51,916 bases of DNA from Flavobacteriales bacterium (GTDB lineage: Bacteria > Bacteroidota > Bacteroidia > Flavobacteriales > Flavobacteriaceae). The notes under the pieces were generated by a model that saw only the letters and a list, made by a program, of their open reading frames with translations, had not been told where the DNA came from and made no database searches. The position numbers were made by a program, and so were the translations under genes. The stretch spans positions 1 to 51,916 of the forward strand of contig SGZB01000004.1 in NCBI GenBank assembly GCA_004321735.1. The letters run 5' to 3'. This document shows positions 1 through 51,916 of the stretch, piece after piece (the first letter of the stretch is position 1; every line of letters begins with the position of its first letter).

Positions 1-812
1 TGAAAAGTAAAATACTCAAATACTCGTTTTTTTTGTTAGTTTTTTTCCTTACAGTTTCATGTAATGATTATCAAAAATTATTAAGAAGTGAAGATGTTGC
101 TGAAAAATATAAAGCTGCTGAAGAATATTATGAAAATGAAGAATGGAGAAGAGCTGCAAACTTATTTGAGCAGATCACTCCAAAATACAGAGGAAGACCT
201 CAGGCTGAAAGAGTTACATTCTTTTATGCAAATAGTTTATTAAATACAAAAAACTATGTTTTGGCTGCTTTTAAATTTGAAGAATTTGTTAAAGCCTATC
301 CAATGAGTCAGAAAGCTGAAGAGGCAGCATTTTTAGGTGCTTATTGTTACTATAAACAATCTCCAACCTTCACATTAACTCAAGAAAAAACAGATGAGGC
401 AATTGAAAAATTACAACAATTTATTAATTATTATCCATACTCAGAAAAACTTTCAGAAGCAAGTGATTTAGTGCAAGATTTAAGAATTAAAAAAGAAAAG
501 AAAGCTTTTGAAATTGCAAAGCAGTACAACAAGATCAGAGATTACAAATCAGCTATAATTGTACTTAATAGTTTTATATCTGATTACCCAGGAACACCAT
601 TTAGAGAAGATGCAATATATTTCTTGTTTGATTCCTCATACAAGCTTGCGGTTAATAGTATACCTTCAAAACGACTTGAAAGGTTAAATAATGCAAAAAA
701 ATTATATTCTGAATTAATTAATGATTATCCTGAAACATCATATATCAAAGAAGCTCAGAAAAAGATTAATGAAATAGACAAAGAAATTACTATATTTGCC
801 GGCACAAATTAA
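1..812 (+). CDS. bamD: Outer membrane protein assembly factor BamD (5' end cut by window)
   Basis: BamD is an outer-membrane lipoprotein of the BAM complex, which inserts beta-barrel proteins. The reading frame is open from base 3. The first two bases of the window are TG, so the ATG very probably begins one base before the window. Read from there, the N-terminus is a lysine-rich stretch, a hydrophobic run and a lipobox LTVSC, with lipidated Cys at about residue 21. An internal TTG at 33 would cut the signal peptide in half and is not the start. The mature part has tetratricopeptide-like repeats (for example AAEEYYENEEWRRAANLFEQ), and the length of about 270 residues fits the family. The rpoZ ATG follows 5 bases after the stop, matching the order bamD-rpoZ-coaBC that I know from flavobacteria. 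Confidence 0.92.
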   Translation, partial: KSKILKYSFFLLVFFLTVSCNDYQKLLRSEDVAEKYKAAEEYYENEEWRRAANLFEQITPKYRGRPQAERVTFFYANSLLNTKNYVLAAFKFEEFVKAYPMSQKAEEAAFLGAYCYYKQSPTFTLTQEKTDEAIEKLQQFINYYPYSEKLSEASDLVQDLRIKKEKKAFEIAKQYNKIRDYKSAIIVLNSFISDYPGTPFREDAIYFLFDSSYKLAVNSIPSKRLERLNNAKKLYSELINDYPETSYIKEAQKKINEIDKEITIFAGTN

Positions 813-817
813 TACTA

Positions 818-1138
818 ATGGATTTCAAGAAAATTAAAGCTCCAACAACTACAGTAACTTACGATAGAGACAAAATAGACAATACTACTGATAACATTTA
901 CAAGGCAATCTCAATTATTTCTAAAAGAACTGTTCAAATTAATGATGAAATTAAAAAGGAGCTTACGAGTAAATTAGAAGAATTTGCAACTCCAAGTGAA
1001 AGTCTAGATGAGATTTTTGAAAACAAGGAACAAATTGAAGTTTCTAAGTTTTATGAAAGATTACCTAAGGCTCATGCTATAGCTATTGATAACTGGCTTT
1101 CTGAAAAAATCTATCACAGAAAACCGGAATCTAATTAA
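818..1138 (+). CDS. rpoZ: DNA-directed RNA polymerase subunit omega (Bacteroidota type)
   Basis: This is the small omega (Rpb6-like) subunit that helps assemble RNA polymerase. The 106-residue protein matches the Bacteroidota form: a start like MDFKKIKAPTTTVT, the helix DNIYKAISIISKRTVQI, then EIKKELTSKLEEFA and a tail with FENKEQIEVSKFYERLPK. It is only distantly similar to proteobacterial omega and is often labelled hypothetical. It sits between bamD and coaBC with 2 to 5 base gaps, so it is almost certainly part of the same transcript. Confidence 0.88.
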   Translation: MDFKKIKAPTTTVTYDRDKIDNTTDNIYKAISIISKRTVQINDEIKKELTSKLEEFATPSESLDEIFENKEQIEVSKFYERLPKAHAIAIDNWLSEKIYHRKPESN

Positions 1139-1140
1139 AA

Positions 1141-2346
1141 ATGTCTATCCTTAAGGATAAGAATATCCTACTGGGTGTTACGGGAAGCATAGCTGCATAT
1201 AAATCCGTTTTTTTATTAAGATTATTAAAAAAAGAAGGTTGTAGTATAAAAGTTTTATTGACTAAAAGTGCCCTTGATTTTATTACTCCACTTACCTTTT
1301 CTACACTTTCTAACAACAAAGTATATATTGATTTTGTAGAGGAAGAAAATTTTGAAAAAAAATGGAATAATCATGTTGAATTAGCTGAATGGGCTGATTA
1401 TTTTATTATTTCACCTGCAACTTCATCAACCATCTCAAAATTAGTTAATGGAAACTCTGATAATATTTTATTAGCCACATTTTTATCTTTTTCTAAAACT
1501 GTTTTTTTTGCTCCTTCAATGGATTTAGAAATGTATAAAAGCCCTTCTACAAGTGCTAATATTAAAACATTAATTGAAAGAGGTTGTATTTGTATTGAGC
1601 CTGGTGAAGGTTTTTTAGCCAGTGGTATGCAAGGAAAAGGGAGGGTTGAAGAACCAGAAAATATTGTTGAAATTTTAAAAAATCATGTAAGAAAAGATTT
1701 GATTTTAAATAAAAAGAAGATTTTAGTAACTGCTGGACCAACGTATGAAATGATTGATTCTGTTAGATTCATAGGAAATTTTTCTAGTGGAAAAATGGGA
1801 TTTGCACTGGCAGAAGCTGCTTCTAAACTAGGTGCAGATGTGTTTTTAGTGACTGGCCCCACACAACTTAAAACTGATGATATAAGTATTAAAGTTTTTA
1901 AAGTAACATCTGCTGATGAGATGTTAGATCAATGTTTGAAGCTCTTTAGTCAAATTGATATTTGTATCATGAATGCTGCAGTTTCAGATTACAAGCCAGC
2001 AAAAAAATTTGATAAAAAATTAAAAAAGGAAACTGATTTGTTGAAAGAAGTTAAATTAGTTTTAAATAAAGATATTCTAAAAGAATTAAGTGATATTAAA
2101 AGTGATAAACAGATTCTAGTTGGCTTTGCATTAGAGACTGATGATGAAGTGAATAATGCTAAGCTTAAATTAAAAAATAAAAATTTAGACGCTATCGTTA
2201 TGAATTCTTTAAATGATGATGGTTCTGGTTTTGATTCTGATACAAATCAAGTTACTTTTATTACAGAATTGATATCAAAAAAAATTAATCTCAATAGTAA
2301 ATCTGTTGTTGCACATGAAATTCTTACTGAAATCGCTAATCTGTAG
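1141..2346 (+). CDS. coaBC: Bifunctional phosphopantothenoylcysteine decarboxylase / phosphopantothenate-cysteine ligase
   Basis: CoaBC carries out two consecutive steps of coenzyme A synthesis: it joins 4'-phosphopantothenate to cysteine and then decarboxylates the product. The 401-residue protein has an N-terminal flavoprotein decarboxylase domain with a GVTGSIAAYKS start, the active-site His in NHVELAEWAD (about residue 78) and a PSMDLEMY substrate loop. The C-terminal ligase domain begins near residue 195 (VTAGPTYE, then SVRFIGNFSSGKMG) and contains NAAVSDY. The length is normal. Another CoA gene, coaE, lies at 5708. The last 32 bases overlap the start of the next gene, so the two are probably translationally coupled. 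Confidence 0.95.
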   Translation: MSILKDKNILLGVTGSIAAYKSVFLLRLLKKEGCSIKVLLTKSALDFITPLTFSTLSNNKVYIDFVEEENFEKKWNNHVELAEWADYFIISPATSSTISKLVNGNSDNILLATFLSFSKTVFFAPSMDLEMYKSPSTSANIKTLIERGCICIEPGEGFLASGMQGKGRVEEPENIVEILKNHVRKDLILNKKKILVTAGPTYEMIDSVRFIGNFSSGKMGFALAEAASKLGADVFLVTGPTQLKTDDISIKVFKVTSADEMLDQCLKLFSQIDICIMNAAVSDYKPAKKFDKKLKKETDLLKEVKLVLNKDILKELSDIKSDKQILVGFALETDDEVNNAKLKLKNKNLDAIVMNSLNDDGSGFDSDTNQVTFITELISKKINLNSKSVVAHEILTEIANL

Positions 2347-3217
2347 CTTAGGTCTTTTAAGTTTAAATTTAAACTCTCAGCAGTTTGATCCTATAATTAC
2401 TATCAATTCGCAAAATATCAATCAAACTGAAAAAGCAGTATTTGATGAATTGAAAAACTCAATTAGTGATTTTTTAATTAATAATTCATTTTCACAAAAT
2501 GTTTATTCCTCAAAACAGAAAATCAAGCTATCTCTAGTTGTAACTATCAAAAAGTATAATGATTACAATTTTGTTGCTGATTTTGATTTTCAATCTTTTA
2601 GACCAGTCTTTAATTCTGAATATCAAACTTCAAATTTCAGATATAAAGACAATAATGTGAGTTTTAGATTTGAGCCAAATGAACCAATGACCTTAATGAA
2701 TAATAGGTTTTCTGGTGATTTAGTTTCACTATTATCTTTTTATTCTTTTATAATTATCGGATATGATATGGATACGTTCGTTGAAAATTCTGGAAATGAC
2801 TATTATAAATCTGCAAAGAATATTCTTGATAGAGCATTAAGTTTTTCAAGTTCTTCAAACTGGAACCCTCAAAGTAATGGTGGAAGAATAAATAAATATT
2901 GGTTAATTGATAGTCTTCTATCATCAAACTATTCCATATTGAAAAAAATTAATTATGAGTACCACATTAAAGGTATAGATCAATTAATCTCAAATAAAGA
3001 TCAAGGTCTATCAAATATTTTAAATATTATTAAATACTTTAAAGAAATGGAGAGATATAGACCTAATTCAATACTAAGTCAGATTTTTTTTCAATCTAAA
3101 AATTTAGAAATATTTAATATTTTAAATACAAATAAAATTGAAAAAATTGATGAAGTAATTAGTGATTTAAATAATGTTGCTCCATTTTTTTCAAATCAGT
3201 GGAATAATTTAAATTAA
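2315..3217 (+). CDS. porD: Type IX secretion protein PorD (DUF4835 family)
   Basis: PorD/DUF4835 proteins are periplasmic or outer-membrane-associated and are linked to the Bacteroidota type IX secretion system; the exact role is not settled. The 300-residue protein begins with a Sec signal peptide (MKFLLKSLICSLGLLSLNLN) with likely cleavage near NS-QQ. Family hallmarks are RPVFNSEYQT, a central VSLLSFYSFIIIGYDMDTF, and YHIKGIDQL. I chose ATG 2315 rather than the upstream TTG codons at 2306 and 2309, because it opens a clean signal peptide. It overlaps coaBC by 32 bases and recN starts 1 base after its stop. This placement between coaBC and recN is the usual one in flavobacteria. It implies that the host has a T9SS, although no other T9SS gene is in the window. 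Confidence 0.85.
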   Translation: MKFLLKSLICSLGLLSLNLNSQQFDPIITINSQNINQTEKAVFDELKNSISDFLINNSFSQNVYSSKQKIKLSLVVTIKKYNDYNFVADFDFQSFRPVFNSEYQTSNFRYKDNNVSFRFEPNEPMTLMNNRFSGDLVSLLSFYSFIIIGYDMDTFVENSGNDYYKSAKNILDRALSFSSSSNWNPQSNGGRINKYWLIDSLLSSNYSILKKINYEYHIKGIDQLISNKDQGLSNILNIIKYFKEMERYRPNSILSQIFFQSKNLEIFNILNTNKIEKIDEVISDLNNVAPFFSNQWNNLN

Positions 3218-3218
3218 T

Positions 3219-4871
3219 ATGATTGTCCATCTAGAAATAAAGAATTTTATTTTAATTGATTTCTTATCAATTGATTTCAAAAAAGGTTTCTCAGTTATTA
3301 CTGGTGAAACTGGATCTGGAAAGTCAATTATTTTAGGAGCACTTAATTTACTGCTTGGAAAAAGAGTCGACCATAAGGTAGTTGGTCCAAGAAAAGATAA
3401 ATGTGTAATTGAGGCGCAATTTAATATTAAAGATTTAAACCTAATTAACTTTTTTAAAGCCAATGATCTAGATTATATTCAGGAAACTATTATAAGAAGG
3501 GAAATAATGGTAAATGGTCGTTCAAGAGCCTTTGTTAATGACACTCCTGTAAATCTTGAAACTTTAAAAAATATTGGATCAAAATTAATTGACATTCATA
3601 ATCAAAATCAAAATGAGATTTTAGCAAATAAATCATTTTTTTACAATTTTATTGACTTTTATTCAAATCAATCTTCTTTTGTAGATTCATATAAGAGCAA
3701 GTATCATAACTATCTCAATAAACTTAATCAGCTTGAATTAATTATTGAAAAAAAGAAAAAATTTAATACAAATCTAGAGTATAACCAGTTTTTACTTAAC
3801 GAGCTCTCCTCAATAAATCTAAAAAAAGATGAAAAAGAAGAACTTGAAAATTATTATAATACTTACAAAAATTTTGACAAGGTTAATAAAGCTTTTAAAG
3901 AGATAAATAATTCGATTTCAGGTAATATTGATATTATACAAAGTCTACACAATATTCAATCTAATTTGCAGAGCATATGTGATTTTAGCGCAGATTTAAA
4001 AAATATTAATCAAAGATTTGAGACTTGTTTAATTGAAATTAAAGATGTTATCAGTGAAATCGAAATTTTATCAAGTACCATCTCATATGATCCTACTAAA
4101 CTAGATGAAATACAATCTAGGTTATTTAAGATTCAAGGTCTAGAAAATAAACATAATGTTTCTTCTTTTAATGATTTAATTCAGGTTGAAAATGATTTAA
4201 AAAGTAAATTGAATGACTCTGAAGTTTTTGATAAAGAAATTGATCAATTAAATAAATTAATTAATAATCTTGAATTAGATTTATTAAAGGATGCTGATAA
4301 GATATATGTAAATAGATTACATTTTTCAAAAAAATTATCCAATGAGATACAAAAAGTTTTCTCTAAATTATCTTTAACAAATTCAAATATTGAATTCTCA
4401 TTTGTTAAAAATGATAAACTTAATGAGTTTGGAATTGATAATCTCTCTGTCATGTACGCAGGTGGTAAAAATTTAGAAAAAAAACCATTAAAAAAAGTAG
4501 CATCTGGAGGTGAAAAATCTAGAATTTTATTGGCATTAAAATCAATTTTTTCTCGTAAAAATAGTTTGCCAACGATAATTTTTGATGAAATAGATTCAGG
4601 AACTAGTGGCGAAATTGCAAATTCTATTGGAGATTTAATGAACAAAATGGGTGAAACTATTCAAGTAATAGCGATCACACATTTAGCTCAGGTAGCAGCT
4701 AAAGGAATGAATCACTTTAAAGTGATAAAAATTGAAAATATTGAAAATAATATCAAAACAGATATTTATGAGTTAGATATTGAAAATAGAATAGAAGAAA
4801 TAGCTGGTATGATATCTGGAAAAGAAATAACTGATTCTGCTCTAAAACAAGCAGAAGAACTTCTTAAATAA
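3219..4871 (+). CDS. recN: DNA repair protein RecN
   Basis: RecN is an SMC-like ATPase that acts early in double-strand-break repair. The 550-residue protein has the Walker A motif GETGSGKS at residues 29-36, a long central coiled coil rich in Lys, Glu, Asn and Leu, the ABC signature ASGGEKSR near residue 427, and Walker B IIFDEIDSGTSGE near 453. A switch-like AITHLAQVAA follows. The length is normal. The start is the first ATG after the porD stop (1 base gap), and the protein begins directly with the head-domain strand VHLEIKNF. Confidence 0.95.
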   Translation: MIVHLEIKNFILIDFLSIDFKKGFSVITGETGSGKSIILGALNLLLGKRVDHKVVGPRKDKCVIEAQFNIKDLNLINFFKANDLDYIQETIIRREIMVNGRSRAFVNDTPVNLETLKNIGSKLIDIHNQNQNEILANKSFFYNFIDFYSNQSSFVDSYKSKYHNYLNKLNQLELIIEKKKKFNTNLEYNQFLLNELSSINLKKDEKEELENYYNTYKNFDKVNKAFKEINNSISGNIDIIQSLHNIQSNLQSICDFSADLKNINQRFETCLIEIKDVISEIEILSSTISYDPTKLDEIQSRLFKIQGLENKHNVSSFNDLIQVENDLKSKLNDSEVFDKEIDQLNKLINNLELDLLKDADKIYVNRLHFSKKLSNEIQKVFSKLSLTNSNIEFSFVKNDKLNEFGIDNLSVMYAGGKNLEKKPLKKVASGGEKSRILLALKSIFSRKNSLPTIIFDEIDSGTSGEIANSIGDLMNKMGETIQVIAITHLAQVAAKGMNHFKVIKIENIENNIKTDIYELDIENRIEEIAGMISGKEITDSALKQAEELLK

Positions 4872-4890
4872 TTATATTTAAATAAAAAAA

Positions 4891-5703
4891 ATGAGTAATA
4901 ATTTATTAAAAGGCAAAAAAGGGATAATTTTTGGAGCACTTGATGAAAATTCTATTGCTTGGAGAACAGCTGTAAAGATTAAAGAACAGGGTGGTGATTT
5001 TGTACTAACTAATGCACCTGTTGCTTTGAGAATGGGGAGTATGAATAAATTAGCTGAAGAGACAAGTTCAGAAATAATTCCTGCAGATGCTACTAAAGTT
5101 GAAGATCTTGAAAATTTAATTTTAAAAACTCTTGAAATTTTTAACGGAAAAATTGATTTTGTACTACACTCAATTGGAATGTCAGTTAATGTTAGAAAAG
5201 GTAGAAAATACACTGATTTAAATCATGATTGGCTTACAAAAGGTTGGGATGTTTCAGCTGTTTCATTTCACAAATTATTACAAACACTATATAAATTAGA
5301 TGCCATGAATGAATGGGGAAGTATAGTTGCACTTTCATACATGGCTGCTCAAAGAGTTTTTCCCAATTATAATGATATGGCTGATAATAAAGCATACTTA
5401 GAATCAATCGCTAGAAGCTTTGGATATTTTTTTGGAAAAGAGAAGAAGGTTAGAGTTAACACTATCAGTCAATCTCCTACACCAACAACAGCTGGAAAAG
5501 GAGTGACTGGTTTTGATGGATTTATCACATATGCTGAGAAAATGTCTCCTTTAGGAAATGCTACTGCTGACGAGTGTGCAGATTATACAGTAACATTATT
5601 TTCAGATCTTACAAGAAAAGTTACTTTACAGAACCTTTATCACGATGGAGGCTTTAGTAATGTTGGTGTTAGTCAAGATATTATAGATATAATATCTAAA
5701 TAG
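4891..5703 (+). CDS. fabI: Enoyl-[acyl-carrier-protein] reductase (NADH)
   Basis: FabI reduces the enoyl-ACP double bond in the last step of each fatty-acid elongation cycle. The 270-residue SDR-fold protein has the divergent FabI features: [11 protein letters not shown] near the N-terminus, VLHSIGMS, and the catalytic pair of Tyr about residues 150 and 160 with Lys about 167 (Y-x6-K, YNDMADNK). The substrate-loop region [13 protein letters not shown] follows. The gap to recN is 19 bases. coaE starts 4 bases after the stop, giving a fabI-coaE-kinase-regulator cluster. Confidence 0.94.
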
Positions 5704-5707
5704 TTTG

Positions 5708-6286
5708 ATGAAAAGAATTGGTATTTCAGGTGGTATCGGTTCAGGTAAAACTTTTATTTCTAATATTTTTAAGGAAAATAATTATAAAATATTCAATTCG
5801 GATTTAGTAGCAAGAGATATACTAAATAATGATAAAAGTATCAGATATAAAATAATTTCAAGTTTTGGCAACAATTCATATGACCTTATCGGTTTAAATA
5901 AAGAATATATTTCAGATTTGATTTTTAATTCTGAAGAAAAAAGATTAAAACTTAACAAAATAGTACATCCTAGGGTTTACCTAAAATATTTAGATTTTTT
6001 AAAAATCAATTCAGATTATAATTCAATCATTGAGAGTGCTCTTTTACATCAAACAGAAAGTTTTGGATTAAATGATTTTAATATAATAATAACATGTCCT
6101 GTTGAAAAAAGAGTGGAAAGAGTTATTTTAAGAGATAAAACGAATATAAATTTGGTGAATAAAATTATTGAATCACAAGTTGACTATCAATCAATTATTA
6201 AAGATTTTGATTATCATATTGTTAACTTAGATAAAGAAAAAACATACAAAGAGGTTATTAAAATTATTCAAATGTTAGATGAATAA
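5708..6286 (+). CDS. coaE: Dephospho-CoA kinase
   Basis: CoaE phosphorylates the 3'-hydroxyl of dephospho-CoA, the final step of coenzyme A synthesis. The 192-residue P-loop kinase has GGIGSGKT at residues 8-15, the DxVAR-type motif SDLVARDIL and a conserved VHPRVY. The start is taken as ATG 5708; a TTG lies immediately before it at 5705. The last 8 bases overlap the start of the sensor kinase, so the two are likely co-translated. Confidence 0.92.
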
Positions 6287-7853
6287 AATTAAATATTCAA
6301 TATTGGTTTTACTAATGTCAATTTCTCTAATTGGGATTATTTTTGTTCAAAGTTTTTGGATTAAGACAACCTTAGATAACAGAGAAAGACAATTTTCATT
6401 AAATGTAAACCAGGCATTAAAAACTGTTACAGAGTCTATCAAGGATAGAGAAATGAGAGATTACCTCGCAGTTTATCAAAAACTTATTGACAGCATTGGT
6501 GAACCTCAGGAATCACAACTCACATCAGTTTTTCAATATATAAATAGAAATCAGAATACTAACCAAACCTTTGTTTATTCTCATGGAATTTTGGAGGAAG
6601 ATTATAATATTACATCCAGTTTATTAGAATCTAAAAGTTCTGATTCAACTAACATAAAGGACTATAAAAGTTTAAAAACTACTACAATTATTGATGATGC
6701 ATTTGACAGAGAAATGCAAAATATGAGCTCTATTGAAAGACTTCAAAGAGTTGAAAAAATGTCATTGATTGATAGAGCTAAATACGAATCTGTTTTCAGT
6801 GATTTGGCAAAATTAAAACCAATTCATAAAAGAGTTAATAATGTTGAAATTGAATTACTTCTTCAGAGGGAACTTAGAGAAAGAGATCTTGATTTAGATT
6901 ATGATTACAGAGTATTTGATGGTGAATTGGCTACCAAAGTAGGATCAGATAGATATACTAATTTAGAAGGCGTTGAAAAATTTTCTATGCCTCTTTTTGC
7001 TAATGATAAAGGAGAAACAAATTTTTCCTTAGTAATAGGTTTTCCAAATAGGGTCTCATACCTAAGATCGTCAATTTCTTTTCTAATTATTCTTTCTATT
7101 GTATTCACTTTAGTCATAATTATATCCTTTGTTTCTACAATCTTAAGCTCGATAAGACAAAAAAATATCTCTGAAATGAAAACTGACTTCATTAATAATA
7201 TGACGCATGAATTTAAAACTCCGATAGCAACGATTGATCTTGCACTCAATGCAGTTAAAAATGAGAAGGTAAAAAAAGACAACACCTTAGTTGATAAATA
7301 TCTAAATATTATTAAGGAAGAAAATAAAAGAATGAATTTACAAGTTGAAAACGTTCTAAAAATATCTCAGCTTGAAAACAAAAATATATTATTGAATAAA
7401 ACTAAAATTAATATTAATGATATTATTTTAAAATCTGTGGCCTCAGTAAAGCTCTTGTTAGATGAGAAAAATGGAAGTATTGATTTAAAACTCTGCGAAA
7501 ATATCATTGAGTTTGAATTTGCTTTTGATGAAATGATTAATGTTTTTATTAACATATTGGACAACTCTATTAAATATTCAAGAGAAGAACCTAAAATACA
7601 CATTGAAACATTTATGGATCAAAATCAAATTAAAGTTAAAATTTCAGATAATGGAATAGGTATGAGCACCAAAGTAAAAAACAAAATTTTTGAAAATTTT
7701 TATAGAGAAACTAAAGGAAATATTCATAATGTAAAAGGTCATGGACTAGGTTTGTCCTACGTGAAGCAAATTGTTGACTTACATGGTGGCACGATTTCTG
7801 TGTCTAGTGATTTAAATAAGGGGACATCCTTTACTTTGTCATTTAATGTCTAA
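6279..7853 (+). CDS. Membrane sensor histidine kinase
   Basis: This is a transmembrane sensor of a two-component system; the partner is the regulator starting at 7846. The 524-residue protein has a first membrane helix at about residues 4-27, a roughly 230-residue periplasmic region of mixed charge without a domain I recognise, and a second helix at about 263-286. The kinase core follows: HisKA with phospho-accepting His about 310 (MTHEFKTP), N box [10 protein letters not shown]1 SDNGIGMS and G2 [10 protein letters not shown] see no HAMP or PAS domain. It resembles the RprX/CorS-like kinases found next to coaE in Bacteroidota, but the ligand cannot be told from sequence. Confidence 0.9.
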
Positions 7854-8541
7854 AAGAAAAAAAATATTATTAGTTGAAGATGATCCAAATTTTGGATCTA
7901 TTTTGAATGATTATTTAAATCTGCACTCATATTCTTCCACACTAGCAAAAAACGGAATTGAGGGTCTAGAAAAGTTTAAAAAATACTCTTTTGATTTATG
8001 TATTTTAGATGTTATGATGCCTTTCAAAGATGGCTTTACTTTGGCTGAGGAAATTAGAGAAATTGATGAGGACATTCCAATTGTTTTTTTAACTGCAAAA
8101 TCTCTCAAAGATGATATAATAAAAGGTTTTAAAATAGGTGCTGATGATTATTTAATCAAACCATTTGATTCTGAAATACTTTTGTTAAAAATCAAATCAA
8201 TATTTAAAAGAAAATTAATTGAAGATTCTAAAGTTGAAACAAAAGAACAGTATAATTTTTCATCGTTCGTATACAATTCTAAATTTAGAACCTTAAGGTT
8301 TAAAGAAGAGGATGAGATAAATTTATCTCCTAAAGAATCAAAATTATTGCAGTTATTACTTCAGAATACTAATGATTTGACCTCTAGAGAAGAGGCTCTT
8401 GTCAAAATTTGGAATGATGATAATTACTTTACATCAAGAAGTATGGATGTTTACGTTACTAAAATTCGTAAATATTTAAAAAAGGATCCAACTATTTCTA
8501 TCGAAAATATACATGGAAAAGGATTTAAATTAAACGTTTAA
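7846..8541 (+). CDS. OmpR/PhoB-family response regulator
   Basis: This is the DNA-binding partner of the upstream kinase, overlapping it by 8 bases. The 231-residue protein has a receiver domain with the acidic pocket at residues 11-13 (EDD), phospho-acceptor Asp55 (LDVMMP), Thr83 and Lys105 (IKPF). A C-terminal winged helix follows (LSPKESKLLQLLL, then RSMDVYVTKIRKYL and IHGKGFKL), so it should act as a transcription regulator. It is similar in layout to RprY. The gene ends tail to tail with xerD, the two stops sharing TTAA. Confidence 0.92.
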   Translation: MSKRKKILLVEDDPNFGSILNDYLNLHSYSSTLAKNGIEGLEKFKKYSFDLCILDVMMPFKDGFTLAEEIREIDEDIPIVFLTAKSLKDDIIKGFKIGADDYLIKPFDSEILLLKIKSIFKRKLIEDSKVETKEQYNFSSFVYNSKFRTLRFKEEDEINLSPKESKLLQLLLQNTNDLTSREEALVKIWNDDNYFTSRSMDVYVTKIRKYLKKDPTISIENIHGKGFKLNV

Positions 8542-9440
8542 TCTTTTTTTGGGTGATATTTTTTAACTGTTCTAATTAAATGTTTCTTTGTGACGTGTAG
8601 ATATCTTTCTGTTGTTGTAATACTTGAATGACCTAGCATTTTTTGTATACTCACAATGTCAGCTCCATTTTCTAGTAAGTGTGTCGCAAATGAGTGCCTT
8701 AGAGTATGTGGACTTATTTTTTTCTTTATCCCAACTTTTTTTCTTGTTTCTTCTATTATATTATATATCATCACTCTTGTTAGTTTTTTTCCTCTGTTAT
8801 TTAGAAAGAGAATATCCTCATAACCTCTTTTTACCTTAACTTGATTTCTTTCATAATTAATATATTCATTTAAAAAGTTTTTAGCCTGATCACTAATTGG
8901 CACAAACCTTTCTTTATTGCCTTTTCCCAATACTTTTAACAAGGATTCAGTTTTAAAAATATCAGAAATATTTATTTCTATAAGTTCACTAACTCTCAAT
9001 CCACAACTATATAATAATTCAATTATTGATTTATTTCTTAATTTATTATTGATTTTATTGAATGAATAATATTCAATCATACTATCAATTTCATTGATAT
9101 TTAATGTTAATGGTAATTTTGAACCTAACCTTGGATGACTTATATTTTCTAATGGATTTTCATCAATATATTTTTCAAGAATCATAAAATTAAAAAATCT
9201 CTTTAATGAAGAGATTAAACGCGACTGACTAGAGGAATTTATTTTTTTTGACTCATTTCTTATAAATTCATTTAATAAATCATTTTTTTTTAAAATATTA
9301 TACTCCTCTAAATTATTTTCTTTAAAAAACTGAATAAGTTTTTTTAAATCACTAGAATATGCATTAGCTGTATTTTCAGAAAGATTTTTTTCTAATTTCA
9401 AGAAATTTTTAAAATCTTCTACTATTGATTGCCAATTCAT
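8538..9440 (-). CDS. xerD: Tyrosine recombinase XerD/XerC-like
   Basis: This site-specific recombinase resolves chromosome dimers at dif. The 300-residue protein has an N-terminal SAM-like core-binding domain and the full catalytic set: Arg149 (CGLRVSEL), Lys173 (GKGNKERF), His245 and Arg248 (HTLRHS), His271 (GHSS) and nucleophile Tyr280 (TERYLHVT). The length and the chromosomal context (beside aroQ, which I know from other flavobacteria) support a core Xer protein rather than a phage or integron integrase. No dif-like site was recognised here. XerC versus XerD cannot be firmly separated by eye. Confidence 0.88.
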   Translation of the reverse strand: MNWQSIVEDFKNFLKLEKNLSENTANAYSSDLKKLIQFFKENNLEEYNILKKNDLLNEFIRNESKKINSSSQSRLISSLKRFFNFMILEKYIDENPLENISHPRLGSKLPLTLNINEIDSMIEYYSFNKINNKLRNKSIIELLYSCGLRVSELIEINISDIFKTESLLKVLGKGNKERFVPISDQAKNFLNEYINYERNQVKVKRGYEDILFLNNRGKKLTRVMIYNIIEETRKKVGIKKKISPHTLRHSFATHLLENGADIVSIQKMLGHSSITTTERYLHVTKKHLIRTVKKYHPKKD

Positions 9441-9464
9441 TTCAAATAATGATAATTTTATATT

Positions 9465-9887
9465 ATGAAATTACAAATAATTAACGGCCCAAACCTCAAC
9501 TTATTAGGAACAAGAGAAACAAAAGTTTATGGGAATATGACGTTTGATGAATATTTCAAAATACTTAAAAATAAATATTCAAATTTAGATCTTCATATTT
9601 TCCAATCTAATGTAGAGGGAGAAATTATAAATAAAATACATGAAGTAGGTTTTGAATATGACGGAATAATTCTAAATGCGGCAGCATATACTCATACTTC
9701 AGTAGGTATAGCTGATTCAGTCAGATCAATTAATACACCTGTTATAGAAGTTCATATTTCTAATACAATTTCTCGAGAAGACTATAGACATGTCTCTTAC
9801 ATAGGTCCGCACGCTAAGGGTATAATTATGGGTTTTGGGTTGAAAAGCTATGATCTAGCAGTTGAAAGTTTTATTTCAAATGATTAA
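9465..9887 (+). CDS. aroQ: Type II 3-dehydroquinate dehydratase
   Basis: AroQ converts 3-dehydroquinate to 3-dehydroshikimate in the shikimate pathway. The 140-residue protein has GPNLNLLGTRE with the catalytic Tyr shortly after (KVYG), the NAAAYTHTS segment, and EVHISN followed by the conserved region of a type II enzyme. The length is typical (about 140-150). It is divergent from xerD with only 24 bases between the two ATGs. It ends convergently with lpdA, sharing TTAA. Confidence 0.95.
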   Translation: MKLQIINGPNLNLLGTRETKVYGNMTFDEYFKILKNKYSNLDLHIFQSNVEGEIINKIHEVGFEYDGIILNAAAYTHTSVGIADSVRSINTPVIEVHISNTISREDYRHVSYIGPHAKGIIMGFGLKSYDLAVESFISND

Positions 9888-11278
9888 AGATGAATTACCT
9901 CACCATATGCATCTGCTACAGCTTCCATAACAGCCTCACTTAATGTTGGGTGTGGGTGTACCGCTTTAAGAATTTCGTGTCCGGTAGTTTCTAATTTCCT
10001 TCCAACAACTGCTTCCGATATCATTTCTGTTACATTGCTTCCTATCATATGACATCCTAACCATTCACCATATTTTGCATCAAAAATAACTTTTACAAAA
10101 CCCTCAGGTGTTCCAGATGATTGAGCTTTTCCAGATGCTGAGAAAGGAAATTTACCAACCTTAATTTCGTATCCATTATCAATTGCTTGTTTTTCTGTAA
10201 AACCAACTGATGCTATTTCAGGTTTACAGTAAGTACATCCTGGAATATTGTTGTAATCTATCGGAGATGTATTTAAACCTTTTATATTTTCAACACATGT
10301 AATACCTTCAGCGGAAGCTACGTGTGCTAAAGCTGGACCTGAAACTACATCACCAATAGCATAAAAACCTTCTACATTTGTTTTGTAGAAATCATCAACA
10401 GATATTTTATCATTTTCGACTTTAATTCCAATATTTTCAAGTCCAATATTTTCAATATTTGATTTAATTCCAACAGCACTAAGAACTACATTGGCTTCAA
10501 ACTCAATAATTTCATCTTTTGAGTTTTTTATTTTTACTGAAACACTCTTATCATTGGCTTTAGATTCTATCAGTTCAGCTGAAGTCATAATATTGACACC
10601 CTGTTTCTTAAGGATTTTTTCTAATTCTTTTGAAATATCTTCATCTTCAACAGGTGTTATTCTTGGCATATATTCAACAACAGTAACTTTACTTCCCAGG
10701 CTATTGTAGAAATATGCAAATTCAATCCCAATCGCACCAGAACCAACAATTATAATCTCTTTAGGTTGTTTTTCTAAAGTCATAGCTTTTCTATAGCCTA
10801 TTATATTGATGCCATTTTGCTTTAGTGAGGGAATCTCTCTTGATCTTGCACCTGTTGCAATTATTACATATTTTGCTGTAATTTTATTGACTTCTTCATT
10901 ATTTTTTTCAATAGTGATTGATTTATCAGAATTAATAGAAGCACTTCCAGTAAATACTTTAATTTTATTTTTTTTCATCAAAAAGTTTACTCCTTTACTC
11001 ATCGTTCCAGCTACATTTCTACTTCTTTGAATAACTTTTTCAAAGTTACTATTAATATTTTCCGCAGAAATACCATAATCATCTGATTTTTTAAGATAAT
11101 TATAGACCTCAGCAGATTTTAATAGAGCCTTCGTAGGTATGCATCCCCAGTTCAAGCATATTCCTCCTAAACTTTCTTTTTCAATTATCGCAGTGTTAAA
11201 TCCAAGTTGAGATGCTCTTATAGCAGTTACATAACCTCCTGGACCACTTCCAATTACAACGATATCATATTTATCCAT
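9884..11278 (-). CDS. lpdA: Dihydrolipoyl dehydrogenase (E3)
   Basis: This is the FAD-dependent E3 component of 2-oxo-acid dehydrogenase complexes, re-oxidising dihydrolipoyl groups with NAD. The 464-residue protein has the FAD site GSGPGGYV, the redox disulfide Cys41/Cys46 (GGICLNWGCIPTK), a NAD-binding GSGAIGIEFAYF, an FAD motif YAIGDV, and the C-terminal dimer-interface active site HPHPTLSE. The gene lies 2 bases downstream of an msrB gene, so an oxidative-damage-repair pair and E3 may share a transcript. No E1 or E2 gene is nearby. Confidence 0.95.
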   Translation of the reverse strand: MDKYDIVVIGSGPGGYVTAIRASQLGFNTAIIEKESLGGICLNWGCIPTKALLKSAEVYNYLKKSDDYGISAENINSNFEKVIQRSRNVAGTMSKGVNFLMKKNKIKVFTGSASINSDKSITIEKNNEEVNKITAKYVIIATGARSREIPSLKQNGINIIGYRKAMTLEKQPKEIIIVGSGAIGIEFAYFYNSLGSKVTVVEYMPRITPVEDEDISKELEKILKKQGVNIMTSAELIESKANDKSVSVKIKNSKDEIIEFEANVVLSAVGIKSNIENIGLENIGIKVENDKISVDDFYKTNVEGFYAIGDVVSGPALAHVASAEGITCVENIKGLNTSPIDYNNIPGCTYCKPEIASVGFTEKQAIDNGYEIKVGKFPFSASGKAQSSGTPEGFVKVIFDAKYGEWLGCHMIGSNVTEMISEAVVGRKLETTGHEILKAVHPHPTLSEAVMEAVADAYGEVIHL

Positions 11279-11280
11279 AA

Positions 11281-11661
11281 TTAATCTTTTTTAAAATTTA
11301 AACTTGCTGAGTTTACACAATATCTTAAACCTGTATCGGTAGGCCCATCATTAAAAACATGCCCCAAGTGTCCATCACAATTTGAGCATAAAATTTCTGT
11401 TCTTTTCCTGTTTAATGAATTATCTTCTTTATAAATAATTGAGCCCTTAATACATTCATCGAAACTTGGCCAACCACATCCACTGTCAAATTTTGATTTA
11501 CTCTCAAAAAGTACATTCCCACAACCTTTACACTTATACGATCCATCTTCAAAAAACATATTGTATTCTCCGGAAAATGGCATTTCTGTGGCTGCATTTC
11601 TCAATACTTCATAGCTCATTTTATCAAGATTTTTTTTCCAGTATTCTTTACCCTTTTTCAT
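11281..11661 (-). CDS. msrB: Peptide-methionine (R)-S-oxide reductase, cytosolic
   Basis: MsrB reduces methionine-R-sulfoxide in proteins. The 126-residue protein has zinc-binding pairs Cys44/Cys47 and Cys92/Cys95, the GCGWPSF motif, HLGHVFNDGP, and the catalytic Cys115 (RYCVNSASL). It has no signal peptide, so it is cytosolic. It overlaps by 14 bases a second msrB upstream that carries a signal peptide. The two proteins are clearly paralogous and the order (exported copy first) suggests one transcript. Confidence 0.94.
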   Translation of the reverse strand: MKKGKEYWKKNLDKMSYEVLRNAATEMPFSGEYNMFFEDGSYKCKGCGNVLFESKSKFDSGCGWPSFDECIKGSIIYKEDNSLNRKRTEILCSNCDGHLGHVFNDGPTDTGLRYCVNSASLNFKKD

Positions 11662-12118
11662 CTTTCTTGAAAATTAAAGCTACAGAATTAACACAATGTC
11701 TGATTCCTGTTGTGTTTTTGGGTCCATCATTAAAAACATGCCCTAAGTGACCTCCACATTTTTTACATTTTATTTCTTTTCTGGGATATCCAAGCTTATA
11801 ATCTACATCATACTCAATTTTATCACTTATTTCTTTGTCAAAACTGGGCCATCCACAATACGAATTATATTTTCTACTAGATTTATATAGGGGCTCATCA
11901 CAACCTGCGCAATGATATGTTCCTTTTTCATAAAAGTTGTCATATTTTCCAGTAAATGGTCTTTCTGTATATGCTTTTCTTAATACTAAGTATGACATTT
12001 CATCTAATTGCTCCCTCCATTCCAAATCAGTTTTTTCTATTTCATATTTAGCTTGACTGGAGATTACCTGAGTAGATATTAAAAATAAAATATTGATAAA
12101 GAAAAATCTAAGTATCAT
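11648..12118 (-). CDS. msrB: Peptide-methionine (R)-S-oxide reductase, exported
   Basis: This is a second MsrB of 156 residues. It has an N-terminal hydrophobic signal (MILRFFFINILFLISTQVIS) and a likely cleavage site at SSQA-K, so it should act in the periplasm or at the membrane. Zinc ligands are Cys70/Cys73 and Cys118/Cys121, CGWPSF is present, and the catalytic Cys is 142 (RHCVNSVAL). It is the first gene of the msrB-msrB-lpdA group; a -7 box TACTTTTG lies 17 bases before its ATG. Confidence 0.93.
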   Translation of the reverse strand: MILRFFFINILFLISTQVISSQAKYEIEKTDLEWREQLDEMSYLVLRKAYTERPFTGKYDNFYEKGTYHCAGCDEPLYKSSRKYNSYCGWPSFDKEISDKIEYDVDYKLGYPRKEIKCKKCGGHLGHVFNDGPKNTTGIRHCVNSVALIFKKDEKG

Positions 12119-12134
12119 TTTGTATATTTCTCAA

Positions 12135-12142
12135 CAAAAGTA
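12135..12142 (-). promoter_or_regulatory. Candidate -7 box for the msrB-msrB-lpdA transcript
   Basis: Read on the minus strand the bases are TACTTTTG, a full match to the Bacteroidota -7 consensus TAnnTTTG. Transcription would start only about 10-13 bases before the msrB ATG. The -33 position shows only a weak GTG about 20 bases upstream. Confidence 0.55.
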
Positions 12143-12171
12143 ACTTATATTTTTTAAAAACTCACTGATAA

Positions 12172-13476
12172 TTGAGCATAACTAATCAAAAAAAAATTGT
12201 TAACGCCTGGGCATTTTATGATTGGGCTAATTCAGTTTATCCACTAGTAATTTCTACTGCTATTTTTCCAATTTTTTACATGGCTCTCTTTGTTGAATCT
12301 GACTATATAGATTTATTGGGATTTAATTTTAAAAACACCGCTCTAATACAATTTATAACGTCATTTGTTTTCTTGTTCTTAGCTATTCTAGTTCCTATCA
12401 TGTCAGGAATAGCTGATTTTTTATCTAATAAAAAATCATTTATGAAATTTTTTGTTGTAACAGGAAGTTTTTCTTGTATTGGATTATATTTTTTTGATTT
12501 AGAAAATATTTATTTGGGTATATTTTTTTACGCTTTTGCACTTTTTTCTTTTTGGGCTTCACTAGTATTTTATAACTCATATTTACCTGATATTGTTAAA
12601 CCGGAAGATCAAGATAAAGCGAGTGCTTTAGGCTATTCATATGGCTATGTGGGGAGTGTACTCCTTCTTTTATTAAATATTTTTATGATAAATTTTCCTG
12701 AAACTTTTGGTTTTGAAAACTCGAATGAAGGTAAAATTCAAGCCATGAGAGTTTCTTTTTTAACTGTTGGTTTTTGGTGGTTAATTTTTAGTCAATATAC
12801 TTTTTATTATTTACCAAAAAGTAATAAAAAAGTAGATAGAAAATTGATTTTTAAAAAATCTATTTTTTTTGGTGGTTTTGATGAGTTATTAGCGGTATGG
12901 AAACTGCTTAAAAAAGATAAAAGTGTTAAAAAATTTTTAATAGCTTTTTTTACATTTTCGACAGCTGTTCAGACAATTATCCTAATCGCAACTTATTTTG
13001 GAGAACAAGAAATTAATTGGGCAGATGGAGAAAAAACCTCAGGATTGATACTTAGTATGCTTTTGATTCAATTAATTGCAATAATTGGATCGTTCGGAGG
13101 TGCATATTTTTCAAAAATTATTGGTAATGTAAATACCCTAATTATTTTTAATATTTCTTGGTTTTCTATTTGTATCATTGCTTACTTTATTGAATCTACT
13201 ACTGAATTTTATATTGTTGCTGGATTAGTTGGTCTTGTGATGGGTGGAATTCAATCTTTGTCAAGATCAACTTACTCAAAACTTATTCCTAAAACTGAAA
13301 ATACTTGTTCTTATTTCAGTTTTTATCAGATGTGTATGATTATAAGTATTGTTCTTGGAACATTTATGTCTGGTGCTATTGATCAAATAACTGGAAATAT
13401 TAGATATTCTATTTTATTGTTTGCTTCATTATTCTTGTTAGGGTCATTTCTTTTAAGAAACTTAAAGGTTAGTTAG
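12172..13476 (+). CDS. MFS transporter, UMF1/Atg22-like
   Basis: This is a polytopic membrane transporter of 434 residues with about 12 predicted helices. The opening WAFYDWANSVYPLVIS and the later GLVMGGIQSLSRSTYSKLIP are hallmarks of the UMF1 (unknown major facilitator 1, Atg22-like) branch. The substrate is unknown; the eukaryotic Atg22 relatives are vacuolar amino-acid exporters, which does not settle the role here. The start is TTG at 12172: an in-frame TAA lies immediately before it and no early ATG exists. It is transcribed divergently from msrB across a 53-base gap. Confidence 0.85.
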   Translation: MSITNQKKIVNAWAFYDWANSVYPLVISTAIFPIFYMALFVESDYIDLLGFNFKNTALIQFITSFVFLFLAILVPIMSGIADFLSNKKSFMKFFVVTGSFSCIGLYFFDLENIYLGIFFYAFALFSFWASLVFYNSYLPDIVKPEDQDKASALGYSYGYVGSVLLLLLNIFMINFPETFGFENSNEGKIQAMRVSFLTVGFWWLIFSQYTFYYLPKSNKKVDRKLIFKKSIFFGGFDELLAVWKLLKKDKSVKKFLIAFFTFSTAVQTIILIATYFGEQEINWADGEKTSGLILSMLLIQLIAIIGSFGGAYFSKIIGNVNTLIIFNISWFSICIIAYFIESTTEFYIVAGLVGLVMGGIQSLSRSTYSKLIPKTENTCSYFSFYQMCMIISIVLGTFMSGAIDQITGNIRYSILLFASLFLLGSFLLRNLKVS

Positions 13477-13504
13477 AACTGACAATATTTTAATGGCATG
13501 GAAC

Positions 13505-13534
13505 TTGAAACTTTAGGTTATACAAAAAGGTTTG
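13505..13534 (+). promoter_or_regulatory. Candidate promoter for lon (TTG-N19-AAGGTTTG)
   Basis: TTG at 13505-13507 and AAGGTTTG at 13527-13534 are separated by 19 bases, the usual Bacteroidota spacing, but the -7 box matches TAnnTTTG poorly at its first two bases. The same stretch can fold as AAAAGG-TTTG-CCTTTT (13525-13540), a 6-bp hairpin that might also weakly terminate the upstream MFS gene. Confidence 0.35.
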
Positions 13535-13544
13535 CCTTTTAATA

Positions 13545-13561
13545 TGACATAATGACACTAT
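13545..13561 (+). promoter_or_regulatory. TGACA direct repeat before lon
   Basis: The sequence TGACA-TAA-TGACA-C-TATA directly abuts the lon ATG at 13562. The same arrangement (TGACA, 3 bases, TGACA, 1 base, TATA) is found before dnaK at 24502-24519 and I saw it nowhere else in the window. It may be a binding site shared by protein-quality-control genes. Confidence 0.45.
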
Positions 13562-16003
13562 ATGAGTAATATTTTTGATATAAATTCTATTTCTTTTGAT
13601 CCTATTGACGAAGAATCAGAATTAATTCCTTTGATGACATCTGATGATGAAGAAGCTATTTCTAAAGAGAAATTACCAGAGTCTCTTCCAATTTTACCGC
13701 TAAGAAATACAGTTTTATTTCCTGGTGTTGTTATTCCAATCACAGCATCTAGAGATAAATCAGTTAAATTAATTAAGAATGCTAACTCAGGAGATAAACT
13801 AATTGGTGTTGTGTCTCAAAAGGATTCTTCAGTTTCAGATCCTAAAATTTCTGACATTAATAAAATTGGGACTGTTGCAAAAATTTTAAGAGTACTTCAA
13901 ATGCCTGACGGAAACATAACTGTTATCATTCAAGGAAAGAAAAGATTTGAGTTAAAAGACATCATTTCAGATGACCCATATTTCACAGCTACTATAAATG
14001 AAATACCGGAATCTAAACCAAATTCCACTGATAAAAAATTTATTGCAATTATTGATTCTATAAAAGATTTAGCTCTAAAAATTATTAATGAAAACCCCAA
14101 TATTCCTTCTGAGGCATCTTTTGCAATAAAGAACATTCATAGTAATGCTTTCCTTGTCAATTTCGTTTCATCTAATATGAATATTTCAGTTAATGAAAAA
14201 TATAATATTCTTAAAATTAATGGTTTACAGGACAGAGCTTTAAGTTGTTTAAAGTTTATGAATGTTGAATTTCAAAAACTAAGTCTAAAAAATGATATTC
14301 AATCTAAAGTTAGGACAGATTTAGATCAACAACAAAGAGAGTATTTTTTGAATCAGCAATTAAAAACAATTCAAGAAGAATTAGGTACTTCATCAAATGA
14401 CCAAGAGATTGAAGAAATGAGAGTTAAGTCTAAAACTAAAAATTGGAACGATAAAATTGCTGATCATTTTAACAAAGAGTTAGCAAAGCTACAGAGAATG
14501 AATTCACAGGCTTCTGAATATTCAATTCAAAGAAATTATATTGAGTTAATTCTTGATCTTCCTTGGAATAAATATTCTGATGATAATTTTGATATAAAGA
14601 GAGCTAATAAAATACTAGATAGAGATCATTATGGACTTAAGGATGTAAAGGATAGGATTTTAGAACAAATTGCAGTTCTTAAGCTTAAAAAAAATATGAA
14701 GTCTCCTATACTTTGCTTTTATGGACCTCCTGGCGTAGGTAAAACTTCTTTAGGAAAATCAATCTCTGAAGCATTAGGCAGGGAATATGTTAGGATTTCA
14801 TTGGGCGGTTTGAGAGATGAAGCTGAATTGAGAGGTCATAGAAAAACATATATTGGAGCAATGCCTGGAAGAATAATACAAAATCTCAAAAAAGTAAAAA
14901 CTTCAAATCCTGTTTTTATTCTTGATGAAATTGATAAGCTTTCTGTTGGTTCTCAAGGAGATCCATCATCAGCATTGCTTGAAATTTTGGATCCAGAGCA
15001 AAACAATGAGTTTTATGACAATTTCTTAGAGTTAGGTTACGATTTATCCAAGATTTTATTCATTGCTACTGCAAATAATTTAAATACTATTCAGCCTGCT
15101 CTTCTTGACAGAATGGAATTGATTAACCTATCGGGTTACAGCTTAGAGGAAAAAATAAATATTGCTAAAAAACATTTAATAAGCAAACAATTAAAAGCCA
15201 ACGGTTTGGAAGACTTTCCTTTTAAATTAGATAGTAATTCTTTAAAAAAAATAATTCAAGGTTATACTAGGGAGTCAGGAGTTAGAAACTTGGAAAAATG
15301 TATTGCTAAAATTTGCAGATCATATGCCAAGCAAATTGTTGAAAATAATTTAGAAGAAATAAACTCAGAAAAACTTAATATTGAAAAATTTTTAGGTGTT
15401 CCTGTAACAAAACAAGATGCTGAAAAAAATAATCTTCCTGGTATTTCTACAGGATTAGCATGGACGCAATATGGCGGTGAAATTCTATATATTGAATCTA
15501 TAATTTCCAAAGGAAAAGGTGGTTTAACTATCACTGGAAACTTAGGTAAAGTAATGAAAGAGTCTGCTACAATAGCTCTTGAATTCATAAAGTCAAATTG
15601 TGCTACTTTTGGTATTAATTCTGATATTTTTAATAAATACAACATTCATTTACATGTTCCTGAAGGAGCTACCCCTAAAGATGGTCCTAGTGCAGGAATA
15701 ACGATTTTAACATCTTTGATTTCTCTTCTAACCCAAAGAAAGGTTAAAAATAATTTTGCTATGTCAGGTGAGATAACTTTGAGAGGAAAAGTACTTCCTG
15801 TAGGTGGAATAAAAGAAAAAGTTTTAGCTGCTAAAAGAGCTAATGTAAAAGAAATTATTCTTTCCTCCGATAATCAAAAACACGTAAATGATATTGATTC
15901 AAAATATCTAAAAGGTCTCAAGTTCCACTATGTTAGTGAAATGAAAGATGTTATAGGAATTGCAATCATGAAAAATAAAATTTATAATTCCATTGAGTTT
16001 TAA
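13562..16003 (+). CDS. lon: ATP-dependent protease Lon
   Basis: Lon is a cytosolic AAA+ serine protease that degrades misfolded and regulatory proteins. The 813-residue protein has an N-terminal substrate-binding domain (LPILPLRNTVLFPGVVIPI near residue 40), Walker A GPPGVGKT near residue 388, Walker B PVFILDEIDK, and the C-terminal protease domain with the Ser/Lys dyad: Ser in KDGPSAGI (about 709) and Lys in GGIKEKVLAA (about 752). The acidic first 35 residues are typical of Bacteroidota Lon. The start is the first ATG. Confidence 0.96.
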   Translation: MSNIFDINSISFDPIDEESELIPLMTSDDEEAISKEKLPESLPILPLRNTVLFPGVVIPITASRDKSVKLIKNANSGDKLIGVVSQKDSSVSDPKISDINKIGTVAKILRVLQMPDGNITVIIQGKKRFELKDIISDDPYFTATINEIPESKPNSTDKKFIAIIDSIKDLALKIINENPNIPSEASFAIKNIHSNAFLVNFVSSNMNISVNEKYNILKINGLQDRALSCLKFMNVEFQKLSLKNDIQSKVRTDLDQQQREYFLNQQLKTIQEELGTSSNDQEIEEMRVKSKTKNWNDKIADHFNKELAKLQRMNSQASEYSIQRNYIELILDLPWNKYSDDNFDIKRANKILDRDHYGLKDVKDRILEQIAVLKLKKNMKSPILCFYGPPGVGKTSLGKSISEALGREYVRISLGGLRDEAELRGHRKTYIGAMPGRIIQNLKKVKTSNPVFILDEIDKLSVGSQGDPSSALLEILDPEQNNEFYDNFLELGYDLSKILFIATANNLNTIQPALLDRMELINLSGYSLEEKINIAKKHLISKQLKANGLEDFPFKLDSNSLKKIIQGYTRESGVRNLEKCIAKICRSYAKQIVENNLEEINSEKLNIEKFLGVPVTKQDAEKNNLPGISTGLAWTQYGGEILYIESIISKGKGGLTITGNLGKVMKESATIALEFIKSNCATFGINSDIFNKYNIHLHVPEGATPKDGPSAGITILTSLISLLTQRKVKNNFAMSGEITLRGKVLPVGGIKEKVLAAKRANVKEIILSSDNQKHVNDIDSKYLKGLKFHYVSEMKDVIGIAIMKNKIYNSIEF

Positions 16004-16019
16004 TTAGATTTGTTTAAAT

Positions 16020-16691
16020 ATGATCATAACTATTGATGGTCCATCCTCATCGGGAAAAAGTTCTGTAGCAAAAGAGATTTCAAAAATTTTTGATATTGTA
16101 CATATTGATTCTGGTGCAATTTATCGAGCAATAACATTTCTAGCTATTAATTTCAAATGTATTGAGAATGAAAGTAATGTTAATTATAAGCTACTAACTG
16201 ATGTTATTCATAGTAAAAAAATCACTTTTGAAAAAAACAATAATAGTTATTCTATAGCTATTGATGGTGTAGATGTAGAGTCAAAAATTAGAAACTCTAA
16301 AATTTCAAAGCTTGTTAGTATTATTGCAGCTGAAAAATCTATTAGAGATTATGTTTTAATTATACAGCATCAAATAGCTTCTCAAAATTCAATTGTTATG
16401 GACGGTAGAGATATAGGTTCTGTAGTCTTTCCTAATGCTGAATATAAGTTTTATATAGATGCGTCAATCAAAGAAAGATCTCACAGAAGATGGACTGAGT
16501 TAAAGGAATCCGAGTCTAATATAACTATTAAAAATGTTGAGAAAGATTTAATAAATAGGGATTTTAATGACACAAACAGATCTATTTCTCCTCTTAAGAT
16601 TCCAGAAAATGCAGTTATTATAAATTCTGATGATAAGTCAATAAAAAATGTTGTTGATGAAATTGTAGGTTTAATAAAATCAAATTCTTGA
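16020..16691 (+). CDS. cmk: Cytidylate kinase
   Basis: Cmk phosphorylates CMP and dCMP to the diphosphates. The 223-residue P-loop kinase has GPSSSGKSS at residues 6-14, IDSGAIYRAI, the MDGRDIGSVVFP motif and the LID region RDFNDTNRSISPL. Its position just upstream of rpsA is a widespread bacterial arrangement. The gap to lon is 16 bases. Confidence 0.94.
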   Translation: MIITIDGPSSSGKSSVAKEISKIFDIVHIDSGAIYRAITFLAINFKCIENESNVNYKLLTDVIHSKKITFEKNNNSYSIAIDGVDVESKIRNSKISKLVSIIAAEKSIRDYVLIIQHQIASQNSIVMDGRDIGSVVFPNAEYKFYIDASIKERSHRRWTELKESESNITIKNVEKDLINRDFNDTNRSISPLKIPENAVIINSDDKSIKNVVDEIVGLIKSNS

Positions 16692-16699
16692 GTTAAAAC

Positions 16700-16730
16700 T
16701 TGCATAAGATTTAAATTGAAGTTAGATTCG
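16700..16730 (+). promoter_or_regulatory. rpsA: Candidate rpsA promoter (TTG-N20-TAGATTCG)
   Basis: TTG at 16700-16702 and TAGATTCG at 16723-16730 are 20 bases apart. The -7 box differs from TAnnTTTG at one base. The implied leader of rpsA is about 100 bases, much longer than those inferred for other genes here. Confidence 0.45.
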
Positions 16731-16733
16731 CGT

Positions 16734-16817
16734 ACCTTTTTGGAGTAAAATAGATAAAAAAGGTTAAAAAAAGTTTAATTCTTCTGGTATCTCCTGAGTC
16801 TATAAATTAAACCAGAA
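16734..16817 (+). promoter_or_regulatory. Possible structured leader of rpsA
   Basis: Two inverted repeats lie in the leader: ACCTTTTT (16734-16741) with AAAAAGGT (16757-16764), and TTCTGGT (16782-16788) with ACCAGAA (16811-16817). Neither is followed by a T-run, so they are not simple terminators. They could be control structures for S1, whose genes are autoregulated in other bacteria. I do not recognise a known RNA family. Confidence 0.3.
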
Positions 16818-16834
16818 TACAAATTGTAGATAAT

Positions 16835-18790
16835 ATGCCTGCAAAAAAAACAAAAGAGAAGGATGAATTAGAAGAAAAAAAATCCTCTCCAAAAAAATCA
16901 AGCACTAAAGCTTCTGAAAAAAAAACTACAAAGAAAGCTACTGCTAAATCCACTGTAAAAAAGTCAACTAAGAAAGAAAAAGAAGTTGTCGTTGAAGAAA
17001 AAGATCAAAATAATACTGATTCAGTAAGTAAAACTGAAGTCTCAAAGAAAAAACCTGTTGAAACTAATGATTTTGACTGGAATGAATTTGAACAAGGTAT
17101 TCAATCATTAGATCAAAATCAGATTGATGAATTTGAAAATTTAATAAATGAAAATTTTGTTGACACATATAATGAGAATGTTATACAAGGTGAAGTCATT
17201 AATATAACAGAAAGAGAAGCAATTATAGATATAAATGCAAAGTCTGAGGGAGTTATTTCACTTAATGAATTTAGATATAATCCTGATTTAAAAATTGGTG
17301 ATAAAGTAGAAGTTATTGTGGATGTACAAGAGGATAAAACTGGACAACTAGTACTTTCTCACAGAAAAGCAAGAACTATAAAAGCCTGGGAAAGAGTTAA
17401 TGAAGCACATGAAAAAGAAACTATTGTGACTGGTTTTGTTAAGTGTAGAACTAAAGGTGGAATGATTGTAGATGTTTTTGGTCTAGAAGCATTCTTACCA
17501 GGATCTCAAATTGATGTTAAACCTATAAGAGATTACGATCAGTATGTTAATAAAAACATGGAATTTAGAATTGTAAAAATTAACCATGAATTTAAAAATG
17601 TTGTTGTATCTCACAAAGCACTAATCGAGGCTGATATTGAAGAACAGAAAAAAGAAATCATTTCTCAGTTAGAGAAGGGACAAGTTCTTGAAGGTGTAGT
17701 AAAAAATATTACTACTTATGGTGTTTTTATTGATCTAGGAGGTGTTGATGGTTTAATTCATATTACAGATCTATCTTGGAATAGAATTAATCATCCAAGT
17801 GAAATTTTGGAGTTAGATCAAAAGTTAAATGTAGTTATTTTAGATTTTGATGATGATAAATCAAGAATTCAACTTGGCGTTAAACAATTAAGTAAGCATC
17901 CATGGGAAAATTTAGATGCTGATCTCAAAGAAGGTGATAAAGTAAAAGGAAAAGTTTCTGTATTGGCTGATTACGGTGCATTCATTGAAATTGTCGATGG
18001 TGTTGAGGGATTGGTACATGTTTCTGAAATGTCCTGGTCGACTCACTTAAGATCTGCTCAGGATTTTGTAAATATTGGTGACGAAATAGAAGCTGTTATC
18101 CTAACACTTGATAGAGAAGATAGAAAAATGTCATTAGGAATCAAACAACTAACAAGCGATCCTTGGACTGATATTACTAAAAAATATCCTTTAGATTCAA
18201 AACATAAGGGTAAAATTAGAAATTTCACAAACTTTGGTGTTTTTGTAGAACTAGAAGAAGGAATTGACGGATTAGTTTATATTTCCGACTTATCATGGAC
18301 TAAAAAAATCAAACATCCATCCGAATTGTTTTCTATTTCTGATGAAATTGAAGTTGTAGTATTAGAACTAGATGTAAATGAACGTAAGTTAAGTTTGGGT
18401 CATAAACAAACTAAGGATAATCCTTGGGATAAATATCTTAAGACTTACGCTGTTGATACTACACATAATTTAAAAATCGATTCTATAACCGATAGGGGAG
18501 GATTAATTAATTTAAGTGAAGAATTAGTTGCAATAGTTCCCAAGAAACACATGGTTAAAGAAGATGGTTCTGAATTAGCAGTTGGTGAGGATACTGAATT
18601 TAAGGTTATTGAGTGTAACGGTGATTTTAAAAGAATAGTTCTATCTCATACTTCTATGTTTAAAAAAGCAAAGCCGAGTACACCCAAAAAGCCTAAGAAA
18701 AAGGATAATTTAGATAAGTCTACGCTTGGTGATATTGAAGCTCTTGCTGATCTTAAAAAGCAGATGGAAGATGAAGAAAGTAAATCTTAA
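16835..18790 (+). CDS. rpsA: 30S ribosomal protein S1 with Lys-rich N-terminal extension
   Basis: S1 binds mRNA on the 30S subunit. The 651-residue protein has six S1 OB-fold repeats from about residue 110 to 625; repeats 3-5 are the best conserved (for example TTYGVFIDLGGVDGLIHITD, DYGAFIEIVDGVEGLVHVSE) and repeat 6 is degenerate. Ahead of the usual flavobacterial start (near DFDWNEFEQGIQSLD, residue 79) lies a 75-residue low-complexity tail: 19 of the first 50 residues are Lys, mixed with Ser, Thr, Ala and Glu, resembling histone-H1-like tails. No later ATG could give a shorter S1 before repeat 2. The C-terminus is also Lys-rich. The gene ends convergently with leuB, sharing TTAA. Confidence 0.94.
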   Translation: MPAKKTKEKDELEEKKSSPKKSSTKASEKKTTKKATAKSTVKKSTKKEKEVVVEEKDQNNTDSVSKTEVSKKKPVETNDFDWNEFEQGIQSLDQNQIDEFENLINENFVDTYNENVIQGEVINITEREAIIDINAKSEGVISLNEFRYNPDLKIGDKVEVIVDVQEDKTGQLVLSHRKARTIKAWERVNEAHEKETIVTGFVKCRTKGGMIVDVFGLEAFLPGSQIDVKPIRDYDQYVNKNMEFRIVKINHEFKNVVVSHKALIEADIEEQKKEIISQLEKGQVLEGVVKNITTYGVFIDLGGVDGLIHITDLSWNRINHPSEILELDQKLNVVILDFDDDKSRIQLGVKQLSKHPWENLDADLKEGDKVKGKVSVLADYGAFIEIVDGVEGLVHVSEMSWSTHLRSAQDFVNIGDEIEAVILTLDREDRKMSLGIKQLTSDPWTDITKKYPLDSKHKGKIRNFTNFGVFVELEEGIDGLVYISDLSWTKKIKHPSELFSISDEIEVVVLELDVNERKLSLGHKQTKDNPWDKYLKTYAVDTTHNLKIDSITDRGGLINLSEELVAIVPKKHMVKEDGSELAVGEDTEFKVIECNGDFKRIVLSHTSMFKKAKPSTPKKPKKKDNLDKSTLGDIEALADLKKQMEDEESKS

Positions 18791-19842
18791 AGATTTTCTT
18801 TAATTTTCTTAGAAATATAATCCCCAACCTCACTTGTTGTTGACGGGTTATTCTTATTCAAATCAGCGGTAGATATTTTGTTTTCTAATGAAATGTTTAC
18901 CGCTTTTTTTATAATCCTTGATTCTTCATTTAAATTTAAAAACTCCAACATCATTGCTGCAGATAGAATTGTTGCAATTGGATTAGCTATATTTTTGTTT
19001 TTTGCTTGTGGATATGAACCATGAATTGGTTCAAAAAGACCTCTATTTTTACCAATTGATGAAGAACATAAAATTCCAATTGATCCACCGATAACACTTG
19101 CCTCGTCTGAAATTATATCTCCAAATAAATTTTCAGTTAATATAACATCAAATTGTTTTGGGTTTATAATCATCTGCATAGCAGCATTATCTACAAACAT
19201 ATATTCGAAATTAATATCAGAGTGTTTTTTTGAAATGTTTTGGACTGTTTTTCTCCAAAGTCTTGATGTTTCCAAAACATTTGCTTTATCAATTAGTGTT
19301 ATTTTTTTTCTTCTGATTTTAGCATAATTAACTGCTATTTCAGTTACACGCTCAATTTCATTAATATTATATTCACACAAATCAGATGCTGATGTTTTTG
19401 ATGATTTTTTTTCCCCAAAATATAATCCTCCTGTAAGTTCTCTTACAATTAACATATCAACGTTTTCAATCCTGTCCTTCTTTAGTGGAGAAAATTCAAA
19501 TAACTGACTATATGATTTTACAGGTCTTAAATTAGCGTAAAGACCTAATTCCTTTCTAAGTTTAAGTAAGCCTTGTTCAGGTCTCAAAGTTGAATCAGGG
19601 TCATTGTCAAATTTTGGATCTCCAATTGCTCCAAAAAGTACAGCATCAGAATTTTTACAAGCATTTAATGTAGATTGAGGAAGGGGGTCTGAATGTTTAT
19701 CAATTGCTATTCCTCCAACATCATAATAGCTAAAATTAAAATCAATATTTCTCTTTTCAGAAATAGATTTTAGAACTTTGATTGCCTCACTAATAATTTC
19801 AGGTCCTATTCCATCACCTGGTAAAACTGCAATATTTAGCAT
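18787..19842 (-). CDS. leuB: 3-isopropylmalate dehydrogenase
   Basis: LeuB oxidatively decarboxylates 3-isopropylmalate in leucine synthesis, using NAD. The 351-residue protein has LPGDGIGPE at the N-terminus, [26 protein letters not shown], the catalytic Lys in [16 protein letters not shown], and [10 protein letters not shown] with metal-binding aspartates, then EPIHGSYPQ. It is the last gene of leuA-leuC-leuD-leuB and overlaps leuD by 7 bases. Confidence 0.95.
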
Positions 19843-20426
19843 TTTAAACTAATAAAGTTGTTAATTTTTTCTTTTTTTGAAACTAAGAAGTCGATATCAT
19901 CATAACCATTAATTAAACATGTTTTTTTATACTGATCAATATCAAAATTTATTGAATTATTGTTAAACTTTAATGTTTGATTAGGTAAATCAACTTCAAA
20001 TTTAATATCTGGTTTATTATAAATTTTATTAAAAATAATTTCTAAAGTTTCATCGCTAACTTGTATTGGTAAAATATTATTATTTAATGCATTCATTTTA
20101 AAAATATCTGCAAAAAAACTAGAGATTATTACTTTGAATCCATAGTCTTTGAGAGCCCATGCTGCATGCTCTCTACTTGACCCACAACCAAAATTTGAAC
20201 CAGAAACTAAAATTTCTCCAGAATACTTTTTGTTATTTAAAACAAAATCAAGATTAAGTTCATTTTTTTTGTTGAATCTCCAATCCCGAAAAAGATTTTC
20301 TCCAAAGTTTTTTTTGCTAGTAGCTTTTAAAAATCTTGCAGGTATAATTTGATCAGTATCAATATTTTCAACTGGTAAAGGAATAGCAGATGAAATCAAA
20401 GTTTTTATTTTATTTTTATTGTTCAT
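19836..20426 (-). CDS. leuD: 3-isopropylmalate dehydratase small subunit
   Basis: LeuD supplies the swivelling domain of isopropylmalate isomerase. The 196-residue protein has [14 protein letters not shown] and the conserved [18 protein letters not shown] place the start at ATG 20426 (MNNKNKIKT), which overlaps leuC by 11 bases and gives a normal N-terminus; an in-frame ATG at 20447 would add seven residues (MEKLLIL) and is the alternative. Confidence 0.93.
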
Positions 20427-21792
20427 TAATATCAATAATTTTTCCATTAACAGCCGTTGCTGCTGCCATCAATGGACTTGAAAGTATTGTTCTGGACCCT
20501 GGTCCTTGCCTTCCTTCAAAATTTCTATTAGAGGTTGAAACACATATTTCACCAGGTGGAATTTTATCGTCGTTCATAGCTAAACACGCTGAGCACCCAG
20601 GTTGCCTTATTTCAAAACCAGAACTCATAAAGATTTTATCTAACCCTTCTTTTCTTATTTCATTCAAAACATTTTGTGATCCAGGAACAATCAAGGCATT
20701 AACATTTTTAGCTTTTTTCTTATCTTTTATGTAATCTGCAACAATTCTGAAATCTTCAATTCTTGAGTTAGTACAACTTCCAATAAATACGTAATTTATT
20801 TTTTTTCCAATTAAACTTTCACCAGATTTAAAACCCATATACTCCAACGATTTAATATCTGATTTTTTATCACTTTTTGGAATTAAGTCTGAATATTTAA
20901 TTCCCATACCAGGATTAGTTCCATATGTAAGCATTGGGTATATTTCTTCCGCATCAAAGAAGTATTCTTTATCAAATTTAGCATCAGAATCAGATTTTAG
21001 ATTTTCCCATTCATTTACTTTATTATTGAATAAATCTCCTTTTGGAGCGTATGGTTTACCTTTTAGATATTCATAAGTAACTTTATCTGGTGCTATCATT
21101 CCTCCTCTAGCTCCCATCTCAATACTCATATTGCAAACAGTCATTCTACCTTCCATTGACATATCACTAAAAATGTTACCAGAATATTCGACAAAATATC
21201 CAGCTCCACCATCTGTTCCAAGTTTTGAAATTATATATAGAATAATATCTTTTGGAGTGACATTTTTATTCAATTTACCATTAACATTAACCCTCATTTT
21301 TTTTGGTTTATTTAATAGTAAGCATTGACTTGCTAAAACTTGAGCTACTTGACTTGTTCCAATACCAAATGCAATGGCACCAAAAGCGCCATGTGTAGAT
21401 GTATGACTATCTCCGCAAACTATAGTCATTCCTGGTTGTGTAATTCCAAGCTCAGGCCCAATCACATGAACAATTCCTTGATTTGGATTTCCAAGCCCAA
21501 AAAGTTCAATATTATTTTCAAAACAATTAGACTTTAGTTTTTCAACTTGATTTCTAGAAAGATCATCTTTTATCGGTAGATGTTGATTCAATGTCGGAAC
21601 ATTATGATCTACTGTAGCTAAAACTCTTTCTGGATAGAAAACTTCAAGATTCTTTTCTTTGAGCTCATCAAATGCTTGAGGACTTGTTACTTCGTGAATT
21701 AAGTGTTTATCAATAAAAAAGATATCTGGACCATTTTTAATGCTTTCAACAACATGGTTATCCCAAACTTTGTCAAATAATGTTTTTCTCAT
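20416..21792 (-). CDS. leuC: 3-isopropylmalate dehydratase large subunit
   Basis: LeuC is the [4Fe-4S] aconitase-type subunit of isopropylmalate isomerase. The 458-residue protein has [29 protein letters not shown] and cluster-ligand cysteines in IGSCTNSR and in GCSACLAMN, plus the C-terminal [12 protein letters not shown]. The start is ATG 21792 ([11 protein letters not shown]), 2 bases after the leuA stop; an in-frame TTG at 21804 lies inside leuA and is less likely. Confidence 0.95.
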
Positions 21793-21794
21793 TT

Positions 21795-22949
21795 TTATGG
21801 ACAAGTATTATTTATTATTGATGAAAGATCATGATCCGAAATCTCTTTTTTATGATCAGCTATTTTTAAGAATTCATCATAAACCTTGTCTAATTGATTT
21901 TTAGTCAAATTCAATCCAATCTTATTAGCTCTGTAAGCAATTGCGGCTCTACCACTTCTAGCTGTCAAAATAATTAAAGATTCGTCAACACCAACATCAC
22001 TAGGATCTATAATTTCATATGTTTCTCTATTTTTTATAATACCGTCCTGATGAATACCAGAGCTGTGAGCAAATGCATTTGAGCCAACTATCGCTTTATT
22101 AGGCTGAACTACCATTCCCATAAGTTCAGAAACAAGCTTACTTGTACTATTAAGTAACTTAGCATTAATATTTGTATCTAGCTTAAGTTCTTTATGCTGT
22201 TTTAATATCATAACAACTTCTTCTAGTGAAGTATTACCTGCTCTTTCTCCAATACCATTGATCGTACATTCGATTTGCCTAGCTCCATTTATTACACCTT
22301 CAATAGAATTTGCAGTTGCTAAACCTAAATCATTATGACAATGACAAGAAATGATAGCTTTATCAATGTTAGGGACATTATTGATTAAATAATTAATCTT
22401 TTTACCGTATTGGTTAGGAAGACAGTAACCCGTAGTATCCGGAATATTTAAAATTGTCGCTCCAGCATCGATAACTTTCTCACATACTTTAGCTAAGAAT
22501 TCGTTATCAGTTCTACCGGCATCTTCTGCGTAAAATTCAATTTCATTAACAAGATTTTTTCCAAACTTTACTGCTTTATATGCTCTTTTTAAAATTTCAT
22601 CTCTGTTAGATTTGAACTTATGTTTGATATGGGAATCTGATGTTCCAATTCCTAAATGAATTCTTGAATTTTTAGCGTTTTTAAGTGCACTGGCAGCTAC
22701 TTCAATATCTTTTTCAACAGATCTAGCTAATGCACAAACTGTAGTTTCTTTTAGGACATTACAAACTTCAATAACAGACTTGAAATCACCTGGACTTGAA
22801 ATCGGAAACCCAGCTTCTATCACGTCAACACCAAGATCCTCCAACCTTTCAGCAATAATTAGCTTTTCTTTTGTTTCAAGTTTACATCCTGGAACTTGTT
22901 CTCCATCACGCAATGTTGTATCAAAAATTTGTATTTTCTTTCTTTGCAT
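21795..22949 (-). CDS. leuA: 2-isopropylmalate synthase (short form)
   Basis: LeuA condenses acetyl-CoA with 2-oxoisovalerate, the committed step of leucine synthesis. The 384-residue protein has the catalytic start [13 protein letters not shown], the metal-binding [14 protein letters not shown], and [16 protein letters not shown]. It ends soon after the linker subdomains and lacks the C-terminal allosteric domain of the roughly 520-residue enterobacterial enzyme, so leucine feedback through that domain is not expected. A citramalate or homocitrate synthase is possible by family, but the leuCDB context favours LeuA. Confidence 0.92.
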
Positions 22950-22989
22950 TTGACTAAAGTTTGCTAAAATATAAAATCTTGATACAAAT

Positions 22990-23652
22990 CTACAAACACT
23001 TCCAGATATTATTCTGTGGTGTATTAGCTTTTATTTTTATTTTATTTTTTGAAACTGGGTGAATGAAGCTGATTTCATTGGCATGTAAACAAATACTTTT
23101 GTCGGAATTACTCCTTTTTGAACCATATTTTAAATCACCTTTTATAAAACATCCAATGTTAGAAAGTTGTACTCTTATTTGATGATGCCTTCCGGTTTCC
23201 AAGCTTATTTCAAGTAAAGAATAGTTATCAAGTTCTTTAAGAGTTGTGTAATGAAGAATTGCTTTCTTTGAATCTTTAGCATTTTGATCAACAATATATG
23301 ATTTATTTTGTTTCTGATTTTTTTTTAAAAAATTAATTAATGTATTTTTTTTTCTAATTGGTTTCTTTTCCACTATAGCAAGATATTTCTTTAAGATTTT
23401 TTTTTCCACCAACATTTTATTCATTCTTAAAAGAGCTTTAGAAGTTTTAGCTAAAATAAGTACACCACTAGTAGGTCTATCTAGACGGTTGACTAAACCT
23501 AGAAAAACATTACCCTTTTTGTTGTGTTTTTTTTTGAGGTAGAGTTTATATTTTTCTAGAACAGAGTTATCACCGGTTTTATCTAATTGCGAAAGTTCAC
23601 CGGGTCTTTTGTTAATAATTAATAGATGGTTATCTTCAAAAAGAATATCCAT
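22990..23652 (-). CDS. RluA-family RNA pseudouridine synthase
   Basis: This enzyme isomerises specific uridines in rRNA or tRNA. The 220-residue protein has the RluA-type motif with catalytic Asp58 ([14 protein letters not shown]) and the later [14 protein letters not shown]. It lacks an N-terminal S4 domain, as in the smaller RluA/RluC-like members, so the target position cannot be assigned. The ATG overlaps the panB stop (TAATG). A 40-base gap separates it from leuA. Confidence 0.88.
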
Positions 23653-24467
23653 TAATACATTTCATTTTCATTTGGAAAATCAAGATTCTTTACATCATTA
23701 ATGTAATTACTTACGGCATTTTTTACTGTTTTGTTAAGATCAAGATATCTTCTTAAAAATCGTGGGTTAAATTCGTGAGTAAGGCCTAATAAATCATGTA
23801 ATACTAAAACTTGACCATCTACTTGATTGCCAGCTCCAATTCCAATTAAAGGTACAGAACTTAGTTTGGTGACTTTTTTTGCTAGTTTCGATGGAATTTT
23901 TTCTAAAACGGTTGCGAAACAACCAGCATCTTCAAGAGCTTTTGCATCACTTAAAAGTTGCTTTGCTTCTTTTTCTTCTTTAGCTCTAACCGAATAAGTT
24001 CCGAATTTATATATTGATTGAGGTGTCAGTCCTAAATGTCCCATTACAGGAATACCAGCTTTAATAATTCTTTCAATTGATTGAATAACTTCTTGACCCC
24101 CTTCTAATTTTACAGCGTGAGCACCAGATTCTTTCATAATTCTAATTGCAGACCTAAGTGCTTTTTTTGGATCTGATTGATAAGATCCGAAAGGTAAATC
24201 AACAACTACGAGAGCTCTATTAACTCCCTTTACTACAGATTTTGCATGATAAATCATTTCATCAAGAGTTATAGGAAGGGTTGTCTCATTTCCTGCAATA
24301 ACATTAGATGCAGAGTCGCCTACCAAAATAACATCAATATTAGCATCGTCAATGATTTTTGCAAAGGTGAAATCATATGCTGTTAACATACTGATTTTTT
24401 CACCATTATTTTTCATTTCTAACAGTGTATTAGTTGTAACTTTTGGATAAAAGTTTTCATTTTTCAT
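23652..24467 (-). CDS. panB: 3-methyl-2-oxobutanoate hydroxymethyltransferase
   Basis: PanB makes ketopantoate from 2-oxoisovalerate and methylene-tetrahydrofolate, the first step of pantothenate synthesis. The 271-residue TIM-barrel protein has [42 protein letters not shown] and [21 protein letters not shown], all hallmark stretches. Its product feeds the CoA pathway whose later genes coaBC and coaE are in the first part of the window, and it shares 2-oxoisovalerate with the leu operon downstream. Confidence 0.95.
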
Positions 24468-24501
24468 GGTGCTAATTTATTTAAATTAATTTAATAAACA
24501 C

Positions 24502-24526
24502 TGACATTGTGACAGTATAATACAAT
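24502..24526 (+). promoter_or_regulatory. TGACA direct repeat and palindrome before dnaK
   Basis: TGACA-TTG-TGACA-G-TATAAT lies 42-61 bases before the dnaK ATG. The same layout is found in front of lon. Overlapping it is an inverted repeat ATTGT-N11-ACAAT (24506-24526). TATAAT at 24516-24521 could act as a -10 element. The region also lies between divergent panB and dnaK, so it could influence both. Confidence 0.45.
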
Positions 24527-24562
24527 GGCATAATCATTGAAATTAATTCAAAAAAAATAATT

Positions 24563-26461
24563 ATGAGCAAAATAATTGGAATTGATTTAGGAACAACAAA
24601 TTCATGTGTTTCTGTTATGGAAGGAAACGAGCCCGTTGTAATACCTAACGCAGAAGGTAAAAGAACAACACCCTCTGTAATTGCATTTGTTGAAGGTGGT
24701 GAAATCAAAGTTGGTGATCCAGCAAAAAGACAAGCTGTTACAAACCCAACAAAAACTATTTCTTCAGTTAAAAGATTTATGGGTAGCAAATTTTCAGAAT
24801 CTAAAAATGATGCGAAAAGATCTGCTTATAAAGTAGTTAAAGGAGACAATGATACATCTCGAGTTGATATTGATGGCAGGTTATACACCCCTCAAGAATT
24901 ATCAGCTATGATTTTGCAAAAAATGAAAAAAACAGCTGAGGATTATCTTGGAACCTCTGTTTCAGAGGCTGTAATCACTGTTCCAGCTTATTTTAACGAT
25001 GCACAGAGACAAGCTACCAAAGAAGCAGGTGAGATTTCAGGTTTAAAAGTTCAAAGAATTATTAATGAACCAACAGCTGCAGCATTAGCTTATGGTTTAG
25101 ATAAATCAGGAAAAGATCAAAAGATTGCTGTTTATGATTTAGGTGGTGGAACTTTTGATATTTCTATATTGGAATTAGGTGATGGTGTTTTTGAAGTATT
25201 ATCAACAAATGGTGATACTAGACTAGGTGGAGATGATTTTGATGAAGCAATAATTCAATGGTTAGCTTTTGAGTTTGATGAGGAAAACGGTGTTGATTTA
25301 AGAAAAGACCCTATGGCACTACAAAGGTTAAAGGAAGGTGCTGAAAAAGCTAAAATTGAACTTTCCTCATCAACTCAAACGGAAATAAATTTACCTTATA
25401 TAACTGCAACAGATTCAGGACCTAAACACCTCGTTAAAACTTTAACTAGATCAAAATTTGAACAGCTTTGTGCAGATTTAGTAAAAAGGTCAATGGAACC
25501 TGTAAAAAAAGCTATTAAAGATGCTGGAATTGATAAAAAAGAAATAGATGAGGTAATTCTTGTTGGTGGTTCAACTAGAATACCAGTTATTCAAAGTGAA
25601 GTTGAGAAATTCTTTGGTAAAAAACCATCAAAAGGTGTTAATCCAGACGAGGTTGTTGCAATTGGTGCTGCTATCCAAGGAGGTGTTTTAACTGGCGATG
25701 TGAAGGATGTTTTACTTTTAGATGTGACACCACTTTCCCTTGGTATTGAAACAATGGGAGGTGTTATGACAAAGCTAATTGAATCTAATACCACTATACC
25801 TTCAAAAAAATCTCAAGTTTTCTCTACTGCAGCTGATAATCAACCATCAGTTGAAATTCATGTATTGCAGGGTGAGAGATCTATGGCTAAAGACAATAAA
25901 ACTATTGGTAGATTTCATTTAGATGGAATTCCACCTTCACCAAGAGGTGTACCGCAGATTGAAGTAACATTTGATATCGATGCAAACGGAATTATTCAAG
26001 TTACTGCTCTTGATAAAGCAACAAATAAATCTCAAGATATTAGAATTGAAGCTTCTTCAGGTTTAACTGAGGAAGAAATTGAGAAAATGAAGAAAGAAGC
26101 TGAAGCTAATGCTGAATCAGATAAAAAACTAAAAGAAGAGGCTGATAGTCTTAATAGTGCCGATACTATGATTTTTCAAACGGAGAGCCAGTTAAAAGAA
26201 TTTGGAGATAAGCTGTCTGATGATAAAAAGAAGCCTATTGAAGAAGCACTTGAAAATTTGAAAAAATCTTTTGAATCAAAGGATCTTGATGCAATAAAAA
26301 ATGATCTTGAAAAGATTAATGAAGCATGGAAAAATGCATCTGAGGAGTTGTATAAAGCTCAATCTCAGAACTCTGGTCCTGATTCAAATCAGACTGAACC
26401 AAAGTCAGATGATAAAAAAGATGACGATGTTCAAGATGTAGATTTTGAAGAAGTCAAATAG
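24563..26461 (+). CDS. dnaK: Chaperone protein DnaK (Hsp70)
   Basis: DnaK is the ATP-dependent Hsp70 chaperone. The 632-residue protein has the start [56 protein letters not shown] and [17 protein letters not shown], followed by the substrate-binding domain and an acidic tail ending near [11 protein letters not shown]. The length is normal. It is monocistronic: neither dnaJ nor grpE is beside it and a strong terminator follows. Confidence 0.97.
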
Positions 26462-26476
26462 TTTAAAAAAACTTTT

Positions 26477-26508
26477 AAAAACGTGCCTTCATGGCACGTT
26501 TTTTTTTA
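26477..26508 (+). terminator. Rho-independent terminator after dnaK
   Basis: A perfect 11-bp stem, AAAAACGTGCC (26477-26487) and GGCACGTTTTT (26493-26503), with a TTCAT loop runs into a T-run to 26507. It begins 16 bases after the dnaK stop. It is the clearest intrinsic terminator in the window. Confidence 0.93.
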
Positions 26509-26522
26509 TTTACAAATACTTT

Positions 26523-26939
26523 ATGACAAAGAATCAAAAGTTGAAAGTTTTTAATAAGGTCAATAAAAACACTCTAATGGATTTTATGGATATTGAATAT
26601 GTTGACATAGGTGATGATTTTTTACTAGCAAAAATGCCTGTAACAAAAAAAGTTTTTCAGCCTGAAAAATTATTGCATGGTGGGGCTTCTGTTGCTCTGG
26701 CTGAGTCTGTAGGTAGTGCAGCTTCGCACATGTATATTAATACATTAACTCATGCTGTTAGAGGAATTGAAATTTCAGCAAATCATCTAAAGGGTGTAAA
26801 AAGTGGATATGTTTTTGCAAGAGCAATCCCATTGCATATCGGAAGAACAACCCACTTATGGGAAATTAAAATTACTGATGAATCTGACAACCTAATTTCA
26901 CATTGTAAACTCACTAATATTATAATTGAAAAAAAATAA
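26523..26939 (+). CDS. Hotdog-fold acyl-CoA thioesterase, MenI-like
   Basis: This is a 138-residue PaaI/YdiI-type thioesterase. It matches the 1,4-dihydroxy-2-naphthoyl-CoA hydrolase MenI closely by eye: LLHGGASVALAESVGS (catalytic Glu61), GIEISANHLKG and PLHIGRTTHLWEIKI. MenI frees dihydroxynaphthoate for prenylation in menaquinone synthesis. The neighbour at 26991 is a MenA-like prenyltransferase, which supports that role, but substrate breadth in this family is large. The start is ATG 26523 after the dnaK terminator; longer in-frame starts would run through the terminator. Confidence 0.8.
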   Translation: MTKNQKLKVFNKVNKNTLMDFMDIEYVDIGDDFLLAKMPVTKKVFQPEKLLHGGASVALAESVGSAASHMYINTLTHAVRGIEISANHLKGVKSGYVFARAIPLHIGRTTHLWEIKITDESDNLISHCKLTNIIIEKK

Positions 26940-26967
26940 ATTAACCTTATATTTTTACTAAAAAGGT

Positions 26968-26975
26968 TAGATTTG
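26968..26975 (+). promoter_or_regulatory. -7 box for the PAS-UbiA operon
   Basis: TAGATTTG is a full match to TAnnTTTG and lies 15 bases before the ATG at 26991, giving a leader of roughly 8-11 bases. It is preceded by a short run GGTT; no TTG is seen at the expected -33 position. Confidence 0.5.
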
Positions 26976-26990
26976 CATAAATTTTTTATT

Positions 26991-28355
26991 ATGAAAAGTG
27001 TAATTACATGTGATATGGAGGGTGTAATTGAAACAATTAACCCTGAGGGAGAAAAACTTTTTGGATACTCTAAAAAAGAATTAGTTGGAAAAAAGAGAGT
27101 TTCGTTATTTTCCGCAGGTGAAATTGTAATACAAAATGTTGGGAATTGGTTAGCTCAGGCGAATAAAAAAGGTTCATATACTACTAAAACCTATTTTATA
27201 AACAAGAATGGAAGTAAGTTTAATGCTGAAATTAAAATCACGCCTACATTTGCTAATGGAAAAAATAACCCACAAACTGGATATTGTGGGATTACTGTTC
27301 CAATAGAGGAGGAGGTTAAAATTCCAATTAAATTTTCAACAATTTTCATAAAATGGGCTTTTGCCATTACTAGAGGAGGTTTTACAAGCGCTTCACTTTT
27401 TCCAATTTTTGCTTTAGCAGCTTACTTTGCTGGATCTGGTGACTCTTTGTTTAGTATTACATCATTAATCCTATGTTGTACAGGTATCGTTTTTTTACAT
27501 GTATCATCAAATCTTTTTAACGATTACTATGATGTAAAAGATGGTACTGACGGCGCAAATACAGAATACTTTAATGCTGGATTGAATTCTACAGTTCTGG
27601 AGGGTGCTCAGCTTTCAGGTGGGAGTAGAGCAATTGAACTTGGTCTTATTTCTCTTGATGGTACATTATCACTTGCCAGAAAAATGTTAGTTTTTACAGT
27701 ATTTACAACCTTTGGTTTAGTTTACAATAGCTACTTAGTCACAGGTAGTTTTGATAATTCAGTAAATATGCTATTGATAGCAATAATTGGTGGTTTGCTA
27801 GGATATTTTTATACTGCAAGACCAATTAGATTAGTTGCAAGAAGAGGCTTAGGTGAGTTAGCAATTTTTCTAACATTTGGGCCACTTCTAACATTGGGTG
27901 CACTATTCGCAATTTCATCGAATACTGTTGAGTTATTCTCACCTGAATTTTATAAAGCAATTTATATCGGAATTCCTTTTGGTTTTTTGACTACAAATAT
28001 TCTTTACATAAATCAATTTCCTGATACAAATAGTGATGCTAAAACAGGTAAAAATCACCTGATAGTAACATTTGGAAAGAAAAATGCAAGATGGGGTTAT
28101 CTATTAATTTTAATAGCTTCATTTGCATCTTCTCTTGCACTAATTCAAACTATTTCAAGTGATCTTTCATTTTTTAATGAGTACTTTTTTATTGTTGGTA
28201 ATATTATTTTATTTGTTTATGGTTTATCCGCATTTTTTAATTTATTTAAAAACTATGATAAGAGAGTGTTAGTTCACTCAAATTTAAAGACCATATATCT
28301 TCAGATATTCTATGGATTATTTATTGTTCTAGCCCTGAATTTATTTTTTATATAA
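26991..28355 (+). CDS. PAS domain fused to UbiA-family (MenA-like) prenyltransferase
   Basis: This 454-residue protein joins two modules. Residues 1-105 look like a PAS sensor: GVIETINPEGEKLFGYSKKE, then FINKNGSKFNAEIKITP. Residues 115-454 are a UbiA-type membrane prenyltransferase with about nine helices and both Asp-rich motifs, NDYYDVKDGTD (177-187) and NQFPDTNSDAKTGK (341-354), plus the MenA-like GLGELAIFLTFGP. MenA prenylates dihydroxynaphthoate in menaquinone synthesis. The start is ATG 26991; a TTG at 26973 falls inside the -7 box. A MenI-like gene lies just upstream and the CPBP ATG overlaps its stop (TAATG). A PAS sensor on a quinone-pathway enzyme is unusual. Family membership is clear; the exact aromatic acceptor is inferred. 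Confidence 0.8.
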   Translation: MKSVITCDMEGVIETINPEGEKLFGYSKKELVGKKRVSLFSAGEIVIQNVGNWLAQANKKGSYTTKTYFINKNGSKFNAEIKITPTFANGKNNPQTGYCGITVPIEEEVKIPIKFSTIFIKWAFAITRGGFTSASLFPIFALAAYFAGSGDSLFSITSLILCCTGIVFLHVSSNLFNDYYDVKDGTDGANTEYFNAGLNSTVLEGAQLSGGSRAIELGLISLDGTLSLARKMLVFTVFTTFGLVYNSYLVTGSFDNSVNMLLIAIIGGLLGYFYTARPIRLVARRGLGELAIFLTFGPLLTLGALFAISSNTVELFSPEFYKAIYIGIPFGFLTTNILYINQFPDTNSDAKTGKNHLIVTFGKKNARWGYLLILIASFASSLALIQTISSDLSFFNEYFFIVGNIILFVYGLSAFFNLFKNYDKRVLVHSNLKTIYLQIFYGLFIVLALNLFFI

Positions 28356-29287
28356 TGTTTATAACTCAAGCCCTCAATTTTAAAACTGATTGGTGGAGAT
28401 ACCTATTAGGTTTCTTCATAATTTTTATCTTCTGGCAGTTTATTGGTGCTATTCCGCTAGTTGTAGCTATGATTGCAAATTTAGATTTTAGTAATCTTGA
28501 AAGTATTGAAAATGCAAACGAATTACTATCAAATATTGGAAGTAAAAATTTGGTTCTTTTTCTTTTAATGCTAGGTTTTCTTTTTGGTTTTATTGGTCTA
28601 TATTTTGTAGTAAAAAATCTTCATCAACAAGACTTTAAATCAATAATTACATCTCGAGAAACGGTTGATTACAGAAGAATTTTACACTCTTTTTTAATTA
28701 TATTTGTTGTAAATACTTCAATGATATTTATTTCTTATGCTATTTCACCTGAATCGTTTGAGTATAATTTTAAATTAGAACCTTTCTTAATTTTACTATC
28801 AATATGTATTTTTCTTTTGCCTATTCAAACAACTTTTGAAGAACTCCTAACAAGAGGTTATTTATTACAAGGATTTGGCATTGCTTTGAAAAGTAAAGCA
28901 GCTGCATTTATATTCCCATCCTTAATCTTTGGCTTATTGCATATTTTTAATCCTGAGATTAATAAATTGGGCTATGGTTTTCTTGCTGCATATATTTTGA
29001 TGGGTATGACTTGGGGAATTTTTACGATAATGGATGATGGTAATGAATTATCAATTGGTGCTCATTATGCAAATAATTTAGTTGTTTTTTTGTTTGTAAC
29101 TGCTGACTGGCATGCTATTCAATCCGATGCGGTATTTATATCTGTTGAGGAGCCCACTATAACAAGTATGCTAATTCCTGCTTTAATATACTATCCAGTT
29201 TTAATTTATTATTTTTCAAAAAAATATAAATGGAATAATTGGTCAGAAAAACTTTTTGGAAAAATTAATATTGAGGATGAGTCTTAA
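28355..29287 (+). CDS. CPBP-family intramembrane protease (Rce1/Abi-like)
   Basis: This is a 310-residue protein with about eight membrane helices and the three CPBP motifs: EE(162-163)LLTR, FGLLH(196) and AHYANN (about residue 240). These glutamate/histidine residues form the active site in Rce1-type CAAX proteases. Bacterial members have varied or unknown substrates, some acting as bacteriocin immunity proteins. Its start codon overlaps the stop of the prenyltransferase gene, so the two are translationally coupled. Confidence 0.85.
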   Translation: MFITQALNFKTDWWRYLLGFFIIFIFWQFIGAIPLVVAMIANLDFSNLESIENANELLSNIGSKNLVLFLLMLGFLFGFIGLYFVVKNLHQQDFKSIITSRETVDYRRILHSFLIIFVVNTSMIFISYAISPESFEYNFKLEPFLILLSICIFLLPIQTTFEELLTRGYLLQGFGIALKSKAAAFIFPSLIFGLLHIFNPEINKLGYGFLAAYILMGMTWGIFTIMDDGNELSIGAHYANNLVVFLFVTADWHAIQSDAVFISVEEPTITSMLIPALIYYPVLIYYFSKKYKWNNWSEKLFGKINIEDES

Positions 29288-29456
29288 CAAAAATTCAATA
29301 TTTGCTTGGTCATCTTTTATACTTACCTTATTGGGTATTGCTCTAATACTTTTAGGTGTTTTAAAGTATCCTGAATATGCAATTGGTTTTTCTGTTGTAG
29401 GTGTTGGCTTTATTGCTATAGGGTGGGCCTTTAATGCGCTTAAGGGAAGAATTTAA
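29277..29456 (+). CDS. Small two-helix membrane protein
   Basis: A 59-residue protein with two hydrophobic helices (about residues 9-24 and 31-52) and a conserved-looking tail FNALKGRI. The start is ATG 29277, inside the end of the CPBP gene (11-base overlap), so it belongs to the same operon. From memory it resembles short flavobacterial membrane proteins labelled CAL67264 family; I could not check this. Function unknown. It ends convergently with fumC, sharing TTAA. Confidence 0.72.
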
Positions 29457-30835
29457 ATCATCAGATTTGGATCAACCCATTTATCAAAATCTTCTTCAGT
29501 AACATATCCTAACTTTAAAGCTTCAACTTTCAATGTAGTGCCATTTTTGTGAGCATTGTTTGCAATTTCTGCAGCTTTATAATATCCTATTTTCTTATTA
29601 AGAGCAGTAATAAGCATTAAGGAATTTTGTAGATGCTCATTTATTCTTTTCTTATTCGCTTTTAAACCCTCTAAGCAGTTCTTATTAAAGCTTTCACATG
29701 CATCTGCAAGAAGATTTGATGACTCAATTAGCTTGAAAGCTAATACTGGTTTAAAAACATTTAGTTCTAAATGTCCTTGACTGCCAGCAAAACTAACGGT
29801 AGTATCATTTCCAATGACTTCAGCACATACCATAGTCATAGCTTCACACTGAGTAGGATTAACCTTTCCAGGCATAATTGAACTTCCTGGCTCATTGGCA
29901 GGCAAAATTATTTCACTAAAACCAGATCTTGGACCACTTCCCAATAATCTAATATCATTTGCTATTTTAAAAAGAGAGACAGAGATCTGCTTTAATGCTC
30001 CATGTGATTCAACAAGTGAATCATTAGATGCAATTGATTCAAATTTATTTTCAGCGACTTTAAAATTAATACCAGTTAAAGATTGAATGTTTTTTACTGT
30101 TTCTTTATCAAAACCACTAGGTGTATTTAATCCTGTACCTACAGCTGTACCACCAATGGCTAACTCCTTTATATGATCTAATGTATTTTCAAGAGCTTTG
30201 AGTCCATGTTTAATTTGAGATTCATAACCAGAAAACTCTTGAGATAATGTTAAAGGAGTCGCATCCATTAAGTGAGTTCTACCAATTTTAACATCATTTT
30301 TAAACTCTTTAATTTTTTTATTTAATGTTTTTAATATGTTTTCTAATGATGGGATAGTTTTTTCTATTAGTATTTTGGTTACAGCAATATTAATTGCTGT
30401 TGGGAAAGTATCATTTGAAGATTGTGACATGTTAACATGATCATTTGCCTTTAAAATCTTTTCATCTGTTAAAGTCTTTCCTGAAATTAAATTAGCTCTG
30501 TTTGAAATAACTTCATTAACATTCATATTTGTTTGAGTTCCAGAGCCTGTTTGCCATATAACTAAGGGGAATTCTTCATCATGTTGACCATCAACTATCT
30601 CATTACAAACAGATACAATCAAATCTGATTTATCTTTTTCTAGAATATTCAATTTATGATTAGCTAAAGCACATGACTTTTTTAAAATTGCGTAAGCATG
30701 TATAACTTCAATTGGCATAGAAGCAGATTTTCCAATTTTAAAATTTTCAATAGATCTTTGTGTTTGAGGCCCCCAAAGTGCATTTTCTGGGATATTTACC
30801 TCTCCAATTGTATCTGACTCTGTTCTGTAGCTCAT
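29453..30835 (-). CDS. fumC: Class II fumarate hydratase
   Basis: FumC interconverts fumarate and malate in the TCA cycle without an iron-sulfur cluster. The 460-residue protein has [45 protein letters not shown] and the signature [15 protein letters not shown]. The start is ATG 30835 ([13 protein letters not shown]); an upstream in-frame TTG at 30850 would add five residues and lies in the promoter region. Confidence 0.95.
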
Positions 30836-30853
30836 AATAATCGAATTCAATTA

Positions 30854-30861
30854 CAAAAGTA
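30854..30861 (-). promoter_or_regulatory. fumC: -7 box for fumC
   Basis: The minus strand reads TACTTTTG, a full match to TAnnTTTG, 18 bases before the fumC ATG. No clear TTG is seen at -33. Confidence 0.5.
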
Positions 30862-30925
30862 AGAAATCCTCAATTATTATGTTGATAAAGTATTTTATTC
30901 TGTTTCAAAAAATTAATTTAATGTA

Positions 30926-30933
30926 TATCTTTG
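30926..30933 (+). promoter_or_regulatory. -7 box for the 50-residue membrane ORF
   Basis: TATCTTTG matches TAnnTTTG fully and ends 4 bases before the ATG at 30938, so the transcript would be essentially leaderless. This supports the short ORF as a real gene. Confidence 0.5.
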
Positions 30934-30937
30934 CTTA

Positions 30938-31090
30938 ATGTTTGAATTCGATCAATATCTTGGATTTTTAATTTTTTTAACCATCCTCACAATGGGATTT
31001 TGGTTAATGATTCTTCTTTTAACTTTCATTATTCCTTACTGGGTTACAGGATCATTTTTTGAGTGGTTAAAAGAGAGAAAAAAGAAATAG
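30938..31090 (+). CDS. 50-residue single-pass or hairpin membrane protein
   Basis: A short ORF that standard length cut-offs would miss. Translation gives MFEFDQYLGF, then a hydrophobic stretch with LTILTMGFWLMILLLTFIIP (about residues 14-33), YWVTGSFFEWL, and a basic tail KERKKK. The layout (acidic N-terminus, hydrophobic core, basic cytosolic end) fits a small inner-membrane protein with the C-terminus inside. It fills the gap between fumC and the HAD gene almost exactly, ending 1 base before the convergent HAD stop, and has a perfect -7 box in front. No function can be assigned. Confidence 0.62.
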   Translation: MFEFDQYLGFLIFLTILTMGFWLMILLLTFIIPYWVTGSFFEWLKERKKK

Positions 31091-31091
31091 T

Positions 31092-31703
31092 TTACAAAAT
31101 TCCAATTTTCTCTAATTTTTCTCTTAAAAGCTCTGAGTTTATATATTGTATTGAATGTAAACCAACTGCTTTTGCTCCATGTATATTTGATAAATTATCA
31201 TCAATAAATATTGTTTCACTAGGTATTAAATTATGCTTATTAATAATGTAATCATAAATTTCTTTGTCAGGTTTTACCATTTTAATTTTTCCAGAAACAA
31301 CTATATCCTCAAAATGATTTAGAAATTTGAATTTTCTAAGAGCCACAGGGAAAGTTTCATGACTCCAATTTGTTAAGGCTAGAATTTTATATTTATTTAA
31401 TTTCTTTATTTGATTTAAAATTAAAACTGTCTCTGTAATTTCACCCTTCAGCATTTCTTCCCATCTTCCGTAATATTGAGATATTAAATTTTTATATTTT
31501 GGAAATTCAGATATTTTTTCTTCAGTTGCAATTTTCATTGAATAACCTTTATCCTGATTTAAATTCCATTCATTAGTACAAATATTTTTAAAAAACCATT
31601 CCATATCCTCATTATTATCAAAATATTCATGAAATACATATCTTGGATTCCAATCAACTAACACTCCACCTAAATCAAAAATTATTGTTTTAAATTTATT
31701 CAT
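31092..31703 (-). CDS. HAD-superfamily hydrolase
   Basis: A 203-residue HAD subfamily IA hydrolase. Motif I is FDLGGVLVDWNP (nucleophile Asp10), motif II ALTNWS, motif III Lys in MVKPDKEIYDY, and motif IV FIDDNLSNI. The DLGGVL form is shared with epoxide-hydrolase N-domain-like and YihX-like phosphatases, so a small phosphoester is the likely substrate; nothing more specific can be said. It overlaps the 3' end of prfB by 8 bases and is probably co-transcribed with it. Confidence 0.85.
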   Translation of the reverse strand: MNKFKTIIFDLGGVLVDWNPRYVFHEYFDNNEDMEWFFKNICTNEWNLNQDKGYSMKIATEEKISEFPKYKNLISQYYGRWEEMLKGEITETVLILNQIKKLNKYKILALTNWSHETFPVALRKFKFLNHFEDIVVSGKIKMVKPDKEIYDYIINKHNLIPSETIFIDDNLSNIHGAKAVGLHSIQYINSELLREKLEKIGIL

Positions 31704-32785
31704 TTTGATTACTCATTAAAAACGATTTCAAAAAGAGATCAATATTTCCATCCAATACAGCACTTGAATCTGTAGTTTCAACTTCTGTTCTTACATCTTT
31801 TACCATTTTGTAAGGGTGTAAAACATAATTTCTAATTTGTGATCCCCATTCAATTTTCATCTTACTGTCTTCTATCTTTTTTCTCGCTTCAAGTTTTTTA
31901 TTTAATTCAATTTCATAAAGCTGCGACTTTAAAAGAAGCAAAGCTTTTTGCTTATTATCTAATTGAGACCTTGTTTCAGAGTTTTCAATAACGATACCTG
32001 TCGGAATATGTTTTAACCTTACAGCGGTTTCAATTTTATTTACGCTTTGTCCACCAGCTCCACTTGAACGCATAGTATCCCATTCAATTTCTGAATTATT
32101 TATTTCAATTTCAATGCTTTCATCTACTAAAGGGTAGACATATACAGAAGCAAAAGATGTATGCCTTTTTGCATTACTATCAAAAGGAGAGATTCTTACA
32201 AGTCTGTGAACTCCATTTTCACCTTTAAGCCATCCAAAACAATATTCTCCCTCAATCTCAATTGTAATTGTTTTAATTCCAGCTACATCTCCATCAACTA
32301 TATTTAGTTGTCTTGTTTTGAAATTTCTTTTATCACACCACATTAGATACATTCTTGTTAGCATACTAGCCCAGTCACAACTTTCAGTTCCACCAGCACC
32401 AGCTGTAATTTGAATTACAGCAGATAATTCATCACCCTCACTTGAAAGCATATTTTTGAATTCTAAATCTTCAATTGATTTATTTGCTTTAGAGTAACAA
32501 ATTTTTAATTCTTTTTCCTCAACTTCTCCATTTTTAAAGTAGTCATATGTGATTTCAAGTTCTTCACATAAAGATTCAGCATTATTGTAACCATTAATCA
32601 AGTCTTTAACAGACTTTATTTTTTTTAGTACATTTTGTGCTTCTGAATTATTTTTCCAAAAATCAGGATTGATTGTTTTTTCTTCAAGATTTGAAAGTTC
32701 AACCTTTTTCTTTTCTAAGTCAAAGATAGCGTCTTAGAGACCCAAGACGTTGCATTAAATCTTTGATTTGTTCTGAAGTAATCAT
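31696..32785 (-). CDS. prfB: Peptide chain release factor 2, expressed by programmed +1 frameshift
   Basis: RF2 ends translation at UGA and UAA. The gene is in two frames. Zero frame: ATG at 32785 encodes 21 residues (MITSEQIKDLMQRLGSLRRY then L) and reaches TGA at 32722-32720. Skipping one base at CTT-TGA-C moves into the frame that runs to 31696 and restores DLEKKKVELSNLEEKT. The full product is 362 residues, normal for RF2. It has the RF2 recognition tripeptide SPF (199-201) and the catalytic GGQ (244-246, GAGGQSVNK). A start at 32601 would delete the N-terminal domain and is wrong. The enterobacterial stimulatory AGGGGG is absent upstream of the slip site. Confidence 0.95.
32719..32725 (-). 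promoter_or_regulatory. prfB: prfB programmed +1 frameshift site (CTTTGAC)
   Basis: On the minus strand CTT-TGA-C occurs at codons 21-22. RF2 shortage lets the ribosome slip to GAC, an autoregulatory switch known from many bacteria. The seven bases are the conserved slip site; the bases before it (AAGACGCTAT) contain no Shine-Dalgarno-like purine run. Confidence 0.93.
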
Positions 32786-32791
32786 AATATT

Positions 32792-32799
32792 CAAAATTA
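32792..32799 (-). promoter_or_regulatory. prfB: -7 box for prfB
   Basis: The minus strand reads TAATTTTG, a full match to TAnnTTTG, ending 6 bases before the prfB ATG. The transcript would be leaderless or nearly so. Confidence 0.45.
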
Positions 32800-32817
32800 A
32801 TTTTTTAATTTAAAAAA

Positions 32818-35178
32818 ATGGATTTTAGATTAACATTTTTGGTACTGAGTTTATTATTAATTAATTATTCATCTACCCAGGACAACATTAAATTTGAAGG
32901 ATTTTTTGATTTTACTTATGATGATAAAGAAGATAAGATTTATCTCAAAGTTGATGATTTAGATCAACATTTTATATATGTTAACTCATTAGCTCAAGGA
33001 GTAGGTAATAATGATTTAGGACTAGATCGTGGTCAATTAGGAAACACTCGGATTGTCTACTTTACTAAAAACGGAAATAAGCTTGATTTAGTTCAACCTA
33101 ATATAAAATTCAGATCCTCTAGTAAGAACAAATTAGAAGTTAAATCAGTTGAAGAAGCATTTGCTAAATCTGTCATTTTTTCATTCAAAATTATTGAGAT
33201 TAACGATGATGGATTTTTAGTAGATTTTACAGATTTTTTATTTAGGGATGCACATTATATTTCAAACAAATTAGAATCTAGTGGTCAAGGATCATACAAA
33301 CTCTCTAGGGAAAGATCTTCTTTAAATTTAAATAGAACCAAAAGTTTTCCAAATAATTCAGAATTCGAGGCTCTTACTACATTTGTTGGAAATCCAAAAT
33401 CGGGACTAATTAGATCAGTAACCCCGGATCCAAATAGTATTACTGTCTACCAGCATCATTCATTTATAAGACTTCCAGACAATAATTATCAACCTAGAAA
33501 ATTCGATCCCAGAATGTCTTCAATAGCTTTATCTCACAAAGACTATTCAAATCCAATTGATGAAAATATAAATGAGTCTTTTATTCTGAGACATAGACTT
33601 GAAAAAAAACATCCAGAAAAAGAAATTAGTGAGCCGGTAGAACCGATTATTTATTATTTAGATAATGGAACACCTGAGCCAGTAAAAAGTGCCTTAATTG
33701 ACGGAGCTCTTTGGTGGAATGAAGCATTTGAAAAAATTGGATACAAAGATGCTTTTCAGGTAAAGATTTTACCAGATGAGGCTGATCCACTTGATGTTAG
33801 ATATAATGTTATTCAATGGGTTCATAGATCAACCAGAGGATGGAGTTATGGATCTAGTGTCATTAATCCCTTAACAGGGGAAATTTTAAAAGGACATGTT
33901 TCTCTAGGAAGTTTACGTGTAAGACAAGACTATATGATTTTTCAGGGTTTAAGTAAAGAACCATTTAGAGAAAGTAATTCTAATGATAAAATCTTAGAAT
34001 TATCTTTAGATAGAATAAAACAACTTTCTGCCCATGAGGTAGGGCATACACTAGGTTTTGCTCATAATTTTGCTTCAAGTACCAACTCCAGATCATCAGT
34101 AATGGATTATCCACATCCACTTCTTTCCCACAAAGATGATAGAATTATTTTCGAAAATGTTTATGGTAAAGGCTTAGGAAAATGGGATTTATTGAGCGTA
34201 GAGTATGCTTATTCTAATAATAGCGATTTAGAAAAAATTGCTTCGAAAGCAAACTCAAAAGATTTGAGATATATTTCTGATAACTATGCAAGACCTAAGA
34301 ATAGTGCTCACCCATATGCTCATCTCTGGGATAATGGAAAAGATCCAGTAGTGGAATTGGAAAAAATATTAAAGATTAGAGAGATGGCTATAAGTCAATT
34401 TAATACTTATAATTTACAGAGTAATAAACCTATTTCTGAGCTTGAAGATGTATTCGTCCCGATTTACTTACTTCACAGATATCAAATTGAAGCAGTATCG
34501 AAAATCATTGGAGGTGTTGAGTATTATTATCAGATTAATAACTCAGAATTTTTTCAAAAAAAATATTTAAATAAAGAATTGCAGCTTAATGCTTTAAGTA
34601 CCTTACTTAAAACAGTTCATCCTGATATTTTGGCTGTGCCTAAAAATAAACTCAAATTATTTAATCCCAGATCTTCAATTAATTCAAGAGATAGGGAGTC
34701 TTTTGCGAGTAATTTGGGTGAAGAGTTTGACCCAATTTCAGTGGCAGCTAATACTTCTAGATTATCTTTTGATTTGATGCTTGATCCATCTCGTTTATCT
34801 AGAATTTCACTGATTGAGTCAATTCAAGAAGATTCCTTCACACTAGAAAATATGTTAAAAAAAATTACTAATTATGTTTTTAATTTTAAATCGGTTGATG
34901 GCTATAAAACTCAAATTTCAACATCAATTAAAAATGAATTTATTGAATCTTTATTTAATTCATTTTACTCAGAGAAATTGTCAATATCATCGAAGGCAAA
35001 AGTTTTTGAAAATTTTCAATATCTTCTAAGTAAAATCTTAAACAAAAAAAATATACTTGATAAGATGTTTATTTCAATGATAGAAAAATCATTGGATGAC
35101 CCAAGCTCTTTTAAAATGAAAAATAACAAAACTAATTTACCTGATGGATCTCCAATTGGATCCTTTTTATGTTATTAA
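32818..35178 (+). CDS. Secreted zinc-dependent metalloprotease (DUF5117/DUF5118 type)
   Basis: A 786-residue metzincin-like protease. It starts with a Sec signal peptide (MDFRLTFLVLSLLLINYSS). The zinc site is HEVGHTLGFAHNF (about residues 406-418), followed by a Met-turn SSVMDYPHP. The N-terminal half holds the DUF5117-like region (FSFKIIEINDDGFLVDFTDF, then FVGNPKSGL). I see no recognisable type IX sorting domain at the C-terminus, so it is probably periplasmic or outer-membrane associated. The substrate is unknown. It is divergent from prfB across 32 bases. Confidence 0.86.
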   Translation: MDFRLTFLVLSLLLINYSSTQDNIKFEGFFDFTYDDKEDKIYLKVDDLDQHFIYVNSLAQGVGNNDLGLDRGQLGNTRIVYFTKNGNKLDLVQPNIKFRSSSKNKLEVKSVEEAFAKSVIFSFKIIEINDDGFLVDFTDFLFRDAHYISNKLESSGQGSYKLSRERSSLNLNRTKSFPNNSEFEALTTFVGNPKSGLIRSVTPDPNSITVYQHHSFIRLPDNNYQPRKFDPRMSSIALSHKDYSNPIDENINESFILRHRLEKKHPEKEISEPVEPIIYYLDNGTPEPVKSALIDGALWWNEAFEKIGYKDAFQVKILPDEADPLDVRYNVIQWVHRSTRGWSYGSSVINPLTGEILKGHVSLGSLRVRQDYMIFQGLSKEPFRESNSNDKILELSLDRIKQLSAHEVGHTLGFAHNFASSTNSRSSVMDYPHPLLSHKDDRIIFENVYGKGLGKWDLLSVEYAYSNNSDLEKIASKANSKDLRYISDNYARPKNSAHPYAHLWDNGKDPVVELEKILKIREMAISQFNTYNLQSNKPISELEDVFVPIYLLHRYQIEAVSKIIGGVEYYYQINNSEFFQKKYLNKELQLNALSTLLKTVHPDILAVPKNKLKLFNPRSSINSRDRESFASNLGEEFDPISVAANTSRLSFDLMLDPSRLSRISLIESIQEDSFTLENMLKKITNYVFNFKSVDGYKTQISTSIKNEFIESLFNSFYSEKLSISSKAKVFENFQYLLSKILNKKNILDKMFISMIEKSLDDPSSFKMKNNKTNLPDGSPIGSFLCY

Positions 35179-35179
35179 T

Positions 35180-36205
35180 ATGAAGGTTAATCTTATAAGT
35201 GATACAGTTTCGAAACCAAGTAAAGAAATGCTTGATTTTATGTTAAATGCTCAGGTAGGAGATGATGTTTTTAAGGAAGATCCCTCAGTTAATGAGCTTG
35301 AATTCGTAATAGCTGACATGTTTGGAATGGATAATGCTCTTTTTTTTCCTTCAGGCACCATGACTAATCAAACAGCAATAAAACTATTAACTAGTCCTGG
35401 TGATCAATTAATATGTAGTAAATATGCTCATGTATACAATTATGAGGGTGGAGGTGTAAGTTTTAATTCTGGTGTTTCATGTAAATTAATTGATAAAGAA
35501 AAGGGTCTTTTTGATCATATTGATGTTATAAAATCAATCAATCCACCAGATTTTTATCACAGTCCAAAAACAAGTTTAGTTTGTGTTGAAAATACCACAA
35601 ACAAAGGGGGAGGAGCTTGCTGGAATATTGAAGAAATAAATAAAATCAAAAAAGTATGTATTGAGAATAACTTAAACTTTCATCTTGACTGTGCAAGAAT
35701 TTGGAATGCATATATAAGTAATGGAATTGACTTTAAAGAATACGGGAAGGTTTTTGATACTATTTCAGTATGCCTTTCAAAAGGTCTCGGATGTCCTGTT
35801 GGTTCTGTTTTGTTGTGTTCTAAAGAAAAATATGATGAAGCTTTGAGATTTAGAAAAATTTTTGGAGGAGGTATGAGACAATCTGGATATTTGGCTGCTT
35901 GCGGTATTTATGCACTAAAAAATAATATAAATAGATTAGCAGAGGATCATAAAAGAGCATTTGATATTGGAAAAAAACTTAAGACGCTGTCATTTATAAC
36001 AAAGGTTGAAGATGTAGAATCAAATATTGTAATTTTTGAAATCGACAAAAAAATTGAATCTCAAAAATTTTTGGATGAACTTAGTAAAAAGGGAATATCA
36101 ATTATATCAATGGGTGATAATAAGCTTAGAGTGGTTACTCATATTGATTATACTGAAGATCAACATCAATATTTTTTAAGTTTATTGGAAGAGTTAAATA
36201 TTTGA
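35180..36205 (+). CDS. Low-specificity threonine aldolase (beta-eliminating lyase family)
   Basis: A PLP enzyme that splits L-threonine or allo-threonine to glycine and acetaldehyde. The 341-residue protein has LISDTVSKPSKEM, GDDVFKEDPSVNELE, FFPSGTMTNQTA, and PLP Lys201 (CLSKGLGCPVGS), then FGGGMRQSGYLAA. The usual HLDGAR is HLDCAR here. The start is ATG 35180, one base after the metalloprotease stop; the longer frame from 35144 lies inside that gene. Confidence 0.88.
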   Translation: MKVNLISDTVSKPSKEMLDFMLNAQVGDDVFKEDPSVNELEFVIADMFGMDNALFFPSGTMTNQTAIKLLTSPGDQLICSKYAHVYNYEGGGVSFNSGVSCKLIDKEKGLFDHIDVIKSINPPDFYHSPKTSLVCVENTTNKGGGACWNIEEINKIKKVCIENNLNFHLDCARIWNAYISNGIDFKEYGKVFDTISVCLSKGLGCPVGSVLLCSKEKYDEALRFRKIFGGGMRQSGYLAACGIYALKNNINRLAEDHKRAFDIGKKLKTLSFITKVEDVESNIVIFEIDKKIESQKFLDELSKKGISIISMGDNKLRVVTHIDYTEDQHQYFLSLLEELNI

Positions 36206-36233
36206 TTAAAATTTCAATTCTTAGAATTTAGTG

Positions 36234-36241
36234 TATTTTTG
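36234..36241 (+). promoter_or_regulatory. -7 box for the cysteate-synthase-like operon
   Basis: TATTTTTG matches TAnnTTTG and lies 22 bases before the ATG at 36264. A small palindrome AATTC-TTA-GAATT (36216-36228) sits just upstream in the spacer and could be an operator, though in AT-rich DNA this may be chance. Confidence 0.45.
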
Positions 36242-36263
36242 TATTGCAATATGTTAATGCTGC

Positions 36264-37304
36264 ATGAAAAATAATATTGATGCTCACGAAAATATCCTAG
36301 CATTAATTGGCAATACCCCTCTGATTAAGCTAAATAAGTCTGTTTCAGATTATAAGGGTAGATTTTTTGCTAAATATGAAGCTAATAACCCAGGTCATTC
36401 TAATAAAGATCGTATTGCACTACACATAGTAGAAACTGCTGAAAAGGAGGGATTAATAAACGAAAATACTACTATCATTGAAACAAGTTCTGGTAATACA
36501 GGATTTAGCCTTTCTATGGTTGCTATGGTTAAAGGATATAAATGTATTGTAGCAGTATCAAATAAATCTTCTAAGGATAAAATTGATATGTTAAAATCTA
36601 TGGGGGCAAAGGTTTATGTATGTCCTGCTAATGTTCCTGCTGATGACAAGAGATCATACTATCAGGTTGCAAAAACACTTCACTCTGAAATTCAAGATTC
36701 AATTTATATTAATCAGTATTTTAATGAACTCAATATTCAAGCACATTATCTTACAACTGGCAAAGAGATTTGGGAACAAACTAATGGGCTTGTAACTCAT
36801 ATTGTAGCAAGTAGTGGTACAGGTGGAACTATTTCAGGTATAGGGAGATATTTAAAAGAAAAAAATCCTGATATTAAAATTATTGGAGTTGACGCATATG
36901 GTTCTGTGCTTAAAAAATTTCATGAGACTGGAGAATTTGATCAAAATGAAATATATCCATACAGAATTGAGGGACTTGGAAAAAATCTAATACCTTCATC
37001 CACCGACTTTGATATAATTGATCACTATGAGAAAGTAACTGATGAAGAAAGTGCACAGAAATCAAGATTTATTGCTAAATCTGAGGGTATGTTTGTAGGT
37101 TATACATCTGGGGCTTGTCTTCAAGCAATTGAACAATTAGATTCAAAAAACTTTTTTGAAAAAGATAGTATAGTAGTTACTGTATTCTGTGATCATGGTT
37201 CTAGGTATATGAGTAAAATATATAGCGATCAATGGATGAATTCTCAAGGGTTTAACACTGAAAATAGTAATAAACAAGATTCACAAATTGAATACATAAA
37301 ATAA
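36264..37304 (+). CDS. Cysteine-synthase-family PLP enzyme, probable cysteate synthase
   Basis: A 346-residue fold-type II PLP enzyme of the cysteine synthase / cystathionine beta-synthase group: IGNTPLIKLN, PLP Lys48 (SNKDRIA), phosphate-binding ETSSGNTGFS (73-82) and SSGTGGTISG (183-192). The usual PGGSVKDR is replaced by PGHSNKDR, unlike standard CysK, which hints at a different acceptor. The next gene, an alpha-oxoamine synthase, starts 1 base after its stop. In flavobacteria such a synthase condenses an acyl donor with cysteate to make capnine, so this enzyme may make cysteate from phosphoserine or a similar precursor and sulfite. Family is clear; the substrate is inferred from context. 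Confidence 0.72.
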   Translation: MKNNIDAHENILALIGNTPLIKLNKSVSDYKGRFFAKYEANNPGHSNKDRIALHIVETAEKEGLINENTTIIETSSGNTGFSLSMVAMVKGYKCIVAVSNKSSKDKIDMLKSMGAKVYVCPANVPADDKRSYYQVAKTLHSEIQDSIYINQYFNELNIQAHYLTTGKEIWEQTNGLVTHIVASSGTGGTISGIGRYLKEKNPDIKIIGVDAYGSVLKKFHETGEFDQNEIYPYRIEGLGKNLIPSSTDFDIIDHYEKVTDEESAQKSRFIAKSEGMFVGYTSGACLQAIEQLDSKNFFEKDSIVVTVFCDHGSRYMSKIYSDQWMNSQGFNTENSNKQDSQIEYIK

Positions 37305-37305
37305 T

Positions 37306-38553
37306 ATGGCAGATTTATTTGAAAAATTTTTAAAAAATATGGGTCCATTAGGAAAATGGGCTTCTGTTGCTGAAGGATATTTTGTTTTTCCAAAATTGGA
37401 AGGTCAAATTTCTAATAGAATGAAATTTAATGGAAAAGAAGTGATAACCTGGAGTGTAAATGACTATTTAGGTCTCTCAAATCATCCTGAAGTTAGAGAA
37501 ATAGATGCACAAGCCGCAAAAGATTATGGATCAGCGTATCCCATGGGAGCGAGAATGATGTCAGGCCATACAGAAATTCACGAAAAATTAGAAGAAGAAC
37601 TTGCTGAATTTGTTAATAAAGAATCTGCATATGTTTTAAATTTTGGTTATCAAGGAATATTGTCTACTGTTGAAACGCTTGTTTCTAAAAATGATGTGAT
37701 AGTATATGATATTGACTCTCATGCATGTATTGTGGATGGTGTTAGATTGCATGTTGGAAAAAGATTTACATTTCAACATAATGATATTGAAAGTCTTGAG
37801 AAAAATCTAGAAAGAGCAAAAAAAATCATTGAAAAAACAGGCGGAGGAATTCTTGTCATTTCTGAAGGAGTATTCGGAATGAGAGGTGAACAAGGAAAAT
37901 TAAAAGAAATTGTTGATCTAAAAAAGAATTATGATTTCAGACTATTAGTTGATGATGCTCATGGTTTTGGTACTCTAGGTGCAACTGGAGCTGGTGCTGG
38001 AGAGGAGCAGGGAGTTCAAGATGAAATTGATGTGTATTTTGCAACATTTGCTAAATCAATGGCATCAACTGGTGCATTCATTGCTGGATCACATGATGTT
38101 ATAAAATTTTTGAAGTATAACATGAGATCTCAAATGTTTGCAAAATCATTGCAAATGCAATTAGTTGTTGGTGCAAGAAAAAGACTACATCTTTTAAAGA
38201 CAAAACCTGAACTTCGTAAAAAACTTTGGTCTAATGTAAATTTATTACAAAATGGACTTAAGGAGAGGGGATTTGATATTGGTACAACAAAAAGTTGTGT
38301 AACCCCTGTATTCTTGAAAGGTGATGTGCCTGAAGCTATGGTTTTAGTTAAGGACTTAAGAGAAAAATTCAATATATTTTGTTCTATAGTTGTATATCCT
38401 GTTATACCAAAGGGTCTAATCTTACTTAGGCTTATACCAACTACTACACATACAAAAGATGATATTGAGAAGACATTAAATGCTTTTGAGTCAATTCGTG
38501 AAAAGCTACAAAATGGCACCTATAAAAAGCTTTCTGAAAGAATTAAGGTTTAA
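37306..38553 (+). CDS. Alpha-oxoamine synthase, probable cysteate fatty-acyl transferase
   Basis: A 415-residue PLP enzyme of the serine palmitoyltransferase / KBL / AONS family: WSVNDYLGLSNHPEV, LLVDDAHGFGTLG (about 213-225) and PLP Lys250 (TFAKSMASTGAFIAG). The opening (FLKNMGPLGKWASVAEGYF) differs from glycine C-acetyltransferase and from BioF. I believe this is the branch containing the F. johnsoniae cysteate-fatty acyl transferase, which makes the capnine base of sulfonolipids. Its immediate coupling to a cysteine-synthase-like gene fits. Serine palmitoyltransferase (sphingolipid) is the main alternative. Confidence 0.75.
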   Translation: MADLFEKFLKNMGPLGKWASVAEGYFVFPKLEGQISNRMKFNGKEVITWSVNDYLGLSNHPEVREIDAQAAKDYGSAYPMGARMMSGHTEIHEKLEEELAEFVNKESAYVLNFGYQGILSTVETLVSKNDVIVYDIDSHACIVDGVRLHVGKRFTFQHNDIESLEKNLERAKKIIEKTGGGILVISEGVFGMRGEQGKLKEIVDLKKNYDFRLLVDDAHGFGTLGATGAGAGEEQGVQDEIDVYFATFAKSMASTGAFIAGSHDVIKFLKYNMRSQMFAKSLQMQLVVGARKRLHLLKTKPELRKKLWSNVNLLQNGLKERGFDIGTTKSCVTPVFLKGDVPEAMVLVKDLREKFNIFCSIVVYPVIPKGLILLRLIPTTTHTKDDIEKTLNAFESIREKLQNGTYKKLSERIKV

Positions 38554-38561
38554 TCAATTTT

Positions 38562-38590
38562 TTGATATTTATTAAAAATAGTTAGATTTG
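38562..38590 (+). promoter_or_regulatory. pyrR: pyrR promoter (TTG-N18-TAGATTTG)
   Basis: TTG at 38562-38564 and TAGATTTG at 38583-38590 are 18 bases apart, the best two-part promoter in the window. The -7 box ends 7 bases before the pyrR ATG, leaving almost no leader. Confidence 0.68.
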
Positions 38591-38597
38591 CACTTTG

Positions 38598-39152
38598 ATG
38601 AGCGTAAATTCTAACAAAAAAATCTTAGACGCTTCAAAACTTTCACTAATATTAAGTCGATTAGCTAGTCAAATATTTGAAAATCATCTAGATTTTTCTG
38701 ATGTCGTTTTGATTGGTATACAACCAAGAGGAAAAATTTTATCACAAAAAATTTGCAACTTGTTGAGTGAAAAATTTGATATTGGTGAAATCAAATTAGG
38801 TTTTCTAGATATAACATTTTTTAGAGATGATTTTGGTAGAGAAGAAAAGATTTTAAATGCTAATGAAACTAATATTGATTTTTTAATAGAGAATAAGACA
38901 GTAATACTTATCGACGATGTTTTGTACACTGGAAGAAGTATTAGAGCTGCTTTATCTGCGCTACAATCATTTGGAAGACCAAAAAAAGTAGAACTATTAA
39001 ATCTAATTGATCGTAGATTTTCAAGACATCTCCCCATTCAGCCAGATTATTGTGGTTGTCAAGTTGATGCTATAAATAACCAAACTGTTTCAGTTAAGTG
39101 GATGGAAAATGATGGCGAAGATGCAGTTTATTTACATATAAAAGATGAGTAA
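38598..39152 (+). CDS. pyrR: PyrR-like pyrimidine regulator / uracil phosphoribosyltransferase
   Basis: PyrR binds UMP and pyr mRNA in Gram-positive bacteria and has uracil phosphoribosyltransferase activity. The 184-residue protein has IGIQPRGKILSQKI, LGFLDITFFRDDF and the PRPP loop VILIDDVLYTGRSIRAAL. The start is ATG 38598, preceded by an in-frame TTG at 38595. It overlaps pyrB by 8 bases. There is no room for an upstream attenuator if the mapped promoter is right, so enzyme activity or binding elsewhere is more likely than classic leader control. Confidence 0.9.
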   Translation: MSVNSNKKILDASKLSLILSRLASQIFENHLDFSDVVLIGIQPRGKILSQKICNLLSEKFDIGEIKLGFLDITFFRDDFGREEKILNANETNIDFLIENKTVILIDDVLYTGRSIRAALSALQSFGRPKKVELLNLIDRRFSRHLPIQPDYCGCQVDAINNQTVSVKWMENDGEDAVYLHIKDE

Positions 39153-40071
39153 AAAACTTTCAGTCTCAAATTTACTCGGAATAAAATATCTTAATGAAAA
39201 TGACATTAATTTAATTTTTGAAACTGCAAATAATTTTAGTGAAGTAATTAATAGAAAAATAAAAAAGGTTCCAAGTTTAAGAGATATAACTATTGCAAAC
39301 TTATTTTTTGAAAATAGTACAAGAACAAAAATTTCTTTTGAACTCGCTCAGAAAAGATTAAGTGCAGATGTTGTTAATTTTTCATCTTCTTTTTCATCAA
39401 TTAGTAAAGGAGAAACGCTCGCTGATACTGTTAATAATATTTTATCAATGAAAGTAGATATAGTTGTTATGAGACATCCAAGCCCAGGTGCAAGTGTATT
39501 TTTATCGAAAAATATAGATACTTGCATAATTAATGCTGGAGATGGATGTCACGAACATCCAACACAAGCTTTATTAGATTCTTATACATTAGTACAGAAT
39601 CTAGGAACATTATCAGGTAAAAAAATTGTTATTGTTGGCGACATATTACATTCAAGAGTTGCACTTTCTAATATTTTCTTATTTAAAAAATTAGGTGCAG
39701 AAGTCAAGGTGTGTGGTCCTAAAAGTCTAATACCTAAATATGTAGAAAAACTAGGAGTTACTTATGAATCTTCTTTAGAATCAGCTTTAAGATGGTGTGA
39801 TGTAGCAAGTATGCTTAGAATACAAAATGAAAGAATGAATCAAAGTTTTTTCCCTACAACCAGAGAATATTCTAGAGATTTTGGTTTAGATAGTAGAAAA
39901 TTAAAGCAGATTGATAAGGAAATAATTATAACTCATCCGGGACCAATTAATAGAGGTGTTGAATTATCTTCAGACATCATAGATTCAGGAAAAACCGTTA
40001 TTTTAGATCAAGTTGAAAATGGAGTTGCAATCAGAATGGCTGTAATGTACCTACTTGCTTCTAGATTATGA
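39145..40071 (+). CDS. pyrB: Aspartate carbamoyltransferase catalytic subunit
   Basis: PyrB joins carbamoyl phosphate and aspartate in pyrimidine synthesis. The 308-residue protein has ENSTRTKISFELAQKRLSAD, HPSPGA, the HEHPTQALLDSYT segment, and HPGPINRGVE. No regulatory pyrI follows, so it is probably an unregulated trimer. It overlaps the next ORF by 4 bases (ATGA). Confidence 0.95.
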   Translation: MSKKLSVSNLLGIKYLNENDINLIFETANNFSEVINRKIKKVPSLRDITIANLFFENSTRTKISFELAQKRLSADVVNFSSSFSSISKGETLADTVNNILSMKVDIVVMRHPSPGASVFLSKNIDTCIINAGDGCHEHPTQALLDSYTLVQNLGTLSGKKIVIVGDILHSRVALSNIFLFKKLGAEVKVCGPKSLIPKYVEKLGVTYESSLESALRWCDVASMLRIQNERMNQSFFPTTREYSRDFGLDSRKLKQIDKEIIITHPGPINRGVELSSDIIDSGKTVILDQVENGVAIRMAVMYLLASRL

Positions 40072-40346
40072 ATTTAAAATATAAATTTCACCCACATTTA
40101 ACTGATTGGAACAATATTGAATCATTAATTAGAGAAAATATTGATGAGAATCTTATTATCGAACTTAATGAGGATATTAATCTTTCATCGAGATCTAAAA
40201 ATTTTAAAAAAACTTTACAAACACACACTAAATCAGTTGTGTTTATATCTAAATCTTTAAAAATTGAGGAACTTGTGATAGTACCAACAAAACAAGAAGC
40301 TATTGATGTTATTCAGATTGAAGAAATTGAAAGATTATTAGATTAA
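40068..40346 (+). CDS. Small conserved protein between pyrB and rnz (STAS-like)
   Basis: A 92-residue protein with alternating helices and strands and an acidic C-terminus (VPTKQEAIDVIQIEEIERLL). From memory, flavobacteria carry a short protein ending in a nearly identical VPT-QEA-DIIE-EEIER motif just upstream of rnz; some databases mislabel it ribonuclease Z, and its shape suggests a STAS-like domain. It overlaps pyrB (ATGA) and rnz starts 1 base after its stop, so it is part of the operon. Function unknown. Confidence 0.75.
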   Translation: MNLKYKFHPHLTDWNNIESLIRENIDENLIIELNEDINLSSRSKNFKKTLQTHTKSVVFISKSLKIEELVIVPTKQEAIDVIQIEEIERLLD

Positions 40347-40347
40347 T

Positions 40348-41118
40348 ATGACTTACATTAAAATTTTAGGGTGTTTTTCTGCCAGCATGACAACTAATAA
40401 ATTTCAATCATCTCAGGTGTTATTTCATAATAATAAATCCTATCTGATTGACTCAGGAGAGGGAGTTCAAATGCTTCTATCCAAATATGATATTAAGTTA
40501 AGTTCCATAGATTACATTTTTATATCACATCTGCATGGTGATCATTTTTTTGGATTAGCTGGATTATTAACAACCATGAATCGAAGAGGGAGAACTAAAA
40601 ACTTAACTATTTTCTGTCCAAATGGGTTAAAAGAAATTATAACAGTGACATTGAAAAAAGGTAAATCATGGACTAAATTTGATTTAATTTTTCACGAGTA
40701 TAGTAAGAGCTCTGAAACATTATTATCAAATGAAGAATTATCAGTAATATCATTTCCAATTAACCACAGAATTCCATGTAAAGGTTTTAGGTTTAATATT
40801 AAATCTAGTAGTAATCATATTTCATACGCATATTGTTCTGATACAATATATGATGAAAAAATTTTAAAATTTATCAATGAGGTTGATTTGTTGTATCATG
40901 AAACAACCTTTCTTGAAAAACACAAAGATTTAGCTTTAAAAACAAAGCATTCAACGAGTAAAGATGCTGCAAAAATTGCTGCTAAAGCTAACGTGAAAAA
41001 ACTTATGATTGGTCATTTTTCAACCAGGTATAAAGATTTAAATCAATTTTTGTTGGAATCTTGTTCGATTTTTGATAATACTGTTTTAGCCGAACAAGGA
41101 AAAAAATATATTTTATAA
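40348..41118 (+). CDS. rnz: Ribonuclease Z (compact form)
   Basis: RNase Z trims tRNA 3' ends. The 256-residue metallo-beta-lactamase protein has the metal site HLHGDH (61-66), NHRIPCKGF, YCSDTIYDE, HSTSKDAAKIAA and IGHFSTRY. It is about 45 residues shorter than usual (about 300): the stretch normally lying between the GF and the YCSDT motif is missing, replaced by a short RFNIKSSSNHISYA. All metal ligands remain, so it should be active. Confidence 0.92.
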   Translation: MTYIKILGCFSASMTTNKFQSSQVLFHNNKSYLIDSGEGVQMLLSKYDIKLSSIDYIFISHLHGDHFFGLAGLLTTMNRRGRTKNLTIFCPNGLKEIITVTLKKGKSWTKFDLIFHEYSKSSETLLSNEELSVISFPINHRIPCKGFRFNIKSSSNHISYAYCSDTIYDEKILKFINEVDLLYHETTFLEKHKDLALKTKHSTSKDAAKIAAKANVKKLMIGHFSTRYKDLNQFLLESCSIFDNTVLAEQGKKYIL

Positions 41119-41127
41119 TTTTAGTTT

Positions 41128-41760
41128 ATGAATGATTTATCATCTTTTAGGAAAAGTTATGAAAAATCAACTCTTTCTGATTTACTAAAGAATGAAACAC
41201 CTTTTACAATTTTCAATGAATGGTTTAATGATGCGATTAATGATGATTTAATAGTAGAACCTAATGCTATGACTCTTTCTACCGCTTCACAAACTAACAA
41301 ACCTAGAAATAGAGTTGTTTTATTAAAAAAGTTTGATGAAGATGGTTTTGTATTCTTTTCTAATTATAATAGTTCTAAAGGTGAAGATATAGCATTCAAT
41401 CCAAATGTTTGCTTGTCCTTTTTTTGGCCATCACAAGAAAGACAAATAATAATACAAGGTTCTGCAAAAAAGATTCCCAGTAAAGAGTCTGATGATTATT
41501 TTTACTCAAGACCAATTGAAAGTCAATTAGGGGCAATTGTCTCAAATCAAAGTTCAGTAATCCCAAATCGTGAATTTTTAGAAGAAAAATTCATTAAATT
41601 AAAAAAATCCACTAAAATTAAAAGACCTGATTTTTGGGGCGGATATTTAGTTAACCCACTTAGGTTTGAGTTTTGGCAGGGAAGAAAAAACAGACTACAT
41701 GATCGAATTGAATTTATTTTTGAAAATAGCCTTTGGAAAAATAACAGGTTAAGTCCTTGA
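41128..41760 (+). CDS. pdxH: Pyridoxamine 5'-phosphate oxidase
   Basis: PdxH oxidises pyridoxine or pyridoxamine 5'-phosphate to the active cofactor PLP, using FMN. The 210-residue protein has EPNAMTLSTAS, RVVLLKKFDEDGFVFFSNY, the ERQIIIQGSA strand, and the C-terminal FWQGRKNRLHDR signature with its PLP-binding Arg. Several PLP enzymes in this window (cysteine synthase-like, oxoamine synthase, threonine aldolase) would use its product. Confidence 0.95.
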   Translation: MNDLSSFRKSYEKSTLSDLLKNETPFTIFNEWFNDAINDDLIVEPNAMTLSTASQTNKPRNRVVLLKKFDEDGFVFFSNYNSSKGEDIAFNPNVCLSFFWPSQERQIIIQGSAKKIPSKESDDYFYSRPIESQLGAIVSNQSSVIPNREFLEEKFIKLKKSTKIKRPDFWGGYLVNPLRFEFWQGRKNRLHDRIEFIFENSLWKNNRLSP

Positions 41761-42236
41761 AAAAACTAATAATTATTAGACATTCAAAATCAGATTGGAA
41801 TCATAATACTTCTGATCAGCTTAGACCAATTTCTCAAAGAGGAATTAAAGATGCCAAAATTATGTCTAATGTTTTAAATAAACTTGAACTTCAACTTGAT
41901 CATATTTTTATAAGCATAGCTAAGAGAACTATTGAAACAGCAAATATTTTTTTTGACATTTCAAATACCCATATTCCCTATTCTTATGAGGAAAAAATTT
42001 ATGACTTTAGTGGCTATAATGTTTTAGATTTTATAAAAAAAATAGATGACAAGATTAATTCTACTGTATTATTCACTCATAATAATTCATGTAACTTCCT
42101 AGTAACCCATTTTTATAATCAGTCAATTCATGTTCCTACTTCATCTATACTAGTTTTTGATTTTAATGTAAATTTGTGGAAGGATATTAAAGAAGCAAAT
42201 TCCTTTAGATATTATTTTCCTAAAGATTATAGATGA
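41757..42236 (+). CDS. SixA-like histidine phosphatase
   Basis: A 159-residue histidine-phosphatase-fold protein with the catalytic LIIIRHSKSDWN at the start (His8) and a second His in TVLFTHNNS. SixA dephosphorylates phosphohistidine proteins in E. coli. The start codon is TTG at 41757, overlapping the pdxH stop (TTGA). It also overlaps ppk by 4 bases, tying it to polyphosphate metabolism. Confidence 0.85.
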   Translation: MKKLIIIRHSKSDWNHNTSDQLRPISQRGIKDAKIMSNVLNKLELQLDHIFISIAKRTIETANIFFDISNTHIPYSYEEKIYDFSGYNVLDFIKKIDDKINSTVLFTHNNSCNFLVTHFYNQSIHVPTSSILVFDFNVNLWKDIKEANSFRYYFPKDYR

Positions 42237-44272
42237 GAAAATATACTTTTAAAAATAGAGAATTAAGTTGGTTGGATTTTAATGAAAGAGTTCTACAGGA
42301 AGCTGCTGATATAACTGTTCCACTAATTGAGAGACTAAGGTTTATTGGAATTTTTTCTAATAATCTAGATGAATTTTATAAAGTTAGATATGCTACCGTT
42401 AAGAGGTTAGCCCTCTCTAAGAAAAAGGTTAAGAAATTTTATAAGGGTGAAAATGCTAAAGATCTTTTAAATCTAATAACAGAAAGGGCAATCGAATTAC
42501 AAAATAGAAGCAATTTGATATTAGATTTTATTTTAAAAGATCTTGAAAAGGAAAATATATTTATAGCAGATGAACAAGCTATTCCAAAAGATTCTATTTC
42601 GTACATAAAGTCATTTTTCTTAGATAAAATTCAGCCAAAATTGAAAATAGTTCTTTTAAATGAAAAAGATGATTTTCCTCAACTTTCAGAATCTTCTTGC
42701 TTTTTAATCATAAAAGTTGAGTCCAAGAATAAAAATTTAAACTATGCCATCGTTCAATTTCCAGATAAATTTGAACGATTTATAGTTATCAAAAATCAAG
42801 ATGTGAAATATGTAATTATGATTGATGATATTATCAGATATCATCTTTTCGAAATCTTTAAAATCTTCAATCCATCAAATATTTCTGCTAATATGATAAA
42901 ATTTAGTAGAGATGCTGAACTTGATTTTGATGATGATATTTCAAAAAGTTATTTAGAAAAAATCTCTCAAAGTGTTAAAGATAGGTTGAAAGGTGATCCT
43001 TTAAGATTTGTGTATGATAAGGAGATTGATCCCAATACTTTAAAATTTCTTTTGGAAAAGATGAATATCAATTCAGAAATAGATAGTATTATCCCTGGGG
43101 GAAAGTATCATAACAAAAAAGATTATATGAACTTTCCTATTTTGAATAATGATCTAGCATATGATAAGATTCAACAGTTGGTGATAAAAGATTTTTATAA
43201 ACATAAAACAGTATTTGAATCAATTGATGAGAGAGATTTTCTTGTTCATACTCCTTTTCATAAGTTTAATCATATCCTAACTTTTTTATCAGAAGCTTCA
43301 ATTGATCCCGAAGTAAAAAGAATATGTATAACCATATATAGATTATCAAAACTATCAAGTGTTGCAAATACATTAATAAATGCAGCTAAGAATGGTAAAG
43401 AGGTTGTTGTTCAGATTGAATTACAAGCTAGATTTGATGAAACTAATAACATTGATTATGCAAAACTAATGCAGGATCAAGGAGTAAAATTAATTTTTGG
43501 TATCCCAACTTTGAAAGTTCATGCTAAAGTCTGTGTTGTAGAAAAATTAATAAACAATAAAATATTAAAATATGGTTTTATTAGTACCGGAAATTTCAAT
43601 GAAAGTACTGCAAAAATATATACTGATTTTACAATTTTCACATCCAATCAGTCATTATTAGATGAAATATCTAATGTTTTTGAGTTTTTTAGTTTCAACT
43701 ATAAAAAATTCAAATATGAAAAGCTTATAATATCCCCATATAATACCAAGAAATTCTTTAAAAGTTTAATAAAAAATGAAATTAAAAATGCTAAGAGAGG
43801 AAAAGATGCATTTATAAAAATTAAACTTAATAATATTACTAACTATGAGATGATAAAAGAATTGTATAAAGCTGCAGAGGAAGGAGTAAAGATTTATTTA
43901 ATTGTAAGAGGAATATGTTGTTTAATACCGGATCAAAAAAATACACACAATAATATTGAACTAATTAGCATAGTTGATAAATTCTTGGAACATACAAGGA
44001 TGTTTATTTTTTGTAATAATGGTAAAAACAAAACATATATATCATCAGCTGATTGGATGACTAGAAATCTTGACAATAGAGTTGAGGTTACTATTCCAAT
44101 TGAAGATGAAAAAATTTCAAATCAATTAAATGAAATTTTCTCTATTTATTGGAATGATAATCAAAAATCCAGATATGTGAATTCTGAAAACAATAATGAA
44201 TATAGAAAGAACGAACTAGGTATCATTAGATCTCAATCTCAAGTTTATAATTATCATCATAATGAAAATTAA
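42233..44272 (+). CDS. ppk1: Polyphosphate kinase 1
   Basis: PPK1 polymerises phosphate from ATP into polyphosphate. The 679-residue protein has the four-domain layout: N-terminal RELSWLDFNERVLQEA and the FSNNLDEFYKVRYA motif, a middle head domain, and two phospholipase-D-like domains with the catalytic HAKVCVV (about residue 424) and STGNFNES, then SSADWMTRNLDNRVEV. The length is normal. It overlaps ppx by 11 bases. Confidence 0.96.
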   Translation: MRKYTFKNRELSWLDFNERVLQEAADITVPLIERLRFIGIFSNNLDEFYKVRYATVKRLALSKKKVKKFYKGENAKDLLNLITERAIELQNRSNLILDFILKDLEKENIFIADEQAIPKDSISYIKSFFLDKIQPKLKIVLLNEKDDFPQLSESSCFLIIKVESKNKNLNYAIVQFPDKFERFIVIKNQDVKYVIMIDDIIRYHLFEIFKIFNPSNISANMIKFSRDAELDFDDDISKSYLEKISQSVKDRLKGDPLRFVYDKEIDPNTLKFLLEKMNINSEIDSIIPGGKYHNKKDYMNFPILNNDLAYDKIQQLVIKDFYKHKTVFESIDERDFLVHTPFHKFNHILTFLSEASIDPEVKRICITIYRLSKLSSVANTLINAAKNGKEVVVQIELQARFDETNNIDYAKLMQDQGVKLIFGIPTLKVHAKVCVVEKLINNKILKYGFISTGNFNESTAKIYTDFTIFTSNQSLLDEISNVFEFFSFNYKKFKYEKLIISPYNTKKFFKSLIKNEIKNAKRGKDAFIKIKLNNITNYEMIKELYKAAEEGVKIYLIVRGICCLIPDQKNTHNNIELISIVDKFLEHTRMFIFCNNGKNKTYISSADWMTRNLDNRVEVTIPIEDEKISNQLNEIFSIYWNDNQKSRYVNSENNNEYRKNELGIIRSQSQVYNYHHNEN

Positions 44273-45152
44273 AAAAAATTATAAAAAAGTAGCTACAATA
44301 GATCTAGGATCAAATGGAATTAGAATGTTAATCTCTAATTTATATAAAATTAAAGGAATACATTTTCATACTAAAAACACTTTACATCGAGTTCCTATAA
44401 GGCTAGGTCAAGATGCATTTACAAGTGGTAAAATTTCAGTTAAAAATGAGAAAAAACTATTAAGTGCTTTGAGTGCTTTTAAAAACTTGATGGATGCAAA
44501 TGAAATTATTGATTATTTGGGATATGCGACCTCAGCAATGAGAACTTGTTCAAATGGAAATAAAATATTAGAAAAAATAAAAAAAGAAATTGGCTTAGAA
44601 ATTAAAATTATTTCGGGTAAAAAAGAATCAAATGTAGTTTCTGGAAATGATATTTCTGAATATATTGGAAAATCACCTAATTATTGTTTCATTGATGTTG
44701 GAGGTGGAAGTACTGAGGTTATTGTTTATAAAGATTTTAAATTTTTTAAATCTAAATCATTTAAAATTGGAGGGGTAAGATTGATAAATGGATTAGTCAA
44801 TGAAGAAGTTTGGGATGAGTTTGGAAAATGGTTAAAAAATAACGCTATTGACTTAAGAAAAGTTAAAGTACTTGGAATTGGTGGTAACATTAATAAAATA
44901 TTTAAAATTTCAAAAAATAAAGTTGGAACACCTCTTTCGATTAAAAAATTTAAAAAAACTCTTGATAAGTTAGAATCACTTTCTGAGAAAAAATTACTAA
45001 TAAATTATAAGTTAAATCCCGATCGTGCTGATGTTATTGTTCCTGCAGGTAAAATATATTACTTTCTCATGAAAACCTTAGGAATTGAAAAAATATATGT
45101 CCCTAAAATTGGTTTGGTTGATGGTATGGTTAGAGAAATAATTAAATTATAA
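44262..45152 (+). CDS. ppx: Ppx/GppA-type exopolyphosphatase
   Basis: This enzyme degrades polyphosphate or hydrolyses pppGpp. The 296-residue protein has the ASKHA phosphate motifs: ATIDLGSNGIRMLISN, YATSAMRTCSNG, and FIDVGGGSTEVIVY, with LGIGGNINKIFKI near the C-terminal half. It lacks the extra HD-type C-terminal domain of the 500-residue E. coli Ppx, so it is the short form. It overlaps ppk1 and makes a synthesis-degradation pair. It ends convergently with dnaX, sharing TTATAA. Confidence 0.9.
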   Translation: MKIKKNYKKVATIDLGSNGIRMLISNLYKIKGIHFHTKNTLHRVPIRLGQDAFTSGKISVKNEKKLLSALSAFKNLMDANEIIDYLGYATSAMRTCSNGNKILEKIKKEIGLEIKIISGKKESNVVSGNDISEYIGKSPNYCFIDVGGGSTEVIVYKDFKFFKSKSFKIGGVRLINGLVNEEVWDEFGKWLKNNAIDLRKVKVLGIGGNINKIFKISKNKVGTPLSIKKFKKTLDKLESLSEKKLLINYKLNPDRADVIVPAGKIYYFLMKTLGIEKIYVPKIGLVDGMVREIIKL

Positions 45153-46784
45153 ATCTAATTTTAAATCTTTTTTGAGCTTAATCAGGTTAGGATTTAAATC
45201 ACTTAGCTTTTTGAATCTTTCTTCTGGTGTTGAAAAGTATTCTTTTGAATTAGATTTATTAACTAAAAATTCAATTTCAATTAAATCGTTTTTAAAAATA
45301 TTTTTTAGATATATCAGTAAATCTCCTTTTATTTCTCTTAATTCGTTTTTACTAGAATTAGATGGTACATCATAAGTTATTTTAAAGTCATTTCCTAAGT
45401 TAGGTTCGTTAATTTGAAGGATACTAGCCAAATTTTCTTTATTCTGCCTTGACAAATCGTTGGCAAAATCTTTCCATTTAATTTTGAGTTCAAAATCTTC
45501 AAAAGAATTATTTTTTTGATCTTCATCTTTGTCAATCAATTCTTTTTCTTGATTTTTTTTTCTTTTTATTTTAAGGCTTGATATTGAAAAAGCAGAAACT
45601 TCTTGAGGAGAACTTTTGTTATTCTTCTCTATTGATTTTTCATTATTTTTTTCTTTTTTGACTTCGTTTTCTTTTTTTTCACTTAAGTAAATTAACTCAG
45701 ATTTTTTTTTTTTGCTTTTATCAGTAATTGATGAAATAATAGTTTTTTCTGACGAAATAAACATTTCAGAAATTTTCATTAGAAGTATTTCTACAAGAAG
45801 TTTTTTACTTTCAATTTTGTCATAATTAAAAATGGAAGTTTCAATTGTTTTAATTATGTTGATGATGTTACTATTACTTGTTTCATTTGCGATTATTAGG
45901 TGTTTTTCATTTTCATTCTGAAAACTATATTTTGAAACTTTTAAGAGAATCAAATTTCGATAGTATTCAATTAATCCAATCATAAATTCTTTTTCATCAA
46001 TTCCTGAGTCAGAAAGTTTGTTGAATATTTCTATTGCATTAACTAAATTTCCATTTTGAGTTTTTTGGACTATTTCTAAGTATTTATCATCATCTATTAC
46101 ATTTAATAAAACTGAAGTTTCTTCAATTAAGATTTTATTATTTGAATAATTAACTACTCTGTCTAGGATTGTTAATGAATCTCTCATTGATCCATCAGAT
46201 TTTTTTGCTATTAAGTTTAAGGCAGGTAATTCAAAATCAATATTTTCTTTCTTACATATTTGATTTAAATATTCAACAATTTCAAGTTCTTTAATTCTAT
46301 TAAAATCATAAATCTGACACCTTGATATAATTGTAGGTAAAATTTTATTTTTTTCAGTAGTTGCAAGAATAAATACAACATATGGTGGAGGTTCTTCAAG
46401 AGTTTTTAGAAATGCATTTTCAGCATGTTTAGAAAGCATGTGAACTTCATCTATTATATATACTTTATACTTTCCCTTTTGAGGAGGAATCCTCACTTTT
46501 TCTATTAAATCTCTTATATCATCAGCTTTATTATTGGATGCAGCATCCAGCTCAAAAATATTAAACGACAATTCATCTTCTTTTGAGTAATCATTAATTT
46601 CTCTAGCAAAAATTCTTGCACTTGATGTCTTACCAACACCTCTTGGTCCGCAAAATAGTAGAGCAGAAGGAATTTTATTTTCTTTAATAGAATTTATTAG
46701 GGTTCTTGTTACATGTTGCTGACCTACTACATCTTCAAAAGTGCTAGGTCTATATTTTAATGCAGAAACAATAAAATCACTCAT
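45147..46784 (-). CDS. dnaX: DNA polymerase III subunit gamma/tau
   Basis: DnaX is the clamp-loader ATPase. The 545-residue protein has Walker A GPRGVGKTS (46-54), ELDAASNN, Walker B DEVH (112-115), LKTLEEPP and the sensor region SRC (154-156). The four-cysteine zinc module usual after Walker A is missing, which I know also from other flavobacteria. The C-terminal third (residues about 340-440) is a low-complexity Lys/Glu/Ser stretch. No internal gamma frameshift site was looked for in detail. The ATG is 5 bases after a -7 box. Confidence 0.94.
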   Translation of the reverse strand: MSDFIVSALKYRPSTFEDVVGQQHVTRTLINSIKENKIPSALLFCGPRGVGKTSSARIFAREINDYSKEDELSFNIFELDAASNNKADDIRDLIEKVRIPPQKGKYKVYIIDEVHMLSKHAENAFLKTLEEPPPYVVFILATTEKNKILPTIISRCQIYDFNRIKELEIVEYLNQICKKENIDFELPALNLIAKKSDGSMRDSLTILDRVVNYSNNKILIEETSVLLNVIDDDKYLEIVQKTQNGNLVNAIEIFNKLSDSGIDEKEFMIGLIEYYRNLILLKVSKYSFQNENEKHLIIANETSNSNIINIIKTIETSIFNYDKIESKKLLVEILLMKISEMFISSEKTIISSITDKSKKKKSELIYLSEKKENEVKKEKNNEKSIEKNNKSSPQEVSAFSISSLKIKRKKNQEKELIDKDEDQKNNSFEDFELKIKWKDFANDLSRQNKENLASILQINEPNLGNDFKITYDVPSNSSKNELREIKGDLLIYLKNIFKNDLIEIEFLVNKSNSKEYFSTPEERFKKLSDLNPNLIKLKKDLKLDL

Positions 46785-46789
46785 TTATA

Positions 46790-46797
46790 CAAATATA
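46790..46797 (-). promoter_or_regulatory. dnaX: -7 box for dnaX
   Basis: The minus strand reads TATATTTG, matching TAnnTTTG, ending 5 bases before the dnaX ATG. The divergent rnpB -7 box lies 43 bases away. Confidence 0.45.
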
Positions 46798-46840
46798 AAC
46801 TAGGATGTAAATATAATAGTACTAAAAGACTAAAATATAT

Positions 46841-46848
46841 TAAATTTG
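46841..46848 (+). promoter_or_regulatory. rnpB: -7 box for rnpB
   Basis: TAAATTTG is a full match to TAnnTTTG and ends 4 bases before GGCAAGC, the first strand of the P1 stem. This gives the strongest calibration of promoter-to-start distance in the window, since the RNA start is set by P1. Confidence 0.65.
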
Positions 46849-46852
46849 CTTT

Positions 46853-47137
46853 GGCAAGCTTTCTTATCGCTTTTTAAAGAGGAAAGTCCGGACACCAAAG
46901 AGCATTACAATGGGTAACACCCATCGCTAGAAATAGTAGGAATAGTGCAACAGAAAGTATGTACAGGTAAGGCTGTAGTGAAATCATGTAAACTCTGTAA
47001 GGTGAAACGCCAAGTAAATCAACGTTTGAAGACTGCTCGTCTGATGTTGAAGGGTAGGCGGTTAGAACACTAAAGTAATTTATTGTCAAGATAAATGATA
47101 AGACTAGACAGAATCCGGCTTACAAGCTTGCCTTTTT
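46853..47137 (+). ncRNA. rnpB: RNase P RNA (bacterial class A)
   Basis: This is the catalytic RNA that matures tRNA 5' ends. The conserved GAGGAAAGTCCGGAC (46879-46893) and the matching ACAGAATCCGGCTTA (47108-47122) are the hallmark strands around P4. The ends pair as P1: GGCAAGCTT (46853-46861) with AAGCTTGCC (47124-47132), followed by TTTTT as terminator. An AGGTGAAACGCC segment lies in the specificity part. The length of about 285 bases is short for class A (commonly 350-400), so some peripheral stems must be reduced. The 3' end is antisense to the end of the WbqC-like gene. Confidence 0.96.
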
Positions 47138-47724
47138 AAATAATCAATGGCATTTGGTCCATAATTAAAAATAAGATCTAGAACACATAGATCATTTATA
47201 AAACCATTTTTATCCTCGAAAGTTTGATGATATCTTTCAACTTTTATTTCTGATTTCTTTTTGTAGGACAAATTAGATAAATCAGTTAAATTATCCTTTG
47301 TTCCAATAAAATCATCTCTAAAACTAATATTCAACAGTTTAGAAATTAATTTAATTGATTTTAAATTTAGATCGTATAGTTTTTTGGTTTTGTTTTTGAA
47401 AAAATTATTGATTTCTTGTTCGTAAAATTCGTAATAAGGTGAGGATTGATAAGATATTTTAATTGATTTAAAATGATTTTTTAACCAGTCCTGTTCATTG
47501 TCAATTTCAATATCAGAAAACTTTCTTTTTAAGTTTTTTTTTGAGTGTTTAATTGGAACACTCAACATTAAATTACCATTTGCAGAATGAATAAAAGTTC
47601 TGTTTAAAAAGGACTGCTTTTGATAATGATCATTAATATTCCAAACAAAATCTCTAGTTATTAAGAAAGAGCAAAAAGAAATATTTGGTAAGTAGGTTGG
47701 AACTAGTATTATTTTTTTATCCAA
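47104..47724 (-). CDS. WbqC-like family protein
   Basis: A 206-residue protein of the WbqC family, found near polysaccharide genes in other bacteria and beside lepB in Bacteroidota; the function is not established. The N-terminus ILVPTYLPNISFC and the QKQSFLNRTFI segment are typical. The start is TTG at 47724, overlapping lepB by 8 bases. The last ten residues (KRQACKPDSV) are encoded by the complement of the RNase P RNA 3' end, so that tail is dictated by the RNA sequence and not by protein function. Confidence 0.83.
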   Translation of the reverse strand: MDKKIILVPTYLPNISFCSFLITRDFVWNINDHYQKQSFLNRTFIHSANGNLMLSVPIKHSKKNLKRKFSDIEIDNEQDWLKNHFKSIKISYQSSPYYEFYEQEINNFFKNKTKKLYDLNLKSIKLISKLLNISFRDDFIGTKDNLTDLSNLSYKKKSEIKVERYHQTFEDKNGFINDLCVLDLIFNYGPNAIDYLKRQACKPDSV

Positions 47725-49414
47725 ATTTCTTTCTAATTAAGAATTTATTTATCAGCCATATTAATAGCGAAGTAACCAAGAAATGAATTAAATAAGACCT
47801 TGGTTCTCCTTCTCCATGAACAGTTGTAAATACTCTATCCCATCTAATTTTCCAATTTTTAAATCCATCATTAATTCCCTCTATGCTCATCCAAATGAAC
47901 ACAGGTTTACCCACTATATGATCTTCAGGAACAAACCCCCAAACTCTACTATCCTCAGAATTATACCTGTTATCTCCCATCATCCAATAATAATCTAGTT
48001 TAAATTCATAGTTACTAGTTGGTACGTTATTTATAAGAATTGTATTGTTATCAACATCTAGTAAGTTTTTTTCATATTCTCTGATTATTCTTTTGTACAA
48101 GGGTAAATTTGTTAATGACAATTCAACTTTATTTCTTTTTTTTGGAATAATTATGGGTCCAAAATTATCTTCGTTCCAATCGAAAGTAATATCATTTGGG
48201 AAATATGAAACATTATATGATTTTGAATTTTTATAGACTCGTTTTATACTATCAACAGAATTAGAATTCTTTAACTTATCATAATCACTAGTTGTCAAAC
48301 TTAAATTTTTCTCTTTTTGATTAACTTCTTTTACAGAAAGTCGATTATTTACAATGACGTCTCTTGGAATTCCATTTGAACCAGTAATTACACTTAAATT
48401 TGAAGGATCATTATCAATTATTTGTAAAATATATGGTCTAATTTCATTAAATGAATTTTGATTTATATTGTTTATAATAAACCTTCTTTGAAAATTATTA
48501 ATTTCCAATTTAATCAACTCTCTAGCAGAAATTCCAGCTTTCGAATAAGCTTTATATCTATAAAGAGGTTTTGCTCTGTAAGGCAGTTCGCTTAATCTAC
48601 CATTTATATAAACTAATCCATCTTTAATTTCTAATGTATCTCCTGGGATTGCTACAGCTCTTTTAACATAATTTGATTTTTTGTCTAATGGTTTTTTAAC
48701 ACCTTTTTCTCGTACAAAAAATTGTCTAACAGTATCAGCTGGCCAATTAAAAGTTACTATTTCATTTCTTTTTATGCTTTGTATTTTAGGAAATCTCAGA
48801 TAGGGTAGTTGAGGTTTGTTAAGATATGATTTCAATCCAGTACCAATTATAGTGTCATGAACCATTGGAAATGATACAACTGTATTTGGAACTCTAGCTC
48901 CATAATGATACTTACTAACAAACAAAAAATCACCAATTAAAAGACTTTTCTCAAGTGATCCAGTTGGAATAATAAATGGTTGAATAAAATATGTGTGAAC
49001 TATGGTTGCAAGAGTAATTGCATATACAAGAGAGCTTATAAATTCTCCAAAAGCAGGTTTGGGCTTTAGTTTTTCTTCATTAATAAATTTTGAATTTTTG
49101 TCAAAATTTATTGAATATATGTACAGTCCTAAAGTTGCAATTACTATTAGAGCATCTGTTTTTTTTGATTTACCAAATGAGCGTAGTATTTCAGTCCATA
49201 TTGCAGGGAAAATAAATAGATTAACAATTGGAATGAATAGTAAAATTAACCACCACCAAGGCTTATTTAAAAATTTTAATAAAATCAATCCATTGTATAT
49301 AGGAATGAAGCTATATAAAGGGTTGTAACCGGCCTTTTTATATAAATTGAATGTCCCTAATCCATGAACTATTTGAACTGTAAAAAAGAAAATTAACCAT
49401 TCGCTCCAAATCAT
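47717..49414 (-). CDS. lepB: Signal peptidase I (large Bacteroidota form)
   Basis: LepB cleaves Sec signal peptides at the membrane. The 565-residue protein has an N-terminal multi-helix DUF5684-like region (residues 1-105), a further anchor at about 124-145, catalytic Ser153 (IIPTGSLEKSLLIGDF), Lys251 (YVKRAVAIPGDTLEI) and the C-terminal MMGDNRYNSEDSRVWGFVP. A long insertion of about 180 residues separates the Lys box from the last box. This enlarged layout is usual in Bacteroidota. Confidence 0.93.
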   Translation of the reverse strand: MIWSEWLIFFFTVQIVHGLGTFNLYKKAGYNPLYSFIPIYNGLILLKFLNKPWWWLILLFIPIVNLFIFPAIWTEILRSFGKSKKTDALIVIATLGLYIYSINFDKNSKFINEEKLKPKPAFGEFISSLVYAITLATIVHTYFIQPFIIPTGSLEKSLLIGDFLFVSKYHYGARVPNTVVSFPMVHDTIIGTGLKSYLNKPQLPYLRFPKIQSIKRNEIVTFNWPADTVRQFFVREKGVKKPLDKKSNYVKRAVAIPGDTLEIKDGLVYINGRLSELPYRAKPLYRYKAYSKAGISARELIKLEINNFQRRFIINNINQNSFNEIRPYILQIIDNDPSNLSVITGSNGIPRDVIVNNRLSVKEVNQKEKNLSLTTSDYDKLKNSNSVDSIKRVYKNSKSYNVSYFPNDITFDWNEDNFGPIIIPKKRNKVELSLTNLPLYKRIIREYEKNLLDVDNNTILINNVPTSNYEFKLDYYWMMGDNRYNSEDSRVWGFVPEDHIVGKPVFIWMSIEGINDGFKNWKIRWDRVFTTVHGEGEPRSYLIHFLVTSLLIWLINKFLIRKKFG

Positions 49415-49441
49415 AATTTAAAATTGTTAAGAATCATAAAA

Positions 49442-50146
49442 TTAAAACTTTATATCACTAAGGAAATCTTCCATAGTAAAAACACCTTTTTTTGAAATAA
49501 TCCATTCCGCACACAGAACAGCTCCTAAAGCAAATCCCATACGGCTTTTAGCATCATGAGAAATAGAAATAGAATCAATTTCCGATTCATAAATAACATT
49601 ATGCAATCCTTTAACATCATCCTTTCTTTCACATTGAATTTCAAGTTTATTTTTATCTTTTTTCAAAGACCACCCCTCAAGTGATAAATTATTTACTATT
49701 GGAATAGCTAATTTAATTGCAGTTCCACTCGGTTTATCGATTTTTTTTGTGTGATGAATTTCCTTCATCTTGACAGAATAATCTGAAAAATCTGACATTA
49801 CCTCGGATAAGTATTTGTTTAATTTAAAAAATAGATTAACTCCAATACTAAAGTTGGGTGAAAACAAAAATGTACCATTACTTTTCTCACACAATAATTT
49901 AATTTCTTCGTAATTATCAAGCCAACCAGTAGTGCCGCATACTACAGGGATGTTATTTATTAAACACTTTTTAATATTTTCAACTGCAGATGATGGTGTA
50001 GAGAAAATGATTGCTATATCTGTATCTTTAAAATCTTCATTATTGTTTTCAATATCTATTACTTTTGAAATTTCATGTCCTCTAGAAACTAAAACTTTTT
50101 CAATTTCTTTACCCATATTTCCGTAACCAATAATTGCAACTTTCAT
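49442..50146 (-). CDS. dapB: 4-hydroxy-tetrahydrodipicolinate reductase
   Basis: DapB reduces 4-hydroxy-tetrahydrodipicolinate on the way to diaminopimelate and lysine. The 234-residue protein has the NAD(P) site AIIGYGNMGKEIE, VCGTTGW, FSPNFSIGVN, and the catalytic EIHHTKKIDKPSGTA. It is a short form, as in other Bacteroidota. The ATG overlaps the DUF5683 stop (TAATG). Confidence 0.94.
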   Translation of the reverse strand: MKVAIIGYGNMGKEIEKVLVSRGHEISKVIDIENNNEDFKDTDIAIIFSTPSSAVENIKKCLINNIPVVCGTTGWLDNYEEIKLLCEKSNGTFLFSPNFSIGVNLFFKLNKYLSEVMSDFSDYSVKMKEIHHTKKIDKPSGTAIKLAIPIVNNLSLEGWSLKKDKNKLEIQCERKDDVKGLHNVIYESEIDSISISHDAKSRMGFALGAVLCAEWIISKKGVFTMEDFLSDIKF

Positions 50147-50673
50147 TATAAACTTAATTTTAATTTAAAACCAATTGAACTTGAGTTTGTGAGATTGTCA
50201 TTTTCAAAATATGGTTTTAAAGATAAGTTTTCATTTACATTATAATTTAATAAATGCGCATCAATGTTAGCGTCAAGTATATTTAAAAAATAAAACCCAA
50301 CCATAAAAACCATAGATAAATCTTTATACCTTCTATGAAAATCCTGTCCATCAAGTAAACGATCATCATTAATTATTAAGCCCTGAAACTCATCATCTTT
50401 GAATCCTGCTTTTCTTCTCTTATAAGCATTTCGATATGAAAAATATTTTTTTCTGTTGAAATCATAAGAATATGCTGAAATACCAATTGCAGTGTATACA
50501 ATTGGCACTTTCCATAATTTTTTATTATATAACTGACCTAAACCAGGGAGCACAGCAGAGTAAAAAGCTGCTTTAGAGGGTCTTAAAATGCTTTCATTAT
50601 CAAAAGAATCAGACTGAGTAAATCCCTTTAAAAAAAAAGCTAATAAAAAAAAAGTTAATAATCTTTTATCCAT
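50146..50673 (-). CDS. DUF5683 family protein with signal peptide
   Basis: A 175-residue protein with a signal peptide (LLTFFLLAFFLKGFTQ) and the conserved AAFYSAVLPGLGQLYNKKLWKVP, a family signature, plus a second hydrophobic stretch near MVFMVGFYFLNILDA. It is probably membrane or envelope associated; the function is unknown. The start is ATG 50673, overlapping parB by 8 bases. The family lies between parB and dapB in many flavobacteria. Confidence 0.85.
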   Translation of the reverse strand: MDKRLLTFFLLAFFLKGFTQSDSFDNESILRPSKAAFYSAVLPGLGQLYNKKLWKVPIVYTAIGISAYSYDFNRKKYFSYRNAYKRRKAGFKDDEFQGLIINDDRLLDGQDFHRRYKDLSMVFMVGFYFLNILDANIDAHLLNYNVNENLSLKPYFENDNLTNSSSIGFKLKLSL

Positions 50674-51529
50674 TAAGTTTCTCAAGAATAGAAATTAAAT
50701 CATTTTTATTATCGTAATTAAATGATATTTGAGCTTTTCCACCTTTGGTGCTTATTTTTAAATTATAATCAAACTTTTTATTTATTTCATCTATAATTTT
50801 GATTACGTCAGAGTCAATATTTTTAAATTTTTTATCTTTTTTTATTCCATTAAGATTTTTAATCAAATCTTCTGTTTGCCTTACTGATAATTTATTTTTT
50901 AATATTTTTTCATAAACTGATAATTGAATTTCATGACTCCCAATTCCAATTAACGCCCTACCATGTCCCATACTAATAAATTCATCTCTGATTCCACTTT
51001 GAATTATAGGATCCAATTTCAATAGTCTCATGTAGTTGGTAATTGTAGATCTATCTTTACCAACTCTTTTGCTCATTTGATCATGAGAAATTTTTAATTC
51101 TTCAATTAATCTTTTGTATGAAATAGCTATTTCAATAGGATCTAAATCTTTTCTTTGAATATTTTCAACAAGAGCCATTTCGAGAGATGTTTGATCATCT
51201 GCTTCCCGTACGTACGCTGGAATTTCGTTAAGATTCAAAAATTTGAAAGCTCTTAATCTTCTTTCTCCAGAAATTAATTCATAACTATCATTATTTTTTT
51301 GAATAGTGATAGGTTGTATTAGTCCTAATTCCTTAATAGACGATGCTAATTCTTCTATAGCTTTTTGATCAAAGTTAGTTCTTGGCTGATTAGGATTTAA
51401 TTTTATATCGTCAATTAAAATTTTAGAAATAGAGTTTACTCGATTTTCAGAAAATCTATTATTGTCATTATCACTAAGTATTGCTGACAAACCTCTTCCT
51501 AAAACTCTTTTTTTATATGCTTTTGCCAA
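50666..51529 (-). CDS. parB: Chromosome partitioning protein ParB
   Basis: ParB binds parS sites near the origin and loads the segregation machinery. The 287-residue protein has an N-terminal GRGLSAIL, the CTPase/ParB box IQPITIQ and GERRLRAFK, and the helix-turn-helix region (MSKRVGKDRSTITNYMRLL, then GHGRALIGI). The C-terminal dimer domain is short. The start is TTG at 51529, one base after the parA stop. No parS palindrome was found nearby. Confidence 0.93.
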   Translation of the reverse strand: MAKAYKKRVLGRGLSAILSDNDNNRFSENRVNSISKILIDDIKLNPNQPRTNFDQKAIEELASSIKELGLIQPITIQKNNDSYELISGERRLRAFKFLNLNEIPAYVREADDQTSLEMALVENIQRKDLDPIEIAISYKRLIEELKISHDQMSKRVGKDRSTITNYMRLLKLDPIIQSGIRDEFISMGHGRALIGIGSHEIQLSVYEKILKNKLSVRQTEDLIKNLNGIKKDKKFKNIDSDVIKIIDEINKKFDYNLKISTKGGKAQISFNYDNKNDLISILEKLNG

Positions 51530-51530
51530 A

Positions 51531-51916
51531 CTAATTCAAATTAATTATTTCTTGAGCAAATTTAATATAACTTTTTGACCCTTTACTTGTTGCATTATAT
51601 TCAATTATACTCTCGCCATAACTTGGGGCTTCTCCCAAACTTACATTTCTTGGTATAATTGATTGAAAAACCATACTTCCAAAATGTTTTTTAACATCTT
51701 CTTTTACTTGTTTTGATAGTCTTAATCTGGAATCAAACATAGTTAGTAAAATTCCTTCAATCTCTAAATTTTTATTGTGTACTTGTTGTACACCTTTTAT
51801 AGTGTTAAGCAATTTTCCGAGACCTTCTAAAGCAAAGTATTCGCATTGAATTGGAATTATTACAGAGTTAGATGCTGTTAGTGCATTTAACGTAATTAAT
51901 CCAAGTGATGGTGGAC
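51531..51916 (-). CDS. parA: Chromosome partitioning ATPase ParA (5' end outside window)
   Basis: ParA is the Walker-type ATPase that segregates ParB-parS complexes. Only the C-terminal part is in the window. Read in frame from the right edge, it gives [20 protein letters not shown] and then [16 protein letters not shown], which are ParA hallmarks, followed by [14 protein letters not shown]. Apparent starts inside this stretch, such as TTG at 51812, are internal. The Walker A motif lies beyond base 51916. parB follows 1 base after the stop. Confidence 0.93.

Follow-up and report, generated by a model that had tools for sequence, protein, structure and literature searches.

The window, a stretch of 51,916 nucleotides from a Flavobacteriales bacterium, encodes one real fused protein in which a PAS domain is joined to a complete, nine-helix UbiA prenyltransferase of the MenA type. 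Beyond a sensor placed on a known enzyme, this is a deeply conserved sensor-enzyme unit, carried by genomes that mostly lack a known source of the quinone ring. The fusion itself, both folds, the co-inheritance and conservation of the two parts, and the presence or absence of quinone genes at the cut-offs given below are observed. We give nearly an even chance to the proposal that this PAS-MenA joins a polyprenyl chain to a DHNA-like ring of scavenged or undescribed source, and that its PAS is gated by redox state or a ligand, replacing feedback on MenD. If a sensor is indeed built into the tail-adding enzyme, control would be exerted directly at the membrane step. A literature search limited to open-licence PMC articles found no paper that is, by its title, about a PAS-UbiA fusion. 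The features discussed are the following:

26526..26939, + strand: thioesterase of hotdog (4HBT) type, similar to MenI/DHNA-CoA hydrolase, 51 bp upstream of the fusion (PF03061, 54.1 bits)
26991..28355, + strand: PAS-UbiA (MenA-like) fusion gene, from the ATG at 26991 to the TAA ending at 28355; 454 aa, uninterrupted frame
26991..27305, + strand: PAS domain, residues 1-105 (PAS_9 above its gathering score, structure model, PDB fold matches)
27009..27011, + strand: codon of the invariant Cys7, in the first PAS strand, residues 3-8 (alignment and DSSP of the model)
27285..27287, + strand: codon of the invariant Cys99, in the last PAS strand, residues 95-104 (alignment and DSSP of the model)
27333..27368, + strand: linker/amphipathic helix, residues 115-126, leading from the PAS to TM1 (DSSP of the AlphaFold model)
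27375..28337, + strand: UbiA prenyltransferase domain with nine TM helices, residues 129-449 (PF01040, MenA models, fold match)
27519..27551, + strand: Asp motif I, NDYYDVKDGTD (MenA-type DxxDxxxxxD), residues 177-187 (alignment)
27552..27626, + strand: fusion-specific active-site loop, residues 188-212 (alignment; pLDDT <50 at 188-210)
28011..28037, + strand: Asp motif II, NxxxDxxxD, residues 341-349 (alignment)
28355..29287, + strand: CPBP/Rce1-like membrane protease, its start overlapping the fusion stop by one base (PF02517, 47.4 bits)

An alternative TTG start at 26973, upstream of the ATG, would add six residues to the fusion. The protein is recognized by the Pfam family PAS_9 over residues 4-92 (E 3.2e-8, 34.2 bits vs. 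a cut-off of 27), by the NCBIfam model sensory_box (36 bits vs. 22.9) and by Pfam UbiA (66.8 bits vs. 34.2); PAS_9 is also found at E ≤0.001 in 25 of the 25 PAS parts of the orthologue alignment. The AlphaFold model of the full-length fusion, obtained with 33 orthologues (pLDDT 82.7, pTM 0.80), displays a PAS topology at residues 3-104, the amphipathic helix 115-126 and nine TM helices between 129 and 449, with an uncertain loop at 188-210 (pLDDT <50), and the PAS part modelled alone reaches a pLDDT of 90.1. A PAS fold has a sheet of five strands, with helices inserted between the second and the third, and DSSP shows this arrangement in both models. The nearest PDB fold of the PAS part (Foldseek) is 3lyx (TMq 0.83), with no ligand known here; the FAD-PAS of NifL (TMq 0.79-0.81), Aer, DOS and many LOV domains also appear among the matches, while the UbiA part resembles an archaeal UbiA homologue (4od4, TMt 0.74) and UBIAD1 (8djk, TMt 0.68). 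The original prediction of a PAS domain at about residues 1-105 fused to a complete UbiA is thus borne out by Pfam, AlphaFold and PDB folds, and the structure prediction that had been proposed as a means of refuting it returned the PAS fold.

The two Asp-rich motifs claimed for the UbiA part were confirmed, and their key residues do not vary across 34 orthologues (N177, D178, D181, G185, T186 and D187 of motif I; N341, D345 and D349 of motif II). This alignment comprises 29 of the 49 contig loci described below, four sequences from relatives' genomes and the window protein. Residues 111-130 contain three K/R and no D/E, and the loop charges indicate that the N-terminus shares a membrane face with the two Asp motifs, probably the cytosolic one by the positive-inside rule. 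This shared face makes it physically plausible that the PAS acts on the active site.

The fusion is old, and it is not a product of assembly. When the window protein was compared with genome contigs, 49 loci were recovered, 47 of them matching at least residues 2-439 and the other two cut by contig ends; the records are titled Flavobacteriales, Saprospirales, Kapaibacterium and Ignavibacteria, among others. An assembly or frame artefact is ruled out by these 47 fused loci from separate records together with the models: homologues in which the two parts were always separate genes would have pointed to such an error, and near-full-length fused orthologues were found instead under all four of these record titles. 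Two record titles seem mislabelled, namely L082 (titled Bradyrhizobiaceae), whose genome has its ubiE in the same place as G345, and L065 (titled Gammaproteobacteria), with 72% identity to, and the neighbours of, the window's lineage. In a plasmid collection, the search returned one weak match, a haloarchaeal MenA.

Within the genus, the fusion occurs in 21 of the 22 other genomes, the exception (G011) being 56% complete. Among 119 relatives it is found in 26, the window's genome included, and outside the genus in G076, G089, G100 (family f6) and G112 (family f11). No fusion match falls below 445 bits, and the best of the rest, of canonical type, has 42.6 bits, so that no PAS-free close relative was seen among the 119 relatives. 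A profile of the PAS alone, run on 395 genomes of the phylum at E ≤1e-12, gave 13 matches, 12 of them in fusion frames (164-194 bits overall; the window and 11 other phylum genomes, the latter at 164-180 bits) and the 13th in a 1346-aa frame (50.5 bits). UbiA adjoins the PAS in all 11 other genomes; in G229 it is reduced to a stub where the contig ends, the gene being apparently split between contigs. This PAS type was therefore seen solely with UbiA at the 1e-12 threshold. In a 42-row tree, a single branch separates the 25 UbiA parts of fusions from the remaining rows (support 81/87; recovered in 76% of 200 bootstrap trees); they adjoin canonical MenA and stand away from the rows of heme O synthase. 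The tree contains three long rows, L110, L163 and L176, L163 being an outgroup row admitted through a weak 40-bit match. With this moderate support, the fusion probably had a single origin.

The two parts have also been inherited together. Their pairwise distances correlate with r 0.87 (equally high values in 0 of 2000 permutations), and the PAS has diverged more than the UbiA part in just 2 of 300 orthologue pairs. Over the same 25 orthologues, mean column identity is 75% in the PAS and 58% in the UbiA part, and invariant positions across the 34 orthologues, masked letters ignored, amount to 29/105 and 58/345, respectively. Such strong conservation of the PAS fits a structural or catalytic role as well as a sensory one. 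The only invariant cysteines of the whole fusion lie in the PAS: Cys7 is present in 34/34 orthologues and Cys99 in 33/34, the remaining row having a masked X. Tryptophan is represented among its invariant residues once (W53).

With regard to the chemistry of the UbiA part, the description as MenA-like holds as similarity, on the basis of models and motif I, short of proven identity. MenA models match 25/25 UbiA parts, and those for chlorophyll synthase 15 to 24 of the 25, with weaker best values. With the invariant D178, D181 and D187, motif I has the MenA form DxxDxxxxxD given in PMC9235831. On the other hand, the window protein stays below the equivalog cut-offs, with 75 bits vs. the 225 of TIGR02235 and 56.3 vs. 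the 102.15 of TIGR00751, and the fusions at most 135.6 bits vs. the 264 of NF004751. MqnP models were absent among the matches of the window protein and of the 25 UbiA parts, the general ubiA_other model matched one of the 25, and that for homogentisate prenyltransferase one, weakly. Canonical MenA (NF004751, TIGR00751, TIGR02235) and the fusion share the UbiA fold, nine TM helices and motifs I and II, but the N-terminal PAS is an extra of the latter. They also differ in the loop after motif I, which reads GGSRAIELG in the fusion and GPxRALQSG in three canonical MenA rows of the same family; GGSR is common to all 34 orthologues. The closest solved sequence relative is UBIAD1 (E 1.6e-12; 8djk/8djm), the human menaquinone-4 synthase; it has no PAS and shows 21% identity to the fusion over the fold alignment. 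By sequence, the enzyme part is thus MenA-like and its chemistry a prediction. An 11-residue insert in the same loop, AGLNSTVLEGA (residues 196-206; window 27576-27608), is present in 10 of the 34 orthologues, those of the window's genus and its nearest lineages, and absent from 24.

Light had been listed among the possible signals of the PAS, and in its LOV form this idea did not survive. LOV domains, the light-sensing PAS, carry their flavin-reactive cysteine in the helical segment that follows strand 2, and PAS domains that bind heme in the manner of FixL or DOS have a conserved proximal histidine. Here, the only PAS columns with cysteine in at least 8 of 25 rows are 7 and 99, and no column has histidine in as many; by these motif rules, both a LOV domain and a FixL/DOS-type heme PAS were discarded. 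Cys7 and Cys99 are located in the first and last strands, which are adjacent in PAS sheets. Passages of PMC11620690 and PMC8174306 describe how ArcB and EvgS sense the redox state of quinones through PAS cysteines, and the fusion likewise has a probably cytosolic PAS with two cysteines on a membrane protein. Moreover, Cys99 precedes a glycine of the last strand, as does EvgS Cys683 according to a primer given in PMC8174306, translated by eye; in contrast to the fusion, the PAS domains of ArcB and EvgS drive histidine kinases, and the second EvgS cysteine lies elsewhere. This register is a lead, by analogy, for redox control of the fusion. The FAD-PAS domains of NifL and Aer are among the nearest solved folds (TMq 0.75-0.81), yet they show 18-22% identity. 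Control of the prenyltransferase by redox state or a ligand through the PAS is regarded as plausible.

The quinone genes accompanying the fusion were surveyed in 26 fusion genomes: that of the window, 10 others of the genus, four others of the order and 11 of the phylum. Eleven of the 26 are 99-100% complete; the 11 of the genus are 59-87% complete (77.7% for the window's), so single gene absences are weak there. MenD above its cut-off was found in 0/26, vs. 3/3 controls of the same family; 17 of the fusion genomes had no match to its profile, and nine had only matches of 56-67 bits, probably other thiamine-diphosphate enzymes. Among the 119 relatives, MenD at E 1e-30 occurs in 76 (74 above the cut-off), all of them belonging to the 93 in which no fusion was detected; MenD is lacking in another 17 of these 93 as well. 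A Fisher test on these relatives gives p 3.5e-15 with kinship ignored, so that it should count as the evidence of a few independent lineages. MenB, searched in the fusion genomes, was above its cut-off in 0/26, matches of enoyl-CoA-hydratase type reaching up to 165 bits vs. a cut-off of 342.7. Concerning the futalosine route, MqnA and MqnD are both strong only in G112 (227 and 112 bits). Single homologues occur in G213 (100 bits) and G353 (70 bits), three f39 genomes have matches of 28-36 bits and two more have matches below the cut-off; the 11 genomes of the genus, f6 and the other four f39 genomes yielded no MqnA/D (PF02621) homologue. The fusion had been presented as probably the enzyme that attaches the prenyl tail of menaquinone, and an assignment to menaquinone synthesis is not supported as it stood, with MenD and MenB in 0/26 genomes and MqnA/D strong in one of 26 and single in two.

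The step after prenylation is, by contrast with these ring genes, kept: MenG/UbiE is above its cut-off in 27 of 29 distinct fusion genomes (29 of 31 entries, G507 and G508 repeating G491 and G345), and was not found in the window's genome (G000) or G100, both incomplete. A prenyltransferase and MenG retained without ring genes probably constitute a “tail plus methyl” half-pathway. In 19 of the 26 genomes the fusion is the only NF004751 match at E 1e-5 (11 of the genus, the four others of the order and four of the 11 of the phylum), these four phylum genomes still having one or two further UbiA proteins. A second MenA match at the same threshold accompanies the fusion in six of the 26. G213 and G353 have lower-scoring extra MenA-like genes, and G112 has additional UbiA proteins besides its futalosine genes. 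Four f39 genomes, G144 (L193), G203:C10, G221 (L194) and G491:C138, carry a canonical menA (280-317 bits) adjoining ubiE, with no MenD or MenB above cut-off and MqnA/D weak or not found. Where the genome also holds a canonical menA or other UbiA or futalosine genes, the fusion may do something else; in G112 and the f39 genomes with both enzymes it could make a second prenylated product or be a regulated second copy. A search of the full UbiA family in 33 entries (G513 repeating G353) recovered the fusion, either alone or accompanied by one protein with heme-O-synthase-like scores, in the 11 genus genomes, G076, G089, G506 and G509, and more UbiA proteins in the remaining entries, save G100, whose third match is below the cut-off. 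The fusion is hence the sole quinone-type prenyltransferase found in the 11 genus genomes; in the window's, the one genome where this assignment was checked, the other UbiA protein is a heme O synthase (TIGR01473, 265.7 vs. 210.3 bits). The suggested look for a second, PAS-free menA accordingly gave none in the window's genome, of which the assembled part is 77.7% complete.

From these observations we infer substrate, product, and the direction and nature of control. The enzyme part would most likely couple polyprenyl diphosphate with a ring resembling 1,4-dihydroxynaphthoate, after which MenG/UbiE would methylate the prenylated product to a menaquinone-type quinone. With MenD and MenB absent, and the futalosine genes mostly so, the ring would be scavenged or made by an undescribed route. 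PMC9835592 and PMC12421875 describe DHNA feedback on MenD in other bacteria, and the restraint of DHNA synthesis at MenD and MenF. Such feedback cannot operate without MenD, and the PAS may be a replacement control point filling this gap: it would gate the prenyltransferase through the linker helix adjoining TM1, the signal being most likely the redox state, via the Cys7/Cys99 pair, and/or a bound ligand (a flavin, or a quinone or naphthoate).

Some alternatives leave the sensor in doubt and others the ring. The PAS could be an obligatory part of the enzyme, binding or handing over the aromatic ring or a cofactor, or holding a dimer together. The rarity of pairs in which it is the more diverged part (2/300), the lack of PAS-free close relatives among the 119 and the absence of the classic heme and LOV motifs would all agree with this; we nonetheless judge it unlikely, given that canonical MenA is usually a bare UbiA (frames mostly of 295-360 aa among the matches listed) and that the near PAS folds of known role include the redox or oxygen sensors NifL, Aer and DOS and many LOV domains. 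We consider it improbable that the fusion is an ordinary MenA whose PAS is decorative, in genomes with MenD and MenB too diverged for the models: the genomes of the genus fall short of completeness, divergent members may escape equivalog cut-offs, and the MenB-model matches of enoyl-CoA-hydratase type do reach 165 of 342.7 bits, but MenD gives no match in 17/26 and 56-67 bits in 9/26 while 74/119 relatives pass its cut-off, and 11 of the 26 fusion genomes are 99-100% complete. We hold it very improbable that the fusion belongs to a benzoquinone route of the plastoquinone or tocopherol type, with homogentisate as its prenyl acceptor. As this route would have it, HPPD exceeds its cut-off in G505, G506, G510 and G511 and in the fusion genomes of f6, f11 and f39. 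It does so, however, in none of the 11 genomes of the genus and not in G509, G213 or G353, where the fusion is nevertheless conserved, nor in the fusion-free control G024, and the homogentisate prenyltransferase model matches one of 25 members, weakly. Homogentisate as a general head group was discarded because no HPPD was found in the genus.

Quinone salvage, by which the host would import DHNA or a naphthoquinone from its neighbours and add only the tail and the methyl group, is possible though doubtful. The retention of a MenA-like enzyme and MenG without MenD or MenB speaks for it, and group B streptococcus, with its partial MenA-MenG pathway, is a parallel. Within Bacteroidota, passages of PMC12502741 describe Porphyromonas gingivalis, in which the menaquinone pathway is incomplete in around a third of the genomes and growth is stimulated by DHNA; these strains share the phylum and the incomplete pathway with the fusion genomes, and those passages contain no mention of a PAS fusion. 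Some fusion genomes, however, are 99-100% complete and 2.2-3.3 Mb in size, not obviously host-dependent, and others are, by their record names, open-ocean MAGs and single cells, for which a supply of DHNA seems doubtful. Going further than the gated PAS-MenA preferred above, the fusion might mark an undescribed quinone route of Bacteroidota, with the ring made without MenD, MenB or futalosine and a redox-gated PAS-MenA as the committed, self-regulated step; this we consider unlikely, though not negligible. An undescribed pathway to the quinone ring has been suspected in Gloeobacter (Chobert and co-workers, PMC13386864). The fusion offers a handle on one group of the kind discussed in their work: it points to definable bacteria that keep the last two menaquinone steps without MenD or MenB, namely complete Kapabacteria-like genomes and small-genome marine Flavobacteriales. 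The Kapabacteria-like label of f39 is based on record titles and on the agreement in coordinates of G251 and G229 with L073 (titled Kapaibacterium) and L080 (titled Ignavibacteria), respectively.

The surroundings of the fusion were compared in 29 loci. The protease lies downstream in 9/9 close loci and the thioesterase beside the fusion in 7/9; the latter scores 107.4 bits against NF047425, under the 185-bit cut-off. The other 20 loci have unrelated neighbours, neither protease nor thioesterase. No ring-making gene was recognized beside the fusion or, in 12 stretches, beside ubiE, the neighbours being mostly judged by eye. Also by eye, in L081:2539-5922 (Flavobacteriales) the fusion follows a heme-uptake-like ABC set (binding protein, permease and ATPase) and a HugZ/HutZ-like protein, all on the same strand. 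In L071, L073, L076, L077 and L078, from records titled Kapabacteria or Ignavibacteria and related ones, the fusion is found, judged in the same way, near purH-, folC- and rpsA-like genes, a conserved though metabolically unrelated place.
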